Source: Agelas oroides
Taxonomy: Eukaryota > Porifera > Demospongiae > Agelasida > Agelasidae
Length of the DNA stretch: 64,000 bases
Assembly (NCBI GenBank): GCA_949130485.1
Contig: OX422183.1
Span: forward strand, 12,064,543-12,128,542
Reading direction: 5' to 3'
A program made the translations under genes and the position numbers. The notes below the pieces were generated by a model. It saw only the letters and a program-made list of their open reading frames with translations, was not told the origin of the DNA and made no database searches. Shown one piece after another: positions 1 to 64,000 of this stretch (positions are counted from its first letter, which is position 1; every line of letters starts with the position of its first letter).

Positions 1-510
1 TACCTAAAAGGCAAGACTTGTTACACTCAACAGTTGAGTGGAAGGTATGTCGGTACAGTCATACATTCACAGGCTATACACTAGGTATATGTCTTCATAG
101 TGGCCTGCAGAACAAAGGTCAGTGAAGATTGCTCCTTTCCTTTCTGCCTCCTCATCACTTCAGTCCAGCTACCTGGTATCATGCAAAAGTGGGATCTGTG
201 GTGAAGATGGACTGCTCTGTGAGCGGCAGTTAAGCGCTCTGTGAGCGGCAGTTTAAGCCATCTATGACAAGTATTTAAGTCCACACTCTGTGTCAAATGG
301 TTATACCGTCTATGACAGGTAGTTAACCACTAGCTAAATTGGCCTCATACCCAGACCACTTTTTCACTCCACATGTACGGCCTGGGCATGAGGCTACCAC
401 TAACTATAGTATTATGGTAGAATTGGCCTTCCTACTAGCTAGGTATAACATGCAACTACAATCAGAATAGTTACAAGTTTAGTATGTCACCGTTACACAG
501 CTACAAGTCA
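1..510. other. Non-coding, repeat-derived sequence
   Basis: No supportable gene. The stretch around 105-200 resembles, with substitutions, the stretch around 13,047-13,130 (both begin with CAGAACAAAGGTCAGTGA), so part of it is a dispersed repeat. At about 339-395 there is a small foldback whose arms read like CCTCATACCCAGA and CTGGGCATGAGG; it belongs to the short CCTCGTTCCCAGG hairpin family seen through the window. Confidence 0.5.
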
Positions 511-512
511 AC

Positions 513-760
513 ATATGTGAGTGGTTCAAGTAAAATCCAAACTTTATGTCCTGTGACTCAAGTTCTATTAAAATTGAGGTTTACAACAATGGAAACACTC
601 ACAGGTTATTAAAGTTGCTTTTCTCCATCTACAAATGTGCAGGTATCTTACAAACTATTATATATATTACCCAGTGGGTGTTAGCCACACCCACCTTAAT
701 TGGCACGTGATTCTATGAATATCATTAATATTTGAATTTTACTTGAACCACTCATATATA
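513..760. repeat. Short inverted-repeat element (MITE-like)
   Basis: Two arms of about 24 bases, near 516-540 and 731-756, are inverted copies containing GAGTGGTTCAAGTAAAAT and its complement, separated by about 190 bases of AT-rich sequence. This is the layout of a small non-autonomous DNA element. No clear target-site duplication was found. Confidence 0.5.
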
Positions 761-1586
761 AACCTCAAGTTGATGGTTGATGTCACCGAGTGGACCCTCC
801 ATTTGTTGCAGAGCAGAAACCACTTTCACTACTAGCTGTCATCCAAGCTACTTACTAGCTACTTGACTACTGAACTGGGCAGTGTATCTCACAGATATAT
901 CAAATGAAATGCTGTACAATTGCAGTAAAAGTTAAAGCCATGCAGCATAGTGGCCATGCAGCTAGGAGTACAAGGGGATCCTTTTACCATTTCCTAACAT
1001 TTCATGACTTCTAGTCCAAAATGTAGTTGCAGTTGCACTTCTGGAGACGGAATTGGGTGGAGAGTCCTCTGAGATCTGAAGACTATGTACATTGATGTCA
1101 AGTGGAAGTGCCAGAAGCATGGCTAGCTAGCTACCTCCACTCTGTTCCAGGTTCCTTTTTCTGTTTACTTGCCATTAACACAAAAACTGCCAACTTCAGG
1201 ATTCCAGAGACAACGGAATAAAGTTTTATTTAACCACCCCACAACTTTGAACCCCCATTCTATAGAAGTATTGTAAACTTCAATTCTGTATTCAACACAT
1301 CTTGCTTTACCTGACATGCCTGATGTGCATGTAAGTACAGAATACTTCATCTGAATCTTACATAGTAGCTATTTGCCACCATGGGGTGGAGAGCTGGAAC
1401 ATCAAACTGCTGAATATGTGTGCGTGTGGTCACTGGGTGTCTTCTTACAAGTCATCCAGGGCAGATTTTGTTTTAAAGAGAGCATCAACTAACTATTTTG
1501 CTATTATGGCACTGATTAAGGGATGAAACTGTCTCTGCATGTTTGGCGGAAGTGGGGCTGTTCATCGTTGCTGCGCGCGGTCGGCA
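761..1586. other. Gene-free stretch
   Basis: Only short open frames occur here, including a 61-codon minus-strand frame at 1165-1350. None shows a recognisable domain or a convincing splice context. No repeat structure is obvious. Confidence 0.4.
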
Positions 1587-1594
1587 GTAGACAC

Positions 1595-1974
1595 TAGTCT
1601 CGCAAGCCAGACCCACTTCCGCAAAAAGGGAAAGGTCTGGTGAACCGCCTTGTCCCACCGGAATGCAATTAAGTGGATGACGTAACCAGGTTTCGAATAA
1701 TGCACTGTTGTTGCGGAGTAAACACGCTTCTGAGAAGTATAGTCGAAGTGTTTTTACAGCTCCTGCCGTGAGTAGCGGAAAAAATGTCCTAGCTCTTTTT
1801 CGCCGTTTTCAAGACTGCTATTGCTATTCAAACAGTGACGTAATGCGTCATGTGACAAAATACTGAACGTGTTTGATGTGTTTGTACCGCACTGTAGAGT
1901 GCATGCGTCGGGATACGGGTTGTATACGCAGTTCACCAGACCTCTTGCGGAAGTGGGTCTGGCTTGCGAGACTA
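1595..1974. mobile_element. hAT-like MITE, copy 1
   Basis: Terminal inverted repeats begin TAGTCTCGCAAGCCAGACCC and close with the complement. The element is flanked by the 8-base direct repeat GTAGACAC (1587-1594 and 1976-1983), the right copy being one base off the terminus. An 8-bp duplication is typical of hAT-superfamily elements. It carries no transposase. Its interior closely matches the copy at 10,055-10,672. Confidence 0.8.
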
Positions 1975-2242
1975 GGTAGACACTATTAAGTTTTATTTCG
2001 ACTTAGCCAGTAGCAAGACTTAGGATGAGTCTCAGTCTTCCTATAGTGGTGCAGAGATATAAATCAGTATGTATATTGTACCAGTGGTGTAGGCAGGATT
2101 CTGTAGATACTTAGGCACAGCATGATCTCTGAATTGAGCCATCCTGAAGCCATTTTTAGACCATTGCCATCTGCCAAGAACACTTCTTACCATACCTACA
2201 CTAGTAGCTATGTGCACACAGTATCTCGATCCCTATCAAGCG

Positions 2243-2345
2243 GACAGTAAGCATGCATGCAAACAAGGTGGCATAGACAAGTAAGGAAGGTGCTTCCATC
2301 CTTACTTGTTGATGCATCTGCCACCTTGTTTGCATGCTTACTGTC
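2243..2345. repeat. Long near-perfect hairpin
   Basis: A stem of roughly 45 bases starting GACAGTAAGCATGC folds onto its complement with a loop of only a few bases near 2291-2296. A few bulges interrupt the stem. It could be a foldback element or give a hairpin RNA; no open frame is involved. Confidence 0.6.
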
Positions 2346-3250
2346 TGTGTCATCGCTGGTGCAGTATACATACAATATTGTTTTACCTGGGCACTCTCAA
2401 TTCAGCAGGGTTTAGGCCTGCATGGGCCCTGGTGTAGCTAGCTATGCCATTGCATGCAATGCAGCACCATGTGTCACTTTCAGTACTTCTTTTGATTTTC
2501 TAGGTGTTTGACATCTTAGCAGCGTCACACTGTGCCCTAATGGAGGTAAGCTTGTATTGAATACTTGCATGTAGTAGTTTGTAAGCAAACATTAGCCAAA
2601 CATACCATGAAATGGGGCTGCTAATTCAGTGAGGTTCTTGATTGTGTCTTGAACTTCTGATTGTATGGGTGGAGGTTGTTGTCTCCACTCAAAGAAGTAT
2701 TGTTGCTATTACACTGTCTGTGCATGGATGCAGCATCGTTTTAGCCAGTTGTGTCTAACCAAACTTCTTCTTGGGTTCCTGAGTAGCAAAATGAACCCCT
2801 TTTGAAGGACATGCTAGAATTGCAGGGCATTTGACTATGACCAATTTCAATATACTAATCTCCCCCTAAAATGAAGACACCTTGCTAATTGAAACACATA
2901 TTTCGGTCTGCACTTCACTAAATCATTTCAGATTTCATGTACCTACATGTAGCTATGCTGCTGGGGAGATCAGTCATTTCCAGTGCAAAAGAAACATTGA
3001 TACGTCAACTAGCTTTACCAATGAAAAGAAAGGTAGCTACCTTGTTGCTTTCAATCTTTGGCAATGCATTTTCCAATTGTTGGTGCTCAAATACAACATC
3101 ACTGTTCCTGTAAAAGAATTATTGATAGCCAAATGGATGAAAAGGAAGGAAAATACTGATGGTAGATGGGGTCACACACGTATTTGCATCTGTCTTTTTG
3201 CTTTTAAGGTGACCCCACTAGTTCTGCATTGAGGGGATCATCCTTTAGCC
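2346..3250. other. Gene-free stretch
   Basis: A 116-codon plus-strand frame (2882-3232) is the only long open frame. It has no recognisable domain and lies in AT-rich sequence, so it is probably chance. No tandem or inverted repeat stands out. Confidence 0.35.
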
Positions 3251-3254
3251 TTAG

Positions 3255-5133
3255 TCATTTGGGTTGTATTGGATATCCTGTGTTGATCTTTTGCTTCAGT
3301 TCTTGTGTCGATGTGTCAGCTGATTTGCTCATGCTATGAGTTTTGCTTTTCTCTGATACTCTGACACCATCTCCTTCATCAAGTTCTTGAGAATGGGTAG
3401 CTCCTCTGCCTCGCAGATGGAAGGTGTTAATAGCAGCTGTAAATGGCTTTCTCTGCACAATTTCCAAGATGGTTATGTCATCAACCATGAAAACAGCTCC
3501 ACTGCACTTGGCAAGTTCATCCCCCAACTGCTTTAGGAGGCGAAGCAGTTTGGAGCCAGCTGTTTGATGGAGTGGTATTGGAGTTGACATAAATAGAGCT
3601 GACTTGTCCTCTTCAACAAGACATAGCTAAATCGGAGTGTTCATCCTGTAGTATTGTGAGGGAGAGAGGTAAGCCTTCCCACCTCCACTTGAAATTCAGC
3701 CGTGGGTAGTATGCTTGATTGTGATCAGATGGCTTGCTGGTTATCACACCTACATTGAGGTGTTTGGGTATCAACTCTTCCACCCAAGGTTTTAGGGAAA
3801 GCCTTACAGCCCTTTGGTTCAGCAATGAATCTTGTTACGAGCTCAGCATCAGCAACTATCGGTGGAAGCAGCGTCATGGTCAGTAGGTCAGTGACCAAGA
3901 ATGGGTTGTGTGCAGGTAAATGACCACTCATCATTGGTATTGGATTTCCAAAACTTGCACACCATTACAAGAGTCAAACCTGCAAACTTGCTTTACATCC
4001 AGATCGTCTAGTTTCAAGTGATGAGCGATTTTTCTTCCCAAGGCAGAGTGACTTCAATATGTACATGCAAGCACTTATATAAGCATGTGTATGTGTAGAG
4101 CTTCCCTTCCATCTTCATCACTTCTGTCTCCCTTGACCGTGTGTACCTCTGCTTCCTGAGCAAATTGTGTGTTCAAATCCCATCTGTGAATCGCTGAAAC
4201 CAATCTTCCCAGTTGTGGACACTGTAAGGCACCATGTACCCCGTTACATATGGCTCATTCATTTCTCCAGGTCTTGAGGAGTAGCACTTCATCTGGAGAC
4301 CTTGTAGTTCCAGGCAACATTGTGGGAGTTCTGACCCTGTTGAGGTAACTTTGTTCATGTAGAATCCATTTGCACTATCATGATGCATTTCTTGTCGACA
4401 TTTTGTGGTATTGGTCCCATTTTGTTCACATTCACAGCATGCAGTTTCCCGAACAGCCTTGTGCACCAGCCGACAGTACTCTGCCCCTCTCTTGTTCTTG
4501 TAGCAATAGATACAGCAACCTAGTATATGTGTATCTGTTTCAGAGCATAGTTGAGAAAGGTTGCAGGTTGATATTGAATTCTTGTCATGATCATCAGGGA
4601 CCGCCTCACTTGCTGCTTTGACTTCCCTCACTCCTTTAAAAATTTGCTGGCAACATCTGGCATCAGCCTGAATTTTCTTTAGTATGGGCATCAACTTTGG
4701 CCTTCATTGGCTTGCACCTTCTTAGCTTTCTCCTTTCCAGTTGTTGTCTCTGAATTGCATTTATTCTTTTGTTTTTCTCCTTCCATGTGTTGTTTCTGAG
4801 CTGCTTTGTATTCTGTCCACAGAGTAGCTCTTTAGTCTTCGTCTTTGAATTGCTCTGATGGCTTCATTCAAAACTCCTGTGCTATACTCAGAAGGGGAGG
4901 AATTGGCAGCAGGTACCAGTAAAAAGGTCAGCCTAGCCCAGCCTAGTTCAGAGGATGTTGGACATTGCATGGTCCCATACGGGATAAAATCTTGGAGCTG
5001 GACAAAGAAAGCTTGCTGATAGTTTTGTTGTAAAATACAGAAGCCGATCTGAGCCTGATCCCCGAGCAAAACTCAACAGGATAGCAGAAAACACCAGTTT
5101 AGTTACTTGGTTCAGGAATGTAATTAAGTGCAC
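3255..5133 (-). pseudogene. Unrecognised, possibly broken coding region
   Basis: Several minus-strand open frames lie in a row: 4948-5133 and 4761-5069, 4173-4694 (173 codons, Cys-rich), 3725-3934, 3613-3825 and 3255-3590. They lie in different frames. Between the 3613 and 3255 blocks, a single-base shift near 3625 would join a segment ending with DLAMS to one reading VEEDKSALFMSTP, so this looks like one reading frame broken by a frameshift. The predicted peptide is hydrophilic with clustered cysteines (for example CCIYCYKNKRG and CCECEQNG). I do not recognise the family. A degraded transposon gene or a host gene fragment are both possible, and chance frames cannot be excluded. Confidence 0.3.
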
Positions 5134-5992
5134 ATTAAATTACATTCCTGAGCCAATTAGCACTATGCCTTTGAAGAGCCTCTGAAAGGAAACCACGGAA
5201 AGAGGCTAGTATCATGGCGTACGGTAGTATCATGGCGTACGGTAGTACGCCATATGTAGGGATGACCCCGAAAAAAAATGGCGGCCACATTAAAAGTGCA
5301 CCAATGACACGCTCGAAATGTCTACGTTAGATTAGTCAAAGGCCTCTATGAGCCATATCAGGCATTACCGAGTGCTTCCATGAGCAACGGGACCATTAAC
5401 TTTGCTGGAGAGCATCGCTGAAGTACCGGACCGGCAAGTCGCTAAAACGGGCAAATCGTCTATCTTCTGACTTTCCTTCTTTCTTTCTTTCTTCTGTCAG
5501 TGTAACTGTCAGCCAGGCAAGCACGATAACGGCTGAAGCTATTACAGCGATTCAAACGCGAAAAACCAGCATAAATCACCGGGTATTGCACTCACTACTT
5601 ATCGTTATCGTAGAACTCGAACTATTCTACAGTGATTCTCAAGCACTCCGATGTTAATACTTAGTGCTATACGCCATTTTGTTGCAATAACATTATTCAT
5701 AGCGCATACGCCCCCGGAAGAGCACGTGTTTAGATCTAGCTTACCGTGAAAGATAGACAGCAACAGCCGAAGTCAGGTGGTATATAAACGCATGCAAACA
5801 GACATAGAGGGGTTGTGCATGTTTCCAGGAGAAGTATTATAAGGTATGTATTGCTAGAGCTGCTGTAAATGAAAGTGTATGTGAGGACTCCCACAATTAG
5901 CACATGCAGTTTGCAAGTGCAGCAGTTTCTACTTCCATTTAGACCGTAGCTGAAGTCAATTTGGGTTATATGACTAGCAACTGACTAGATTA
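5134..5992. other. Gene-free stretch with small repeats
   Basis: Contains a duplicated ATCATGGCGTACGGTAGT at 5213-5248 and a CTTT-rich tract near 5471-5492. No gene is supportable. Confidence 0.4.
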
Positions 5993-6078
5993 CCTAGATA
6001 CGAGGTATACTTGATGGTTAAAACACTAGCTGGTACTTGCCAGCTAGTGTTTTAACCATCAAGTTATTCGTATCTAGG
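5993..6078. repeat. Long hairpin
   Basis: The arms start CCTAGATACGA and continue ACTTGATGGTTAAAACACTAG, closing on a very short loop near 6035. Pairing is nearly perfect apart from a few unpaired bases near 6004-6008 and 6065. It is too symmetrical to be chance and is either a foldback element or a hairpin-RNA precursor. Confidence 0.65.
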
Positions 6079-6660
6079 TGGGCTATATGACTTAGAACAC
6101 TAGCCACTGATATTCAATTTTTATTGTCAACTTTCACATTTTCAATTTGCTTGTTATAGTCATTTACAACAATGCATATAGTACACATACAATGTTTACT
6201 GCAAGTTGATGGTAGCATTTTGGCTGGTGTCTTCTTAACATCCTCCTTTTGTGTTGTGCCTCTGAGTTTTCTCCAACGCAGCAAGTAGGACCCTATTGGT
6301 AGCTTGGTATACTCGAACTGCTCTAGTGCAGCTAGTAGCACTGAGTCAACAGTGCATGGCTTCATTCAAAAACTTTTGCACTAGAGGAGGAGGCCACAGA
6401 AACTGGTGGTTGTTCAGCTCCATATAGACCCCTATATGCTCTGGTTTCAAACGGATTTAGACTATAGCTATACTCACCATCAAACTGTTCCTGTATGGGG
6501 TCTTACGACTCAATACTCTGTGGTGACAGTCTATGGAGAGTTTTTCGGTGAACCCATTAGTAGTCCACATGAAGTGAGCGCGGGATTTATAAGCTTGCAT
6601 GCAAAGCCTCATTAAACTCCTAATAAACTACCAAAAAAAACCCAAAACAGCAGGAACAAA

Positions 6661-7471
6661 TCACAAAAAAGTTTTCTGAATGAAAACAAGCGCATGTAGG
6701 GATGGAACCCTCAAAAACCAACCAAACTAGATGGGAATGACACCACAACAATTTCACACCATCCCTACATCTTGTGCCATTTTGCCAACTATGCACACCA
6801 CAAAACTCTCTACATGCACTTAGTCTATTCACATGCACCCACTAAATGCACTGAACAATATACAGCCTTCTACATAAAAGACAATCCATATATGCCATGT
6901 CCAGCAGCAATAAAATTTCACAACATAACTTACCCCAACATACCATACAGACCCAGCTCATGCACTCCACAGTTTCTACATTCAAGACTAGCCTCGCAAG
7001 CCAGACCCTTTCCGTTCCACAGCACTGATCGCTTTCAGTATCGGCACGCAGAGGAACTAAGAATCGTCATAAATCCAAAGTGAAATTGTAAACCCAAACA
7101 TCAAACTTCTTCCCTCCGCGTGCCGCATACTGAAAGCAATCAGTGCTGCGCGGAAAGGGTCTGGCTTGCGAGACTACTTCAAGACAGACCATATCTGCCA
7201 TGCTCAGTATAGCAACTACATTGCAGCCACCCACAACATAACTCACTCCCCATACACATTAACATGCAGTCCACACCCAGCACTACCCACCCCACTGCCT
7301 CCACAACCCTCCTATGCACACAACTAACAAACACAAAGCATAGTTGGCAAAATGGCACAAGATGTAGGGATGGTGTGAAATTGTTGTGGTGTCATTCCCA
7401 TCTAGTTTGGTTGGTTTTTGAGGGTTCCATCCATACATGCGCTTGTTTTCATTCAGAAAACTTTTTTGTGA
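6661..7471. mobile_element. Foldback element with 133-bp arms
   Basis: The segment 6661-6793 is repeated in inverted orientation at 7339-7471 with few differences; the outer ends read TCACAAAAAAGTTTTCTG. The interior contains a separate hAT-like MITE at 6989-7176, so there were at least two rounds of insertion. No transposase frame lies inside. The open frames at 6772-7083 and 7264-7536 run through the repeat and are not genes. Confidence 0.75.
6989..7176. mobile_element. hAT-like MITE, copy 3 (short)
   Basis: It has inverted ends TAGCCTCGCAAGCCAGACCC and the complement, and an 8-base direct repeat TTCAAGAC at 6981-6988 and 7178-7185. Again one extra base separates the right end from the repeat, as in the other copies. 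It is nested inside the foldback element at 6661-7471. Arms extend inward (CACTGAT...CTTTCAGTAT) so most of the element is self-complementary. Confidence 0.8.
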
Positions 7472-7604
7472 CTTGTAATATATTAATATCTAGGTTACTT
7501 ACTAGAATGAGTACATATAATGGTCCAAAATACTGAGTGGTCACCATATACCTGTTGTTAAGCCACTCATTCACTTGTTGTGTTTGTGCTTTGTTTTTGT
7601 GTAG

Positions 7605-8749
7605 GTCTTGCAGTACATGTGAACAAATACTTTGGTGGGAACTGAGGAAGTTGTTGCTGTTGTCTTGGAAGATACTGCTAAAGAACTTTCCTTCCCCTCT
7701 ACAAAACCAAAAAACTTCAATAGAGGCTGGTGAGTTTGGGGTCCACAAAAACATTTCAAGAGACTTTCTACTCCCAACAGCTAACACCACAACCATCGTG
7801 AGGGGGAAAACTGCAATCAAAAGGAAGTGTTGTGCAGTGAAACTAAGCAGCCTTCCAAAAGAGACCCAGCTGCAGCTAAAGAGTGGTAAGCTCACAATCA
7901 CATTTCCAATTCATCTATTTTCTTCTTACTTTCCTATTCCATGTCTTATGTTGCTCAAAGGTGAGGGGAAAGAAAGCTTTTTTTTCTACTCAAGTGGAAA
8001 GAAAATGGCTCCAAGCATGCCTTGTTAACTCGAGGTCCCCATAAATTAAAAGAGTATTAGGACCACTGAAAGCTTCATTAAAGTAGCATTCCCTTATTGC
8101 CCTCCATGTTTTTATACAATAGGTACATCTCCAATGAAAACTCACTGACTTACAAGTGCAATTCTAAGACCACTATGTACAATTATGTACTGACTTTCAA
8201 GTTACTGGATGCATCTTGAGAGGAAAAAATTATGACAGTAAAGTGACAGTTTGTAGCTGCATGGCCATCAGATCATTTGGAGTTGCACCACTGTGTTAAG
8301 GGGTACAGGAGACAATGGTGTGACAGGAACCGTTCAGGCACCTTCCAGTCCATCTCTCCCGGAAGAGTACAATCACCGACACAGTCCATCTCAGTCACCC
8401 CTGGAAGATGACCACCCAGTGAAGCTGCCCCAGGACCAACGCCGTCACCATCAACACTTCCTCAGTCACCCCTGGGAGATCGTAATCCACAGATGCCGTT
8501 TTCAAGGGTCATCTTGATCAAATGCCGTCTTCCCTAACACTTCACGGTCCAGCTCAGTTGCCCATGGCAGATCAGGACCCATGCACTAAGCCATCCCATG
8601 ACCAAATGTCGTCACCCCGAACACCTCGTGCTGCAGCTCAGTTTCCCATGGCAGTTCAACAAATTCCCAAGAGAAGATACCAAACAAGGTCAAGGGGAGA
8701 GGTGCCACCATTCACTAAAAGACTCTGCAAAGGAACTGACATTATTTAG
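7605..8749 (+). CDS. Putative multi-exon hypothetical gene (3' part)
   Basis: Three plus-strand blocks look like exons. A block near 7640-7730 reads EEVVAVVLEDTAKELSF and is followed by a GTGAGT donor at 7730. A block near 7760-7885 reads RDFLLPTANTTTIVRGK and ends on a GTAAGC donor. A Pro/Ser/Gln-rich block at 8320-8749 ends with KRRYQTRSRGEVPPF and a TAG stop. The last block is open in two frames (8293-8517 and 8522-8749), so either another intron or a frameshift lies near 8517. The basic, proline-rich C-terminus suggests a disordered tail. No family is recognised, no start was found, and a degraded mobile-element gene is an alternative. Confidence 0.25.
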
Positions 8750-9742
8750 TTCTCTGTAATCACTTCCACTGTGACATTGTAAATGCGAGAACTTTATATT
8801 TTACTTCCTCCATTATACATTATATGTTGCGTGAACTGCAATGTTGCAGTCCATGCACACAATTATAATACAGGCATGTTATGTATGCTTGCCATGCTGT
8901 CTATGCTTTTATATACCTACCTTTGTCCAATTTCTGCTTATCATTGTTAATGCACCTATCAAAGTTTATATGCATTGGCAGTTGATGGGGATTATGTTGG
9001 GGTTTGACTGAAGACAGTGCCCCAATAGTCGGGAATCTGATTACCTTAGACTGCATAGTTGAACTGTATTATTATTATTATTATTATTAGGATTGCTATT
9101 CGCAGTGAAAGTGGAACCCCTCTATAACGGACACCATTGGGAACCAACATTTTGTCCCTTATAGCGAGGTGTCTCCAACTCAGAGGCTTCCGGTATATTT
9201 CCGGTAGGCGTGGTATGCGTAATCGGGCTGTTGAGCACAACGTGGCTGCGTTTTCAGAACTCTATTTTGCTGGACGCTGGCAGGGAAAGCTAACCAAAGG
9301 CTATTACTACGAGTAACAGCACTAATCTAATGTCAAGTTGTTAACTACAGCAGCGATGGTGGACAATCTTGCTGAAAAGGGTACAGGCATGCATGTTTTG
9401 TTATGTATGCTTGCCGTGCCATTTATGCTTTTATATACCTACGTACCTTTGTCCAATTTCTGCTTATTATTGTTAATGCGCCTATCAGTTGATGGAGGGT
9501 TTGACTGCAGATAGTGCCACAATAGTCGGGATTTGATTACAGTGTCTGCCCGGATATAGGGTCAATTGATGTCAATCAGTAGTCAAACCCCCACCTTGCC
9601 CCACTATATCCTGATTTGGGGGTGGGGTCATGGGGCATAACATTGATAGATGCGTAATTTCTGGCATGCCCAAGTGACTCTTTCCTGGCAGATCATCAAT
9701 CCCAGTCTCATTCTCGTCGCTCACCCAGTGTTGCCCATGACA
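8750..9742. other. Gene-free stretch with simple repeats
   Basis: Includes a short TTA microsatellite (about 9068-9090). Similar sequence occurs twice, at about 8878-9040 and 9386-9540 (CATGTT/TTATGTATGCTTGCC, later CCAATTTCTGCTTAT), indicating a local or dispersed duplication. No gene. Confidence 0.5.
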
Positions 9743-10054
9743 AATTTAGAAGGGGAGGCTGTCTTTTCACCCAATCCCATGCGGATCACGTGATAGGCCT
9801 CCAGGACGAAAGGTCATTGATGAGGGCAGATGTGTTGGAGACTGCGCTTGCGAACAGCAGGACCTGCGTGTTCTCCTCAACAGGTAAGGCAGTTTATAGA
9901 TTTAGTGATGTTTTACTTTACGTGTAAATGAGAGAGGGTAGCATACTGGGATGGGGACAAGGATTAATTCCTGCTCTTGTGTATGAATACAAGAGACTTC
10001 TTACCACATCTGGCCACTTTTGTCTGCTCCCCAAACCTCCTGGTAGATTGTAAG

Positions 10055-10672
10055 TAGTCTTGCAAACCCGACCCATTTCCGTAAGAGAAGGGAACGGTCT
10101 AGTGAACTGCGTATACAAGCCGTGTCCCACCGGAATGCAATTAGCTGGATGACATAACCAGATTTCAAATAATGCACTCTTGAATTACCTGTTGTGGAGT
10201 AAGCACGCTCGCCGAGAAGTATAGTCGAAGTGTTTTATACAGCTTCTGCAGTAGTGTAAAAGATTCCCTAGCTCTCTTTTGCCATTTTCAAGACTGCTAT
10301 TGCTACTCATGTTGGTGACTTTAAAACATGCACTCTCAGTAAGAACTCTTTTCTTGGTTATTATGTAATCTGTACAACTCTTATTCATTATTATGTAATC
10401 TTGTAAACCACAATTATTCACCTCTAGAACATTCTAGAACTCAGTTATCCCATCACGTGATATGCCTCATGCTGGTTTTATGGCTTCATGGCACATTGTT
10501 GGCAATACTAATCTTGAATTCCGACAACTCAAACAGTGACATAATGCGTCATGTGACAAAATACTGCAATGTGATTTTACCACACTGTACAGTGCGGCGG
10601 GACACAGCTTGTATACGCAGTTCACCATACCCTTCCCTTTTCTTGTGGAAGTGGGTCGGGCTTGCGAGACTA
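10055..10672. mobile_element. hAT-like MITE, copy 2, itself interrupted
   Basis: Ends TAGTCTTGCAAACCCGACCC and the complement; 8-base flanks ATTGTAAG (10047-10054) and ATTGTGAG (10674-10681). The interior matches copy 1 at 1595-1974 except for an insertion of about 220 bases (10,310-10,531) bounded by ACTCA on both sides, a likely 5-bp duplication from a third nested element. Confidence 0.78.
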
Positions 10673-11132
10673 GATTGTGAGTGTGGCAAGAAGGAAAGGG
10701 AAGATTTCATAGGACTGATAGTGGGTGACTGGGTGTGCCTTTGTGCTAAAGTGTGTCCTCATCACATCACACAAGTGGTTTTAAAAGTGTAAGACCCAGT
10801 GAAAGTAAAATGCAGACAGAAGCATAAACATAATTAGCATAAGGCCCTTCTAAGGGAGAATCTACAAACTATTTTTTCCAAAATAATATCACTGTGACGT
10901 TGTGACCCCTCCTCATAACGTCATGCATACTGTCGACTTTTGATGAGACACCACCCTCAAATATCAGCCGCACAATCTGAAGCTCTGAGTGAAAAGTCAT
11001 CGATAGGAGCCTTGGGTAATTATCCATCCACCTAGTTGGAATAACTTAATCCTATGCACATATATTTACTACTTTATTTGGTATGTATACACAGGTGTCC
11101 TGTTATCACAAGTGTCCAGGATTTGATTAGTC

Positions 11133-11333
11133 TCATTCCCAGACTATTTATCCACACAGGGAGGGAAAAATAGTCTGGTCAATAGCCTATTCTGTTTTTG
11201 TTCCTTGCGGTTTAAAAATTGGTGATGCAATGTGATTGGAACACCACCATCGTGGTGCTTGGATCAAAAACGGAATAGACCATTGACCAGACTTTTTTCC
11301 CTCCGCGTGTTGAACAACTGTCTGGGCACGAGA
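11133..11333. mobile_element. Short foldback MITE
   Basis: The outer ends read TCTCATTCCCAGACTATTT and, inverted, TGTCTGGGCACGAGA. The interior arms (AATAGTCTGGTCAATAGCC and its near-complement) also pair. It belongs with the CCTCGTTCCCAGG-type hairpins and is nested in the non-autonomous Mutator-like element. Confidence 0.65.
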
Positions 11334-11995
11334 CGGAGTTGATAGAAACTTTTCTATATTTGTCTTTGCAGATTGAGAAGTGTAGAAGCTTCAGTCAAGA
11401 TCTGCCTGTTGTATCCTCCCACGTGAAGACCTAACATATGATGGTTACATGCAAGAGTTCTGTGCATGCTGTCATGTTGTATGTAGTCATTTTTGTATCC
11501 AGTCAATTTTTGTTAGCCTCAGTCCTTCTTACTCCAGTGCTTGTCAGCCGTACTGCAAGAAAATAACGCATGATTAGAAGGCCTGGGTATGAGGATGTTT
11601 TTTTTTTGTTTGTTTTTTCTTTGTAAGTATTCATGGTCAAATTTTACAGTCAGTTCTGATTTGGATCAACTTGCATGGTTGAATTTCAGCTGAACAACTT
11701 ACAGTAAAACGTAACCAGTAAAACAAGACTTTAGTAATATCAGCCTTATTCTTTATGCAGGCAGGCTACTTTAGTAAAGAACATAATTATAACGTCATGT
11801 ACTAACGCTGAAAGAAGTCATCTAGCTAGTTCCGTGCTGCACGAGTCTAGCCTAGCCTAGGTCCAAACTGACGTAGGAAACTGAGAGCGCTAGTGACTAG
11901 CCCGACTTCACCGTGCAAGTTGCACCGGAAGTCACATATCAATTAGGGCGGTACCACATGGGATTGGGTGAAAAGACAGCCTCCCAATTTAGAAG

Positions 11996-14850
11996 TGCGC
12001 ATGCGTATTTATCGTATCGCAATGTGGACTTTACGCTGTACTTTACCGGATCCTGTGCGAACTTTGCAGCCGCATGTACATGTGGTGGCGTCTGAAGCAC
12101 ATCAGAATGATCGTAGCTTTCGATTCACTACACGCAAGAATTTAGGCATGGTGGGCGGTTACACGGAGGACCTCAGAACTGCCAAGATTGGCGGCGGTGG
12201 GCGCTCGCTCGGGGATGGGCGCTTGCCCGGACAAGACGGTATATACAAAGGTTTTTTTCCCCAAAACTGTGTGCACCTTGATCCCACTGTGAAGCATTTT
12301 TTGTTTGAGCAAGTTAGATCCTGACTGATCCAATGCTGTTGTGGGCTAAGCCAGGAGTCTCTTGCTGGCTGAAATTTCATGTAGTGACAAAATGCCGCCT
12401 ATCTGACCACTACTGTTTACCTGGCTAAGCGGCAATTGTCGAAGGTCTCAATAGAACAAGGGTACTAATCTTTGAGCGCAGTTGAGGAGTGTAGGCTTTG
12501 ACAGGCAGTTATGTGGTTAGCTAGATATGCATGAGATGAATTAACGTAACACTGTCCTAAAAGCTTGAGGACTTACCTCGATAGGAAATAAAAAAGCCTA
12601 GTTTGGTAGTGAATCCTCGCCAGCAAGAATCCGTAGCTCACAAAAACTTCTACACTACAGGATCTAACCTCTGAATATAGGACTAGTCTAGGCAAAGGGG
12701 CGTGGCTTGCGTACTGTGCACATATATACGCATTCTTGGAGTGTCGTTCCGTTGTTCCGCTATTGTTATTCCGGTTTTCCAGTATCCCTAATCAAACATA
12801 TGGTAAGCACCAATACAAACACACAAGTCATATATAAATCTCCTAGTTGGTTAGTTACTTCATCTTACAGTTGGAAGTGTAACCTGTGTTCATGCATTCC
12901 CACATATTACTGTTGTGGCCCCTTTATATCTCCTTATGTTTTAGACACTACTTAAAGACGTCAATCACATCCAAAAGTTTGGCTAGTGTAGAGTAGATGC
13001 ATTGATAGGCTAAACTCAGTTAGCTAGCTATAGCTACATTGCCAGCAGAACAAAGGTCAGTGAGAATTGCTCCTTCCTTTTTGTCTTTTTCTCACTGTAG
13101 TCTAGTAACCTGCATGGTGTCGTGTGAAAATGACATATCAGTCTCGCAAAGCCAGACTCGTATGAGAGTCTGGCTTTGCCATAACCAAGCACCTGATGAT
13201 GAGCTAGCTACAGTACCATGCTTGGTTATAGGAGCAATGCGATCTCCTCAGGGGGGAAGGGCCTGGGGACTAGGCTAATGCAGTACTTGCTCATAGAGCC
13301 TCTGCAGTGAGATAGCAGCCCTAGAGGTACACTAGGTAGTTCAACCTTGATTGAGCAGCACCAGTTACATGAGTTAGCTGCAACTACGTACATTCACAGT
13401 TCCATTCCATTATAGTTATGGAATGTCGTTGTGGTCAAAAATGGGATGGCAGAAATTAGCGCTTGATCCTCAGTCTCTTTACTCTCTGTGCACCTCGATC
13501 CTTGGTCATTTTTAGATCTCACAACCTTAGTAGCAGCCTTCCTTGATAGTAGTAAGCAGAGCCCCCATGCATGGTAATGGAGTTAGTCATTAACTAGATG
13601 TATATATATAAGCTTTGGAGCCGGCCATCTAGCGAGTCTAGCTAGCTAGTCATCCCGATCATCTAGCTAGTCATTAGCTTTGTGTAAGCTTTGGACTCAT
13701 CCTCTGCTACTTAGTAGCAGAGGATGAGTCAACCTTTTAACTAGGATGAAGGGTAAAGGTCTGGGGATCCCCATCTTCTGACTGTGACATCATGATACCA
13801 AACAAGGAAGTATGCCGGCAACACTGGACTTCTTCATACAGCCTCTGCAGTGAGATAAGAGCCCTAGACAAATTATAGCTAGGTAGCTCAACCTTGATTG
13901 AACGGCACCAGTTAGCTACATGAGTTAGCTGTAATTGTGTGCATTTACTGTTCTATTCCATACTCCTTTCCAGTGATTAGAGACACCTGTCCTATTATTG
14001 TGGCAAAATATGGTAATCTCTCAGTGAAAATGGATACACCATGCATGACAGGTGGCTCATCACTAACTACAAAGCTTACTAACTATTAGCCATAAGTAGA
14101 ATTGGGACCACCTCACCTTTCTACAGCTAACATACATAATTATGCAACAGTTACAACTAACCACGCAACAGTAATCAGTTCAGTTAGTAAGACTGTAGCA
14201 GATCACCTTTGCAGCATAGGTACATGTAATTGTAAACAGTCAGACAGCTCCAAGTTAAGTTCAAGTTAACCAGCTAAAATGGACAGCTAAAATGGACAGC
14301 TACCTCCACTCAGTCTAGGTTCCTGCTCCTGTTCCTGCTAACAACTCATGTTATTTTCCAACCTGCAACCCACTCGTGTGGACTCACCGGTGTGTGTAGC
14401 AAATCAAGATCATAGCTATACTTGCCAAGAACCACATTGTGAAGTAACCAAGACTGATGTGGGTGCCCTTTTGGAAGCCACAGTATATTAGCTATGTCGT
14501 CATGATAGAGAACAGACACTCACATTCAGAACAGATTTATATGCTAATAATAACCCACCCCTTTTAACTAGGATGAAGGGTAAAGTAAGCTAGTTGCATG
14601 ACGTCCGGCTTCCAAGCTATACATCATCCATATATAGTTAGCGCCACTGCGCTGCGCTGCGCAGCGGTTGATGTCAAAGCTCCTCCCACCTATAGAGGCA
14701 CATATATGATCAGCCTCCACAGAGCAAGTCAGTAACAGCCTGTCAAAAGTGGTACGTTGGTATGTCAACGCTTTATGTAAATCTGCATTGAACGTGTTTC
14801 CTATGGTTGCGGTTCATTCGGTATAGCTGGCACGTCAGAGGTTGTCCAGA
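11996..14850. other. Gene-free stretch upstream of the first receptor
   Basis: No gene is supportable. Contains a perfect palindrome at 13,694-13,730 (GACTCATCCTCTGCTAC and its complement), a short foldback at about 13,140-13,180 (CTCGCAAAGCCAGACTC), a repeated AGCTAAAATGGAC near 14,273-14,300, and two related segments at about 13,299-13,390 and 13,838-13,940 (CTCTGCAGTGAGATA...AGCCCTAGA). Promoter elements for the gene starting at 14,851 could not be identified. Confidence 0.45.
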
Positions 14851-17800
14851 ATGTCCGCCGCTCTCCCTGCACTGGCAGCGCTAGTACTTCAGATCGTGGT
14901 ACATACGTGCACTGCAGATGCAGGAGGTAATGCCCAGTGTGAGCGTTGTTTCACAGTTTGTGTTTGTATTTACACTGTAACTTGTATATCTTGGTCTGGT
15001 TTAATGTTTAGCTATACTGCGGCTATCGGTAGCTTTTTTGTAGCCTACTGAATATTATATTATGTCGATCGTCATGTTATTGAAGACTTCCGAATTCGTT
15101 GCTAACTATTTTAGCAATACATTGTCTGTTTCAGTGATCTTGGTGACTCCATCCAACCAGACTGTACCAGTCAATACCACTACAAGTTTCTTTTGCAAAG
15201 CAAGGGGACGTAATGCAAGATGGTATATAAATAATCACAGAGTTGACGATTTTAATGAACAAGAGTATATTGACAAAGGTTTTACATTTCATGATGAACA
15301 AGCTGATGACAGTGGTGACAATCACATACACAATCTGAATGTAACTGTCGTGGCCTCAGTTGCTATCAACAACACTAACTTCCGCTGTTCTGTCTATCTG
15401 GATGGAGCTACTTTCAGTGATCCTGCTGAACTAATTGTTATGGGTAAGTCTTGATATATACCGTTAGCCTCGTTCCCAGGCTGTTTTTGGGGCGAGGGGA
15501 GAACCTGGGAACGAGGCTAATATACCGTGCTCTGGCTGCTCCAGGAGATTCTAGCAAAGTGGAACCTCTACTAAGGTCACTCTGTGTGGTAGCACGCCAT
15601 CTCTACGTATTACTAGACCAATACAACCACCTTCTTTAATTAATGCAACCAAAATAATAGCCCAAGATGACCACCGTATAGAGGTTTCACTACACATAAT
15701 TATGATATTGTTTGTGTTATTTATCTCTATTGATATTGAGGTCTTGGTATAGCATCGGGTCCATTTTGTTTAGACAGATCAAAGCCCTTGATGGTAGTAT
15801 GTAATACCATGGATAACATACAAATGACAATAACAGTGTAAGCTGCTGCCGATGAAAACCTCAAGTGCATGTCTACATAGTCAAAGCAAAAGGTTTACAC
15901 TGAATTCCTGACTTCGTCTCTTTTACCAATCCTTCCTCTACATTTTATGATTGACAGCATGAGGTCCACAGACCGAACAGCATTGGTTAAATTTTTATTC
16001 ACTTTCCACTAAACTAAAGGTGGTCCAGCAACTCCCAATGTTTCACTGCATGTTGTGAATGCAACCCTGCAACTGAGTTGGGACCCTCCCTTCACATGGC
16101 CTGCGCATGAGATACTACGCTACACAGTGAGAATGGAGAACAGAAGCAGTGGCATTACTGCAGATCCTGTGGTGTTGACTCCTACTAATCTCACATATAC
16201 ACTGACTGCTAGTGCTCCTGCCCAACACTGTGCTGAACTGAGATTTAATGTCACAGCATCCAATGCTCTTGGAGACAGTGCTCCTGCAGTTGTCACTGGA
16301 GGATTTCCTAAGGGTGAGGTGTGGTATCAGCTGCATCATTGGAGGAGTTCGATGCCTGTCTTCTTTCGAATAAGTACCTCAGTTTAGGGTGCAAACTGCC
16401 ATCTAATGGCAGTAGGCGCAACTCGATAAAATCATTACTAGTTTACTATATCACTAATAAATTGACTTTGTGCATAACATCCTGTGTATTTAACCTGAGA
16501 CTGCTGTACAATTGTAGATAGCCATAGTGTATTGTTCTGATATGGGAAGTATAGTAGTGAGTGGGAAATTGTGCCTTCTACAAACTTTCCCTTGTGCGCT
16601 ATGAAAGGTGTTACACTCGAAATGTATCCTTTGTGCAGCTGGCCAGACATGTTTGTCCCGTATCCCATTAAAGACCTGAAAGGGTTATCATATTATATTA
16701 CTACTCTCATTGTGTTTTATTGATGCTCAATGAGTCAATACGGCATTTTACTTGAAAGCCTTATAGTTATGGAAGATTTGTTTGACCACATATGGTTTTG
16801 GTATTAATATAACATACTGCACTACTTAATTGGAAACTGATGTAGAAGTTTTAGAAAAAGTTGTTAAAGACTCCTCAAGTTACACTGCATGCATGCAGAA
16901 CCAGTGTTTCATCATCATGGCACTTACAATGTGAAAAGCAGAATTCCTCTCTTTCTATTCACACACAGTTCCAGTGTTTCATTCTCAACCAACATATAAT
17001 ATCATTTTCCAGCAAGATGGAACTCCAAATCTTGAGTTAGAGTTTGAGGTAAGAATTGTGTGTCTGAATACACAATTCTGTGACTTTTGTACATATTGTA
17101 TGTATGTATGTATGTGTGTGTGTATGTATGTATGTATGTACCGTATCACTTGCAAAATATATTAGTATAATGAAATTTTGATGGCTGGGGTTTTGTAGCA
17201 GTTCACCTTCAACTAAAAGGTTTGAGCAGTTCACTATATAACTGTAAATAATAGCTGAATGGTGGAAGCGATCCACATTATCATGATTCTTATATACAGA
17301 CATTGCTATTCATTTGGATTTTACTTTGCTTTCAGCTTCCGCAGGTCTGTCCCTACCAAGAACTTTCATATACCATCACACTGCAACAAGTTGATGGTGA
17401 GGGAGATGCTGCAATTGTGGTTGGACCCATAATAGTGCCTAATCAGCGATTGGCTCCGGTACAAAAGACCATACGTGATGGTTTGGTAATGAATGCAAGA
17501 TACTCTGTGGTTGTGAGTGTGAACACTCCAGGTGGAATGGGCACTTCAGGTGGAATAAGCACATCATCTCAACTGTTCTTTGTTGGTAAGTATATTGAGT
17601 CACATGGTAGCTGTCATCCGTAGGTTGGCTGTCTGTGACGAATGCAAGAGTGTGTAGTTTTGACGATTGACAGTTTAGTTAGCTAAAGGAAGGGTACTGT
17701 GTAGTGAGTATGAACCAGGTGTATATTAGCAACTTAAGTCTGCTTGCAAGTTCCAATATTGTATAGCTGGAAATTTTCATGGGGTTAAAAATTTTGTTGA

Positions 17801-19730
17801 TGTTCCAAATATGCTTTGTCCTGCTATGGTATACATTTGCTTAAAGTCAACTTAGGAGGTAGGTTCATTACCAGGCATTTGCCCATACACAAGATCCCAT
17901 GCACGAGAACCCATGCACAAAAGCCCATGCACAAAAGCCCATGCACAAGAACCCATGCATGAGAGCCCATGTATGAGAGCCCACACAAGAGAGCTCAAGG
18001 CATAAAACTATTATGTATACTGCATGTGAAGCACTGATATTATCCTCAGTTGTTAGTGTGTGCAATAAATTACGAGCTGCATAGATACCCCTCTGTTTCA
18101 CAGATGTGACTCTAGAAATCCCCACAACTACACAAGGAGTGACAACAGGTGAAAGAATAACAATAACAACATCAATAGGTGCATAATAGCTATTGTGTAC
18201 ATAGCTATGTATGTGTGTCAGAGGTTACACAATCGTGCTTATTGTGTGAAGAGAGTAGTACTATGGCACCAGAGAGCTAATTGTGAGGTGGCATGGGAAG
18301 AGGGACCGAAAGAGTTCAAAGCTCAAGTCTGCTTTGCTTTCCAACACATTTAAACACTGATCTTTTCTTTCAAAAGTCATCATTGCCTTACTTGACCTTT
18401 CAACTTCCTAAACCCCATTTTTCATGCTTCCTCAACATGTTGTCAGAGAAACCGTGCTCAAAGCTTCACTCAATAAATATACTAAAGACAGTACATACTA
18501 GAGGTCATTATATTGAATACACAGTGGAACTGCATCCTTTTTAAACAGAAACTATGACAACAGAAGATGATACCCTGAAGATTGCTCTTATCTCAAGTTT
18601 TGGGGTGATGATCATCCTCATTTTAGCCATCATACTAATACTGATCACAGTCATCCTCCTCCGTCGAAGATACAAATACAGAAGTAAGTAGCTAACTATA
18701 CATTGCTATGCAGTTTAATGCTTATTGTGTATACATTTAGCAATGAAGTGACACTCTGTAAGTGCTTTACCAACCTAACGCAGTATCATAGCTCCAACAA
18801 CCCATTGTTTGGTATTTTGTTCCCATAATACTTTTATTATAGCACATTTACTAGAGTGGTGTAACCTGACAATTAACACATGCCCCTTCCAGGGTGCATA
18901 GGTTTTATTTCAATCATAGTTGTGAACGCACATTCGCGTTTGTTGTTTACTTACCATGATTGCACATCTTTGGTAGAGGATAGTGCCCATACAGAATGCC
19001 ACTTAAACACTCTAAGGCCTGGGATACTTAGGATGTTGTTAATAGGTTGAGGGCACCAGCAGAAAATCAATTAGCACTGCCCAAGCATGGCTAGTGCTTA
19101 GACACTGTTTGGACAAATCATCGGAGTATAAGTAATTCAGGTGAAGATTTTAACCTACTTATATACCTAACCATTTACCCAGGCAATTAACTCATAAGAA
19201 CGTTGCTGACCAACGTGTAAAATGACTACCTCCAATGGAGGGACGCTAATTATTACAAACACCCTATGGAACCAAGTCTGAACTTTATGCCTGATTAATA
19301 ATTCATTTACTTTCTAAACCACATGCACATTGGTGTATTGGGTGTTGCTGAATCCTTATAACATTGGAAGAATACCTCAGAGCTCAATGGCTTCCTTGTA
19401 TGGCTTGTGGAAGCCTGAGCGATGACTTTATATACCGTGTGTTGTAAGGCCTATTAGCAGTCACCACATCTGAAGATCTTAATATGGCATCTTGGGTGCT
19501 ATTATGTACCAGCTAAACCATATATAATGATACCTACACTAGTAATACATGGCACACACAAACATGCACACACGCACACATGCACACACACCTACACACA
19601 CGCACACACACTCACACACACATGCATGCACATATATATGCACGCGCACACACGTACGCATGCACATGCACGCACACACTGACACATACACACACGCACA
19701 TATACACACACACACATGCACACACACACA

Positions 19731-19826
<96 letters not shown>

Positions 19827-20222
19827 GGCAGGAGAGCCTCAATAAGCAAGTCTAAGCGTTTGCCAATGGTGCCTAACCCAATCTATGCTGGACCAGTGTA
19901 TGAAACAGTTACCCAAAATATTAGCCCGCTACCCAATCAAAACTTTGCCCCACCATCTCCCTATGGGAACATTCCTACTTACCCAGCCGCAGAGCCCTCT
20001 CTGGACAGCAAGTTTACACATTTCAACCCAGAGGCAGCCCTGCAATGCAATGAGAATGCAACTGTTCCAACTGTGATAATCCCTTCAAGTGTCATAAGCG
20101 AGGACAACTACACTGTGATGCGTTCACCTACATCAACTGTACCTCCAGTGCAGCCCCAGCCTGCAGAACATGAGAACACTACAATGAGATATGTGCAAGA
20201 TCCTACAGTGACTGACCTCTGA
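14851..20222 (+). CDS. Ig-FN3-FN3 single-pass receptor A
   Basis: A cell-surface receptor of 527 residues from eight exons: 14851-14926, 15135-15443, 16020-16313, 16969-17048, 17336-17585, 18104-18148, 18549-18683 and 19828-20222. All junctions are GT-AG with phases 1,1,1,0,1,1,1, and the frame stays open. Order: signal peptide (about 1-24); Ig domain (26-128; Cys in SFFCKARG, Trp in ARWYINN, Cys in NFRCSVY); FN3 (129-226; LSWDPPF); second FN3 split by a phase-0 intron (227-336); Thr-rich stem (337-351); membrane helix followed by RRRYKYR; cytoplasmic tail (397-527). The tail has NPIY (413-416), a second tyrosine PVYETV, and NYTVM with Tyr491. Many N-glycosylation sequons. Ligand unknown. The start is the ATG giving the signal peptide. 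The last intron ends in a CA microsatellite. Structure and frame are certain; adhesion or recognition role is inferred. Confidence 0.9.
15466..15522. repeat. Tiny foldback in intron 2 of receptor A
   Basis: AGCCTCGTTCCCAGG and its complement face each other across a short loop. One of about ten members of this hairpin family in the window, here within an intron just after a splice donor. Confidence 0.7.
17101..17140. repeat. TATG/TGTG microsatellite
   Basis: Tandem TATG and TG units in intron 4 of receptor A. They generate spurious frames on both strands. Confidence 0.8.
17880..17992. repeat. 14-bp minisatellite
   Basis: About seven or eight imperfect tandem units based on AGCCCATGCACAAA in intron 5 of receptor A, drifting from AGAACCCATGCA to AGAGCCCATGTA. 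It is not coding. Confidence 0.75.
19548..19827. repeat. CA-rich microsatellite abutting a splice acceptor
   Basis: Degenerate CACACG/CACATG units pass into a pure CA tract and run directly into the AG of the exon 8 acceptor at 19826-19827, replacing a normal pyrimidine tract. Long HT- or CV-repeat frames on both strands here are artefacts. Confidence 0.9.
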
Positions 20223-23200
20223 GTGTGTAAACTGCCAGCTGCAGTTATGTGTGTGACTATTGTACTCTCACAATGCGTGTTTGTAACACTTACCATATCA
20301 CACATCATTGTTTACACACAACTGTCTGTAGCTGTCTGAACCAATTTTTGTCTTTTGCACCATATTGTGTGAGCACCATCATCTATTATAGCCAATCTAC
20401 TGTTATCACAGTGTTTTATGTTGTATATATAGCTTTCCATTTGCAGTTGCTTTGTACATGATAGAATGCGCAGCAGATTTATAGTGTAGACTGCATAAGC
20501 AAAAATTGACATCAGTTACGTACCTACGAAAAAATGTATTGCATTGCTTCCAGAATAATGGTAGCCTTAGTAACAGGCTCTCTCTACAGACATAGTAGAG
20601 CGGCGAGAGCCTTAGTCACGTGACCAGCCCGGTATGACTATCTGGCTGGCCATGAGGCTAAGAGAGCCTGGAACCGAAGGTAATTAAGGGTTTGTTAATG
20701 TTGGGAGAGCCTGCAGTCAATGCTAGAATAATGGTGGCCCTGCTGTTTTGTTTCCTCATGATCAAGATGCAAAAATAACATACAGATGAATGACTGGCTT
20801 GTTGGGTTTTTAGACTTGCTTGCATCTGTATGTGTAGCCTCGTTCCCAGGCTTTCCCACTGTCCAGTTTTTGATCGCTTGCAGCTGCATACTGCAAGTGA
20901 TCAAAAATTGGAAGGTGGGAAGGCCTGGGAACGAGGCTACACACACTGTGTAATAAAAGCACACATGTATGGATGCTATACATGTACTAATATAAACACA
21001 CGTGTACAGATGTTCCATATTAGGCATGTTAGTACGGTGTTAGTAGCTACTGTGACTAGCCTCACCCCCAGGTCCAAAACAGCCACTTGATCCTAGTGGA
21101 TTTATATAAGCTCACTTCTAGACCCTTATAACTTTACAAATGTCAAATGAGGCTACCGATATGGACGGTAGAATGAAGAATGTTCATCACTTTTTGGCCA
21201 AAATTTAACTTTGCATCCACGCATGCTTCCAATTTTTCAACATCTGATTGTATTTAATCAGTAACTCCCATTCTTAGTATGTATACCTTACGTTGTTCTG
21301 GCACTACCATGATGTCTACACTAGCTTCCACCAACAACTCAGCCATTACTGTACAACAAAGGATAGCCTTGTCTGAGTGCCTGGGAACAAGGCCAAGTAA
21401 AGCAATGTTCTGCAGAATAAACTTTTTCTGGTTTTCTAACTATAGGATATATTGTATCATCTTGCATTATAACACTGCTGTTATGTTTTGCACACATATT
21501 TGGATTATTTTATGGGAGAATTTTTCATTGTTGATAAAAACTTGCTTTATATAATCCCTGTTTACACATGTTGCTGCTGTGAATGTACTTAACATAAGCA
21601 TACACTTGTTACCTAAACAAACCATCACCAAGCTAATAATTTTGGTATAGCTACTTATAGACCAAAGAAATTGGTCAACTGTATGTCCTTTACAATATGT
21701 GGAGCCAATGAGCATCAGCCAGTCTGGATGGTGCCAAAATCCATGTCTGGAACAACTAATCTTAGGCTGTGCAGAAGCCAGAAGCCTCTCTTTGTGTAAA
21801 GTTGCTCATGTATGTAGTGTGACCTTCATTGATAGCATGGAGAACTGCATGGCATCCAGGAAGCACTGTTACAGACTCTTTAGAAGACTCATGTTCCATC
21901 AAAATATTGTGACTTTACTTCAGTTATTGTACAATACAACAAGTGAAGCAACTAACTCTGCAGCTAGAGGCTATTGGACACAACCAACCAATCATTCCAG
22001 GCTCCGATCTGGGGAAATTTGTGGCATTACAAATGTACTTTCACTTTCATATCAATCGGTACACTGCAATTGTCATTCTGGTACTTCTTATCATACTTGA
22101 AACTGTAGCTGTTGTAGCTGAGCTGTAGCTGTTATAAGGGGTGAATACACTAAAGGTAGGGCACAGAATCTGATAATGATGGACATATGCATCTGTCACA
22201 TAGAGGGTCCTATATATGTATCCACTTGCTAGCTAACTAGTGAACTATAAAGTGCTCATTATATGAAAACCCCTAAACTCAACAGCTAGCACACTGTAGT
22301 ATGTGCCTCAACAGTTGATACCATGGGTCATTTCCTGTGGGAATGAGAAGAATGTAGCCTAGCGAGCACATCCGAAGCTGGAACTGACTGGGGGCTTATA
22401 CCCATTCTGAATGAATGCACTGTAGTCAAAACTACTGTAGCTAAACTGGTAGCTATTGCTTGGAGTGCACAGTACAAAACAGCCCCTAAAATGTGGGTAT
22501 CTTCTATTGTATTCACATGTGACTATGTTTGCAAAGCCGTTAGTAAATGAAGTGTGGATGGTCGGTGGTATAGTAATACCTCCCAAGTTGACAGAAAAAT
22601 AACCCCAAATAACTCAGGTGCATGCACATGGGCTAAACTTCATACTCAAATATTGTAGCTCTCGTTCCATAAGGGTTGGTCCAGGACTCATGTGAGGGGG
22701 CGGCTGGTTGACACAGCTAATTAAATTTTGGTACACTTTGTGTGTGTGCTGACAAAATTCTCCTACTAAATATTCATAAGTTATTGGAAACTACTTATAC
22801 TCAGAAGTAGTGAGTCCTCCAGTTTTGTCTTAAGCATTGTGATTACCTTCATGTTCTGATGATGTATACATAAGTACAAATATAGCTATGGCACAACACA
22901 AGCACACACAAGAAATTTGAAGTGGGAGAGAAGAGGATGGCTAGCGACATTTTCCACTAGACGATTCCCTAGATCAGCTGATGATGTATGTAGGGTTGTG
23001 TGTTGGACAAGAAAACGATATAGATATGTACATATTCTGAATCATCAATTATTTAAGTACATGCATCTAAAAGTTAAAACTGTTTGATCATCACAATGCA
23101 TCCTGATCACTGCTTATAGACAATACATATGTATTCAATGGTTGTACAAAAGGTTCATTATATGTAAGATTGATTGTGCAAGCATCCACATAATGATGTT

Positions 23201-23780
23201 ATTGTAAACTGTTGACGCGAATCATAACATTGTTTATATATATTTAACCTCATTCCCAGATCAATGGTTTATCTATGGCTGGTTAGCCTGGGAATGAGGG
23301 TACATACACAGTGTACACTAGAACTGTTTGTTACCTGTGCCATGATATTAGGAGGCATGTGAATACAGTCATCGGGATTGTAATGACATGTTTATGTACA
23401 GCAATTGGAACCAAGGTTCATTGGAGACATGAGAAAAAAATGTAATTTTTAATAACTGTTGATAAAGTTCAATTGTTCACATTTCAAGATGAGGGGGTTT
23501 TGTTGCAATAACTATTACATTGAGAAGTATAATCTGGTTTGTAGCCGAGCAGTTGTTTTTCCCAACACATTACATTGAGTTGTGTACAATCTTCTTTTCT
23601 ATATTCATACCAATAGCTACCACAACAATGACATCCCACACATCCTGGTCTTTATTTGAACCAGCTGTAATAATAAACACTAGCATAACATTGTTCATAC
23701 TGTGCCTCTACCTGAATGCTGTCTTTACAAACCCCTCACCCCCCAGAATTTTGTACTGCAAGCAACGAATGAGGCTACCC

Positions 23781-23827
<47 letters not shown>

Positions 23828-26800
23828 TTATACACAAGCAATTGGCCGAATGAGGAGGATTATAATATGCTACATAAAGGTAATTTATGTACAGGCACTA
23901 ACAGAAATACAGGCAAATTGTTCTTCATACAGCAATTTAGTTACATACCTATGTGTTCCAACCCATAAAGCAATGCTTCTCTTGGTGACGGTCTGTATGT
24001 GCCTCCTCATAGTAGGGCAATCGCTGTTCCTTCTGGGGGAATGCAACAGGAACTGCTTAGCAGCTATATACATACTATTATACATATCATTTGATGCTAT
24101 TAATGTTTACAGCCAATCAATAGACAAGCAAAATTAGGTATGTTACACAATATACTAGTAGCTATAAAACAATTTTGCTATTGCATCATTTGCATGCTAA
24201 TCTGACGTCAATCTCTCATAGCTACTTGTGTGTATTGATAATGTAAAGCAATGCTATGGTAAAGGGTTCAGTTGAAATTGTGTGTGGATATACGTTCCCC
24301 TTTTTTCCTACCCTTTTGACATGACATAGCATGGGTATTGGCCAATATAGCCACATCAAAGGCTATAGTGTACAGATTGAATGCTCAATAAAAGAATGCC
24401 TTTTTGACATATAGCCTTCTCATCCAGTTACAGCAATGGGATGCAGTTTTAATTGTTTGCAAAGCTCATAACACTTCACATGGATGGAATTTGTGTAGCT
24501 AGCAACAAGGTAGAATACCTTTTGAATAACATTGACCACCCATAATGTTGGCAGCAACTGGTGCATGGCACTTCTGAGTTTTCTTAGACAATTACTAAAA
24601 TAACAGCAATCAGCCACAACATCCGGAATGTTCAGTGGCCTTTGTTATATACTAGGTCACAAACCCAGGCTGAACAAAACCTGAAATGACAGGCGTGGGT
24701 TTGAGACTAGTTTATAACAGCAATGTTTTAAAGCAGTGGCCTGTACTGCAACAACTCATAAAGATGGGCATGCTATGAACTCCATATAAACACTGCTCAG
24801 AATTCATAGTTACATAGGTTATACATGAGTTAGTGTATTGTGCAGAGTGTACTGCAGGCCTTCCCTGCTGTTCTGCCGCTCCTATGCATTATTGCAACCA
24901 CAAGCTTAAGAGTAAAAAAAGGAGAGAAGGAGGGGGGCTTGGAACGCTAGTGTGCTAGTGTAGTAGCAATTTACATTACAGCAATAGAACAAATATGGTG
25001 TATTCATGTATTGAACTGATTGATTCGAGGACTTGATCAAACAATGTCTGAATACTATTGTGTAGCGTCATGTGTTTTGTAATCCACTGTTACAGTCACG
25101 GTGGCTCCTAGCTGGTGAGGGAAACTGTAGAGCTACTGAGCTAGCTTTACACATGAGCAAACCGTAAAGTTAGCCACTGATTTACACATGAGGATGAGCT
25201 TGTTATGCTTTTTCTGTCCATGGTCAATTAGAACTGAGAATCAAAATGCCTTTGTTTCACTAGTAGAATTCATTCTTCATTTATAATATATTCATGCTGT
25301 GGTTATGATAATAGTTGCTACTGCACACACACACCCAAGTACCAACACAGGATTATTATTGTAGTAGTTGCTATGTAGGTGGTTGGTTTCTATGCATGGC
25401 TTTGTACTTATGTAAATTTGAGCGTGTGCAGACAGTCATTGATATACCAACAATGGATCAGACTCAGACTACTGGGTGCAGAAATGAGAACTCAATCACT
25501 AAAATAAACAGATACTGTATTTAGATAGTTTCATGTCCCGATTTCATCACCATAAGACACTTGAGAATCGGGATGGACATGACTGGGTGCGTAAACACGC
25601 AGCAGTTGGGTGAGGAGGGAGGTTGGAGAAATTTCACTCGATTCGGAGGCCATTTTTTGGACCAAACCATTCTACTAGTCTGCTACAAAGTCATGCTTGC
25701 GTTTACTTGCTAGCCATTGTGGACTTTAAAGTAGCTGATCATGGGTCCCTTCATTGATCCAATGATCATGGACATTTGAATCATGTGCCTGATCTTAGGT
25801 CTTAGGGGTTTGTACATGAATTAGAATTTATAGCAATCCATGTTCTCATTCTCATAATGCTCATAATGGCTGAGGCTAGCGGACTAGTAGTCTTCAATTG
25901 TCACCATATGCTGGCTTAACTTTTGCGGGGGTGGTCATTGTTAAACCATGAATATACTTAAGCTATGAGCACAGTATATTTCTTTTGCATCTGGTACACA
26001 ATACCTTTGTGTGAAGAGTTTTGAGAGGCAACAGCTCTCCAAACCAGATTACACTTGTAATGTCCAGAGCAAAAATCCCTTGTTCTCACTTCCTGAGATA
26101 ACAAGTACATGTAATACCGTAATCTCCATTATTTTCGAGGGTGGGTCTATTTTCGGGAGATTATGGCACCGTTCTATTTCTTGCATGATTCTAAAAGGTG
26201 AAAAGCATACATACATGTCTATAACCATGCACCTACTGATGCTTAAGTCACAGGCTACACTGCAACTATTCAGCTACAGTAGCTTACTGAAATGACAGTG
26301 TGTAACACCTATCCCTAACTCTCGTTCTCAGGTTGAGCTGTGATGGTCTACAAAAACATGCATGGTTGCCCAAGCTTGGAAGCCATATAATAATGGGTAC
26401 TACCAAATAATAATAAACTCTCTCAAGTGCAAAGTGCAAGTAGCCCCCAGATACCAGGTACTTTTCATACCACTTTGAATCATTAATGGTATTCAAAGCT
26501 ACGATACCGGCACTCAACTGCCTCATAATAAGAACTAGGGAGTTTTTCTGATTACATTGAAACTGCCTACATTGCAACAGCTGTTGTTAATATTTGTGGT
26601 ACCACAAAAATTAGTAAGCTACGTCTTGAATTACAGAACTCACTCATGTTAAATCAACAAGTCGGTGAGGAGTGTAGTCTTGTGCTTAGCGATTCAGTAT
26701 TCACTGAAAATCAAAAAGAGCCTTAATTTATTAACTATTACATTCGCTTTCTTACTTCACTAGCATAGCATGATCAGCGAAAAGAAACTCATACTATATG

Positions 26801-27600
26801 TGCCTTCTCTTTAGACACTCATTCATTGAAGGCCTAATTAGATCCATGAGACCAACTCTGTATACATGATGCATAATGTAGGTAATGTAATTCTGCACTG
26901 TAGACCTTTCGTATACTTTTATGTGCAACTCATCAAGAAACAGCAGCAACATCACTAAACCTAATGCAGAGATGTGCCAATTTCAAATATAAATTAATAC
27001 TGAAAAATTTTTGTGCACAAAAACAATATGCATGGTTAGCAATTAAGGATATGTAACATTAGAAATATAATAAGCTACAGTTACTGTATGGTTTACAAAA
27101 TGTACTTAATTTTGTTGATAATTGTTAAGTTACTCAGTTACGATTAAGACACAAAATAGTGATTATGATGATATTATCTGCAATGATTTGTTCCTATCAG
27201 TTGAAACATGGCTGATTCCTGAACAGGAGAAGAAAATTCAGAGGGTTAAAGCCAGGAATACAAAGAACAAAATATCTGAGTTTAGTTTTCTTCAATAAAT
27301 GTACAGTATTCCAAATTGCGATGTAATCTGGTTTCGCTGCAAAGTTACTGATCAAGACTCCTAAAAGCAACTCACATGGTGTATAACACTACTTAATATT
27401 CATGAGGTGTTATCATAACAGTGGTAATAGATTCGCATCCCACACCATTACTATGGCTACAGCAAGTCTCTTTTCTTGGAACTACCCACAACATTTTCCC
27501 TGTCCACAACAACATTTTCATGTTTGGATGAAGGGCTAATATGGCTAACATGCTGTGTACTCAACAAGCATCTCAGGAACTGAAAGTTGCACTAACTTCA
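20223..27600. other. Large gene-poor interval
   Basis: No gene is supportable. Foldbacks of the CCTCGTTCCCAGG family lie at about 20,570-20,680, 20,833-20,941, 23,248-23,300 and 24,655-24,715. A poly-C plus CA microsatellite sits at 23,779-23,826; the 205-codon frame through it (23,520-24,137) is judged spurious. About 26,340-26,680 resembles about 31,030-31,260, and about 22,320-22,580 resembles 30,120-30,400, so older duplications extend beyond the Ig genes. Plausible UTRs of receptor A occupy the first few hundred bases. Confidence 0.5.
20833..20941. mobile_element. Small foldback MITE
   Basis: Outer arms TGTAGCCTCGTTCCCAGGC and complement; inner arms TTTTTGATCGCTTGCAG and its near-complement. 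Essentially the whole 109 bases fold on themselves. It is the clearest member of the CCTCGTTCCCAGG family here. Confidence 0.75.
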
Positions 27601-27658
27601 GCTTAACTGTGCATTATAACAGACTTACCTGTGATGCATGTATGTGCAGGCTCATTGC

Positions 27659-28761
27659 CTACAACAAGAGAATGGATGCTGCAATCCCTAAACCAGCTAG
27701 GAGTGCAGCTTTCACGGAAGTAGCTTGTGTACCAGAGGACTGCATGTGTGCACTTAAAATTAAGTCTGAAATGAGAAAATGGAAAACAATTATGATTAGA
27801 TAGTACAATTATGATACTTATTCTTGGGCGAGATCTTATAAAACGATTATGCAGTGGGACTGTAATGTACCTAGAGTAGGACAGTTGGTAGGGGTTGGAG
27901 TAACTGTTACGGTTACTGTGGTTGTCATAGTAATGAACTCAGGAGATGCTGTTTCTACATATAAGAGAAACAAAATATTGCCGTCAGGTGATGCACTGAA
28001 TACTGGTTACAGAAAATACTGAAAAGGAAGTGTTCAATGGTCGGAATGTAACATACCCATGTCCATACTTTGCAAAGTGTGTGTTGGAGAAGGACAAGGA
28101 GAAGGGGTTACTTCTGTCATTATAGCAGATGTTTGTGATGGAGAAGTAACTGTGGCTGCCCTTATCACTGCATAGAAAGAAACGTACAAGATGTGCATAA
28201 ATGAAAGTTATTTCCATTGCTTGCCGAAACTTACTGAGAAACTTTCAAAAGAATATAGAAAAGCAAAAATGCATCATTCCATTCCTACCTGTGAGGAGAG
28301 CTGGCCTGCTGTAACATCTCCCATCGGCACACCTGCACATGCTATGCTGTCGGGGTCTCTCGTTAGCAGCACAGTAAAACACTGATGCATTGAGTTCACC
28401 AGAGGCATGCACCTCAAAGAAATGCATTTTTCGGTCTGAAGTGCACATAGAAGCAGATGGTATTCTAATTTCCAGGCCAGGTACGGTGTTATTTCTTTTG
28501 ATAGCACTAGAATGACCTGCCATGTACCAACTAACATGGTAATGACAGCGGACTGTGCAGTTGAACTGTGCCCATTCATTGACTTCCACTGTCACATCTT
28601 TTGGATCTGTTAGTAGCACCGTGGCTGGGGGTAACCAGTAATAAGGAAATTAATCACGTGAACAATTTCAGAGAGTAGAAATACACATGCATGTACATAC
28701 CTTGTGCAAGTCCAAGTAGTAAGAATGCAGCAAAACAAATCTGATGCAGGCATGTATCCAT
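27659..28761 (-). CDS. Single-Ig surface protein C, GPI-like C-terminus
   Basis: A 228-residue secretory protein from five exons, in coding order 28761-28701, 28624-28289, 28167-28069, 27954-27871 and 27765-27659; all introns are phase 1 with GT-AG ends. A signal peptide (start MDTCLHQICFAAFLLLG) precedes an Ig domain with FNCTVRC, VSWYMAG and VFYCAANE plus extra Cys (MCRCADGRC) that could form additional disulphides. Two Thr/Pro/Ser-rich stem exons follow (TMTTTVTVTVTPTPTN). The protein ends with a small-residue/hydrophobic run (KAALLAGLGIAASILLL) directly before TAG. No cytoplasmic residues follow, which resembles a GPI-attachment signal; a tail-less membrane anchor is the alternative. A GTAAGT donor just past the stop suggests a 3'-UTR intron. 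It is a tandem paralogue of the gene at 32.0-33.1 kb. Function unknown; recognition or decoy role is inference. Confidence 0.85.
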
Positions 28762-31700
28762 GGTGTATTTGTCTTCGTTGTTGTCTGCGAACCGCAGATG
28801 ATGTGTGCGGTACTTCAGCGCTTTTATGTGCGGCGAAATTTCCCCAAAGTGTCCCATCTCACGGCGTGCGGGCGGGGTCTTGAAAACAATACGTCATCCA
28901 TAGGACAGGAAGTCACACCCTAAAATTACTGCACGTGCAGGTGCTTACAAAGAGCTTGGACAATTGAGCAGTCACAGCAAGTGATTGAGGATCATTGTGC
29001 TGGGAAATCTTCTACCTGCATTGTTTGGTGTTGCTAACTCCCATTCTTGCATGAATCTGATGTGTGCTTGTGGTATAGTGTGCATGAGTGACTTGCTTCT
29101 TTATCTTCTTCTGTTATCCACATGCAGACCGTGTGCATCTCTGCGTGCATGAATATTGTTTTCCTGCATATTTATTAAAAATGAGTGGTTCTCAACTCTA
29201 TAGAACTGCCACTTCTATTACTATGTATCCAGGAGAAAATGGACTGTGATGATCTATGAACTTTTATTATCATGTAAATTAAGATTACGGTATATGCATT
29301 GGCTATACCTCAGCTAGTGCACATAGTATCACAACCCAACAGGTGGTATCCCTCATTGATGCTAGGGCGGTAAATGACATTACTAGTAGGTCCATAGACT
29401 GTAGTGGGTAGTACAAAGATGGACGAGATTAACTCCAGCGTCCAGTTGATGCTGTGACTACTCAGCAGATTTCAGCACCCTAGCAGGAAATGCTTTCTCT
29501 AACAGTAAATTTAGTAAGCAATTTATTGTATGCATGTTGTAAAAACACAGAATTTACTAATCCCCAATGTTTGCAATTGTTAACAAACTCTCCCATTGTT
29601 CGTAGAAATTGTCACTTGTATGAATGGCAATGATTGACCAGCTTGCTTACTTATTCTTCTCAAGGTAATGCCCTGGGAAACATGGTGTTGATCTATTTTC
29701 CGTTTAGCCACTGACACCTCAAGCTGGTCTTAAAGTGTTCTTCCCCATCTTGGGGAGATGTTTTCATTCAACAACAACATACTGACATCACTGCTACTTT
29801 AGAAGCTTGTGCAATTTAGTCGATTTCAATGCCCTAGAATGTAATGTTTGATATCTCTCCTGACATTATTCATTTTTCAATATCACATTCTTAGTCCAGC
29901 AGGAAGAGTATTGTAAAATCTAGCTAAATCTATAAGAGAGAGCTATTAATTAATATTAGTTTTATATGAGTGCTTGAATTGTTATCATACATCTTCCTGT
30001 TTATGCATTCCAACATTATTTTTTTTCCAATGAATCCACTTAGTACATTCTGTTATGACTTCTACCCAAGCTGTAGCTGCTGACCTACAGTTGCCATGGT
30101 AACCATAGACAAATGTTCTGCCAATTGAACCATGGGCCATTCCCCCAGGATGAGTAAATGCAAAATGAGTACACATGATGGTGGAACAGTACCTACATTT
30201 GATGTTGGAACTGATCAGGGATATGAGTGAATACGCTTTAGTCCAAATGTGACACTGAACTGTTATCCCCACCCTCCGAGTGTAAGTTACAAAACAGTCC
30301 CCTAATGGTAACCAACATTTAGGCATTCACATGTGAATATGTTTGCAAAGCTGTTGTTAACAGAGTTTCTGTGTGTGGCCACTACCTAAGGATCGATATT
30401 GCTGACCAAACTGACAAAACAAAACCTGACATAAAAATGTAAAATATTTGCATGGACTAGTAAAAGTGCGATCTTGTCCACAAGGCTGTCAAACACCCAC
30501 TAAAATAAAACTGTGTGTATGGTTTGATGCTCATGCACAGAGCGTACACCTTGTGGATTACAGTATGAGTGTTTTCAGTACTTCAAGACATGGCCCATTC
30601 ATTTTTGTGGGAACTGAAGTGAAATATGAAACGAAAATAGATGTTATGAAACATGCAGCTCTTATTACAGGTAATTCACAAAAGATATCTTCTATTAGAA
30701 GTTATTCATATCAAAAATCCCCAGCCAGTTACTTACAAACAACCTTGAACTGTTTCGTACCCATGTACTTGAGAGACTATTGTTGATGTGTATACTATGA
30801 ACGTTGGCAGTGTAATCTGGTTGATAGTGTGCGGCTTCTCTAAACTCCTCTCATGAATGATAGAGTGTAGCTGTAAAGAAATATAGCCTAAATATTATTC
30901 ATAATGAAGGTTACAGTATAGTGGGTAAAAAAATTTTTGGTCTAATGATCCAGTATTCTGATAATCAATTCAAGTTCATGTGAATGTCGTAGAGAAGCAA
31001 AACAGATTACTTGAGCCAGCATAATAGTCTTCCAAGTGCATGGTGCAGAACAGCCCCCAGGTGTTTGTAACTGACTGGGGATTCCTCCTATGAATAACTT
31101 CACAGTCTCCTAATTGCCACTAGCTTTTTGTAATTTAACTGTACTGAAAACTGTCTAGTTTGCAACAACTATTGTTAATATGATATGCTTTATTATCGCT
31201 TATTTCTGCAAAGATTGGTTGGCCATGTCTTGGAGTGCATAACCTACTCATGGCAATCCACAAATTAGGCAAATTGTTTCTTATCCCCTATCATGAAATG
31301 TCAAGTAGATATTAACAGCACTTCTGAATCATTTGCAAGGTACAATTACAATAAAAATATATAATAATACACACATTTAGCTAGATTAATGAAAAAAATT
31401 AGACCACATAACCACATGTATTGGCAGACTGCATATGGTACAGTTTATATAAAGTTGTTTGTTTATATCCATAATACTTATAATCATTATCATAACAATT
31501 ACCATGGTAATTACATTCTTAAAAATTAAGCTTACAATTTACTCATTATGATACCAGTTACATATTTATCATCATGTTCCATCAATTGAAACAAGGTTCT
31601 CTTCTAAAGTTGAGAGATGAAATCCTGGAGCAGAAAGAGCAAATTCAAAATATAACTTCTCGGTAACTTCATGTATTGTACATTTTAATGTACTCTTTGC

Positions 31701-31960
31701 AGCTGGAGCTGCTGTTCTTTAACAACAATTTACTTCTGAGGCTTGATGTTGAAATGTGGAATGGAATACACTACTTTTCTATTTCATAACATGCTATCAC
31801 AACAGTGAGGGTTAGGAACATGTCCACAACTAGTGTGATGTACATAGGCTGTATACCACAAGTGGTTTACCACTGAATACTTTCTGTGCACTTGGCTGTG
31901 CACAGAACTGAAAGTGAACATTAATTAGAGACTAATTGCATCAAAGTAAACTTGTAGAAC
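28762..31960. other. Intergenic interval between the paired Ig genes
   Basis: No gene is supportable; open frames at 29,985-30,326 and 30,448-30,786 have no domains. About 30,120-30,400 is a diverged copy of about 22,320-22,580, and 31,030-31,260 of 26,340-26,680. The first few hundred bases upstream of 28,761 probably contain the promoter of the Ig gene on the minus strand, but no motif is distinctive. Confidence 0.45.
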
Positions 31961-32004
31961 AAATTTGTGCCTACCTACATTGCAGGTACATGCAGGCCCA
32001 TTGC

Positions 32005-33085
32005 CTACAACAGGAGAGTGGAGGCTACAATTCCCAAACTAGCTAGGATTGCAGCTTTCGCAGAAGCAGCTTGTGAACTTGAGCTCCCCACTTGTATTGA
32101 AGTTGAGCCTGGTACAAAAAATATATATATATATATTTACGTTCTTCACACATCACTACCATGATGCTACTTATACGTATTGGAATGCATGAACTACCAT
32201 CAAAACGATACTGCACTGACCTACAACTGCAGCTGAAGTAGGAAAGTTGGTTGGAGTAGTTGTTACAGTTATTGTCTTTGTCGTGAGTTCAGGAGGCATT
32301 GTCTCTGCAAGAGAGATTATATTTTTAGATGATGCACACTCCTAGGCACCACTAGTGAACTCAACAGTAACGAAATGAGAAAACAAAGTGGTGCATGTTC
32401 AACAGTCAACACACAAAAGATAGGTTCTTAAAGAGTACTATACCTGTGTGTGATGAGGACATTGAGGAGGGAGTTGGGTGAAGTGTAGTAGTAACCACAG
32501 CTGCAATTTTCATCACTACATGATTGAAATAATCAAGGGAGGGAATCATATAAAAATCCAAATGCAATCATGATTAAGCAGGCTTACCTCTGAGGAAAGC
32601 TGGCCTGCTGTAACAACTGCCAACACACCCACATTTGCACTCTGTCTGTGGACAGTCTATGCAAGTCTCGTAAGCAGCACAGTAAAATGCTGAATTATTG
32701 AATGTTTTTGTGGCAAGCACCTGAAGAAAGTAGGTTGTTTTGTTTTCTGAAGTACATGCAGACCTAGCTGGTGTCCTGAATTCCAGGCCAGCAATAGATC
32801 TAGAGTCAGCGTAATTCATGATGGGATATGAATGACCAGCTTTGTACCACTCAACCGGATAACTGCAGTGGACAGTACAGCTGAAATTTGCCCAAACGTT
32901 GGGTTCCACTGTCACGTCGTTTGGATGTCCTGACATCACGGTGGCTGTATAAGTAACAATCAAAGAGTAAACTATTTAACTATGGTGAACCATCAGCTAC
33001 GTATACAAACGATACCTTGCACAAGTACAAGCCTGGACAGTAATAACGCAGCGGCTAAGGCCTGCACGCAGTTGACCGCGTCCAT
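32005..33085 (-). CDS. Single-Ig surface protein D, GPI-like C-terminus
   Basis: A 223-residue paralogue of the gene at 27.7-28.8 kb. Exons in coding order: 33085-33016, 32944-32588, 32500-32444, 32304-32221 and 32108-32005; all introns are phase 1. Signal peptide (ALAAALLLSRLVLVQ), Ig domain with FSCTVHC, VEWYKAG and AFYCAAYE, then a Cys-rich extension (CIDCPQTECKCGCVGSC) longer than in the paralogue. Two Thr/Ser/Pro-rich stem exons follow, and a hydrophobic end (KAAILASLGIVASTLLL) lies immediately before TAG. The last exons align closely with the paralogue, including the post-stop splice-donor region, showing a tandem duplication of the whole locus. The lack of any cytoplasmic tail favours GPI anchoring. 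Start chosen for the signal peptide and the in-phase first donor. Confidence 0.85.
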
Positions 33086-33403
33086 AGTGTCTTCTCAAGG
33101 GTTCGACTGTCAGAAAACCGCATGTGACAGTTAGGCCTGCATGTCTTAAAATGCAAAAAGCTGCTGCTCGGCTTGTTCGATGAGCTTTTATCTGCCATCA
33201 CATCGACTGGAGTTCCCCTACTTTGACAGCCCACTCATCCTGCGAACAAAGAAGGCGTGTAAACGGCGCTAAATGATTGCGCGCGGACAGGAAGCAAAAA
33301 GTATATAGGGTGTGGCTTCCTGCTACGTTTGGCTCTCGGCATGGCTACTCGCGCAAGTTCGAATAGGTAACTCTGATGAATGCAAATGTACCAACATCAA
33401 GGG
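33086..33403. promoter_or_regulatory. Upstream region of Ig gene D
   Basis: No gene lies here. By position it should hold the promoter of the minus-strand Ig gene starting at 33,085. I see no diagnostic promoter motif. A segment at about 33,285-33,330 (GGACAGGAAGC...GTGTGGCTTCCTG) resembles sequence upstream of the paralogue (about 28,898-28,920), consistent with duplicated upstream DNA. Confidence 0.3.
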
Positions 33404-33673
33404 GTAGCCACTTAGAAGCGTTTGCGACCGGGATCAAAATTGAATCAAGCAATCAAAGCCTGATCAGGGCCTGGGATCAAGGTGACCTCCAAACTGCAAG
33501 AAATCAACAATCAAGAAACGCGCGGCTGCAATTTCACCTTTGACCCTTGGAAATCAAGCGAACAAGAGCCTCAGAAGGGAACGATCAAGCGATCAAGCAC
33601 ACTTTTTTGCCGATCCGGCAATAAACCAGATCGCGGTCGCAAACGCTTCTACAGGCGACATATAAGTGACTAC
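33404..33673. mobile_element. Inverted-repeat MITE
   Basis: Outer ends GTAGCCACTTA and TAAGTGACTAC are inverted copies, followed inward by AGAAGCGTTTGCGACC and its complement at 33635-33650. Internal sequence is rich in AATCAAG/GATCAAG repeats. The 78-codon frame at 33,482-33,718 lies inside and is not considered a gene. Confidence 0.65.
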
Positions 33674-33859
33674 CTCTTGAACATTGACAGCTCCAACACG
33701 AACAACATTAAGCCTTAATAGCGTGATGTAGCTAGTCTTTGTCTCTCCGACAAAAGTGGTAACATTTGTGTAGATTTTGCAGAATATACAATATAGTCAC
33801 AGCACAGGTGAAGATTATGGTCAAATAGCTGTGCAACTCTTTGCTATCTCGCTCTCGAT

Positions 33860-34500
33860 TTGGTCTTAGACCCGGTAACTTAGCTCTACTCAGAAGGCAT
33901 CATCTCTGCCACCACTGACTGGCACAAGTTCCTTGACACAAAGGCGAATGTTGCTGCCGTATTTTTCGACTTTTCAAAAGCGTTTGACACTATCCCACAT
34001 TCCAGTGTCCTCAATGCTCTCTCTAATGTTGGAGTCTCTGGTCCACTCTACAAGTGGTTCTCCAGTTATCTGTCCGACCAGCAACAATGTGTAGTGCTGG
34101 ATGGCCATTCATCCTCCCCAGCAAATGTTACTTCTGGAGTTCCACAGGGCTCCAATTTAGGCTTCCTGCTCTCTATTCTGTCCATGGACTCCATTTGTCA
34201 CATTGTCTCCAGACTCTAAACTCCTCCTTTATGCTAATGACATCCTGCTATATATTCTCCGATTCGGCAACCATCTGATTTTGCCCCTTTTCAATCTTAA
34301 TTTCCCAGTGGTTGTGTAAGTCTAGCCTCAGACAGAATGCAGCTAAACACCAAGTTTGTACTGTTTTCAAGATGACACCATCCCCCATCCACTTCTCTAA
34401 CACTTGATGGCACACCAACCCCCCCGGGTCAATTACGTTCAATATCTCGGAGTCATCCTCTCCGAAGACTTATCCTGGGCCAAGCACATCAATTCTGTTT
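33860..34500 (+). pseudogene. LINE reverse-transcriptase fragment (+ strand)
   Basis: Conceptual translation gives reverse-transcriptase core motifs in order: FGLRPGN, VFFDFSKAFDTIPH, YKWFSSYL, TSGVPQGS, a degenerate active-site block (LLYANDILLY-like) and YLGVILSEDLSWAKH. Several stops and shifts interrupt it (for example near 34,217), so it is dead. It has no endonuclease or 3' end and stops where the tail of the opposite-strand LINE begins at about 34,503, suggesting truncation or invasion by that element. Confidence 0.8.
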
Positions 34501-34502
34501 GT

Positions 34503-37500
34503 CTAGATAGATAGATAGATAAATTTTATTTTTTTAACAGGAGATGGTCCATCAGTCATACGTGACTGGTCTCCCCGGGAGTCCTGCATACACCTATACA
34601 TACAAACACATCAACATAAAGACAACAAAAAAAAAACAAGAAAAAACTTGTAAAGTAAATGAATAAATACATTGTAAAAGAGTTGGTCTAAGAGGAGTTT
34701 AGAAAGTGCAGTTTCAGGCGTCTTTTGAAAGTAGCTACCGATCTTATTTCTCTGATATCTTCTGGAACGTTGTTCCAGTCCTGCGCAGCTTGAAACCCAA
34801 AAGATTTCCTTCCCCACTCTGTTTTTACTGACTTGAGACGGAGCTTATCATATCCCCATGTTCTACGAAGTCCTAGTTCCCTGTTTGATTTGAACTCCTT
34901 CCTGAGGTATTCTGGTGCCCTGTTGTTCATACATCTGTGGACAAGTACTAGACGAAATATGTCCCTTCGCTTGCTGAGATGTGTCCACTTCAGTTTCTGC
35001 CTCAATCCTTCACTTGGAGTCCTTGGTGGCTTTGAAAGGATAAGTCTCATTCCATAGTTCTGGATTCGGTCTACCCTCTGCTGAAGTTCCTTAGAATGCC
35101 ACAACACACAGCAGTAGTCAAGATGAGGCACCCAAAAGCATTATAAAGCTTTGTCTTGGTGTCAACTGGCAGAACATCCTTCAACCATCATATCTTAGAG
35201 AGAGCCCCAAAACACTTCCTTCTCACATCAGCAATGTGGTCCTTCCATGTCAGACAGTCATCAATCCACACCCCCAAACATTTCACTTTACCACATCTTG
35301 TCAAAGGCTGTCCCTTCAACTTTACCTCCACACTATCTAACTCTCTCCTTCTGCCCCTCCTTGACAACAACAGCATCTGAGTCTTTTTCACATTCAACCT
35401 CAACCTGTTTTCCTCTACCCACCTCGCCACATCCTCAACATTCCTCGTCAGACCCTCCTCCAAGTCACGGGCATCCTTGCAAGCAAGTGACAGTGTAGTG
35501 TCATCTGCATACTGTCTCACTTCACCATCTGAGGAAGATCATTCACATACAAGGGAAAAAGTAGTGGTCCTAGTATAGATCCCTGAGGTACACCTCTCTT
35601 GATCTCGCTCCAAGCTGAGAACTCATCGCCAACACACACCCTCTGCTTTCTCTCCCTCAAATAGTCCTCAAACCATCTCAATTCTCCCTCTCTCACGCCA
35701 TACCTGCTTAGCTTTCTCAACAGGATATCATGATGTACTATATCAAAAGCCTTACTTAAATCTACCATGACTGAGCCGACCAGCAGGTCTTCATCCAAAG
35801 CATTTCTCCAGCCTTCCACTAACTGTACAAGTAAATCCTGAGTGGTGTGCCCTGGTCTGAAACCCGATTGTGCAGAATGTAATATGTTCTTCTCCAGTAA
35901 ATAGCTAAACAGTTGCTGATGCACGAGCCTCTCAAACACTTTTACGACAACAGGTAGCACCGATACTGGACGAAAGTTCTCGATGAGCTCTGAATCACCA
36001 CCTTTAGGCACAGGAGTTACATTTGCTGCCTTCCATTCCAGAGGAATTTGTCCTGTCTCCAAGCTGAAGTTGAACAGAGAAGTGAGGCTCCGACTGATTC
36101 CCTCAGCAGCCATCTTCAACAATTTTGCACTAACCATATCCATCCCTACAGCCTTGCTAGTGTCCAAACACCTCAAAATCCTCAACACCTCTTCTTCTTC
36201 AATTCTTTTAAAGTGAAATTCATCCTCAACAGCCGTCACGTTATGGGTCAAAGACTCATTACTGTCCCCCGACACATCTCCAACAATAGATGAAAAATAC
36301 ATACAGAACTCATCTGCAATACCTTTCTTGTCTGTAATCACTCCTTCCCCTGTACTCACCACCTCAATCTTCTTTCCTTTCCCTCTCCCAAGCAGCCTGT
36401 TCAACTCCTTCCATGCCTTCCTCGGGTTTTTCATAGCTTCCTTACTCACATCTTCAAAAAACTTCAATTTTTCCTTTCTCAGCCTCTTCGTAACGAGATT
36501 CCTTAGGCCCCTATAGTGCATGAACCCAGTCCTCTTCTAGTTTGGATCTCTTCGCCTTCTTGCAGTAGTAATTACGTGCTCTCATCAAAACTCGTATGTC
36601 CTGGCTAATCCATGGTAGAGTCCTCTTCCTAACTCTTGCCTTCTTTAGGGGAACGAGGGAGTCAATAACACTCTTAAATAAGTTCTTCCAGAACTCCCAC
36701 TGACAGTTTATATCATCAAATGAATCCATCACATGCCAAGGGGCCAACTTGAGGTCCTCCACCAATGTATCAAAGTCAACATTTCTAAAACACCTTACTT
36801 GCTGCAAACACTGACTTTGCCTCTCTATGCCTTCTGTTAGCACCCTATATATCATACTATGATCAATGAGACCCAACTCCCTACATCCACAACTCTTCAC
36901 CACATCAGGATTAGTCACAAAAAGGAGATCAATCTGTGTCTCACTTGACTGGGTCACTCTGGTGGGACCACTAACCATTTGAGTAAAACCATATTCAGAC
37001 ACAACCATCCCTAACCTAACTGCCTGATGATCTGGCTTTAAAAGGTTGCAATTCAGATCCCCTAACAGAACAACATCCAGTTTCTCCTGCACCACCCTTT
37101 CTAACATTTCTTCCAGGCCATCCATCCATGCTGCTGGTGCATCCGGTGGTCGATAAACATTTCCAATAAGCAGGTTCCTTTTGCTCATCTTTATCTGTAT
37201 ATCCACACTATTTCCATCCCTTCAGCCTCCAAGTCCTGCCTTCTCATACTTTTCACCACCTCAGACACATACACCATGATACCACCCCCCCTCACTCCTC
37301 TGTCCCTTCGGTACGATCTGAAACCAGCAATCTCTACCTCTGCATCAGCAATGGTTCCATCTAACCAGGTCTCACTTACCCCAAACGCCATACTTAGACC
37401 AGATTCCCTTCCCAACAGATCCCTCAACTCATCCAACTTCGAAGAAAGGCTCCTAATGTTTAAGTGACTAACTACCAAGCTATCCCGACCTTCATCAAAC

Positions 37501-38110
37501 AGCCTCGAAGGCCCAGCCTCCACTCCCTCAAGTGATGAATGACTTCCAAATAATGGCACACTCCCCATTGCCAGATTCAGTACAGTGGCTAACATCCGCA
37601 AAAGGCAGCTCCTTACTGATACATGATGGACAAAACCAAAGACTAGACTCGCATTGAGCATCCAACTGTTCATATTCACTGACACTGACTCCACAACAGG
37701 CAGCATGCGTCCACTGGTCTATCACACCTGTCACATCCAATACCCCGCTGATTTTTCTCCACAGGCTTAGCACAAAGAGTACAGGGGTACCTGTAAACAG
37801 GACCTGGATTTACTCCAATGTCTCCAGACACCAACAGCAGCCAGCGCAGCCAGTAAAATTGGCCTGAGGCCTGAGGTGTGAGTTCGTCTTCCGTTGTCAC
37901 GACCAAGTAGCTGCCACAATCTCCTGACAGTCGATGGGGTACGAACTGTATATTGACAAGGCCAAGAGGGGCTTCTGTTCCACTTGCAGGACTTGAGAGG
38001 GGTTCCAGAGATCGATGGATATACATAAAGAGCAGAGAACACAAGAGCACAAACCGCAGCGCCATTTGTGACCCGCTGAGCGAAAACCCGGCACATCGCA
38101 CATTTTATGA
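34503..38110 (-). mobile_element. CR1-like non-LTR retrotransposon, broken
   Basis: A nearly complete LINE in the minus orientation. Its 3' end is a short tandem ATCT tract (34,503-34,525), as in CR1/L2-type elements, which end in microsatellite-like repeats rather than poly-A. Order from the 5' end: N-terminal hydrophobic region, 2A-like motif, PHD-type zinc finger, apurinic endonuclease, reverse transcriptase, C-terminal region. The 5' boundary near 38,100 is approximate. No target-site duplication was identified. Confidence 0.85.
34688..38101 (-). pseudogene. CR1-like ORF2 (PHD, endonuclease, RT), frameshifted
   Basis: Polyprotein for target-primed retrotransposition, now split into frames that shift at least four times. 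Block 37676-38101: a hydrophobic leader, GDIGVNPGP, then a PHD-type finger (CTLCAKPV, GCDRCDRW, WTHAACC, WFCPSC), the finger itself crossing a frameshift near 37,750. Blocks 37191-37706 and 36511-37206: endonuclease motifs HLNIRSLSSKLDEL, SETWLDG, GNVYRPP, LLGDLNCN, TQIDLLFV and LIDHSMIY. Block 35517-36521: RT motifs NFRPVSVLPVV, SGFRPGHTT, VDLSKAFDIVHH and RGVPQGSILGPLLF. Block 35188-35520: the YADD active site. Block 34688-35131: C-terminal domain. The domain set places it in the Jockey/CR1/L2 group. Confidence 0.85.
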
Positions 38111-39564
38111 AAATCGAGATAAGACCGGAAATCGGTATACCAATGTGTAATGGCCGATTTGCACTATAGGTAGTGATTCCGGAGGGTTTTCCAAACTTTT
38201 ACGTAAACTATTGTAGTAATACTTATCGGATTCAGCATTCAATTTTGAGTACAACGGTTTTTGTTTCACGCGAATCGGTGCAGTAGAAACCGAGATGTGC
38301 ATCATTATTGCAAGGGTCGCGTAAGGTGCCGGGTGAAAGCCGCATCCGGTGGGTGGAGCTCTGGGCGTGACCTACATCGTGTGACATATGAAGGATACAC
38401 GTGCACCTGTTTGACATCTAATCTCATTAGACATGACTGTTGTACTTTGACCTCGACTGCTGACTTGCTTGCTTGGCAAGGGCCAAGCATTGCCAAGGCA
38501 CACAGCCAACTGTTCTACAGCACTTCCTAAGGTATCCAGTAGAGATTTATATGTGTACCAATGCATCAGACCTCATAAAAACTCAGCAGGAGTCCAGCGG
38601 GTTGCATAAATCATGATCATGGCCTACTCTAGTACTAGGATTAACTAGTTCACTTAGTACTTCCAATTTCTCAGAGATGGTAACAAAACGTGCATGTATT
38701 CCTGGTCAAGGGAGTAAATAGTCTCATGTCAAGCCATCTAGGCTCCCCAATGAAGAATAGCAGGTGCTTTGACTCAAATTCCTTGTCAAGAACGTATATG
38801 TCCAGCAAATTAAGAATGGAGCACTGATACTGTTCACTCTTTGTCACTATTGATTATACACTCCTTGATTTTGTTGGCCATCCGATATTCCAAGCATCCT
38901 ATTGACAAGAATATTGAATTAAACCACCAGACTCAGAGATTGTGGATAAGCGTAATCTGGGGACTGACATCACTACTTGTAGCCACTTTGATTGATGCTC
39001 AAGCCTTCTGCTATCAGTGACAGCTATAAATCATACCCATTTCTCTGTACTACTCCTAAGAAACGTGTAGTCACATGGTTGTTGGATGCAAACAGTTCGT
39101 TGATTTTTAGTTTCTCATCAAGTGTTTTATCTGCACCCAATGCGGGTGGGCAGCTTATTCTTAGCCGACAGATATTTCTCACCGAAGAACTCAACAAAAA
39201 TGATGTCAGGAGGATCAATGCTCATTATACGCTGTTGTAGAAGAGCTCTTTCGATGCTGTGGAGTAGACAGACACGTTTGTTGGCATTGTGTTCATTGCT
39301 ACGCTTATCCGGTACGTCGTTAGTATCTTATATGAAAAAAGAAATAACGGTGATATATTCTATCTCAGAAATCCATGCAGGTGGCTGATGAGAAACTAAT
39401 AATCTTACATGGCCATAAAAAGCAGTCAGGCAGGTCAGGTTAGGCCTAAGCAATTTTATGCAGACCAAACATGCACATGAGCACTTTGATATAAACTAGT
39501 AAGAATGACAATTTCTCCATTATTTGACACAAAACTATTTACTTCCTTGATCAGGAATACATGT

Positions 39565-39869
39565 TGTCTCACAAGCCACACCCTTCGCAAAGAGAGGAAG
39601 GGTCTGGTCACGATACAACCATTGAGTTGTCAGCGAGGAACGCAATTATCGAATGCATGCAGCAGTTAAATAATAAGATGCTGACATCTGCTTAGCTAGG
39701 AGGAGGCTACTGCTTAACATGCGACATAATTGTGCTCCATGACAATGGATGTGACCTACAAAGAGTGCAGATCTGATTGGTCACATCAAGTTTCTGCCAT
39801 GGCAACAACTCTATGGTTGCAGTGTGACCAGACCCTTCCTCTCTGTGAAGGGTGTGGCTTGCGTGACTA
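39565..39869. mobile_element. hAT-like MITE, copy 4
   Basis: Inverted ends TGTCTCACAAGCCACACCC and GGTGTGGCTTGCGTGACTA, with inner arms AGGAAGGGTCTGGTCAC and complement. Related to the TAGTCTCGCAAGCC family. The flanks do not give a clean 8-bp duplication. Confidence 0.6.
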
Positions 39870-40094
39870 GAAGACATGCACGTTTTTATTTTTATCGTCT
39901 CTGAGAAGGTGGAAGTACTTAGTGAATTAGTTAATCCTATCAATATCACCAACCAATAAAACATAGGCCTGTCGCCCCAGGATGGAGAGCCTCAAGAACT
40001 TCAGTAGCTATGTGTACATGTACCAGAGTAGGTCATTATAATTACTTAATGCAATTCAAATAGACTCCTGCTGAGTTTTATGTCAACTTATGAA

Positions 40095-40373
40095 TTCTGA
40101 TGCATTGGTATACTTGTATTAAAATCTCTACTGAATACCTTAGCCTGGCTTAAGAAGAGCTGCAGAACAGTTGGCTGTGGGCCTTGCCAAGCAAGCAGTA
40201 GTCGATGTCAAAGTACAACAGTCATGCACCAGTACGAAGTGTTATTCTGATGCATTGGTACACTTGTAAATCTCTACTGAATACCTTAGCCTGGCTTAAG
40301 AAGAGCTGCAGAACAGTTGGCTGTGGGCCTTGCCAAGCAAGCAGCAGTCGATGTCAAAGTACAACAGTCATGC
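40095..40373. repeat. Tandem duplication, about 150 bp unit
   Basis: Two adjacent near-identical units, each starting near TTCTGATGCATTGGTA and ending near GTACAACAGTCATGC. They sit in the right arm of the composite foldback; the left arm carries a single unit. Confidence 0.85.
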
Positions 40374-40491
40374 AAAGCCAGCGCAATGACACGATGTAAC
40401 AGCTTCAGCCCTTCGCTTCATATGTCATCATGACGTAATCTAGGTCGCGCCCTTAGCTCCACCCACCGGATGCGGCTTTCACCCGGCACCT

Positions 40492-40814
40492 TAGTCTCGT
40501 GCCCCGCCCGCGCGCGCCTCCCGGCGAGAAACGGTCTGGTGAACGAAGTCGAATTTCTTGGGCTTATTACCCAAAACGGGTAATGACCAATGAGATCGCG
40601 AGATCGGTAATTATTACGTAACACTCCCCTTACAACAGTAAAATTTGTTCATATCTATTCGAGTATCCGTACCTTTTTTGAGCGGGTTGACCGCAAAATG
40701 TTTTGATCGTTGCTAGGTTACAATGTCGCAAAAGCTTGCGCTAGCCCAAGAAATTCGACTTGGTTCACCAGACCGTTTCTCCTCGTGAGAGGGTGGGGTC
40801 TGGGGACGAGACTA
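40492..40814. mobile_element. hAT-like MITE, copy 5
   Basis: Ends TAGTCTCGTGCCCCGCCC and the near-complement, inner arms CGGTCTGGTGAACGAAGTC and AAATTCGACTTGGTTCACC. Flanked by CGGCACCT (40484-40491) and CAGCACCT (40816-40823), an 8-base duplication with one difference. It splits the right arm of the foldback; without it the arm matches the left arm continuously. Confidence 0.8.
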
Positions 40815-40959
40815 CCAGCACCTTACGCGACCCTTATTGCAAAGTGGTCGGTACAAAATTTTGGGATACTTTTAATAGCGATGTCGGGGTGAAAATCAAA
40901 ATTCGTTTATCACAACAACAACCTTTATTTTTGAAAAGAGCTTAAAATGGCGATTCCAA

Positions 40960-43320
40960 CGGTACCCATATCAATGAGGTTGGGTGAATACAACAAGCGG
41001 TATGGTCTTCGAAATGTAACTGGTTTGCCAAATTTTTTCTACGTCATTTTAGCGTAATATTCCGGTCACTACCTTTCCGGAAGCGACTGTAAGCCCGATC
41101 AGAATGAAACTCGCTGTGAAGGATAGTCTGTACCTATTCAGTCCAATGAAGGTTGTGGATTTTAGATATCTAGTATAATCCTTGCACTAGGCTTGATAAA
41201 TGCTTAAAAAACGGCATTTTGTGGCCATAAATAGTTGCATTTCCGGGGAAGTTGTAGCAAGGTTCCAATCAAAAACCTGTACCATCCCATTGGACAACTA
41301 CTCTAGTATACAGAACTGGTTGTGCTTTCTTGAATATTGAAGTGACTGTGAGCAGCATCACAAAATGTCTTAATACTTCAACAATTTGCAGAAAAGTAGC
41401 GAGATGTGACAAAAACTTGTGTGTAGTTTTGATCGAGGCATATATTTTTAACAAAGCTGTGCAAGGAAATATGCCCAAGCCTCTAAGGAACCTCTATATC
41501 AAATTTGATGTGAATACATTAAGGCATTGTGGAGAAATGGCCTGTGTAGAAGAATATTTACATACTTTTGGAAATTCTGACATCACTACTTTTAAATAGA
41601 CAAAGTGGTACATTCGGTAATCATCACGTGCGTGCACGGAAAATCCAAACTTGCACATATCTCGGGAACGGTTAGGCGTACAAAGATGGAACTTGCACCA
41701 AACTGTTGCGCACGGAGTGGTCTATCTCATGAGAGTGTCATCGTGTACAGAGCTCTATGGCCTTCAGGAAAAGCATGCAGAAATCTGAAGATATGAGATC
41801 CAAATAAAGCCTGAGAAGTGTATAAATCAGTCTGAAGCAACAGCAGTGATCAGCAACGGAGTATGGGTATGTTATTGCAAACTGTTTTCACCAATGTACC
41901 CCGGGTAGGGTAGGCAACAATGAAGTATAGTTGCCTGTCTCCCCCCCGGGTCTGTTTGGATGGCATAATCAATGAATCCAAAGTACCTACACTAACCTGC
42001 AACTGTATGACAGGATACGGTAAATGAGCCTCATTCCCAGAGTTTTGTAGCTGGAGAGAAGAGGCCTCAGGTGCACATTTATTTTGTGCGTGTGCGAGGT
42101 CTCTTTTGTACTTGCATATTAGTGTGAGGTACTCTGGATGGTTTTGAAGTCAGAACTAATGTCCCTTTGATGATGGCAAGTCTTAATTTTCTTATAATTT
42201 TTTGAGGAAATTGTTAGACACTCGAAAGTTATTAGCCTCGTAACCAGGCTTTCTCACCCTAGTTTTTTCCATCTGTAGCACCTACTAACCTTCGTGGTAC
42301 GGCAAATGGTGTGGCGATAAAACCTGAGTATGAGGCTAAACACACAAGCACAAGCCGAACGCAGCAATACAGCGCTTGCCAACCACTAAATTTGACTGCT
42401 GAATATTGAACATGTGTATACCAGGACAGCCTGGGAATTAGGCATGTGTGCATGTTTGAGAGGGATTGGATGATCTGATTATGATGGGATTTCATGCAGC
42501 CTCTGGCCTAGTGTCTGTCATTTCTGCAAGTCATAGTAGAGATTATTGTGTTGTTCTGCTATTTACTGTTTTGTTCAGCAATTCAAACCTATATGTATAT
42601 ATAGAAGACGGGAATACTCTAACTCAGAAGAGTCGAACCCTGTGCAAGTTGCCTTTTGCAATTGAGGTAGCCACAAAGGGGCACAATCAGGCTTTTTACA
42701 AAGCACACCACAGGGCTATTCCTGCTTAGCAATAACAAATGATGTTGTCCACAACACTTTTCACCTCCTCTTCATTGAGGCTGAAGATTGCACTTGAAAT
42801 CTGCGTTAGAAGCCATTGATATTTGTATAGGAATGAAAATGGGTAGCTATTCACATTACGTTGTGTGTTTATCCTTCCTTACAGGTGATGGTCATCCTAC
42901 ACCTATGTAAAGTTGCTGCTTTTGACTGGATGTGTTCACATTGCATGCCTTAATTTTCCGAAAGCTTGATTGTGTAAGAACAGAACATTATTCTCACTAA
43001 TTACTCTATGATTGGAATTGCAAGCATTACAGTTCACATACACTGTATTACCGCTCCTGTACTGTGAAATATTTACTTTCAGCAGCAGTGGTAGAAGGGG
43101 GTTCTTGGTGCAAGGAATGCGATTATGTCACTTTCGAAGTCGGGCATCTCACCGATCAGCTGGTACACGGAAGTTTTCTCCGGTTTTCACAAAGAAGCAC
43201 TTCAAAGTTACAGTAAAGTGAACGAAAGACCAACCAATCGATTCTCCGATCAAAGAGGATTCGAGAAATATATATTTTGTCGGGGTATGTAGCTACCATG
43301 AGAAGCGCCGAGGTGAAAAT
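40960..43320. other. Gene-poor interval left of the Mutator-like element
   Basis: No gene is supportable. An 89-codon plus frame (41,330-41,599) lacks a recognisable domain. Foldback-family ends (AGCCTCGTAACCAGGC at 42,234; CAGCCTGGGAATTAGGC at 42,427) suggest a diverged 200-bp foldback. A small foldback lies at 41,897-41,951. Confidence 0.4.
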
Positions 43321-43326
43321 GTAAAC

Positions 43327-46300
43327 GGGAGGCTGTCTTTTCACCCAATCCCATGCGGATCACGTGAGTACATAGCAATTTGATTTTTGATAATGACATA
43401 ATGCATACAAGCAAGATCGGAGAGTGAGCGAACTAGTCGATGGTGATTACGGTGTCACTACACCTTGGAATGATCACGGGAGGCAAGAGCTGTGTGCCCT
43501 TTTCCGCAGGTAAAATGCTTTTGTAGTGATAATTACTGTAACAAAGTTCAATATGACTGTGGGTGAACGGGAGTGTAGCTTGAAGACTCATAGCAGGGAT
43601 GTTCACGTTGTCGTAGTTCTTAGGCGTCGCCTTTTTCTCCCACCGTACTATGCCAGACGGATTTGGAGAGCAAACAAAGACTGTCACATTGAAACAGCCA
43701 CTGACAGCCTGGAGCTCTACTTGAGTACCCCAGCTTCCCACAAGAGCAACTCTTTGGAGATGTTCATTAAATGTGGTCTTTCCCCATGGTGTATCTTCGA
43801 TCCAGTAAGGCTGGTAAATGATTTTGTTGCTTTCAATCACTTCCAGCAGCATACTTCGCACATGAACATGATGTTGATCACTGCCATAAAGCTGATGGGA
43901 AAGTGCACAAAACATGCAGTTACCATCTGGCAAGACGTCCTGCGCAAGGCGACATTGACTCATCAAGAAGCTTTCAACATCAGTAAGTGTAGATGGGGGA
44001 GCAGATATTGGAACAAGTGATCTGGGCACTGTGACGCCTGGTGGGAGTATAAAGTTTGGGGTTGCCATCGCCTGCGAGTGTATAGAAAATCAAGTTACAT
44101 CATACAATCATGATAGGAGTTATCTGAATCTTCACTTATCCAAATCCTCAAATAGTTATACTGAACATTCTCCTCCCAATGTGTTCTGATAAGTGACCTT
44201 TTATTGTATAGTCCTTTTTTGCAAAAGTATGTGATGTAGGTTACCTTTAGCAGTTCATCTCTGGAGAAAGCCTTGCCTTCTGAGAAACAGTCACTACAGG
44301 GTGTGCCTGGAGTCAAAAGATATATGTACATGTAGGTACATCTCACTTGTGTTGTAGGTGTGTAAATACAGTGATACTTTGTAGCACATTCTTACCAGAT
44401 CCATGTGCAAGAGAAGAGAGCTTTGATATTGTTGTTGCAACGTTTTGTGTGTGGATAGCTGCTGTGGCATGTGCTGCACTGAGACCTGTGCACTTTCTGC
44501 TTCGACATGCTTTCTTTTTCGTTCCAGGCCCACCAAAGCATTTCATGTCAAGGCATTCTGTGCATGTGCCACAGTTTGGCTGCTGACATCCGGCACATTC
44601 CCCACAGCGAACTCTGGAACGTTTTCGACTGACCCTCACTGTCATGAAACAAATTGAGATGTGCAAGTTAGAAATTTCTTTGTGAGGGAAAATATGTGTG
44701 TGCTCTAGACTGAGTGTATCAATTTGTAAACATACATGTGAGTAGCTGATTCTCTTGTGGTTTTCCAACGTGGGAGGGGCTGCTTGCTGGTGGGGACTTC
44801 AGTTCCTGTTGTAAATAAAGGTAAAAGACAATTATACACATTAGCCTTGTTCCCGTTCTCTAACTGCCACCCAGGACTGCTAAACTTGAAAGCCACACAG
44901 CTATGACTACACATTTCAGTAGTGGTTTATACCACCGCTTTTGTGCCTGTTAGGTGTTCTCACACACAAAGTCGTAGAACTTTTTGTGGTACAAAATACT
45001 GACTTGCTAGGACTCTCAGTGGTTGCTTTCCAGTACTGTTCGTATCATGCATGGGGACAGCTTGGGAACAAGGTTACTTGCACATACTGGTATATACTCT
45101 CTACCTTGCGCTTGTTGGTAGCTTTTCGTCCCACTCTGTTACGGTAGGAAGCATCTAGTCGAGGTCTCCCTCCCTGTTTTGTTGGTAGTGCTTTGTACTG
45201 AGATATCTGCTGACTCAATCGTTTGTACTTTCGCTTTAGTTGAAGAGCTCTTTCGGCACTGCTGGTAGCTTTGGGACGAAGGACTAGACCCTGATATTTT
45301 GGAACACATTCACAATACTTCCGTTGGAGTGATTGTAAATCTTCCGATAGGTTTTGTAAGTTTCCAATCACTTCCATGTTGAAGGAGAGTGATTCAATCT
45401 CCTTCAGTGCAATTCGGATTGCTTGTCTTTGTCTCCTCAGATCTTGAGTGTATGAGAGCTGTATATAAAGAATCACAAATGAAAGTGTTGATAGAAGTCA
45501 AATGCACACCGTGAACATGTCCTACTAGCAATATCTTACCTTTTTTGTAGGTAATATATCTCATAGTGTGCTTTTGACATCATCGTTGCTACTGGAGCCT
45601 AGCTCTGTAACACCTTCACTGGATAGGGATTGTGACAAGCTGTGCTGCTTTGATAGAGCTGTAGAATCCGCACTCAGATAAGCACTTCTCTTGTACGTAT
45701 CTGGGAGTGCATTCCACCCCCAACCCTCCACCAAACGGAAGATGCCAAAGAAGTGCTTGCAGGGAATGTGCCATTGTACCCAGTCAGGGCAGGTACATGA
45801 AGGCTCACCAGTACCAACACCAAAATCGATGGTGTACACTTTGCCTGACCCCTGAAGAGTAAACTTTCCTGTTGTCACATCTTTCGTGAGAATGTCATCT
45901 TCAGTATACTTTTTACTACTGCTCTTTCTCTCCAGGCAGTGAATGATGACTTGACGGGGACGCTCACGAAGGTAATCTGGAACAAAGTCATTGTACCGTC
46001 TGTAAGTCTCTGACATCTGGTAGTTGAGGTATAAGTATTTATGGTGTGTTTCTGGAACAAACTCCTCATAGAGTACTGTGGCCAGGTGGGAGAGTGTTAT
46101 GTTCTTCCTTCTTGGCAAATAGCTATACTTGAGCAGCTTGTTCTGAGATTCAACCCCATTTGTAGTGTTAATTGCTGCATGGTATGTCTGATCACGGTAG
46201 GCTCATGCCCACAGCTGTATATGTAGGAAACAAAATCGATGTGTCACTTGATGTCCTAAGCAATCAAAAAGTGGATGGTGGGAAAGCCTGCGTCTACTTC

Positions 46301-48382
46301 CTGATCTACATTAATTGATACATGTACATGCTTCTTGTAAACATTGCAGTGTAGAAAATCTCTGAATTAATCTTGGAGATTTCTGTTAGCCTAATTTCTG
46401 TTGCTATGTTACCTGCTTAGCTACTTGTAAAAAAAGGTGTTAATTAATCAGTTGCAAGGTTTCCACACTTAGTCTATGTCTATAGTGTACTGTGTAGTAT
46501 TGTTTACCCTGGGACAGCACAACCACGTGTTTGTGAGCCACTGCTGAGCATTCTGATTTCTCTGCCACACGTCTGCAGCCTTTAGTTGAACCACAGCATG
46601 TAGATAGTGGTGATCAGATGGCTCCTCAGGAAGATTGTAGTTGGGAGGTGCATTTGCGCAATCTCGTAACAAATCAAGAAGAGCTGCAGCCTGGAGATCT
46701 GACAAGCCATGTTTTTTCTCCTTCACCCATCTTTCCCAAGCTTGTTCCCTGTGAAATTCACAGAGGTAGACCTGGGTTTTGGGGAACAGCTTGTTGACGG
46801 CCGCTATTTCAACATCAGAGTAGTCTGTGATGTAAAATTGAGGCTCCCATTTTGGGTTCCATGACTTCAAAACGGATAAAGCCTCATATATACAATCGGC
46901 GGTCTCTGATTGAATAATAAACTCAGCCACTACCGAGTAGGAGACATTGGTCTTCACGCACACAAAAAACAAGGGAATGCTGTACTTTGTCGTCTTGTAT
47001 GTGGCATCCATTAAAGTGACTGTGTTGCCATAACGGGTTAACAGCTCTTTCTGCCAGTCTTCCTGCTGAATGTATAACAGTGTTTCTTCCACTGTCTGTT
47101 CGCTACAGGCTTTGATATCAGCTGTTTGCTCTGTTTGTGAGGTGCTGCGAAATGGCCGGAAGAAGAAAGATGACTGGGGGTTGTCTTTTTTCCACTCTTC
47201 GATTTTCAGGCGTAAGTTTTCTTGGTCATACTTTGACAGCTCCATTGCTCTTTTGGCCTTGCTGACATGATTGCGTATGTCCTCACTAAGTGGATAAAAT
47301 GCTCTGTCTCCTAAATGTGGCTTCCTCCCCAGTTCTTTACTGAGGTACTTGTCAACATAATGTTTCAAAGAATGCTTAATTTCTGATGTGTCAGTGATTC
47401 CAGCTTCAACCATGTCCACAATCTTTTGAGAAATGGTGGGATGTAATTTCTGTGCATAGACTCCAGCCTGACCTGTTGGGTGGCCAGAATGTGCTTCTTC
47501 TTGTGGCAGGGATATGAAATATTTCATTGTTGTTTTGACAGGCCTCTTTGCTTCAAGTTCTGTCTTAATCATTTTGATTTTTTCCTCTTGCAGGCACCTG
47601 AGCTTCCATTTGGACAAGCTCTCCTTTTCTCCTTTGCTAATTGCAAACTCCGGATACAGAGTGAAAGCCTTCACCTCCACATGAGCATTGCACCCAATTT
47701 TGCGGGTGCTTTGCAACCAGAGGCGTTTCCCCTGCACTGGTTTTTGCTTGAAGTACTTTGGCCCGAACTGGCAGTCAAGGAGTTTTTCTTCAGCTACTGA
47801 GAATGGAATGTTGTTGAACTCAATAGTCTTGCAGCCCTCCTTCTTTTGCCAGTAGATCCTTATTTTCTAGGAATTCAGACACAAAGATTTTACAACTGAA
47901 TGACAATGAAATTACATCCCACTATATGAGTGTATTATATTTGTTAATATTTACCTCAGATGTTTGTATGGTATTTCCAGCCTCATTCTCTTTTTCTTGA
48001 TCTGTTCCAACTGAAGCATTTGCCCTGGACTTTCTCACGCCATACGTTGTTACAGTGGCCATGCAGTGCTGTGATAGCACTGCCTTGTAGTCATCCACAA
48101 AACCCTGGTAGTATTGGCCACATACTTCGAGGTTGTGATCACTAGCCCACTTGGGCTTCTCCATGGAGTGAAAACGGGAAGAAAGAGCGCTGAAAAGCAC
48201 TGTGGGTAGCTAGAACACGAGCTCGTACTTCGCCACGAGGAGCGCGAGTTTGTACTTTGCCGCGAAGAATGCCGATTGGTTGCGAGATGGAGAATTTAAT
48301 TTACTCCGATCCCGATCACGCAGGAAGTCACATGACGGAAGGGGGCGTTACCGCATGGGATTGGGTGAAAAGACAGCCTCCC
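43327..48382 (-). mobile_element. Full-length Mutator-like transposon
   Basis: A 5.06-kb element bounded by inverted terminal repeats identical for 32 bases and beginning GGGAGGCTGTCTTTTCACCC; the same ends bound the non-autonomous element at 9,753-11,985. It carries one long minus-strand gene filling nearly all the interior. The flanks (AAATGTAAAC on the left, CTATAAAATA on the right) do not form a clear target duplication, so the insertion may be old or rearranged. The right end lies 264 bp before the start codon of receptor B. Confidence 0.92.
43433..48164 (-). CDS. MULE transposase-SWIM-CXXC-OTU protein
   Basis: Transposase for the surrounding element. Eight exons in coding order: 48164-47955, 47866-46508, 46103-45540, 45458-45105, 44805-44736, 44638-44396, 44306-44245, 44071-43433. 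Phases are 0,0,0,0,1,1,0, giving 1,167 codons. Domains: zinc/WRKY-GCM1-like DNA-binding region (about 71-150; TRKIGCNAHVEV); MULE catalytic core with MDATYKTTKY (Asp357), TDYSDVE (Asp418) and CEFH (439-442); SWIM finger (Cys626, Cys628, Cys638, His640); coiled-coil-like basic segment (712-829); CXXC finger (864-902, eight Cys in the canonical spacing, KCFGG where the family has KFGG); OTU cysteine protease (955-1166; DGNCMFC with Cys1006, HIELCYSNYHY). Codon 704 is TGA (45563-45561), yet the frame continues to a phase-0 donor. The exon 3 start is the least certain boundary. Domain calls are firm; joined activity is inferred. Confidence 0.85.
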
Positions 48383-48646
48383 CTATAAAATAGCTTGCCG
48401 CTCGTGTACAGCGTGTCCTCCAGCCATAGTTTTGAGATTATCTATTCCAGATACGATAAGCTCTGCTACCGTATATAGCCAATACGTTAAATTTGAATCA
48501 GAGCCACCATCAGTATAGAGTCTACTTTGCTGTTTACCGTGAACTACGCGCCTTCTCCCTTGTGCAAGGACGCGCGCAAAAGCGGCGCGAAGACGTTCAT
48601 GCAGACAGGAAGCTACACCCTCTTTAACACTGAAACAATTGACGAC
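48383..48646 (+). promoter_or_regulatory. Residual upstream region of receptor B
   Basis: Only 264 bp separate the transposon end from the receptor B start codon. CTATAAAATA at 48,383-48,392 resembles a TATA element and sits directly at the transposon junction. Whether it drives transcription cannot be told from sequence. Confidence 0.3.
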
Positions 48647-51325
48647 ATGGCTACTCGAAAGTGTGGACTGTGTTTGGGGGTAGTTGCGCTGGGATGTTTT
48701 CTCCCTGCAGTGGTTGTCAAGCTTGGTGTTGGTAAACGTTTTGATATGTATTCTGTAGTTCACTAGCTAATTCCTTCCATTAGTAGAGCCTATCAAACAG
48801 AGCTAAACCAACTAGAATATAACTTTTATTGTTTTCCCTTTTATTTGCACAGATGCAATGATAATTGAAGGACCTGGGAACAACACAGTACCAGTTGGGG
48901 CCATTGTGACTTATCACTGTATTGCACGAGGAGACCGTGTTTTCTGGGAAATAAATAACACGGAAATTGTTGGTCAAAGAACTGCTATCTTTATGGCCAA
49001 GGGATTCACATTTAATGAAAGTTTTGCTGACTCCACCATCAACCTCACTATAATGGTTAATGCATTGGCAGGAATCAACAACACTAGGATAGTCTGTTTG
49101 GTATTGCCAGCTGCTGACTACTCCCTTGGAAGCCTCACAGTGATAGGTACATCCCCTGGAATGAGTTACTGGGTAAAGTTAGAGGGCTTTTTGTCGTTAA
49201 TTAGCTTGATAATGATTATATAAGTCTTTAGTTCAGAGAAACCAGTGTAGAACAAATTCGGCCAACAGGCCATGATAATTGTTTAACAATTCAGGTATTT
49301 CACTCCTGTAAGGATGTTGGGTGATGTCTTGGTTGCACAGCTAATACACAATCAGAATATTATTTCTTCAAAATAGATTGCGAAGTTGATCAGCTCATCT
49401 ATATTTTGTCTGCCACTATTTGTCCTGAACACACATGTACACAGGACCTCCTCTTCCACCTGATCCACATCTGTATATGTTCAGTGCTACCACCATACAG
49501 CTCTCCTGGCTACCTCCTTTCTCATGGAGAGAATACCCAATTGTAAACTACACTGTTCAAGTTCACAACAGAGCTACTGGGGAGATGATAAACTCGACTG
49601 TAAATGCAATATCTACTGAGATGCTTTCAACAACAGCTCTGGTGACTTTCATCTACAATACGCCACATGGAGGAGTGGTGCAGAATTGTGAAGAGCTGGT
49701 CTTCAGTGTTTCTGCAGCTAGCATCATTGGATGGAGCAGTCCAGCAGTAGTGACTGGAGGTTTTCCAATAGGTAACTTACACACACAGCATAGTACAGCT
49801 GCTTTGGTTTTTGTTTCTCTTATCTGAAAGTATTTCACAGATGGAGTAAAGATTGGCTCAGTATATATGCACACTCCATTATCTGGGAATAGTGTCAGAT
49901 AAAGTATGAATGCCACTATTCCTTTTAGCTAAAAGCACCTCAAATGGGCTTTCATCTTAGAGTGTCTATTTATTTGTATAGTAAACACATGTATATGTAT
50001 ATTATGCATATTATGAGGAAAATGTGTCTTTAATTCTGCAGCCCCGAGACTGGATACTGCTTCCATTGAGACCATGGTGGCTTTTCAGTTTGATGGTGTT
50101 CCATTGTTGCTTCTAAGTATCGAGGTGAACATTGACCATGTATGCGCTGTATCAGCTACACTTGGACTTGCACTATCTGCACTTGTGTATGCATTGACTA
50201 TTACTTAAGTGTGCTTCTATACTGCATGCAGTTAATAATGCTATGCACAATCCAACACTGCAAACAGATTCATAAGCTTTAAGTATTGAGTAGTTGAGTT
50301 GTTAGTTAGATACAAAAGATGCAACTTTTCTCCTCCACAGCTTCCTGATACATGTCCATTCCAAGAAATGCACTACAGTATAACAATCCAACAGATCTCA
50401 CCCCCACATAACACCCTCAGTGATGCTGGGGAAGCTGCAGATAACATTATTGTAATAGGTCCAAAGACAGTGGTGGGGCATACAAATGTGTATGAAGTGG
50501 TTAACTCCAGCTTGGTGGTGGATACTGTGTACTCAGTTTTAGTAGACTTTGATACCCTGGCTGGGAATGTTTCTTCTAACACTACCTTTGGTAAGCAAAT
50601 GTTTTTTGAAACAACACTGAAAGTTTATGAACACTGGATTTCTTTTTATGCCATTTGGAAACAAACTTATACCTTTGTTGCACAAACTGTCACATGTATA
50701 AATGCCAACTCTCATTACAAAAACAATTTTCTGTTGTCAGTGCATAATGTTTTATGTAGGTTCACATTAGACCAAAGGCCACATTCTGGGAAAGATGGTG
50801 TTTTTTAACGCTATCCGCACTGTTTTCCCCTTCAACAGGCTTGAACAGTACAGTTCCCAGACAGTGTTCCTCCCCAGAGACACATTCTCAACCAACAACT
50901 GATTACACTGACATCATTGCTACTACAGGAGCTGGTATAGTTATTAGCAGTTTGGATTGAAGGCATCATGACATTGCATGAATCATTCCTTGTTGATGTT
51001 TTGTTGCCAGATAATTTGACTGGGTAAAATTTATGCAAACAACATCCATATAGCATGTGCCGATAACCTTTAAGGTGGCAGGTAACCCTACATTTTCAAG
51101 GTCGACAAACCTGGAATCCAAGCCCATAGAACTCTTTGTCTTGGTAAAATTTTAGCACACAGTCCGTTTTAGGAGTCTCAAACCGTTCACTGTCCGTAAA
51201 ATTGGGGATTTTCCCCATTTCCTGTCGGCATTGGCATCCAATAATCAGTTTATAATTAAGTTAGTTAAGATGTGGCCTGGCGGTACCCTTCATGTGGTGG
51301 TCGGAACTTTGAAGATAAGCTTAGA

Positions 51326-51362
<37 letters not shown>

Positions 51363-52959
51363 GTTTAGTAGAGTGCTGTAGTGTCAGTAGCTGTGAGTAG
51401 TACGTAGTGCCTGCTTGTGAAAGCAAGCTTGCATCTAGAAGCAGCAGAAAGGCCACAGTGGCCAAGACTGTACTCATTGGGCAGGCCCAGGTCTTGCGAT
51501 CGTATGCCTAGCCTAGTTGGTGACCGTGGCCAGGTGCTTCGAGTGCTGGGCTGGGCTTTAACTAGAATACGCAATTTATCGTTGGTGCTACACTCTGGTA
51601 CCCAAGGGAGCTGAATGGTGGTTGTGTGTGGAACAGAGCCGTGAGTTGTTTAGCGACATAAGGGGGAGAGGTGGGGCTAGTAATGCTTGCTTGCACTCGT
51701 GAATGAGCCCCTCCCGTAGACAAGCTGTGAATTTTTTGAAACGTGCATTCATTTTGGTGCAGTCAAAGTTGTCCATTCCAAGAGTAGTGACAAACATGAG
51801 TCTAGCCTGACTTTGGGAGTAGCTCTGAACAAAAGCTGGCACAGACTGATTTGAGATACATTGGTGGTTAGGACGCTACCTACAGTGAGCGTGTAGATGC
51901 GTCCATCGAGTGGCAATTTTGGTTCATGAATATATTAATGAGCTACTAAAACCCTTTTTAAAATTAGGGAAAGCAAGATTGCCCTAAACCAAACCCTAAC
52001 CCTGAAACTAGGAGTAACACTGGTCCTGACTGTAACCCAGGTTTATGTTTTCGTTAACCTCCGCCGAGTGACTTCCCCCGCCACCTTAATGGTAATATTT
52101 ATGTTACCCATACAGCTTCATATTTTATCAAATACTTACATCAGCCTCTAATAAAATTTATACTAACTATTAAAAATGTATACCTCATACAGCAATCAGC
52201 ATTATTTTATCTCATAAAGGTATCAGCTTGGTGGAGAAGACTGCAGTAGGTGTGAGTGTTAGCCTTTTCATCGTTATTACATCTGCAATAACACTGTTGC
52301 TGCTGGTTTGTGGCTTCATGTACTGGAGGCGTACATCTGGTGAGTGGAAAGTAACCTGGTTCACCTGATGAAGATGGTCAAAATATTATAAAGTCGTCAG
52401 CAATTTCAAAAATTGAAGCAAATAGTTTTCGTGAGTCAGTCATTGTAGCAGTTCTTTCATTGTTGGTTTCTAAAACCTAGCTACAGAGTAGCTAATTATT
52501 GTGTAGCAAAGACTTGTTTGATATTATCATCCCTATAGTAACAGTCTATATTATAGTAAAATATATTCTCCTGCATTCTTAGATGAAAAGTCAGTCAAGA
52601 AAGTATCTGATGGTATGATGCCTAATCCAATTTATGAAGGACCACTGTATGAGAGTATCCAGCCAGAATTCAACACACTCGCTGCGCCCCAACCAACAGC
52701 AGATGTGATGGAATCATGCTGCCAGGAGAACCCCAATCATCAAGCTGTACCCACTGAAGTGGCCAACAAGATGGAAAACGGGACAGTAATTGAAACGGCT
52801 TGTGCACCGTCTCAGAGGAGTGGTGAAGGTAACAAAGAAAGCAGTGGAGCCTATCCAAACAATGATGACAACTATACGGTCATGAGCCCCATTGGTACCC
52901 TAAATTCAAGTTTCCTACACGGAGGGTGGGGCATTCCAAATTCTGAATCTTCCAAATAA
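48647..52959 (+). CDS. Ig-FN3-FN3 single-pass receptor B
   Basis: A 543-residue paralogue of the receptor at 14.85-20.22 kb. Exons: 48647-48731, 48853-49146, 49445-49771, 50042-50124, 50341-50590, 50839-50934, 52220-52339, 52583-52959; intron phases 1,1,1,0,1,1,1, identical to the paralogue, and exon 5 is 250 bases in both. Signal peptide (CGLCLGVVALGCFLPAVVV), Ig domain (TYHCIARG, VFWEINN, IVCLVLP), FN3 (LSWLPPFSW...VVTGGFP), second FN3 (CPFQEMHYSITIQQ), Thr/Ser stem (347-378), membrane helix then YWRR, and tail 419-543. Tail motifs match the paralogue: NPIYEGP (433-439), LYESI, and DDNYTVM with Tyr516. Intron 6 contains a TTAA transposable element (51,074-52,085). Start chosen as the in-phase ATG giving a short signal peptide; upstream in-frame codons exist. 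Signalling through SH2/PTB partners is inferred. Confidence 0.9.
51074..52085. mobile_element. TTAA-flanked DNA element, copy 1 (in intron 6)
   Basis: Inverted ends GGTGGCAGGTAAC and, reading inward from the right, GGTGGCGGGGGAAG, immediately flanked on both sides by TTAA (51070-51073 and 52086-52089). TTAA duplication is the hallmark of piggyBac-type elements, though the terminal sequence is not the classic one. Contains a run of 25 A near 51,335-51,359 and a minus-strand 84-codon frame (51,588-51,842) shared with the second copy. Confidence 0.75.
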
Positions 52960-54450
52960 GAACAAAAATCTGGCTCTCATTTTTTAGCACATGTTTCATA
53001 CCACAACTTACATACACTTTCATCAACATTGCTCATGCATGCTGCTTAGTGTACTCCCAACAAGTAGTATGTATACTTCACTATTACTTGAAAAAGAGTA
53101 GGAGATGCACTGCTGGAATTTCCTCATAACTTGTACATGTATACTTCACTTTAAATTTGAACCTGCCAAAAAGTGTGGCAATATTTGCACATGACTTTGT
53201 AGCAAACTCAAGTTAAGGACACATACGTTCTCATTTCATTTTGATTGCTCTGCATAATATATGTATAACTTCATAATAATAACAACCTTTGGTCTTCTAC
53301 ATGCACCTAATTTATATGCATACTAGCCTTAATTGTTTCCATGCATGAAGGCATGGAACAGGGTTTTTCAGAAAAAAAAAAATGCAAATTTTAGGTGAGG
53401 ACCAGGAGAATGAGGTTGCCACCACAATATCACTCTGGTTTCCGACTAGTAGAACTGTTCACTGCAGATTTAACAACTGAAAAAAAGGAAGAAGTACCGA
53501 AAATACACTCCCTTGAGCAAACGCCCCCCTCATTAACCCTCAAGTTCTTACAAAGGTACTCGTGTAAACGCCCCCGTATCGAGCTTCTTCTGGGTACGTC
53601 TTTAGTTAGCTTTTTGCTTAGCTCCGTCGTCGATTGTATTTGAAACACAAAATTACTATATATAGCCTCCTTCGCTGGCCACGGCTAATATTTTATTTGC
53701 TCTCCTAGTCTCGTTCCCAGACCGCATTTTCTGGGCACGAGACTAGGGTCGTCCCCTGTCACCACCGACGATGCAAGTTTGCTGCGATGCTTCTCGGCTT
53801 ACTATCAACACAAGCGCCGCTGAGTCCTCGTAGTACACGTTCAGCGAAGCTGCCGTTTTTCCAGAAAGCCGCAGCAGTCGTCGTGATTGTCGCGCGGATT
53901 GCCAGGAACGGAGGGAGGGGCGTATACACGAGACGAATTGAATATTTGAGCAAACGCCCCCTCCCCACATTTGCCTTAAAGTAGTGTGCAAAAAGGGGGG
54001 CGTATTTTCGGGAGCCTGTGGTATTGGAAATTCTTTGTTAAAAGAGGTGGAAAAGTTCGTCTTGTTATTGCGACCACAGCTTTTGAGACAGGTATTGATT
54101 GCCTGATATAAGGCAGATAACTCACTGGGGGACGCCCAACACTCTTGAAGAGTATGTTCAAGAAAGGGGTTGATTAGGTTGGGATGGGGAGTCTTCTGTA
54201 CTATTGTACCAAGGTAAAGGAGGACGAAATGGAAATAATGATGTCAAAAGTTATGTATCAAACATTGAATTTTGTTGGTGTAAATTACTTTTTAAAACGT
54301 TTTTAATGTACTCAGAATCTGATATTAGGGTAAGTGGTTGCAAGTGTTGTGAAAATCCTGTACTTGTGTTTTATGCTCACAATGAAGTTGATGAATATGT
54401 TTGTATGACAATGTACAGATTACACTAAATAGATCTGTTTGATAGTTGTC
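52960..54450. other. 3' flank of receptor B and gene-free DNA
   Basis: The first part presumably holds the receptor B 3' UTR. A short foldback lies at 53,709-53,747 (AGTCTCGTTCCCAGA and complement). No gene is supportable. Confidence 0.45.
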
Positions 54451-55867
54451 TCAACCCTCTTGAGCAAATCTGCTCATTCCAGTGTCTTCATTAGTCCACA
54501 TTTCTAAGAACTGTGTTGCCTTACTGAAACTGGTAAAAACACCTGCTCCTCCAATGCTTTTAAATATAATCTCAAAATCCTTACCAAAACTAGGATACGG
54601 AAGATGATCAGAATGCACATGCTTGGAGGTCTGCAGTTCAAACTGTCGGCATACATGGTGAACGGATGCAATCACTTTGTCTGCTTTACCAATTGTAGTT
54701 GGGTTCACGTTAGCTTTCATAGCATGAATAACAGTTTTAAGTCAGTTCGATTTAGATGTTCCATAAACAAATCGCGTTGGATGTTGGCTCTGGGATAGCT
54801 TCCATGTTGATAAAATGGGTCCGCAAAAGCTGGGCTTTCTCCCTTTCTGAAAATTTGTAGTAGTATTGAAAATAGTGGGCTAACTCACCAGGGGCCACTA
54901 AGCTTCCTGTGTTATACCTGCTATAGGATATGTACCTAACATTTATTGATGATAGCTGTGGTAGGTAAGATTTATTTTGGACATGTACCTAACATTTTGT
55001 GGCATGTACTTCGTAAGATACCTGACATTGATTGTAGCTGGCAGGTATTGTATGATACCTATCATTTCCATGCATATTATTATTTTTCCTGGAAGGAATT
55101 TGTTGTAGCTAATTGAGTCCTCTTGTCTTTGTTTACTGCTTCTTTTGTGTAATTGTGATGGTTTGTTGACTTGAAGAAAATCAGCAAAAACTTCCAGTAC
55201 AGCAATCTTCTTTCTCCATCCCCTTCCCGAATGGCATCATCAAATGCATGCCGCAATAGCCCTAGTGAAAGTAGCTCAATAGCATATAGGTATACCCCAT
55301 CATCACACTTTTCAGTATCTTGATCGTCAATCCTGGGCAACCGAACATAATTCACAACTATCATCTTCGCGAGGTCAGTGACAGATTCAGTGGGGTTGAT
55401 CGACTGCATCACTTTCGCGGCTGCAACAACGTGTATACACCACCAACAACAGGAAGTCTTCAGAAGCGTTCATGTTTTTCTCTGGTATAGCTGTCCTGTT
55501 GATCAAATTGCGTAGGTGGTACATAGCTAGTTCCCTTCTCCATAGTAGAGTTCTGATTGTAAAGTCAACCTCAAATCACTTGCATATGCAGTAATGCTCA
55601 TATGAAATATACTTAGGCTATAATAGGAATACTGTTGTCATAGTAACATTAATCTATTACCAACCTTCATTAAAGTCATTCTTGAGTGCTAGTCTTCCAC
55701 GACTGGAACAAGACGGTCAACACGCTTGCCAAGTGTATCACGGTGTATCTGTGTCCCACAAATTTGCACAACAGTGAGTTGGTCTCCTCCAAGAAGAATA
55801 GAGAAAATTGAGCATCATCAAAATCGAGCACACTGCGATTAAGTTGTTGATGCCCCTCGGCTTCCAC
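54451..55867 (-). pseudogene. DUF6589-type transposon protein, degenerate
   Basis: Minus-strand remnants collinear with the DUF6589 family, a domain found in many multicopy, transposon-like animal and fungal proteins. In order: GGDQLTVVQICGTQ and RLVPVVED followed by TAG where the family has Trp-His (55,690-55,800); YHLRNLINRTAIPEK and ASEDFLLLVVYT (about 55,435-55,530); after a one-base shift VVAAAKVMQ joins the block 55,080-55,412 (DGVYLYAIELLSLGLL, WKFLLIFF, NYTKEAV); then RDLFMEHLNR (about 54,750-54,775) and, after another shift, 54,451-54,720 (SVHHVCRQFELQT, PSFGKDFE). At least one nonsense and two frameshift lesions make it inactive. No terminal repeats were found. Confidence 0.75.
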
Positions 55868-56452
55868 AGTTGGTGGCTACTAGCTCAATATTTTGGCCAT
55901 TTCATCCACTTGTTTTCGTTGCGAAGCAAGACTCCGGGTGGTACCTTCATGTATCAGAAATAACAAAGCAAGCAATTGATGTCAAGCTATTGACATAGCT
56001 AACGTGCACTCACCACATGGTAGGTTCAATCCCTTTGTAAAGAATTAGAGATGCAGCTTCTAATCAGGGTAGCTTTATTAGCCCTTTTGTTCTACACAAA
56101 TGTGCAATTACTAGCCACAGTCTCTATGTACTTTAGCACTGACATATAACCTAAATAGAGCACACTGACTAGCTACACAGTGGTTTTAATCCCTGATCAG
56201 GCTGGCTCCATTAGCACCGAAACGCTGGGGGAGGCTACGCACCTGTAAGATATAATCCAAGCGGCGCCATTTTTTTCCTACCTGAAACCCGGTATTTGAA
56301 ATGCAATTATGACATTCTTTATGCAGAAGGCTCCACCCCATGCAGCTGTTTGGAACACTAGGCCCTGATTTTAATGTAAGAAAGGAATTGCCATTAGGAC
56401 AAGTGAGGAAACATATTACATGCAAGGTTGTCCTATCTTAATACAAATCTCA
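55868..56452. other. Gene-free stretch
   Basis: No supportable gene; it may include the missing N-terminal part of the DUF6589-type pseudogene in unrecognisable form. Confidence 0.35.
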
Positions 56453-56456
56453 TTAA

Positions 56457-57476
56457 GGTGGCAGGGAACCCTGCGTTTTCAAGGTCAACAAACCTGGAAT
56501 CCAAGCTGATAGAATTCTTTGTCTTTGTAAACATATAGTGCACAGTCCGTTTTGGGAATCTTCATCCGTTCACTGTCCGTAAAATTGGGGATTTCCCCCA
56601 TTTCCTGTCGGCATTGACATCCAATAATCAGTTTATAATTAAGTTAGTTAAGATGTGGCCTGGCGGAACCCCTCATGTGGTGGTCGGAACTTTGAAGATA
56701 AGCTTAGATCGACTTAAAAAACAACAACAACAACAAAAAAAAAACAGAGGAGTTTTAGTAGAGTGCTGTAGTGTCAGTAGCTGTGAGTAGTGTGTAATGC
56801 CTGCTTGTGAAAGCTAGCTTGTGTCTAGAAGCAGCAGAAAGGCTACAGTGGCCAAGACTGAACTCACTGGGTAGGCCCAGGTCTTGCGATCGTATGCCAA
56901 GCCTAGTAGGTGACCGTGGCCTGGTGCTCCGAGTGCATGGGCTGGGCTTTAACTATGATGCGCAATATATCGTTGGTACCATGCTGCCGTAGAAAAGAAA
57001 GCTCCAGAGGAGTTGTGTGTGGAACAGAACCGTGAGTTGTTTAGCGACATAAGGGGGAGAGGTGGGGCTAGTAATGCTTGCTCCCACTCGTGAATGAGCC
57101 CCTCCCGTACACAAGCTGTGAATTTTTTGAAATGTGCATTCATTTTGGTGCAGTCAAAGTTGTCCATTCCAAGAGTAGTGACAAACATGAGTCTAGCCTG
57201 ACTTTGAGAGTAGCTCTGAACAAAAGCTGGCACAGATTGATTTGAGATACATTGGTGGTTAGGATGCTACCTAGAGTGAGTGTGTAGATGCGTCCATCGG
57301 GTGGCAATTTTGGGTTCATGAATATATTAATGAGCCACTAAAACCCTTTTTAAAATTAGGTGAAGCAAGATTGCCCTAAAGCAAACCTTAACCCTGAAAC
57401 TAGGAGTAACCCTGGTCCTGACTGTAACCCAAGTTTATGTTTTCATTAACCTCCGCCGAAAGACTTCCCCGCCACC
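56457..57476. mobile_element. TTAA-flanked DNA element, copy 2
   Basis: About 1.02 kb, aligned end to end with the copy in receptor B intron 6 at high identity, with TTAA at 56453-56456 and 57477-57480. Carries the same minus-strand open frame (56,949-57,233, reading PAFVQSYSQSQARLMFV), conserved across both copies apart from its C-terminus. In place of the long A-run of copy 1 it has a mixed CAA/A tract near 56,719-56,745. Confidence 0.78.
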
Positions 57477-57990
57477 TTAAAGCAACACAACAATTACCCA
57501 TGCATGGCGTATATTCAGCTTGTCCTTACTGTTGAGTGACATGTGGCATAGCAGAGTAGCTATAATGCACACTAAGAAATACACTGACACTAAAAGCAAG
57601 CAGCATCTACTTAGTTTGGGTATAAAGTCACTTCTTGCTTCTGTGCTTGAAAGGAAGAGGCAGCATAGATATCTGGACATGTGGGGAAACAATAGGTAGC
57701 ATAAATACATACTTATAGTATTTTATGTATATTATTGAGCAGAAAGAAAAGTAGAGTGGTCATCAGAAAGGAGAGAGTGGTGTATACCATACGGGGCAGA
57801 AACAAAAACAAAGAGAAAGGAGGCAAACTAAGTGTATGTATATATGTGTGCACATGTGTAAGTATATACATGTGCTGTACCTTAATTTTTCACTTGGTTA
57901 TTGTCCTTGGTTACTGTCCTATGTCTGTATGTGTGAGTGAGTGTATGGAGGAGGGGGTGAAGAGAAGATAAATGAAACATGGAGAGGTTA

Positions 57991-58033
57991 TTCCGAGCGA
58001 AGCGAGGCTATACACGCGTTCAATTGAGATTTT

Positions 58034-58084
<51 letters not shown>

Positions 58085-58589
58085 TCGTCAATGGTAAACC
58101 GGAAGTTGGCCTAAAAACTTCGATATCTCAACAATGGTCTACAGGATCACTATCAGACTGGCAGGCATGAAAGCTCTAGCTGTTACTAAACAACTGTGAG
58201 CGAACTGTGTCGGTAGCCCAAGGGAAACAGATGCAGGAGTGAGATATCCGCAAAACACGGATTTCTCCGGAAGGGTAGGCACAACAGCTACCAAACTTAC
58301 TGGTATGACAGTTCCACCTGTGAGCAACCCACGGCAGACAAATAGCGACTGTACCATAAGACAAACATGCTCTTTGTTCTACCAACTCAAGCTTACAACA
58401 GCAGCCATTTTTACATGGTAAGACTGGTCTGGTTCCCAGGATACGTGGATTGGGAACGTAGAAACTATACTTGGGAAATACGAGGGCAAACGCGGACGTT
58501 CGCGGAGCGAGGTCCATTTGCACAATGTGTATCCCTAGTATCATTGTTCCGAGCGAAGCGAGGCTATACACGCGTTCAATTGAGATTTT

Positions 58590-58625
<36 letters not shown>

Positions 58626-59060
58626 ATGGTAAACCGGAGTTGGCCTAAAAAATCCGATATCTCCACAATGGTCTAATGGATCACTGTCAGACTTGCAGGC
58701 ATGAAAGCCCTAGTTGTTTCTAAACAACAGTGAAGAAACTGTGTCGGTAGCCCAAGGGAAACAGATGCTACAGTGAGATATTCGTAAAACACGGATTTCT
58801 CCAGAACGGTAGGCACAACAGCTATCAAACTTACTGGTATGACAGTTCCACCTGTGAGCAACCAACAGCAGACAAATTGCAACTGTACCGCAAGACTAAC
58901 ACGCTCTTTGCTCCTATCAACTTAAGCTTACAACAGTAGCCATTTTTACATTGTAAGACTGGTCTGGTTCCCAGGATACATGGATTGGGAACGTATTTGG
59001 GAAATGAGGGCAAACACGGACATCCGCGGAGCGAGGACGTTTGCACAATGTGTATCCCTA
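57991..59060. repeat. Tandem duplication of about 550 bp with TCG tract
   Basis: Two adjacent units start TTCCGAGCGAAGCGAGGC (57,991 and 58,547) and end near CACAATGTGTATCCCTAG. Each carries a CGT/TCG trinucleotide tract early on (about 58,036-58,090 and 58,591-58,624), of different length. Minus-strand frames of 131 and 104 codons run through both units but are not convincingly coding. Confidence 0.85.
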
Positions 59061-59519
59061 GTAAGAATATCCCAGGCTGTATGGCTTCCATCCAGCTCAG
59101 TGTGTGTATGTTGGGGGGGGGGCAGGGGAAGGGGTCGACCAGCACTGCTCATTACAGAGGCACTCCAGGAAGTGGACTTAGGGGGAGGGGCTTAACTCTT
59201 TAACAACCGTAGGCTATTTACTGGAAGTTTTTATTAGGCTATGGATACCTTCCATGGTCCGTATTTTCACTTCTGCTTGGAGCTAGCACTGGAAACTTGA
59301 GTCAAAGCTTTATTGGCACATTCTCTGTGGGTTCATGACCTCGGACACACCCACTCATTAGCGAGCGTTCAATAGTCAGGGCCCTCCGACCAGAGAACGC
59401 TCCTCTGGACTAAAAGCTGCCTAAAATGCCAGAAATGGAAGGTGAAAGGAATGTTTTCTACGCCCATTTGTGCAAGAAAGCAGACAAATGGCCCACCCGG
59501 CATTGACCAAGGCTTTTCT

Positions 59520-59730
59520 ACACTGCAGAGGCGGAGACAGCTACCAAGAAGTGGGGGGGCTCATGTTCTAAATGTTAAGCTGTGGGGGTGTGGAAACGAG
59601 ACGATATTGTATTTCTCTGTACAACTAGTAGAAAAATTGGGGGGGCTGAGCCCCCCCCAATCTGAAAAGTGGGAGGGCCTAAGCCCCCCCTGCCCCCCCC
59701 CCCCCCCTATATCTCCGCCCCTGTACAGGC
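59520..59730. mobile_element. G/C-tract MITE, hAT-like termini
   Basis: Ends CAGAGGCGGAGA and TCTCCGCCCCTG are inverted, resembling CAGGGGCGGA-type hAT termini. The interior has GGGGGGCTGAGCCCCCC and poly-C tracts. The flanking duplication is unclear. Confidence 0.6.
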
Positions 59731-60879
59731 AGCTACAACCGCCGCCATGCACTATCGCCGCCATGCACTACCAGCCAGAGTGGTGCACCCACCCACCTCC
59801 CCCTGCCCCACCCTTTCTGCTAGCGCAGAACCTATCTTCAAAACAGATTGCACCAACTGATAACATGCGGCAAATCTGACGACGCCAAACGGCGTCATCG
59901 GTTGTAAAAGGGTTAAGAGGTGAACGGTGAATAAGTGATACAAGTCAACACACAGACATGCATTGCCGGCATTCTTGACTGGTTACATGTTTGTTATTTT
60001 TGATTCAGATGAGTGAGTGAATGGCAGGCTTTGATGGCGAAAGAATTTATGCATACATGTCAATAGCTGATGAGACATTTCCTTCCATAGTACACCTCTT
60101 TCCTTCTTTCTGTTTCATAGCTAGTAGCTATACTTATTTCTTTCTTTTAGTCCCATAGTACACCTCTTTTTTGTTTCATAGCTACGTAGTATACTTCTTT
60201 CCTTCTTTTAGTCCCATAGTACACCTCTCTGTCCTCTGAACTATTGGACACACATGCAGCAGTTCACAGGGCCATGAGATAGGAGAGAGCTTAGAGACAA
60301 ATGCTGTGAAAGTAGTGAACCTTACAGAGGATATATCAATGATGCAGAGGGACATTTAACTAGCATTATTGGACAGCTATCAACGGTATGTTAAGTGATG
60401 GTTACAAAGGGAACAACATATTTTAGCCATTTTTGACAAGTGTTTGCTAGTGACCACTGTAGCTTCACAGTACCAGTAATATAGATCATGTAGCAAGACA
60501 GCATAGATTGGTTTCCTTCCTGTCTTTAGTTTTTGAGTCTAATTACCTCAAGATCTTTCGAAAAGAGGAAGAAAGGACTCTAAGTTGGTAAGTCATGCTG
60601 GTTTTCACCTCAAGATCTTTATCTGGTCGTGAAGAATGTCACTTTTAAAGCAGGTCTGCACAAACGGGGATCAAGGTCAAACTTCAAGGCTCCAAGGTTC
60701 TTCACCCCTGGCACGAAGCAGAGCTAACCCACAGTGAGTTTCAGCATTCTACATTGTATGGCTTCAGAGTTAGAGCCACACGAAAAATTAATTTTTCCGA
60801 AAATTTTAGCTTATCTGTTGTTACTAAATCAACCATAACTTTAAGTGAGATTAACTTTATGACCTACAATTTATATCAC
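59731..60879. other. Gene-free stretch with a short tandem repeat
   Basis: About 60,087-60,228 contains roughly three units of 50-60 bases built on TCCCATAGTACACCTCT and TTTCATAGCTA. No gene. Confidence 0.55.
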
Positions 60880-61833
60880 TTGTAGCTCATAAAATTTCCT
60901 TTCGTTTGATATAGTCAACAAGTATATCCCATAAAGTTCAGGTCAAAGGTCATCATTAGTGCACTTCGACCTTTGCTATCTCAAGAACGAATATTTCAAT
61001 TCTGATAAAATTATTTTCCAAATATTGTTTGGATCCTTCTCTCCAAGTGTTGTAAAAATGGTTTTGGGACTGCCATGGGATTGGGCGATACGTGACAGAA
61101 TGTAACGGCAGTTAGGGGAGGTGTACCACTAAACAATCTTACACTTACCTGATGGTGGTTCACTTTTATAGTATGGTGGTGGATACCTTTGTAAACAAGA
61201 CACAACAAAATATCCATGATTCCATGGTTGGTATGTGATGTCCAAGTGGTAGTTGCCATGGTTACTAGGTCAGTTATCTCCTCTAGTGAACAAAAATACA
61301 CGGAAATGAAACGGAAATGGGAACGGAACAAAAATACACCAATCACTGGTGCAATGTTTTCTTCATGGACTCATGAGTAGTGTGCTTAGTCGTATTCTAC
61401 TTAGCGATGGTTATATGACTGGCAGTTAGGGGAGATGTATTGTAAAGCATTCCTACACTTACCTGATGGTGGTTCATTTTGATTGGTATGGTGGTGGATA
61501 CCTTTGCAAACATGACACAACAAAATATCCATGATTCCATGGTTGGTATGTGATGTCCAAGTGGTGGTTGCCATGGTTACTAGGTCAGTTATCTCCTCTA
61601 GCGAGTTGCTACATTCTGTCACGTATCGCCCAATCCCATGGCAGTCCCAAAACCATTTTTACAACATTTGGAGAGAAGGACCCAAACAATATTTGGAAAA
61701 TAATTTATCAGAATTGAAATATTCGTTTTTGAGATAGCAAAGGTTGAAGTGCACTAATGATGAACTTTGACCCGAACTTTATGGGATATACTTGTTAATT
61801 ATATCAAGCGAAAGGAAATTTTATGAGCTACAA
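60880..61833. mobile_element. Foldback element with 225-bp arms and inner direct repeat
   Basis: Arms 60,880-61,104 and 61,610-61,833 are inverted copies (outer TTGTAGCTCATAAAATTTCC; inner CGTGACAGAATGTA). Between them a segment of about 180 bases occurs twice in direct orientation (61,109-61,290 and 61,420-61,602; CTTACCTGATGGTGGTTCA, ATCCATGATTCCATGG). The inner arm includes CCATGGGATTGGGCGATA, similar to the Mutator-like terminal repeat. No protein-coding gene is evident. Confidence 0.8.
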
Positions 61834-62161
61834 CCCATGTGTTATTGCAAACACTTGTGTATCAGTGCTGATATGCCATGTCTTTTCAGGTGGCCACAAA
61901 GGAAATAATTTCACTGGCAATTATTATTTATTTTCAAACTGTCACGTATGATGCAGTATTCACTGTAAGTAGCTACATGTATGCATAACGATAGAGGTAA
62001 ACAGAATGTTCTTTACTTAATAGCTACATGATTACAGAGTACAAGTGTCAAGTCCGTATACTGGTAGGGTTAGCAAACCTCCTCAATGGTATTCAGGATC
62101 CTGATGAATAGAATAAATAAATCATGGCATAAATTATGGAAGCAAAGGAGCAATGCATAAC

Positions 62162-64000
62162 TTAGTATACAAACATTAAATTTATTTTCACATACATTTG
62201 TGTATCCACTCCTGCCTCACAGAGGTTTGACAGAGCATACACATGGCGTAGGGCATAGTCCACCTAACATAACAAAACAAGACAAAACTTAAATGCATAT
62301 GTATGATTGAATGAGTACAAGTTTTCATATACCTTGCTAAAGGAGAAGCATTTCTCAGAGAAGCTCTTCACTGCAAATTTGTAGCAGTCAAACTTGGTTG
62401 GCTTGGCCGGCTTGCCCAAGATATGGTCCACCTTCTCTTCACCAGTGAGAGCCTTGCGTACTATCTCTTCCATGGTAGAGCGCACCTTTTCACGCAGCTG
62501 CAGGAAGCAGTAACCCACAGGTGTATACATAATCATATTAAGAACATAATAAGAAGGTTGATACATAGTAGGCTAACCAGCAAATAACATCACTTCCTGT
62601 ATCATGTGCCAATAAGTGCTTATTTCCAAGTATGAATCTGCCGTGTAGTGTGGTACCTACCTGACCAATTTCTTTGTTGTCTACCATGCATGTTTCCTAT
62701 AGTATTGATTCCCGGCTCAGCATTTTCTGCTACATGTCATATGATGTACTATTGATGTTTAAAATTCCACCCACCCATACTGACCCCCTAGTCTAGTTGT
62801 AGTGCATCATTTTGTTTACTACATCTTGTACTACCTATGCTTGTACATGACGCAGCTACCATGAGCTCCTCCATGAGTTGTTCCTCGTACTTCTTCTTCT
62901 GCCAGTAGTCAGTTTCACCATGGATCTGGTGCATTAGCACAGCAATTGGAACATCCCCTGATGGGACTGCACCCTGCTTGTCACTTGGAGAAACCTACAG
63001 GTGTGAGTAAGGCCGCTTTAAATAGATTGTCTTGCTTGCAACCACCTAAACTTTAAAAAAAATTATCAGGAAGCTTGAAGTTTTTATATAAATCCCTACA
63101 TTTTTACATGGGACAGTAGGCCAAATTGAAGTATTAACTTGTCAAGTTTCTTGTGGTCAACAATTCAGAGTAACCTAATGTTGTATAGTCCCTTCCTACC
63201 CCCCCCCCCCCCCCCCACCCCCCACCCCCCCTCCCCTACAATTGACTCCAAACAATTTAATGTGACCTAGTATAGAAGTTAAGCCTCTTTCTATTACCCC
63301 CTACCTATGAGGGTAATCAATGTCTATGCCAGCACTTTATTTGCTCTTGGAATTTGGTAGCAATGCATCTGAGGCCTATGGTTTCATACCCCATGTCCAA
63401 TGGCACGTCCATTATTCTTGGCTCCTATAAACACCTGCAATAGATTACTGCCAATCTCCTGCACAAAGGGTGGGGTATTGAGAGCCACAATCATTGTGTG
63501 ACATTGATTTGTGAGTTGTTGAGTTACCTACCAGGTCACCGTACTGCATGACGTGACTTTTGTTTGTCTCTTTCTTCACAATTTCATACAGTTTCTCCAA
63601 GGTCTCGGCAGATGTTCCATCCTGTTAGATAGATTTTTTTAAACTTAACAGTTATGCTAGTAGAGGGATTAGATCACTTACAGAGTCCACATTCTCCATC
63701 CAATTTACACTGAATACATCTCCGAGACAAGTCTTCAGTTTTGAACCACAGTAGCAGGCCCAGGATGACTCATGAGGATTGGCTGCAGTTACTGCATACA
63801 CTACAGAACCAAAAACACATTGCAGTCGCTTAGCCTCATTCCCAAGCTTCTGCCCCACCATTAATCATTTACAATACTTACCACTATCAGTGGAAGACAG
63901 GTCCACAAACATGGACCCAGATTCACAGGCCTCAACGAACAACACCATCTGCTTAAACTTTTTCTGGGAGTGCATTTTCCTGATGACATCATTCAACTCT
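62162..64000 (-). CDS. LGMN: Legumain-like asparaginyl endopeptidase, C-terminal part
   Basis: A family C13 lysosomal cysteine protease cleaving after Asn. The window holds seven 3' exons, in coding order 64000-63882 (partial), 63800-63682, 63621-63532, 63434-63390, 62996-62860, 62497-62333 and 62263-62162 (stop TAA). Key blocks: [10 protein letters not shown] containing the catalytic Cys; [57 protein letters not shown]; the prodomain ([43 protein letters not shown]). The catalytic His and N-terminus lie beyond the window. In exon 62996-62860 a CA/GT dinucleotide is present twice (near 62,939-62,942): GDVPIAV is in one frame and [12 protein letters not shown] in another, giving an in-frame TAA. 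So this copy is either frameshifted (pseudogene or null allele) or has an assembly error. All other exons are in phase. Confidence 0.9.
63201..63235. repeat. Poly-C tract
   Basis: A run of about 25 C interrupted by single A or T residues, in a legumain intron. Confidence 0.9.

Follow-up and report, generated by a model that had tools for sequence, protein, structure and literature searches.

A multicopy Mutator-like transposon lineage of the sponge Agelas oroides with CARF, MULE, SWIM, CXXC and OTU domains and CpG-rich insertion sites

We describe a multicopy lineage of cut-and-paste Mutator-like elements (MULEs) in the sponge Agelas oroides, to which, judging by its sequence, one locus in the analysed window belongs (64,000 nucleotides of contig OX422183.1; all positions refer to this window). 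We are highly confident that the combination of CARF, MULE, SWIM, CXXC and OTU domains is a trait of the family, and the focal copy is a broken, decayed member of it.

The focal element (43327..48382, coding strand minus) was recognised by its terminal inverted repeats (TIRs), its domains and its many copies in the genome. Its TIRs, one at the 3' end of the coding strand (43327..43358, plus strand) and one at its 5' end (48351..48382, minus strand), are 32 bp long and match each other at 100%; TIRs are a MULE feature. Their 31-bp core, with at most 3 mismatches, has 262 matches in the genome, and the reversed control has 0. Neither the perfect 32-bp TIRs nor the CARF identity of the N-terminal DNA-binding region was part of the preliminary description of this DNA.

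A 10-bp copy of the target site, AAATGTAAAC, is found to the left of the element (43317..43326, plus strand), within an unrelated repeat that we call repeat X; no matching copy of it was found at the right end. In other copies of repeat X the site is uninterrupted, with a single change in one of the ten copies read. The same site of repeat X is also occupied by an insertion of a second family (family 2, about 50% identical to the focal family, family 1), and both families sit at the same base. For the lineage, we find the 8-11-bp target duplication of MULEs as exactly 10 bp in L046, L047, L048 and the copy at 9753, and as 10 bp with mismatches in L044 and L019/L101; it was not found in L040, L041 and L049 as read, nor in the focal copy. 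The copy at 9753..11985 (no strand assigned) is a non-autonomous family member with the same TIRs and a perfect 10-bp duplication, AATTTAGAAG; its interior shows no likeness to the full element except at the ends.

On the minus strand of the focal copy, eight exons can be drawn with GT-AG borders and compatible phases, all as predicted joins. Exon 1 (47955..48164) opens with an ATG. Exon 2 (46508..47866) has Pfam matches to the CARF/ALS2CR8 DNA-binding domain (about 47246-47866) and the MULE core (about 46751-47020) and carries the catalytic Asp357 and Asp418, and exon 3 (45540..46214) carries the catalytic Glu545, the SWIM finger (about 45753-45815) and two in-frame TGA codons. Exon 4 (45105..45458), a putative coiled coil according to the preliminary description, has no Pfam match, and similar sequence is present in L044 and in P0001, a metagenome protein that is 74% identical. 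Exons 5 (44736..44805) and 7 (44245..44306) are short linkers. The zf-CXXC domain (about 44490-44624) lies in exon 6 (44396..44638), and exon 8 (43433..44071, stop codon at 43433-43435) encodes the OTU protease; both rest on Pfam and alignment. We infer that all the exons are joined in one transcript.

The preliminary description had proposed a clean frame of 1,167 codons over these eight exons. The span (43433-48164, minus strand), the GT-AG borders and the drawable phases hold, but a single open frame does not, as it is interrupted by TGA codons at 46203-46205 and 45561-45563, both of which are sense codons in the close copy L042 and in P0001. The first TGA is brought in by the natural acceptor of exon 3, and the five GT-AG junctions that avoid it either come at the cost of conserved residues or rely on different donors. 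The second lies before a strong exon-3 donor at 45540, which is backed by P0001; L042 has a one-base difference just before this donor. Up to the final stop, the join counts 1,190 codons if a weak exon-3 donor at 45579 is used, and by arithmetic 1,203 codons with the strong one. Because of the two in-frame TGA codons at positions where relatives have sense codons, and because one copy of the target duplication is missing, we regard the focal copy as decayed; it has no intact transposase frame.

Next, we compared the open reading frames of the exons with Pfam. The domains follow each other in the order CARF/ALS2CR8 (5.8e-28), MULE DDE core (MULE, 1.8e-12; ZSWIM1-3_RNaseH-like, 1.3e-12), SWIM (5e-4), zf-CXXC (1.7e-12) and OTU (2.1e-12). 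All of them are over the Pfam cut-offs, SWIM only barely (20.0 bits, cut-off 19.6), so that the domain set named in the preliminary description is confirmed, including the CXXC and OTU parts for which it had asked for profile searches. The residues D357, D418 and E545 and the C439/H442 pair are invariant in 13 aligned sequences, as in a MULE DDE core.

The CXXC finger matches that of MLL1 at 5e-11, and its eight cysteines recur in divergent copies, with one of them replaced in the decayed L043. In the focal finger there is a K for the Q of MLL1 in the KKQ stretch and a C for the K before FGG; that is, the focal family reads CFGG and KK, whereas family 2 keeps KFGG and KQ. The KFGG and KQ residues of zf-CXXC are linked to CpG recognition. 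The DGNC cysteine and HY histidine motifs of OTU proteases are present in exon 8 and in divergent copies (HF in L049). The nearest PDB entries to the OTU exon are OTUD1, OTUD3 and OTUD5 (E from 2.7e-4 to 6.5e-4); AlphaFold2, run on two sequences only, gave no usable structure for this exon (pLDDT 33), and exon 2 had no sequence relatives in PDB.

To describe the insertion sites, we counted CpG in the adjacent 100 bp. For family 1 we took one flank from each of 40 zero-mismatch loci on contigs C1 to C8, chosen among 100 listed of the 262 TIR matches after some near neighbours and apparent duplicates had been left out by hand, and added two copies of the window. These 42 insertions have 5.69 CpG per 100 bp, and family 2 has 6.67 in 12 flanks from 8 insertions, which were not drawn as a sample from its 110 genome matches. 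The background is 1.81 in 565 tiles of the 64-kb window; the control, R1, a TTAA-flanked repeat, has 2.2 in 10 flanks, of which L103 and L108 look alike and are not fully independent. In the first 100 bp the observed to expected ratio of CpG is 1.07 and 1.20 in the two families, i.e. CpG is undepleted; by 600-950 bp the ratio of 1.07 has dropped to 0.61. Of the 54 flanks, 37 have no repeat match in the DNA compared, and these still show 5.70 CpG per 100 bp. Within these CpG-rich surroundings, the target core is an AT-rich 10-bp palindrome.

As a whole explanation, we lean towards a lineage of spliced CARF/DDE/SWIM/CXXC/OTU transposases with insertion biased by CXXC and OTU acting at the site. 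The CARF domain, perhaps together with SWIM, would bind the element's own ends; the CXXC finger would tether the complex of transposase and DNA to unmethylated CpG-rich DNA and bias insertion; and the OTU domain would strip ubiquitin off the transposase or off chromatin proteins at the landing place, although any particular substrate is doubtful. According to the preliminary description, OTU may protect the element or its host partners from ubiquitin-dependent turnover. From sequence, we give CXXC-guided targeting of the insertions about even chances.

On the other hand, insertion into CpG-rich DNA may simply follow from open promoter chromatin and an AT-rich target core, with no part for CXXC in target choice. 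We consider this plausible but on balance not probable. Repeat X, for which no CXXC is known, is biased in a similar way: in a sample of 10 copies of 40 bp each it has 5.25 CpG per 100 bp, and its duplications are of 7 bp (left ends were read in five copies, with the duplication found in four by script and in the fifth, L112/L091, by eye). Furthermore, the target logo itself is AT-rich, a general tendency of MULEs to land within genes or close to them is stated in the abstract of Dupeyron et al., and passages of PMC5225508 place 41 of 60 insertions of Muta1 in yeast in gene-rich regions. Against a mere by-product speak R1, which shows no bias at n = 10, and the fact that the bias is strong in both families with CXXC and reaches its maximum within the first 100 bp. 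The CpG bias of family 1, with its changed residues, is the same as that of family 2. A comparison with a MULE without CXXC could not be made, since the borders of the candidate, a compact MULE in L002-L004, could not be set; no TIRs or duplications were seen there. Because repeat X has the same bias and this comparison is lacking, a causal role of CXXC is not established. The preliminary idea of an element that could choose unmethylated DNA is strengthened by the CpG-rich, CpG-undepleted sites of both families, but, given also repeat X and the K for Q in the focal finger, it is not proved.

We find it rather unlikely that CXXC acts on the element itself, by binding unmethylated copies or ends or by shielding them from methylation, with OTU countering silencing and the insertion bias being secondary. 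Between copies of the element, transitions are about tenfold more frequent at CpG than elsewhere (0.108-0.157 versus 0.0098-0.0183; for L040, 0.025 versus 0.0032), so methylation seems to reach these copies. Unmethylated CpG is where the CXXC proteins of the host act. However, a CXXC that acts on the element would leave the CpG peak outside it unexplained.

The family trait is supported by counts. Among 47 ALS2CR8 matches of at least 450 bp in the genome, CXXC lies downstream on the same strand in 31, OTU in 27 and both in 26; the remaining 15 have neither in reach. OTU is found just downstream of CXXC on the same strand in 48 of 91 cases and on the opposite strand in one. Where no CARF match lies within 2.5 kb of MULE, CXXC is downstream in 2 of 81 cases, and both of these adjoin a CARF match within 5 kb. 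Because of these linkage counts, we consider the fusion to be more than chance. Order and strand of the domains recur, and their spacing is near-constant within families. In family 2, ALS2CR8, MULE, CXXC and OTU are all over the cut-off, its frame without a stop having been read from L044 pieces joined by eye; in L049, OTU is present and CXXC was not found. The proposed fusion is upheld by profile matches, by order and strand conserved in many divergent copies, and by an annotated Dysidea avara protein (P0029) in which a SWIM-like motif occurs together with CXXC and OTU and which is 44% identical to the C-terminal half.

Potentially, CXXC and OTU could belong to a second gene inside the same element, unfused to the transposase: the second codon of exon 8 is an ATG, P0029 begins only shortly before its SWIM-like part, and 17 of the 91 CXXC matches have an OTU with no MULE or CARF detected upstream. 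We hold this to be improbable, as the phase is kept across the intron borders from exon 4 to exon 8, P0029 unites the three parts in one protein, and order, strand and spacing recur as described. A domesticated host gene, which the multi-exon structure might suggest, or chance neighbours are ruled out by the TIRs, their copies across the genome and the linkage counts, and with its two premature stops and its CpG-site decay the focal copy refutes the former almost completely.

The C-terminal domains are not always missing from homologues: copies in A. oroides and the Dysidea protein have CXXC and OTU, whereas by Pfam the homologues from other animals have neither. In a precomputed Pfam list, CXXC or OTU occurs in 0 of 28 related proteins, among them P0001, which ends before these exons. 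A protein search with the C-terminus of family 2 gave 7 matches, with CXXC in all 7 and MULE and OTU in none by precomputed domains. The proteins P0021 (Hydra), P0025 (Mya), P0027 (Watersipora), P0011 and P0024 share a MULE/RNase H-like core that is 30-34% identical to the window protein, but have Ulp1 and/or PHD instead of its OTU and CXXC. ALS2CR8 is over the cut-off in both P0011 and P0025, and P0021 shows no more than an end piece of this domain; in another Hydra protein, P0016, Ulp1 and PHD are both below the Pfam cut-offs.

OTU in MULEs is already on record. For example, MuDR-6_HM, a Hydra MULE of group 14, is listed with an Ovarian Tumour motif in PMC6446971 (Dupeyron et al. 2019); by description, it shares with the focal element that it is a MULE with OTU in an early-branching animal, and differs from it in that no zinc finger type is given in that listing. 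The terms CXXC and ALS2CR8 are absent from the main text of that paper. A table entry there describes Phantom as a subclass of animal MULEs whose duplications, where stated, are of 8-10 bp, and some of which have SWIM and some a FLYWCH-type domain; the focal element uses a CARF domain instead, and FLYWCH was not among its Pfam matches up to E 1. At their C-terminus, Ginger1 transposases carry an OTU or a Ulp1 protease, with PHD listed in addition for one of them, according to passages of PMC2836005, where the term CXXC is absent; their core is a Gypsy-type integrase and not MULE, and no integrase family was among our Pfam matches up to E 1. MLL1, DNMT1, KDM2A/B and CFP1 share the eight-cysteine CXXC finger with the focal protein, but these host proteins are chromatin regulators and not transposases.

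Among the open-licence papers listed, as far as titles, the starts of abstracts and a few passages tell, no cut-and-paste transposase that bears CXXC or reads CpG methylation is apparent. Two papers with both words (PMC12460157 and PMC11244446) were set aside, as CXXC in their passages belongs to DNMT1 or TET and to no transposase. What is new here is the CpG richness of the insertion sites around their AT-rich palindrome of 10 bp.

A more far-reaching version of the preferred account, which we offer as speculation and think rather improbable, makes the transposase a CpG-guided integrase that brings along a chromatin eraser of its own. CXXC would dock on unmethylated CpG-rich promoters and the tethered OTU would remove, e.g., the H2A ubiquitin that Polycomb places with the aid of host CXXC proteins, so that the landing site is kept open. 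Seen in this way, CXXC with OTU in the sponge and PHD and/or Ulp1 in other animals would be two versions of a single design, a chromatin reader and a ubiquitin or SUMO protease on a CARF-type MULE.

CaRF (ALS2CR8), a single-copy vertebrate transcription factor described without homology to other factors in passages of PMC2877716, is linked to the focal element by the family name of its DNA-binding domain, PF15299. A resemblance of the TIR start of family 1 to the CaRF consensus was set aside, as the TIR of family 2 has no such likeness. The domain family common to both may point to a possible origin of this orphan factor.

Some retroelements are known to target their integration through chromatin marks. 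Here, CpG-rich sites together with a CXXC finger suggest a testable route by which a jumping gene may choose its landing site, and if the finger does guide insertion, DNA methylation would shape where a transposon lands in addition to whether it is silenced.

The region 43327-48382 is a DNA transposon, bounded by two perfect terminal inverted repeats of 32 bp each (43327-43358 and 48351-48382). The 31-bp core of this repeat matches the 259-Mb assembly (141 contigs) 262 times with at most 3 mismatches, and its reversed control 0 times. A preliminary description had proposed a transposase with MULE, SWIM, CXXC and OTU domains in a single open frame. The domain set stands: on the minus strand, Pfam reports ALS2CR8 (the CARF domain, PF15299; 5.8e-28), ZSWIM1-3_RNaseH-like (1.3e-12), MULE (1.8e-12), zf-CXXC (1.7e-12), OTU (2.1e-12) and SWIM (20.0 bits), each of the four claimed domains exceeding its cut-off, SWIM barely (19.6). 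The single frame, on the other hand, is broken by two in-frame TGA codons in exon 3, also on the minus strand, one at the start of the exon (46203-46205) and one before its strong donor (45561-45563). Both positions hold a sense codon in the close copy L042 and in P0001, a 74%-identical protein, and L042 differs from the window by a single base immediately ahead of the exon-3 donor. Five other GT-AG junctions bypass the first TGA, through the loss of conserved residues or through a different donor, and may have given rise to the earlier single frame.

The target duplication of this copy has no match at the right end. On the left the element is flanked by an unrelated repeat, here called X, which is interrupted exactly at AAATGTAAAC and the remainder of which is absent on the right. 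The focal copy is a broken member of a real, multicopy, conserved and apparently undescribed type of element. Adjoining its right end (48383-48660) there is a TATA-like stretch, CTATAAAATAG, with an ATG about 260 bp further right in a gene that, judged by eye, resembles an immunoglobulin/fibronectin-type receptor; the element may lie in the promoter of this gene.

We asked how often the same domain order occurs in the genome, using one profile search per family, in which all counts are lower bounds. There are at least 119 matches to MULE, 69 to ALS2CR8, 91 to CXXC and 79 to OTU. Among the 47 long ALS2CR8 matches (at least 450 bp), 31 are followed on the same strand by CXXC within 7 kb and 27 by OTU within 9 kb; 26 have both and 15 neither. 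An OTU match lies within 4 kb downstream of 48 of the 91 CXXC matches on the same strand versus 1 on the opposite strand, and CARF or MULE lies upstream of 38 of the 91 versus 5. Only 2 of the 81 MULE matches without a CARF match within 2.5 kb have CXXC downstream, and both are within 5 kb of CARF, one apparently split by an insertion. For 17 CXXC-OTU pairs neither CARF nor MULE was detected upstream.

A second family, with 41-bp repeats (110 repeat matches), is about 50% identical to the first in exon 2. Its copy L044, joined by eye from pieces with the linker exons omitted, is stop-free and has ALS2CR8, MULE, CXXC and OTU over the cut-off; a SWIM-like motif is visible by eye, although Pfam reports none. 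The eight CXXC cysteines and the DGNC and HY motifs of OTU are kept in copies that are 30-50% identical, except that the decayed copy L043 has lost one Cys and that HF replaces HY in L049, in which CXXC was sought and not found. The copies L039-L041 are shortened and lack the CXXC-OTU part. The catalytic residues D357, D418 and E545, together with C439/H442, are invariant in all 13 aligned proteins.

The insertion sites are rich in CpG. In the first 100 bp outside family-1 elements (42 insertions) the mean is 5.69 CpG per 100 bp, dropping to 2.95 at 800-900 bp, while CpG o/e falls from 1.07 near the element to 0.61 at 600-950 bp (near vs far CpG, Wilcoxon p = 1.4e-4). Compared with 565 window tiles (mean 1.81), the near flanks differ at p = 1e-15. 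Family 2 gives 6.67 (12 flanks, 8 insertions); at least 4 CpG per 100 bp are found in 42 of 54 flanks versus 98 of 640 window tiles. When the flanks with a repeat match in the available DNA are set aside, the remaining 37 still average 5.70. The target is a 10-bp palindrome, S-WWW-NN-WWW-S, and since it holds little CpG itself, the CpG lies around it. The focal element and one family-2 element occupy an identical base position in X, each in a separate copy of the repeat, which points to a target recognition shared by both families. The o/e near 1 suggests that the sites are unmethylated in the germline.

How could such sites be chosen? In vertebrates the CARF domain binds specific DNA sequences (available text of PMC2877716), so that here it probably docks on the element's own ends. 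The DDE core would do the cutting and joining. CXXC fingers of the MLL1/DNMT1 type, to which the transposase finger is related, prefer unmethylated CpG. By analogy, we infer that the transposase finger may also favour unmethylated CpG DNA. The three proposed roles are compatible with one another. Candidate substrates of the OTU domain would be the transposase and histone H2A; its function in the element, like that of CXXC, is inferred from known relatives. The Q of the MLL1 KKQ stretch is replaced by K in the focal family, whereas family 2 retains KQ, and a CpG bias in both families in spite of this is awkward for a simple CXXC reading. Furthermore, the CpG-rich sites of repeat X (5.25 CpG per 100 bp over 40 bp, 10 flanks; no difference from the MULEs, p = 0.42) count against it. 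The control repeat R1, on the other hand, does not differ from the window (2.2 CpG per 100 bp, 10 flanks; p = 0.19) and its flanks are poorer in CpG than those of family 1 (p = 7e-4).

R1 (51070-52089 in the window) is about 1,020 bp long, with ends TTAAGG...CCTTAA, at least 40 copies and a piggyBac-like target. Repeat X is young; its part in the window (38171-43326) is interrupted by other repeats, its ends are TAGTGATTCC...GGAATCACTA with 7-bp target duplications, and among the matches listed it occurs at 21 other places at 96-99% identity, in addition to a flank of the locus L019. A short element at 1594-1975 has imperfect 55-bp inverted repeats, a 7-bp duplication (GTAGACA) and CpG-rich surroundings; pieces related to it lie inside a non-autonomous copy at 9753-11985.

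Between element copies, transitions are roughly ten times commoner at CpG than elsewhere (0.108 vs 0.0098 for L042, 0.145 vs 0.0119 for L039, 0.157 vs 0.0183 for L043 and 0.025 vs 0.0032 for L040), which fits a decay driven by methylation. L040 and L041, both family-1 copies shortened internally, have a common left flank and different right flanks, with no clear target duplication in either as read.

Among 28 database relatives of the whole protein, none has CXXC or OTU in its precomputed Pfam domains, some having domains below the Pfam cut-offs; for P0001 the absence of CXXC is uninformative, because this protein ends ahead of the CXXC exon. Ulp1 occurs in three relatives (P0011, P0021, P0024) and PHD in four (P0021, P0024, P0025, P0027). 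A search with the C-terminal part returned two proteins, P0001 and, from the sponge Dysidea avara, P0029. The latter is the only named protein found to share the C-terminal half, and on this ground the genome is probably that of a sponge. P0029 has both a CXXC and an OTU domain; ahead of them lies a CxC...CxH motif that resembles SWIM but goes unreported by Pfam.

Parts of this combination are known. The available text of PMC6446971 records a MULE with OTU (MuDR-6_HM) and PHD in Rehavkus, and that of PMC2836005 describes Ginger1 transposons that carry OTU or Ulp1, in one case with PHD; it also mentions Mutator elements with Ulp1 from hydra, lancelet and plants. The word CXXC is absent from the main text of both papers. 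Among the matches listed by a word-based search of open-licence literature on CXXC- or CARF-bearing transposases and on CpG-targeted insertion, the text available described no element of this kind; a MULE type bearing CXXC is apparently undescribed.

Taken with the CXXC/OTU copies, the relatives with Ulp1 and PHD indicate that a chromatin reader and a ubiquitin/SUMO protease occur together repeatedly in this lineage of transposases, the modules themselves being different, although at the Pfam level only 2 of the 28 relatives show such a pair (P0021 and P0024, with both Ulp1 and PHD). In the genome, one ALS2CR8 match (G000:C6:9842266-9842874) has a 478-residue open frame and is possibly a host CaRF gene: no MULE lies within 2 kb of it, and the downstream DNA shows no CXXC up to 7 kb and no OTU up to 9 kb away. 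The N-terminal domain of these transposases belongs to PF15299, the family of the DNA-binding domain of CaRF, an orphan factor of vertebrates (Pfam; available text of PMC2877716); CaRF itself may be descended from a MULE.
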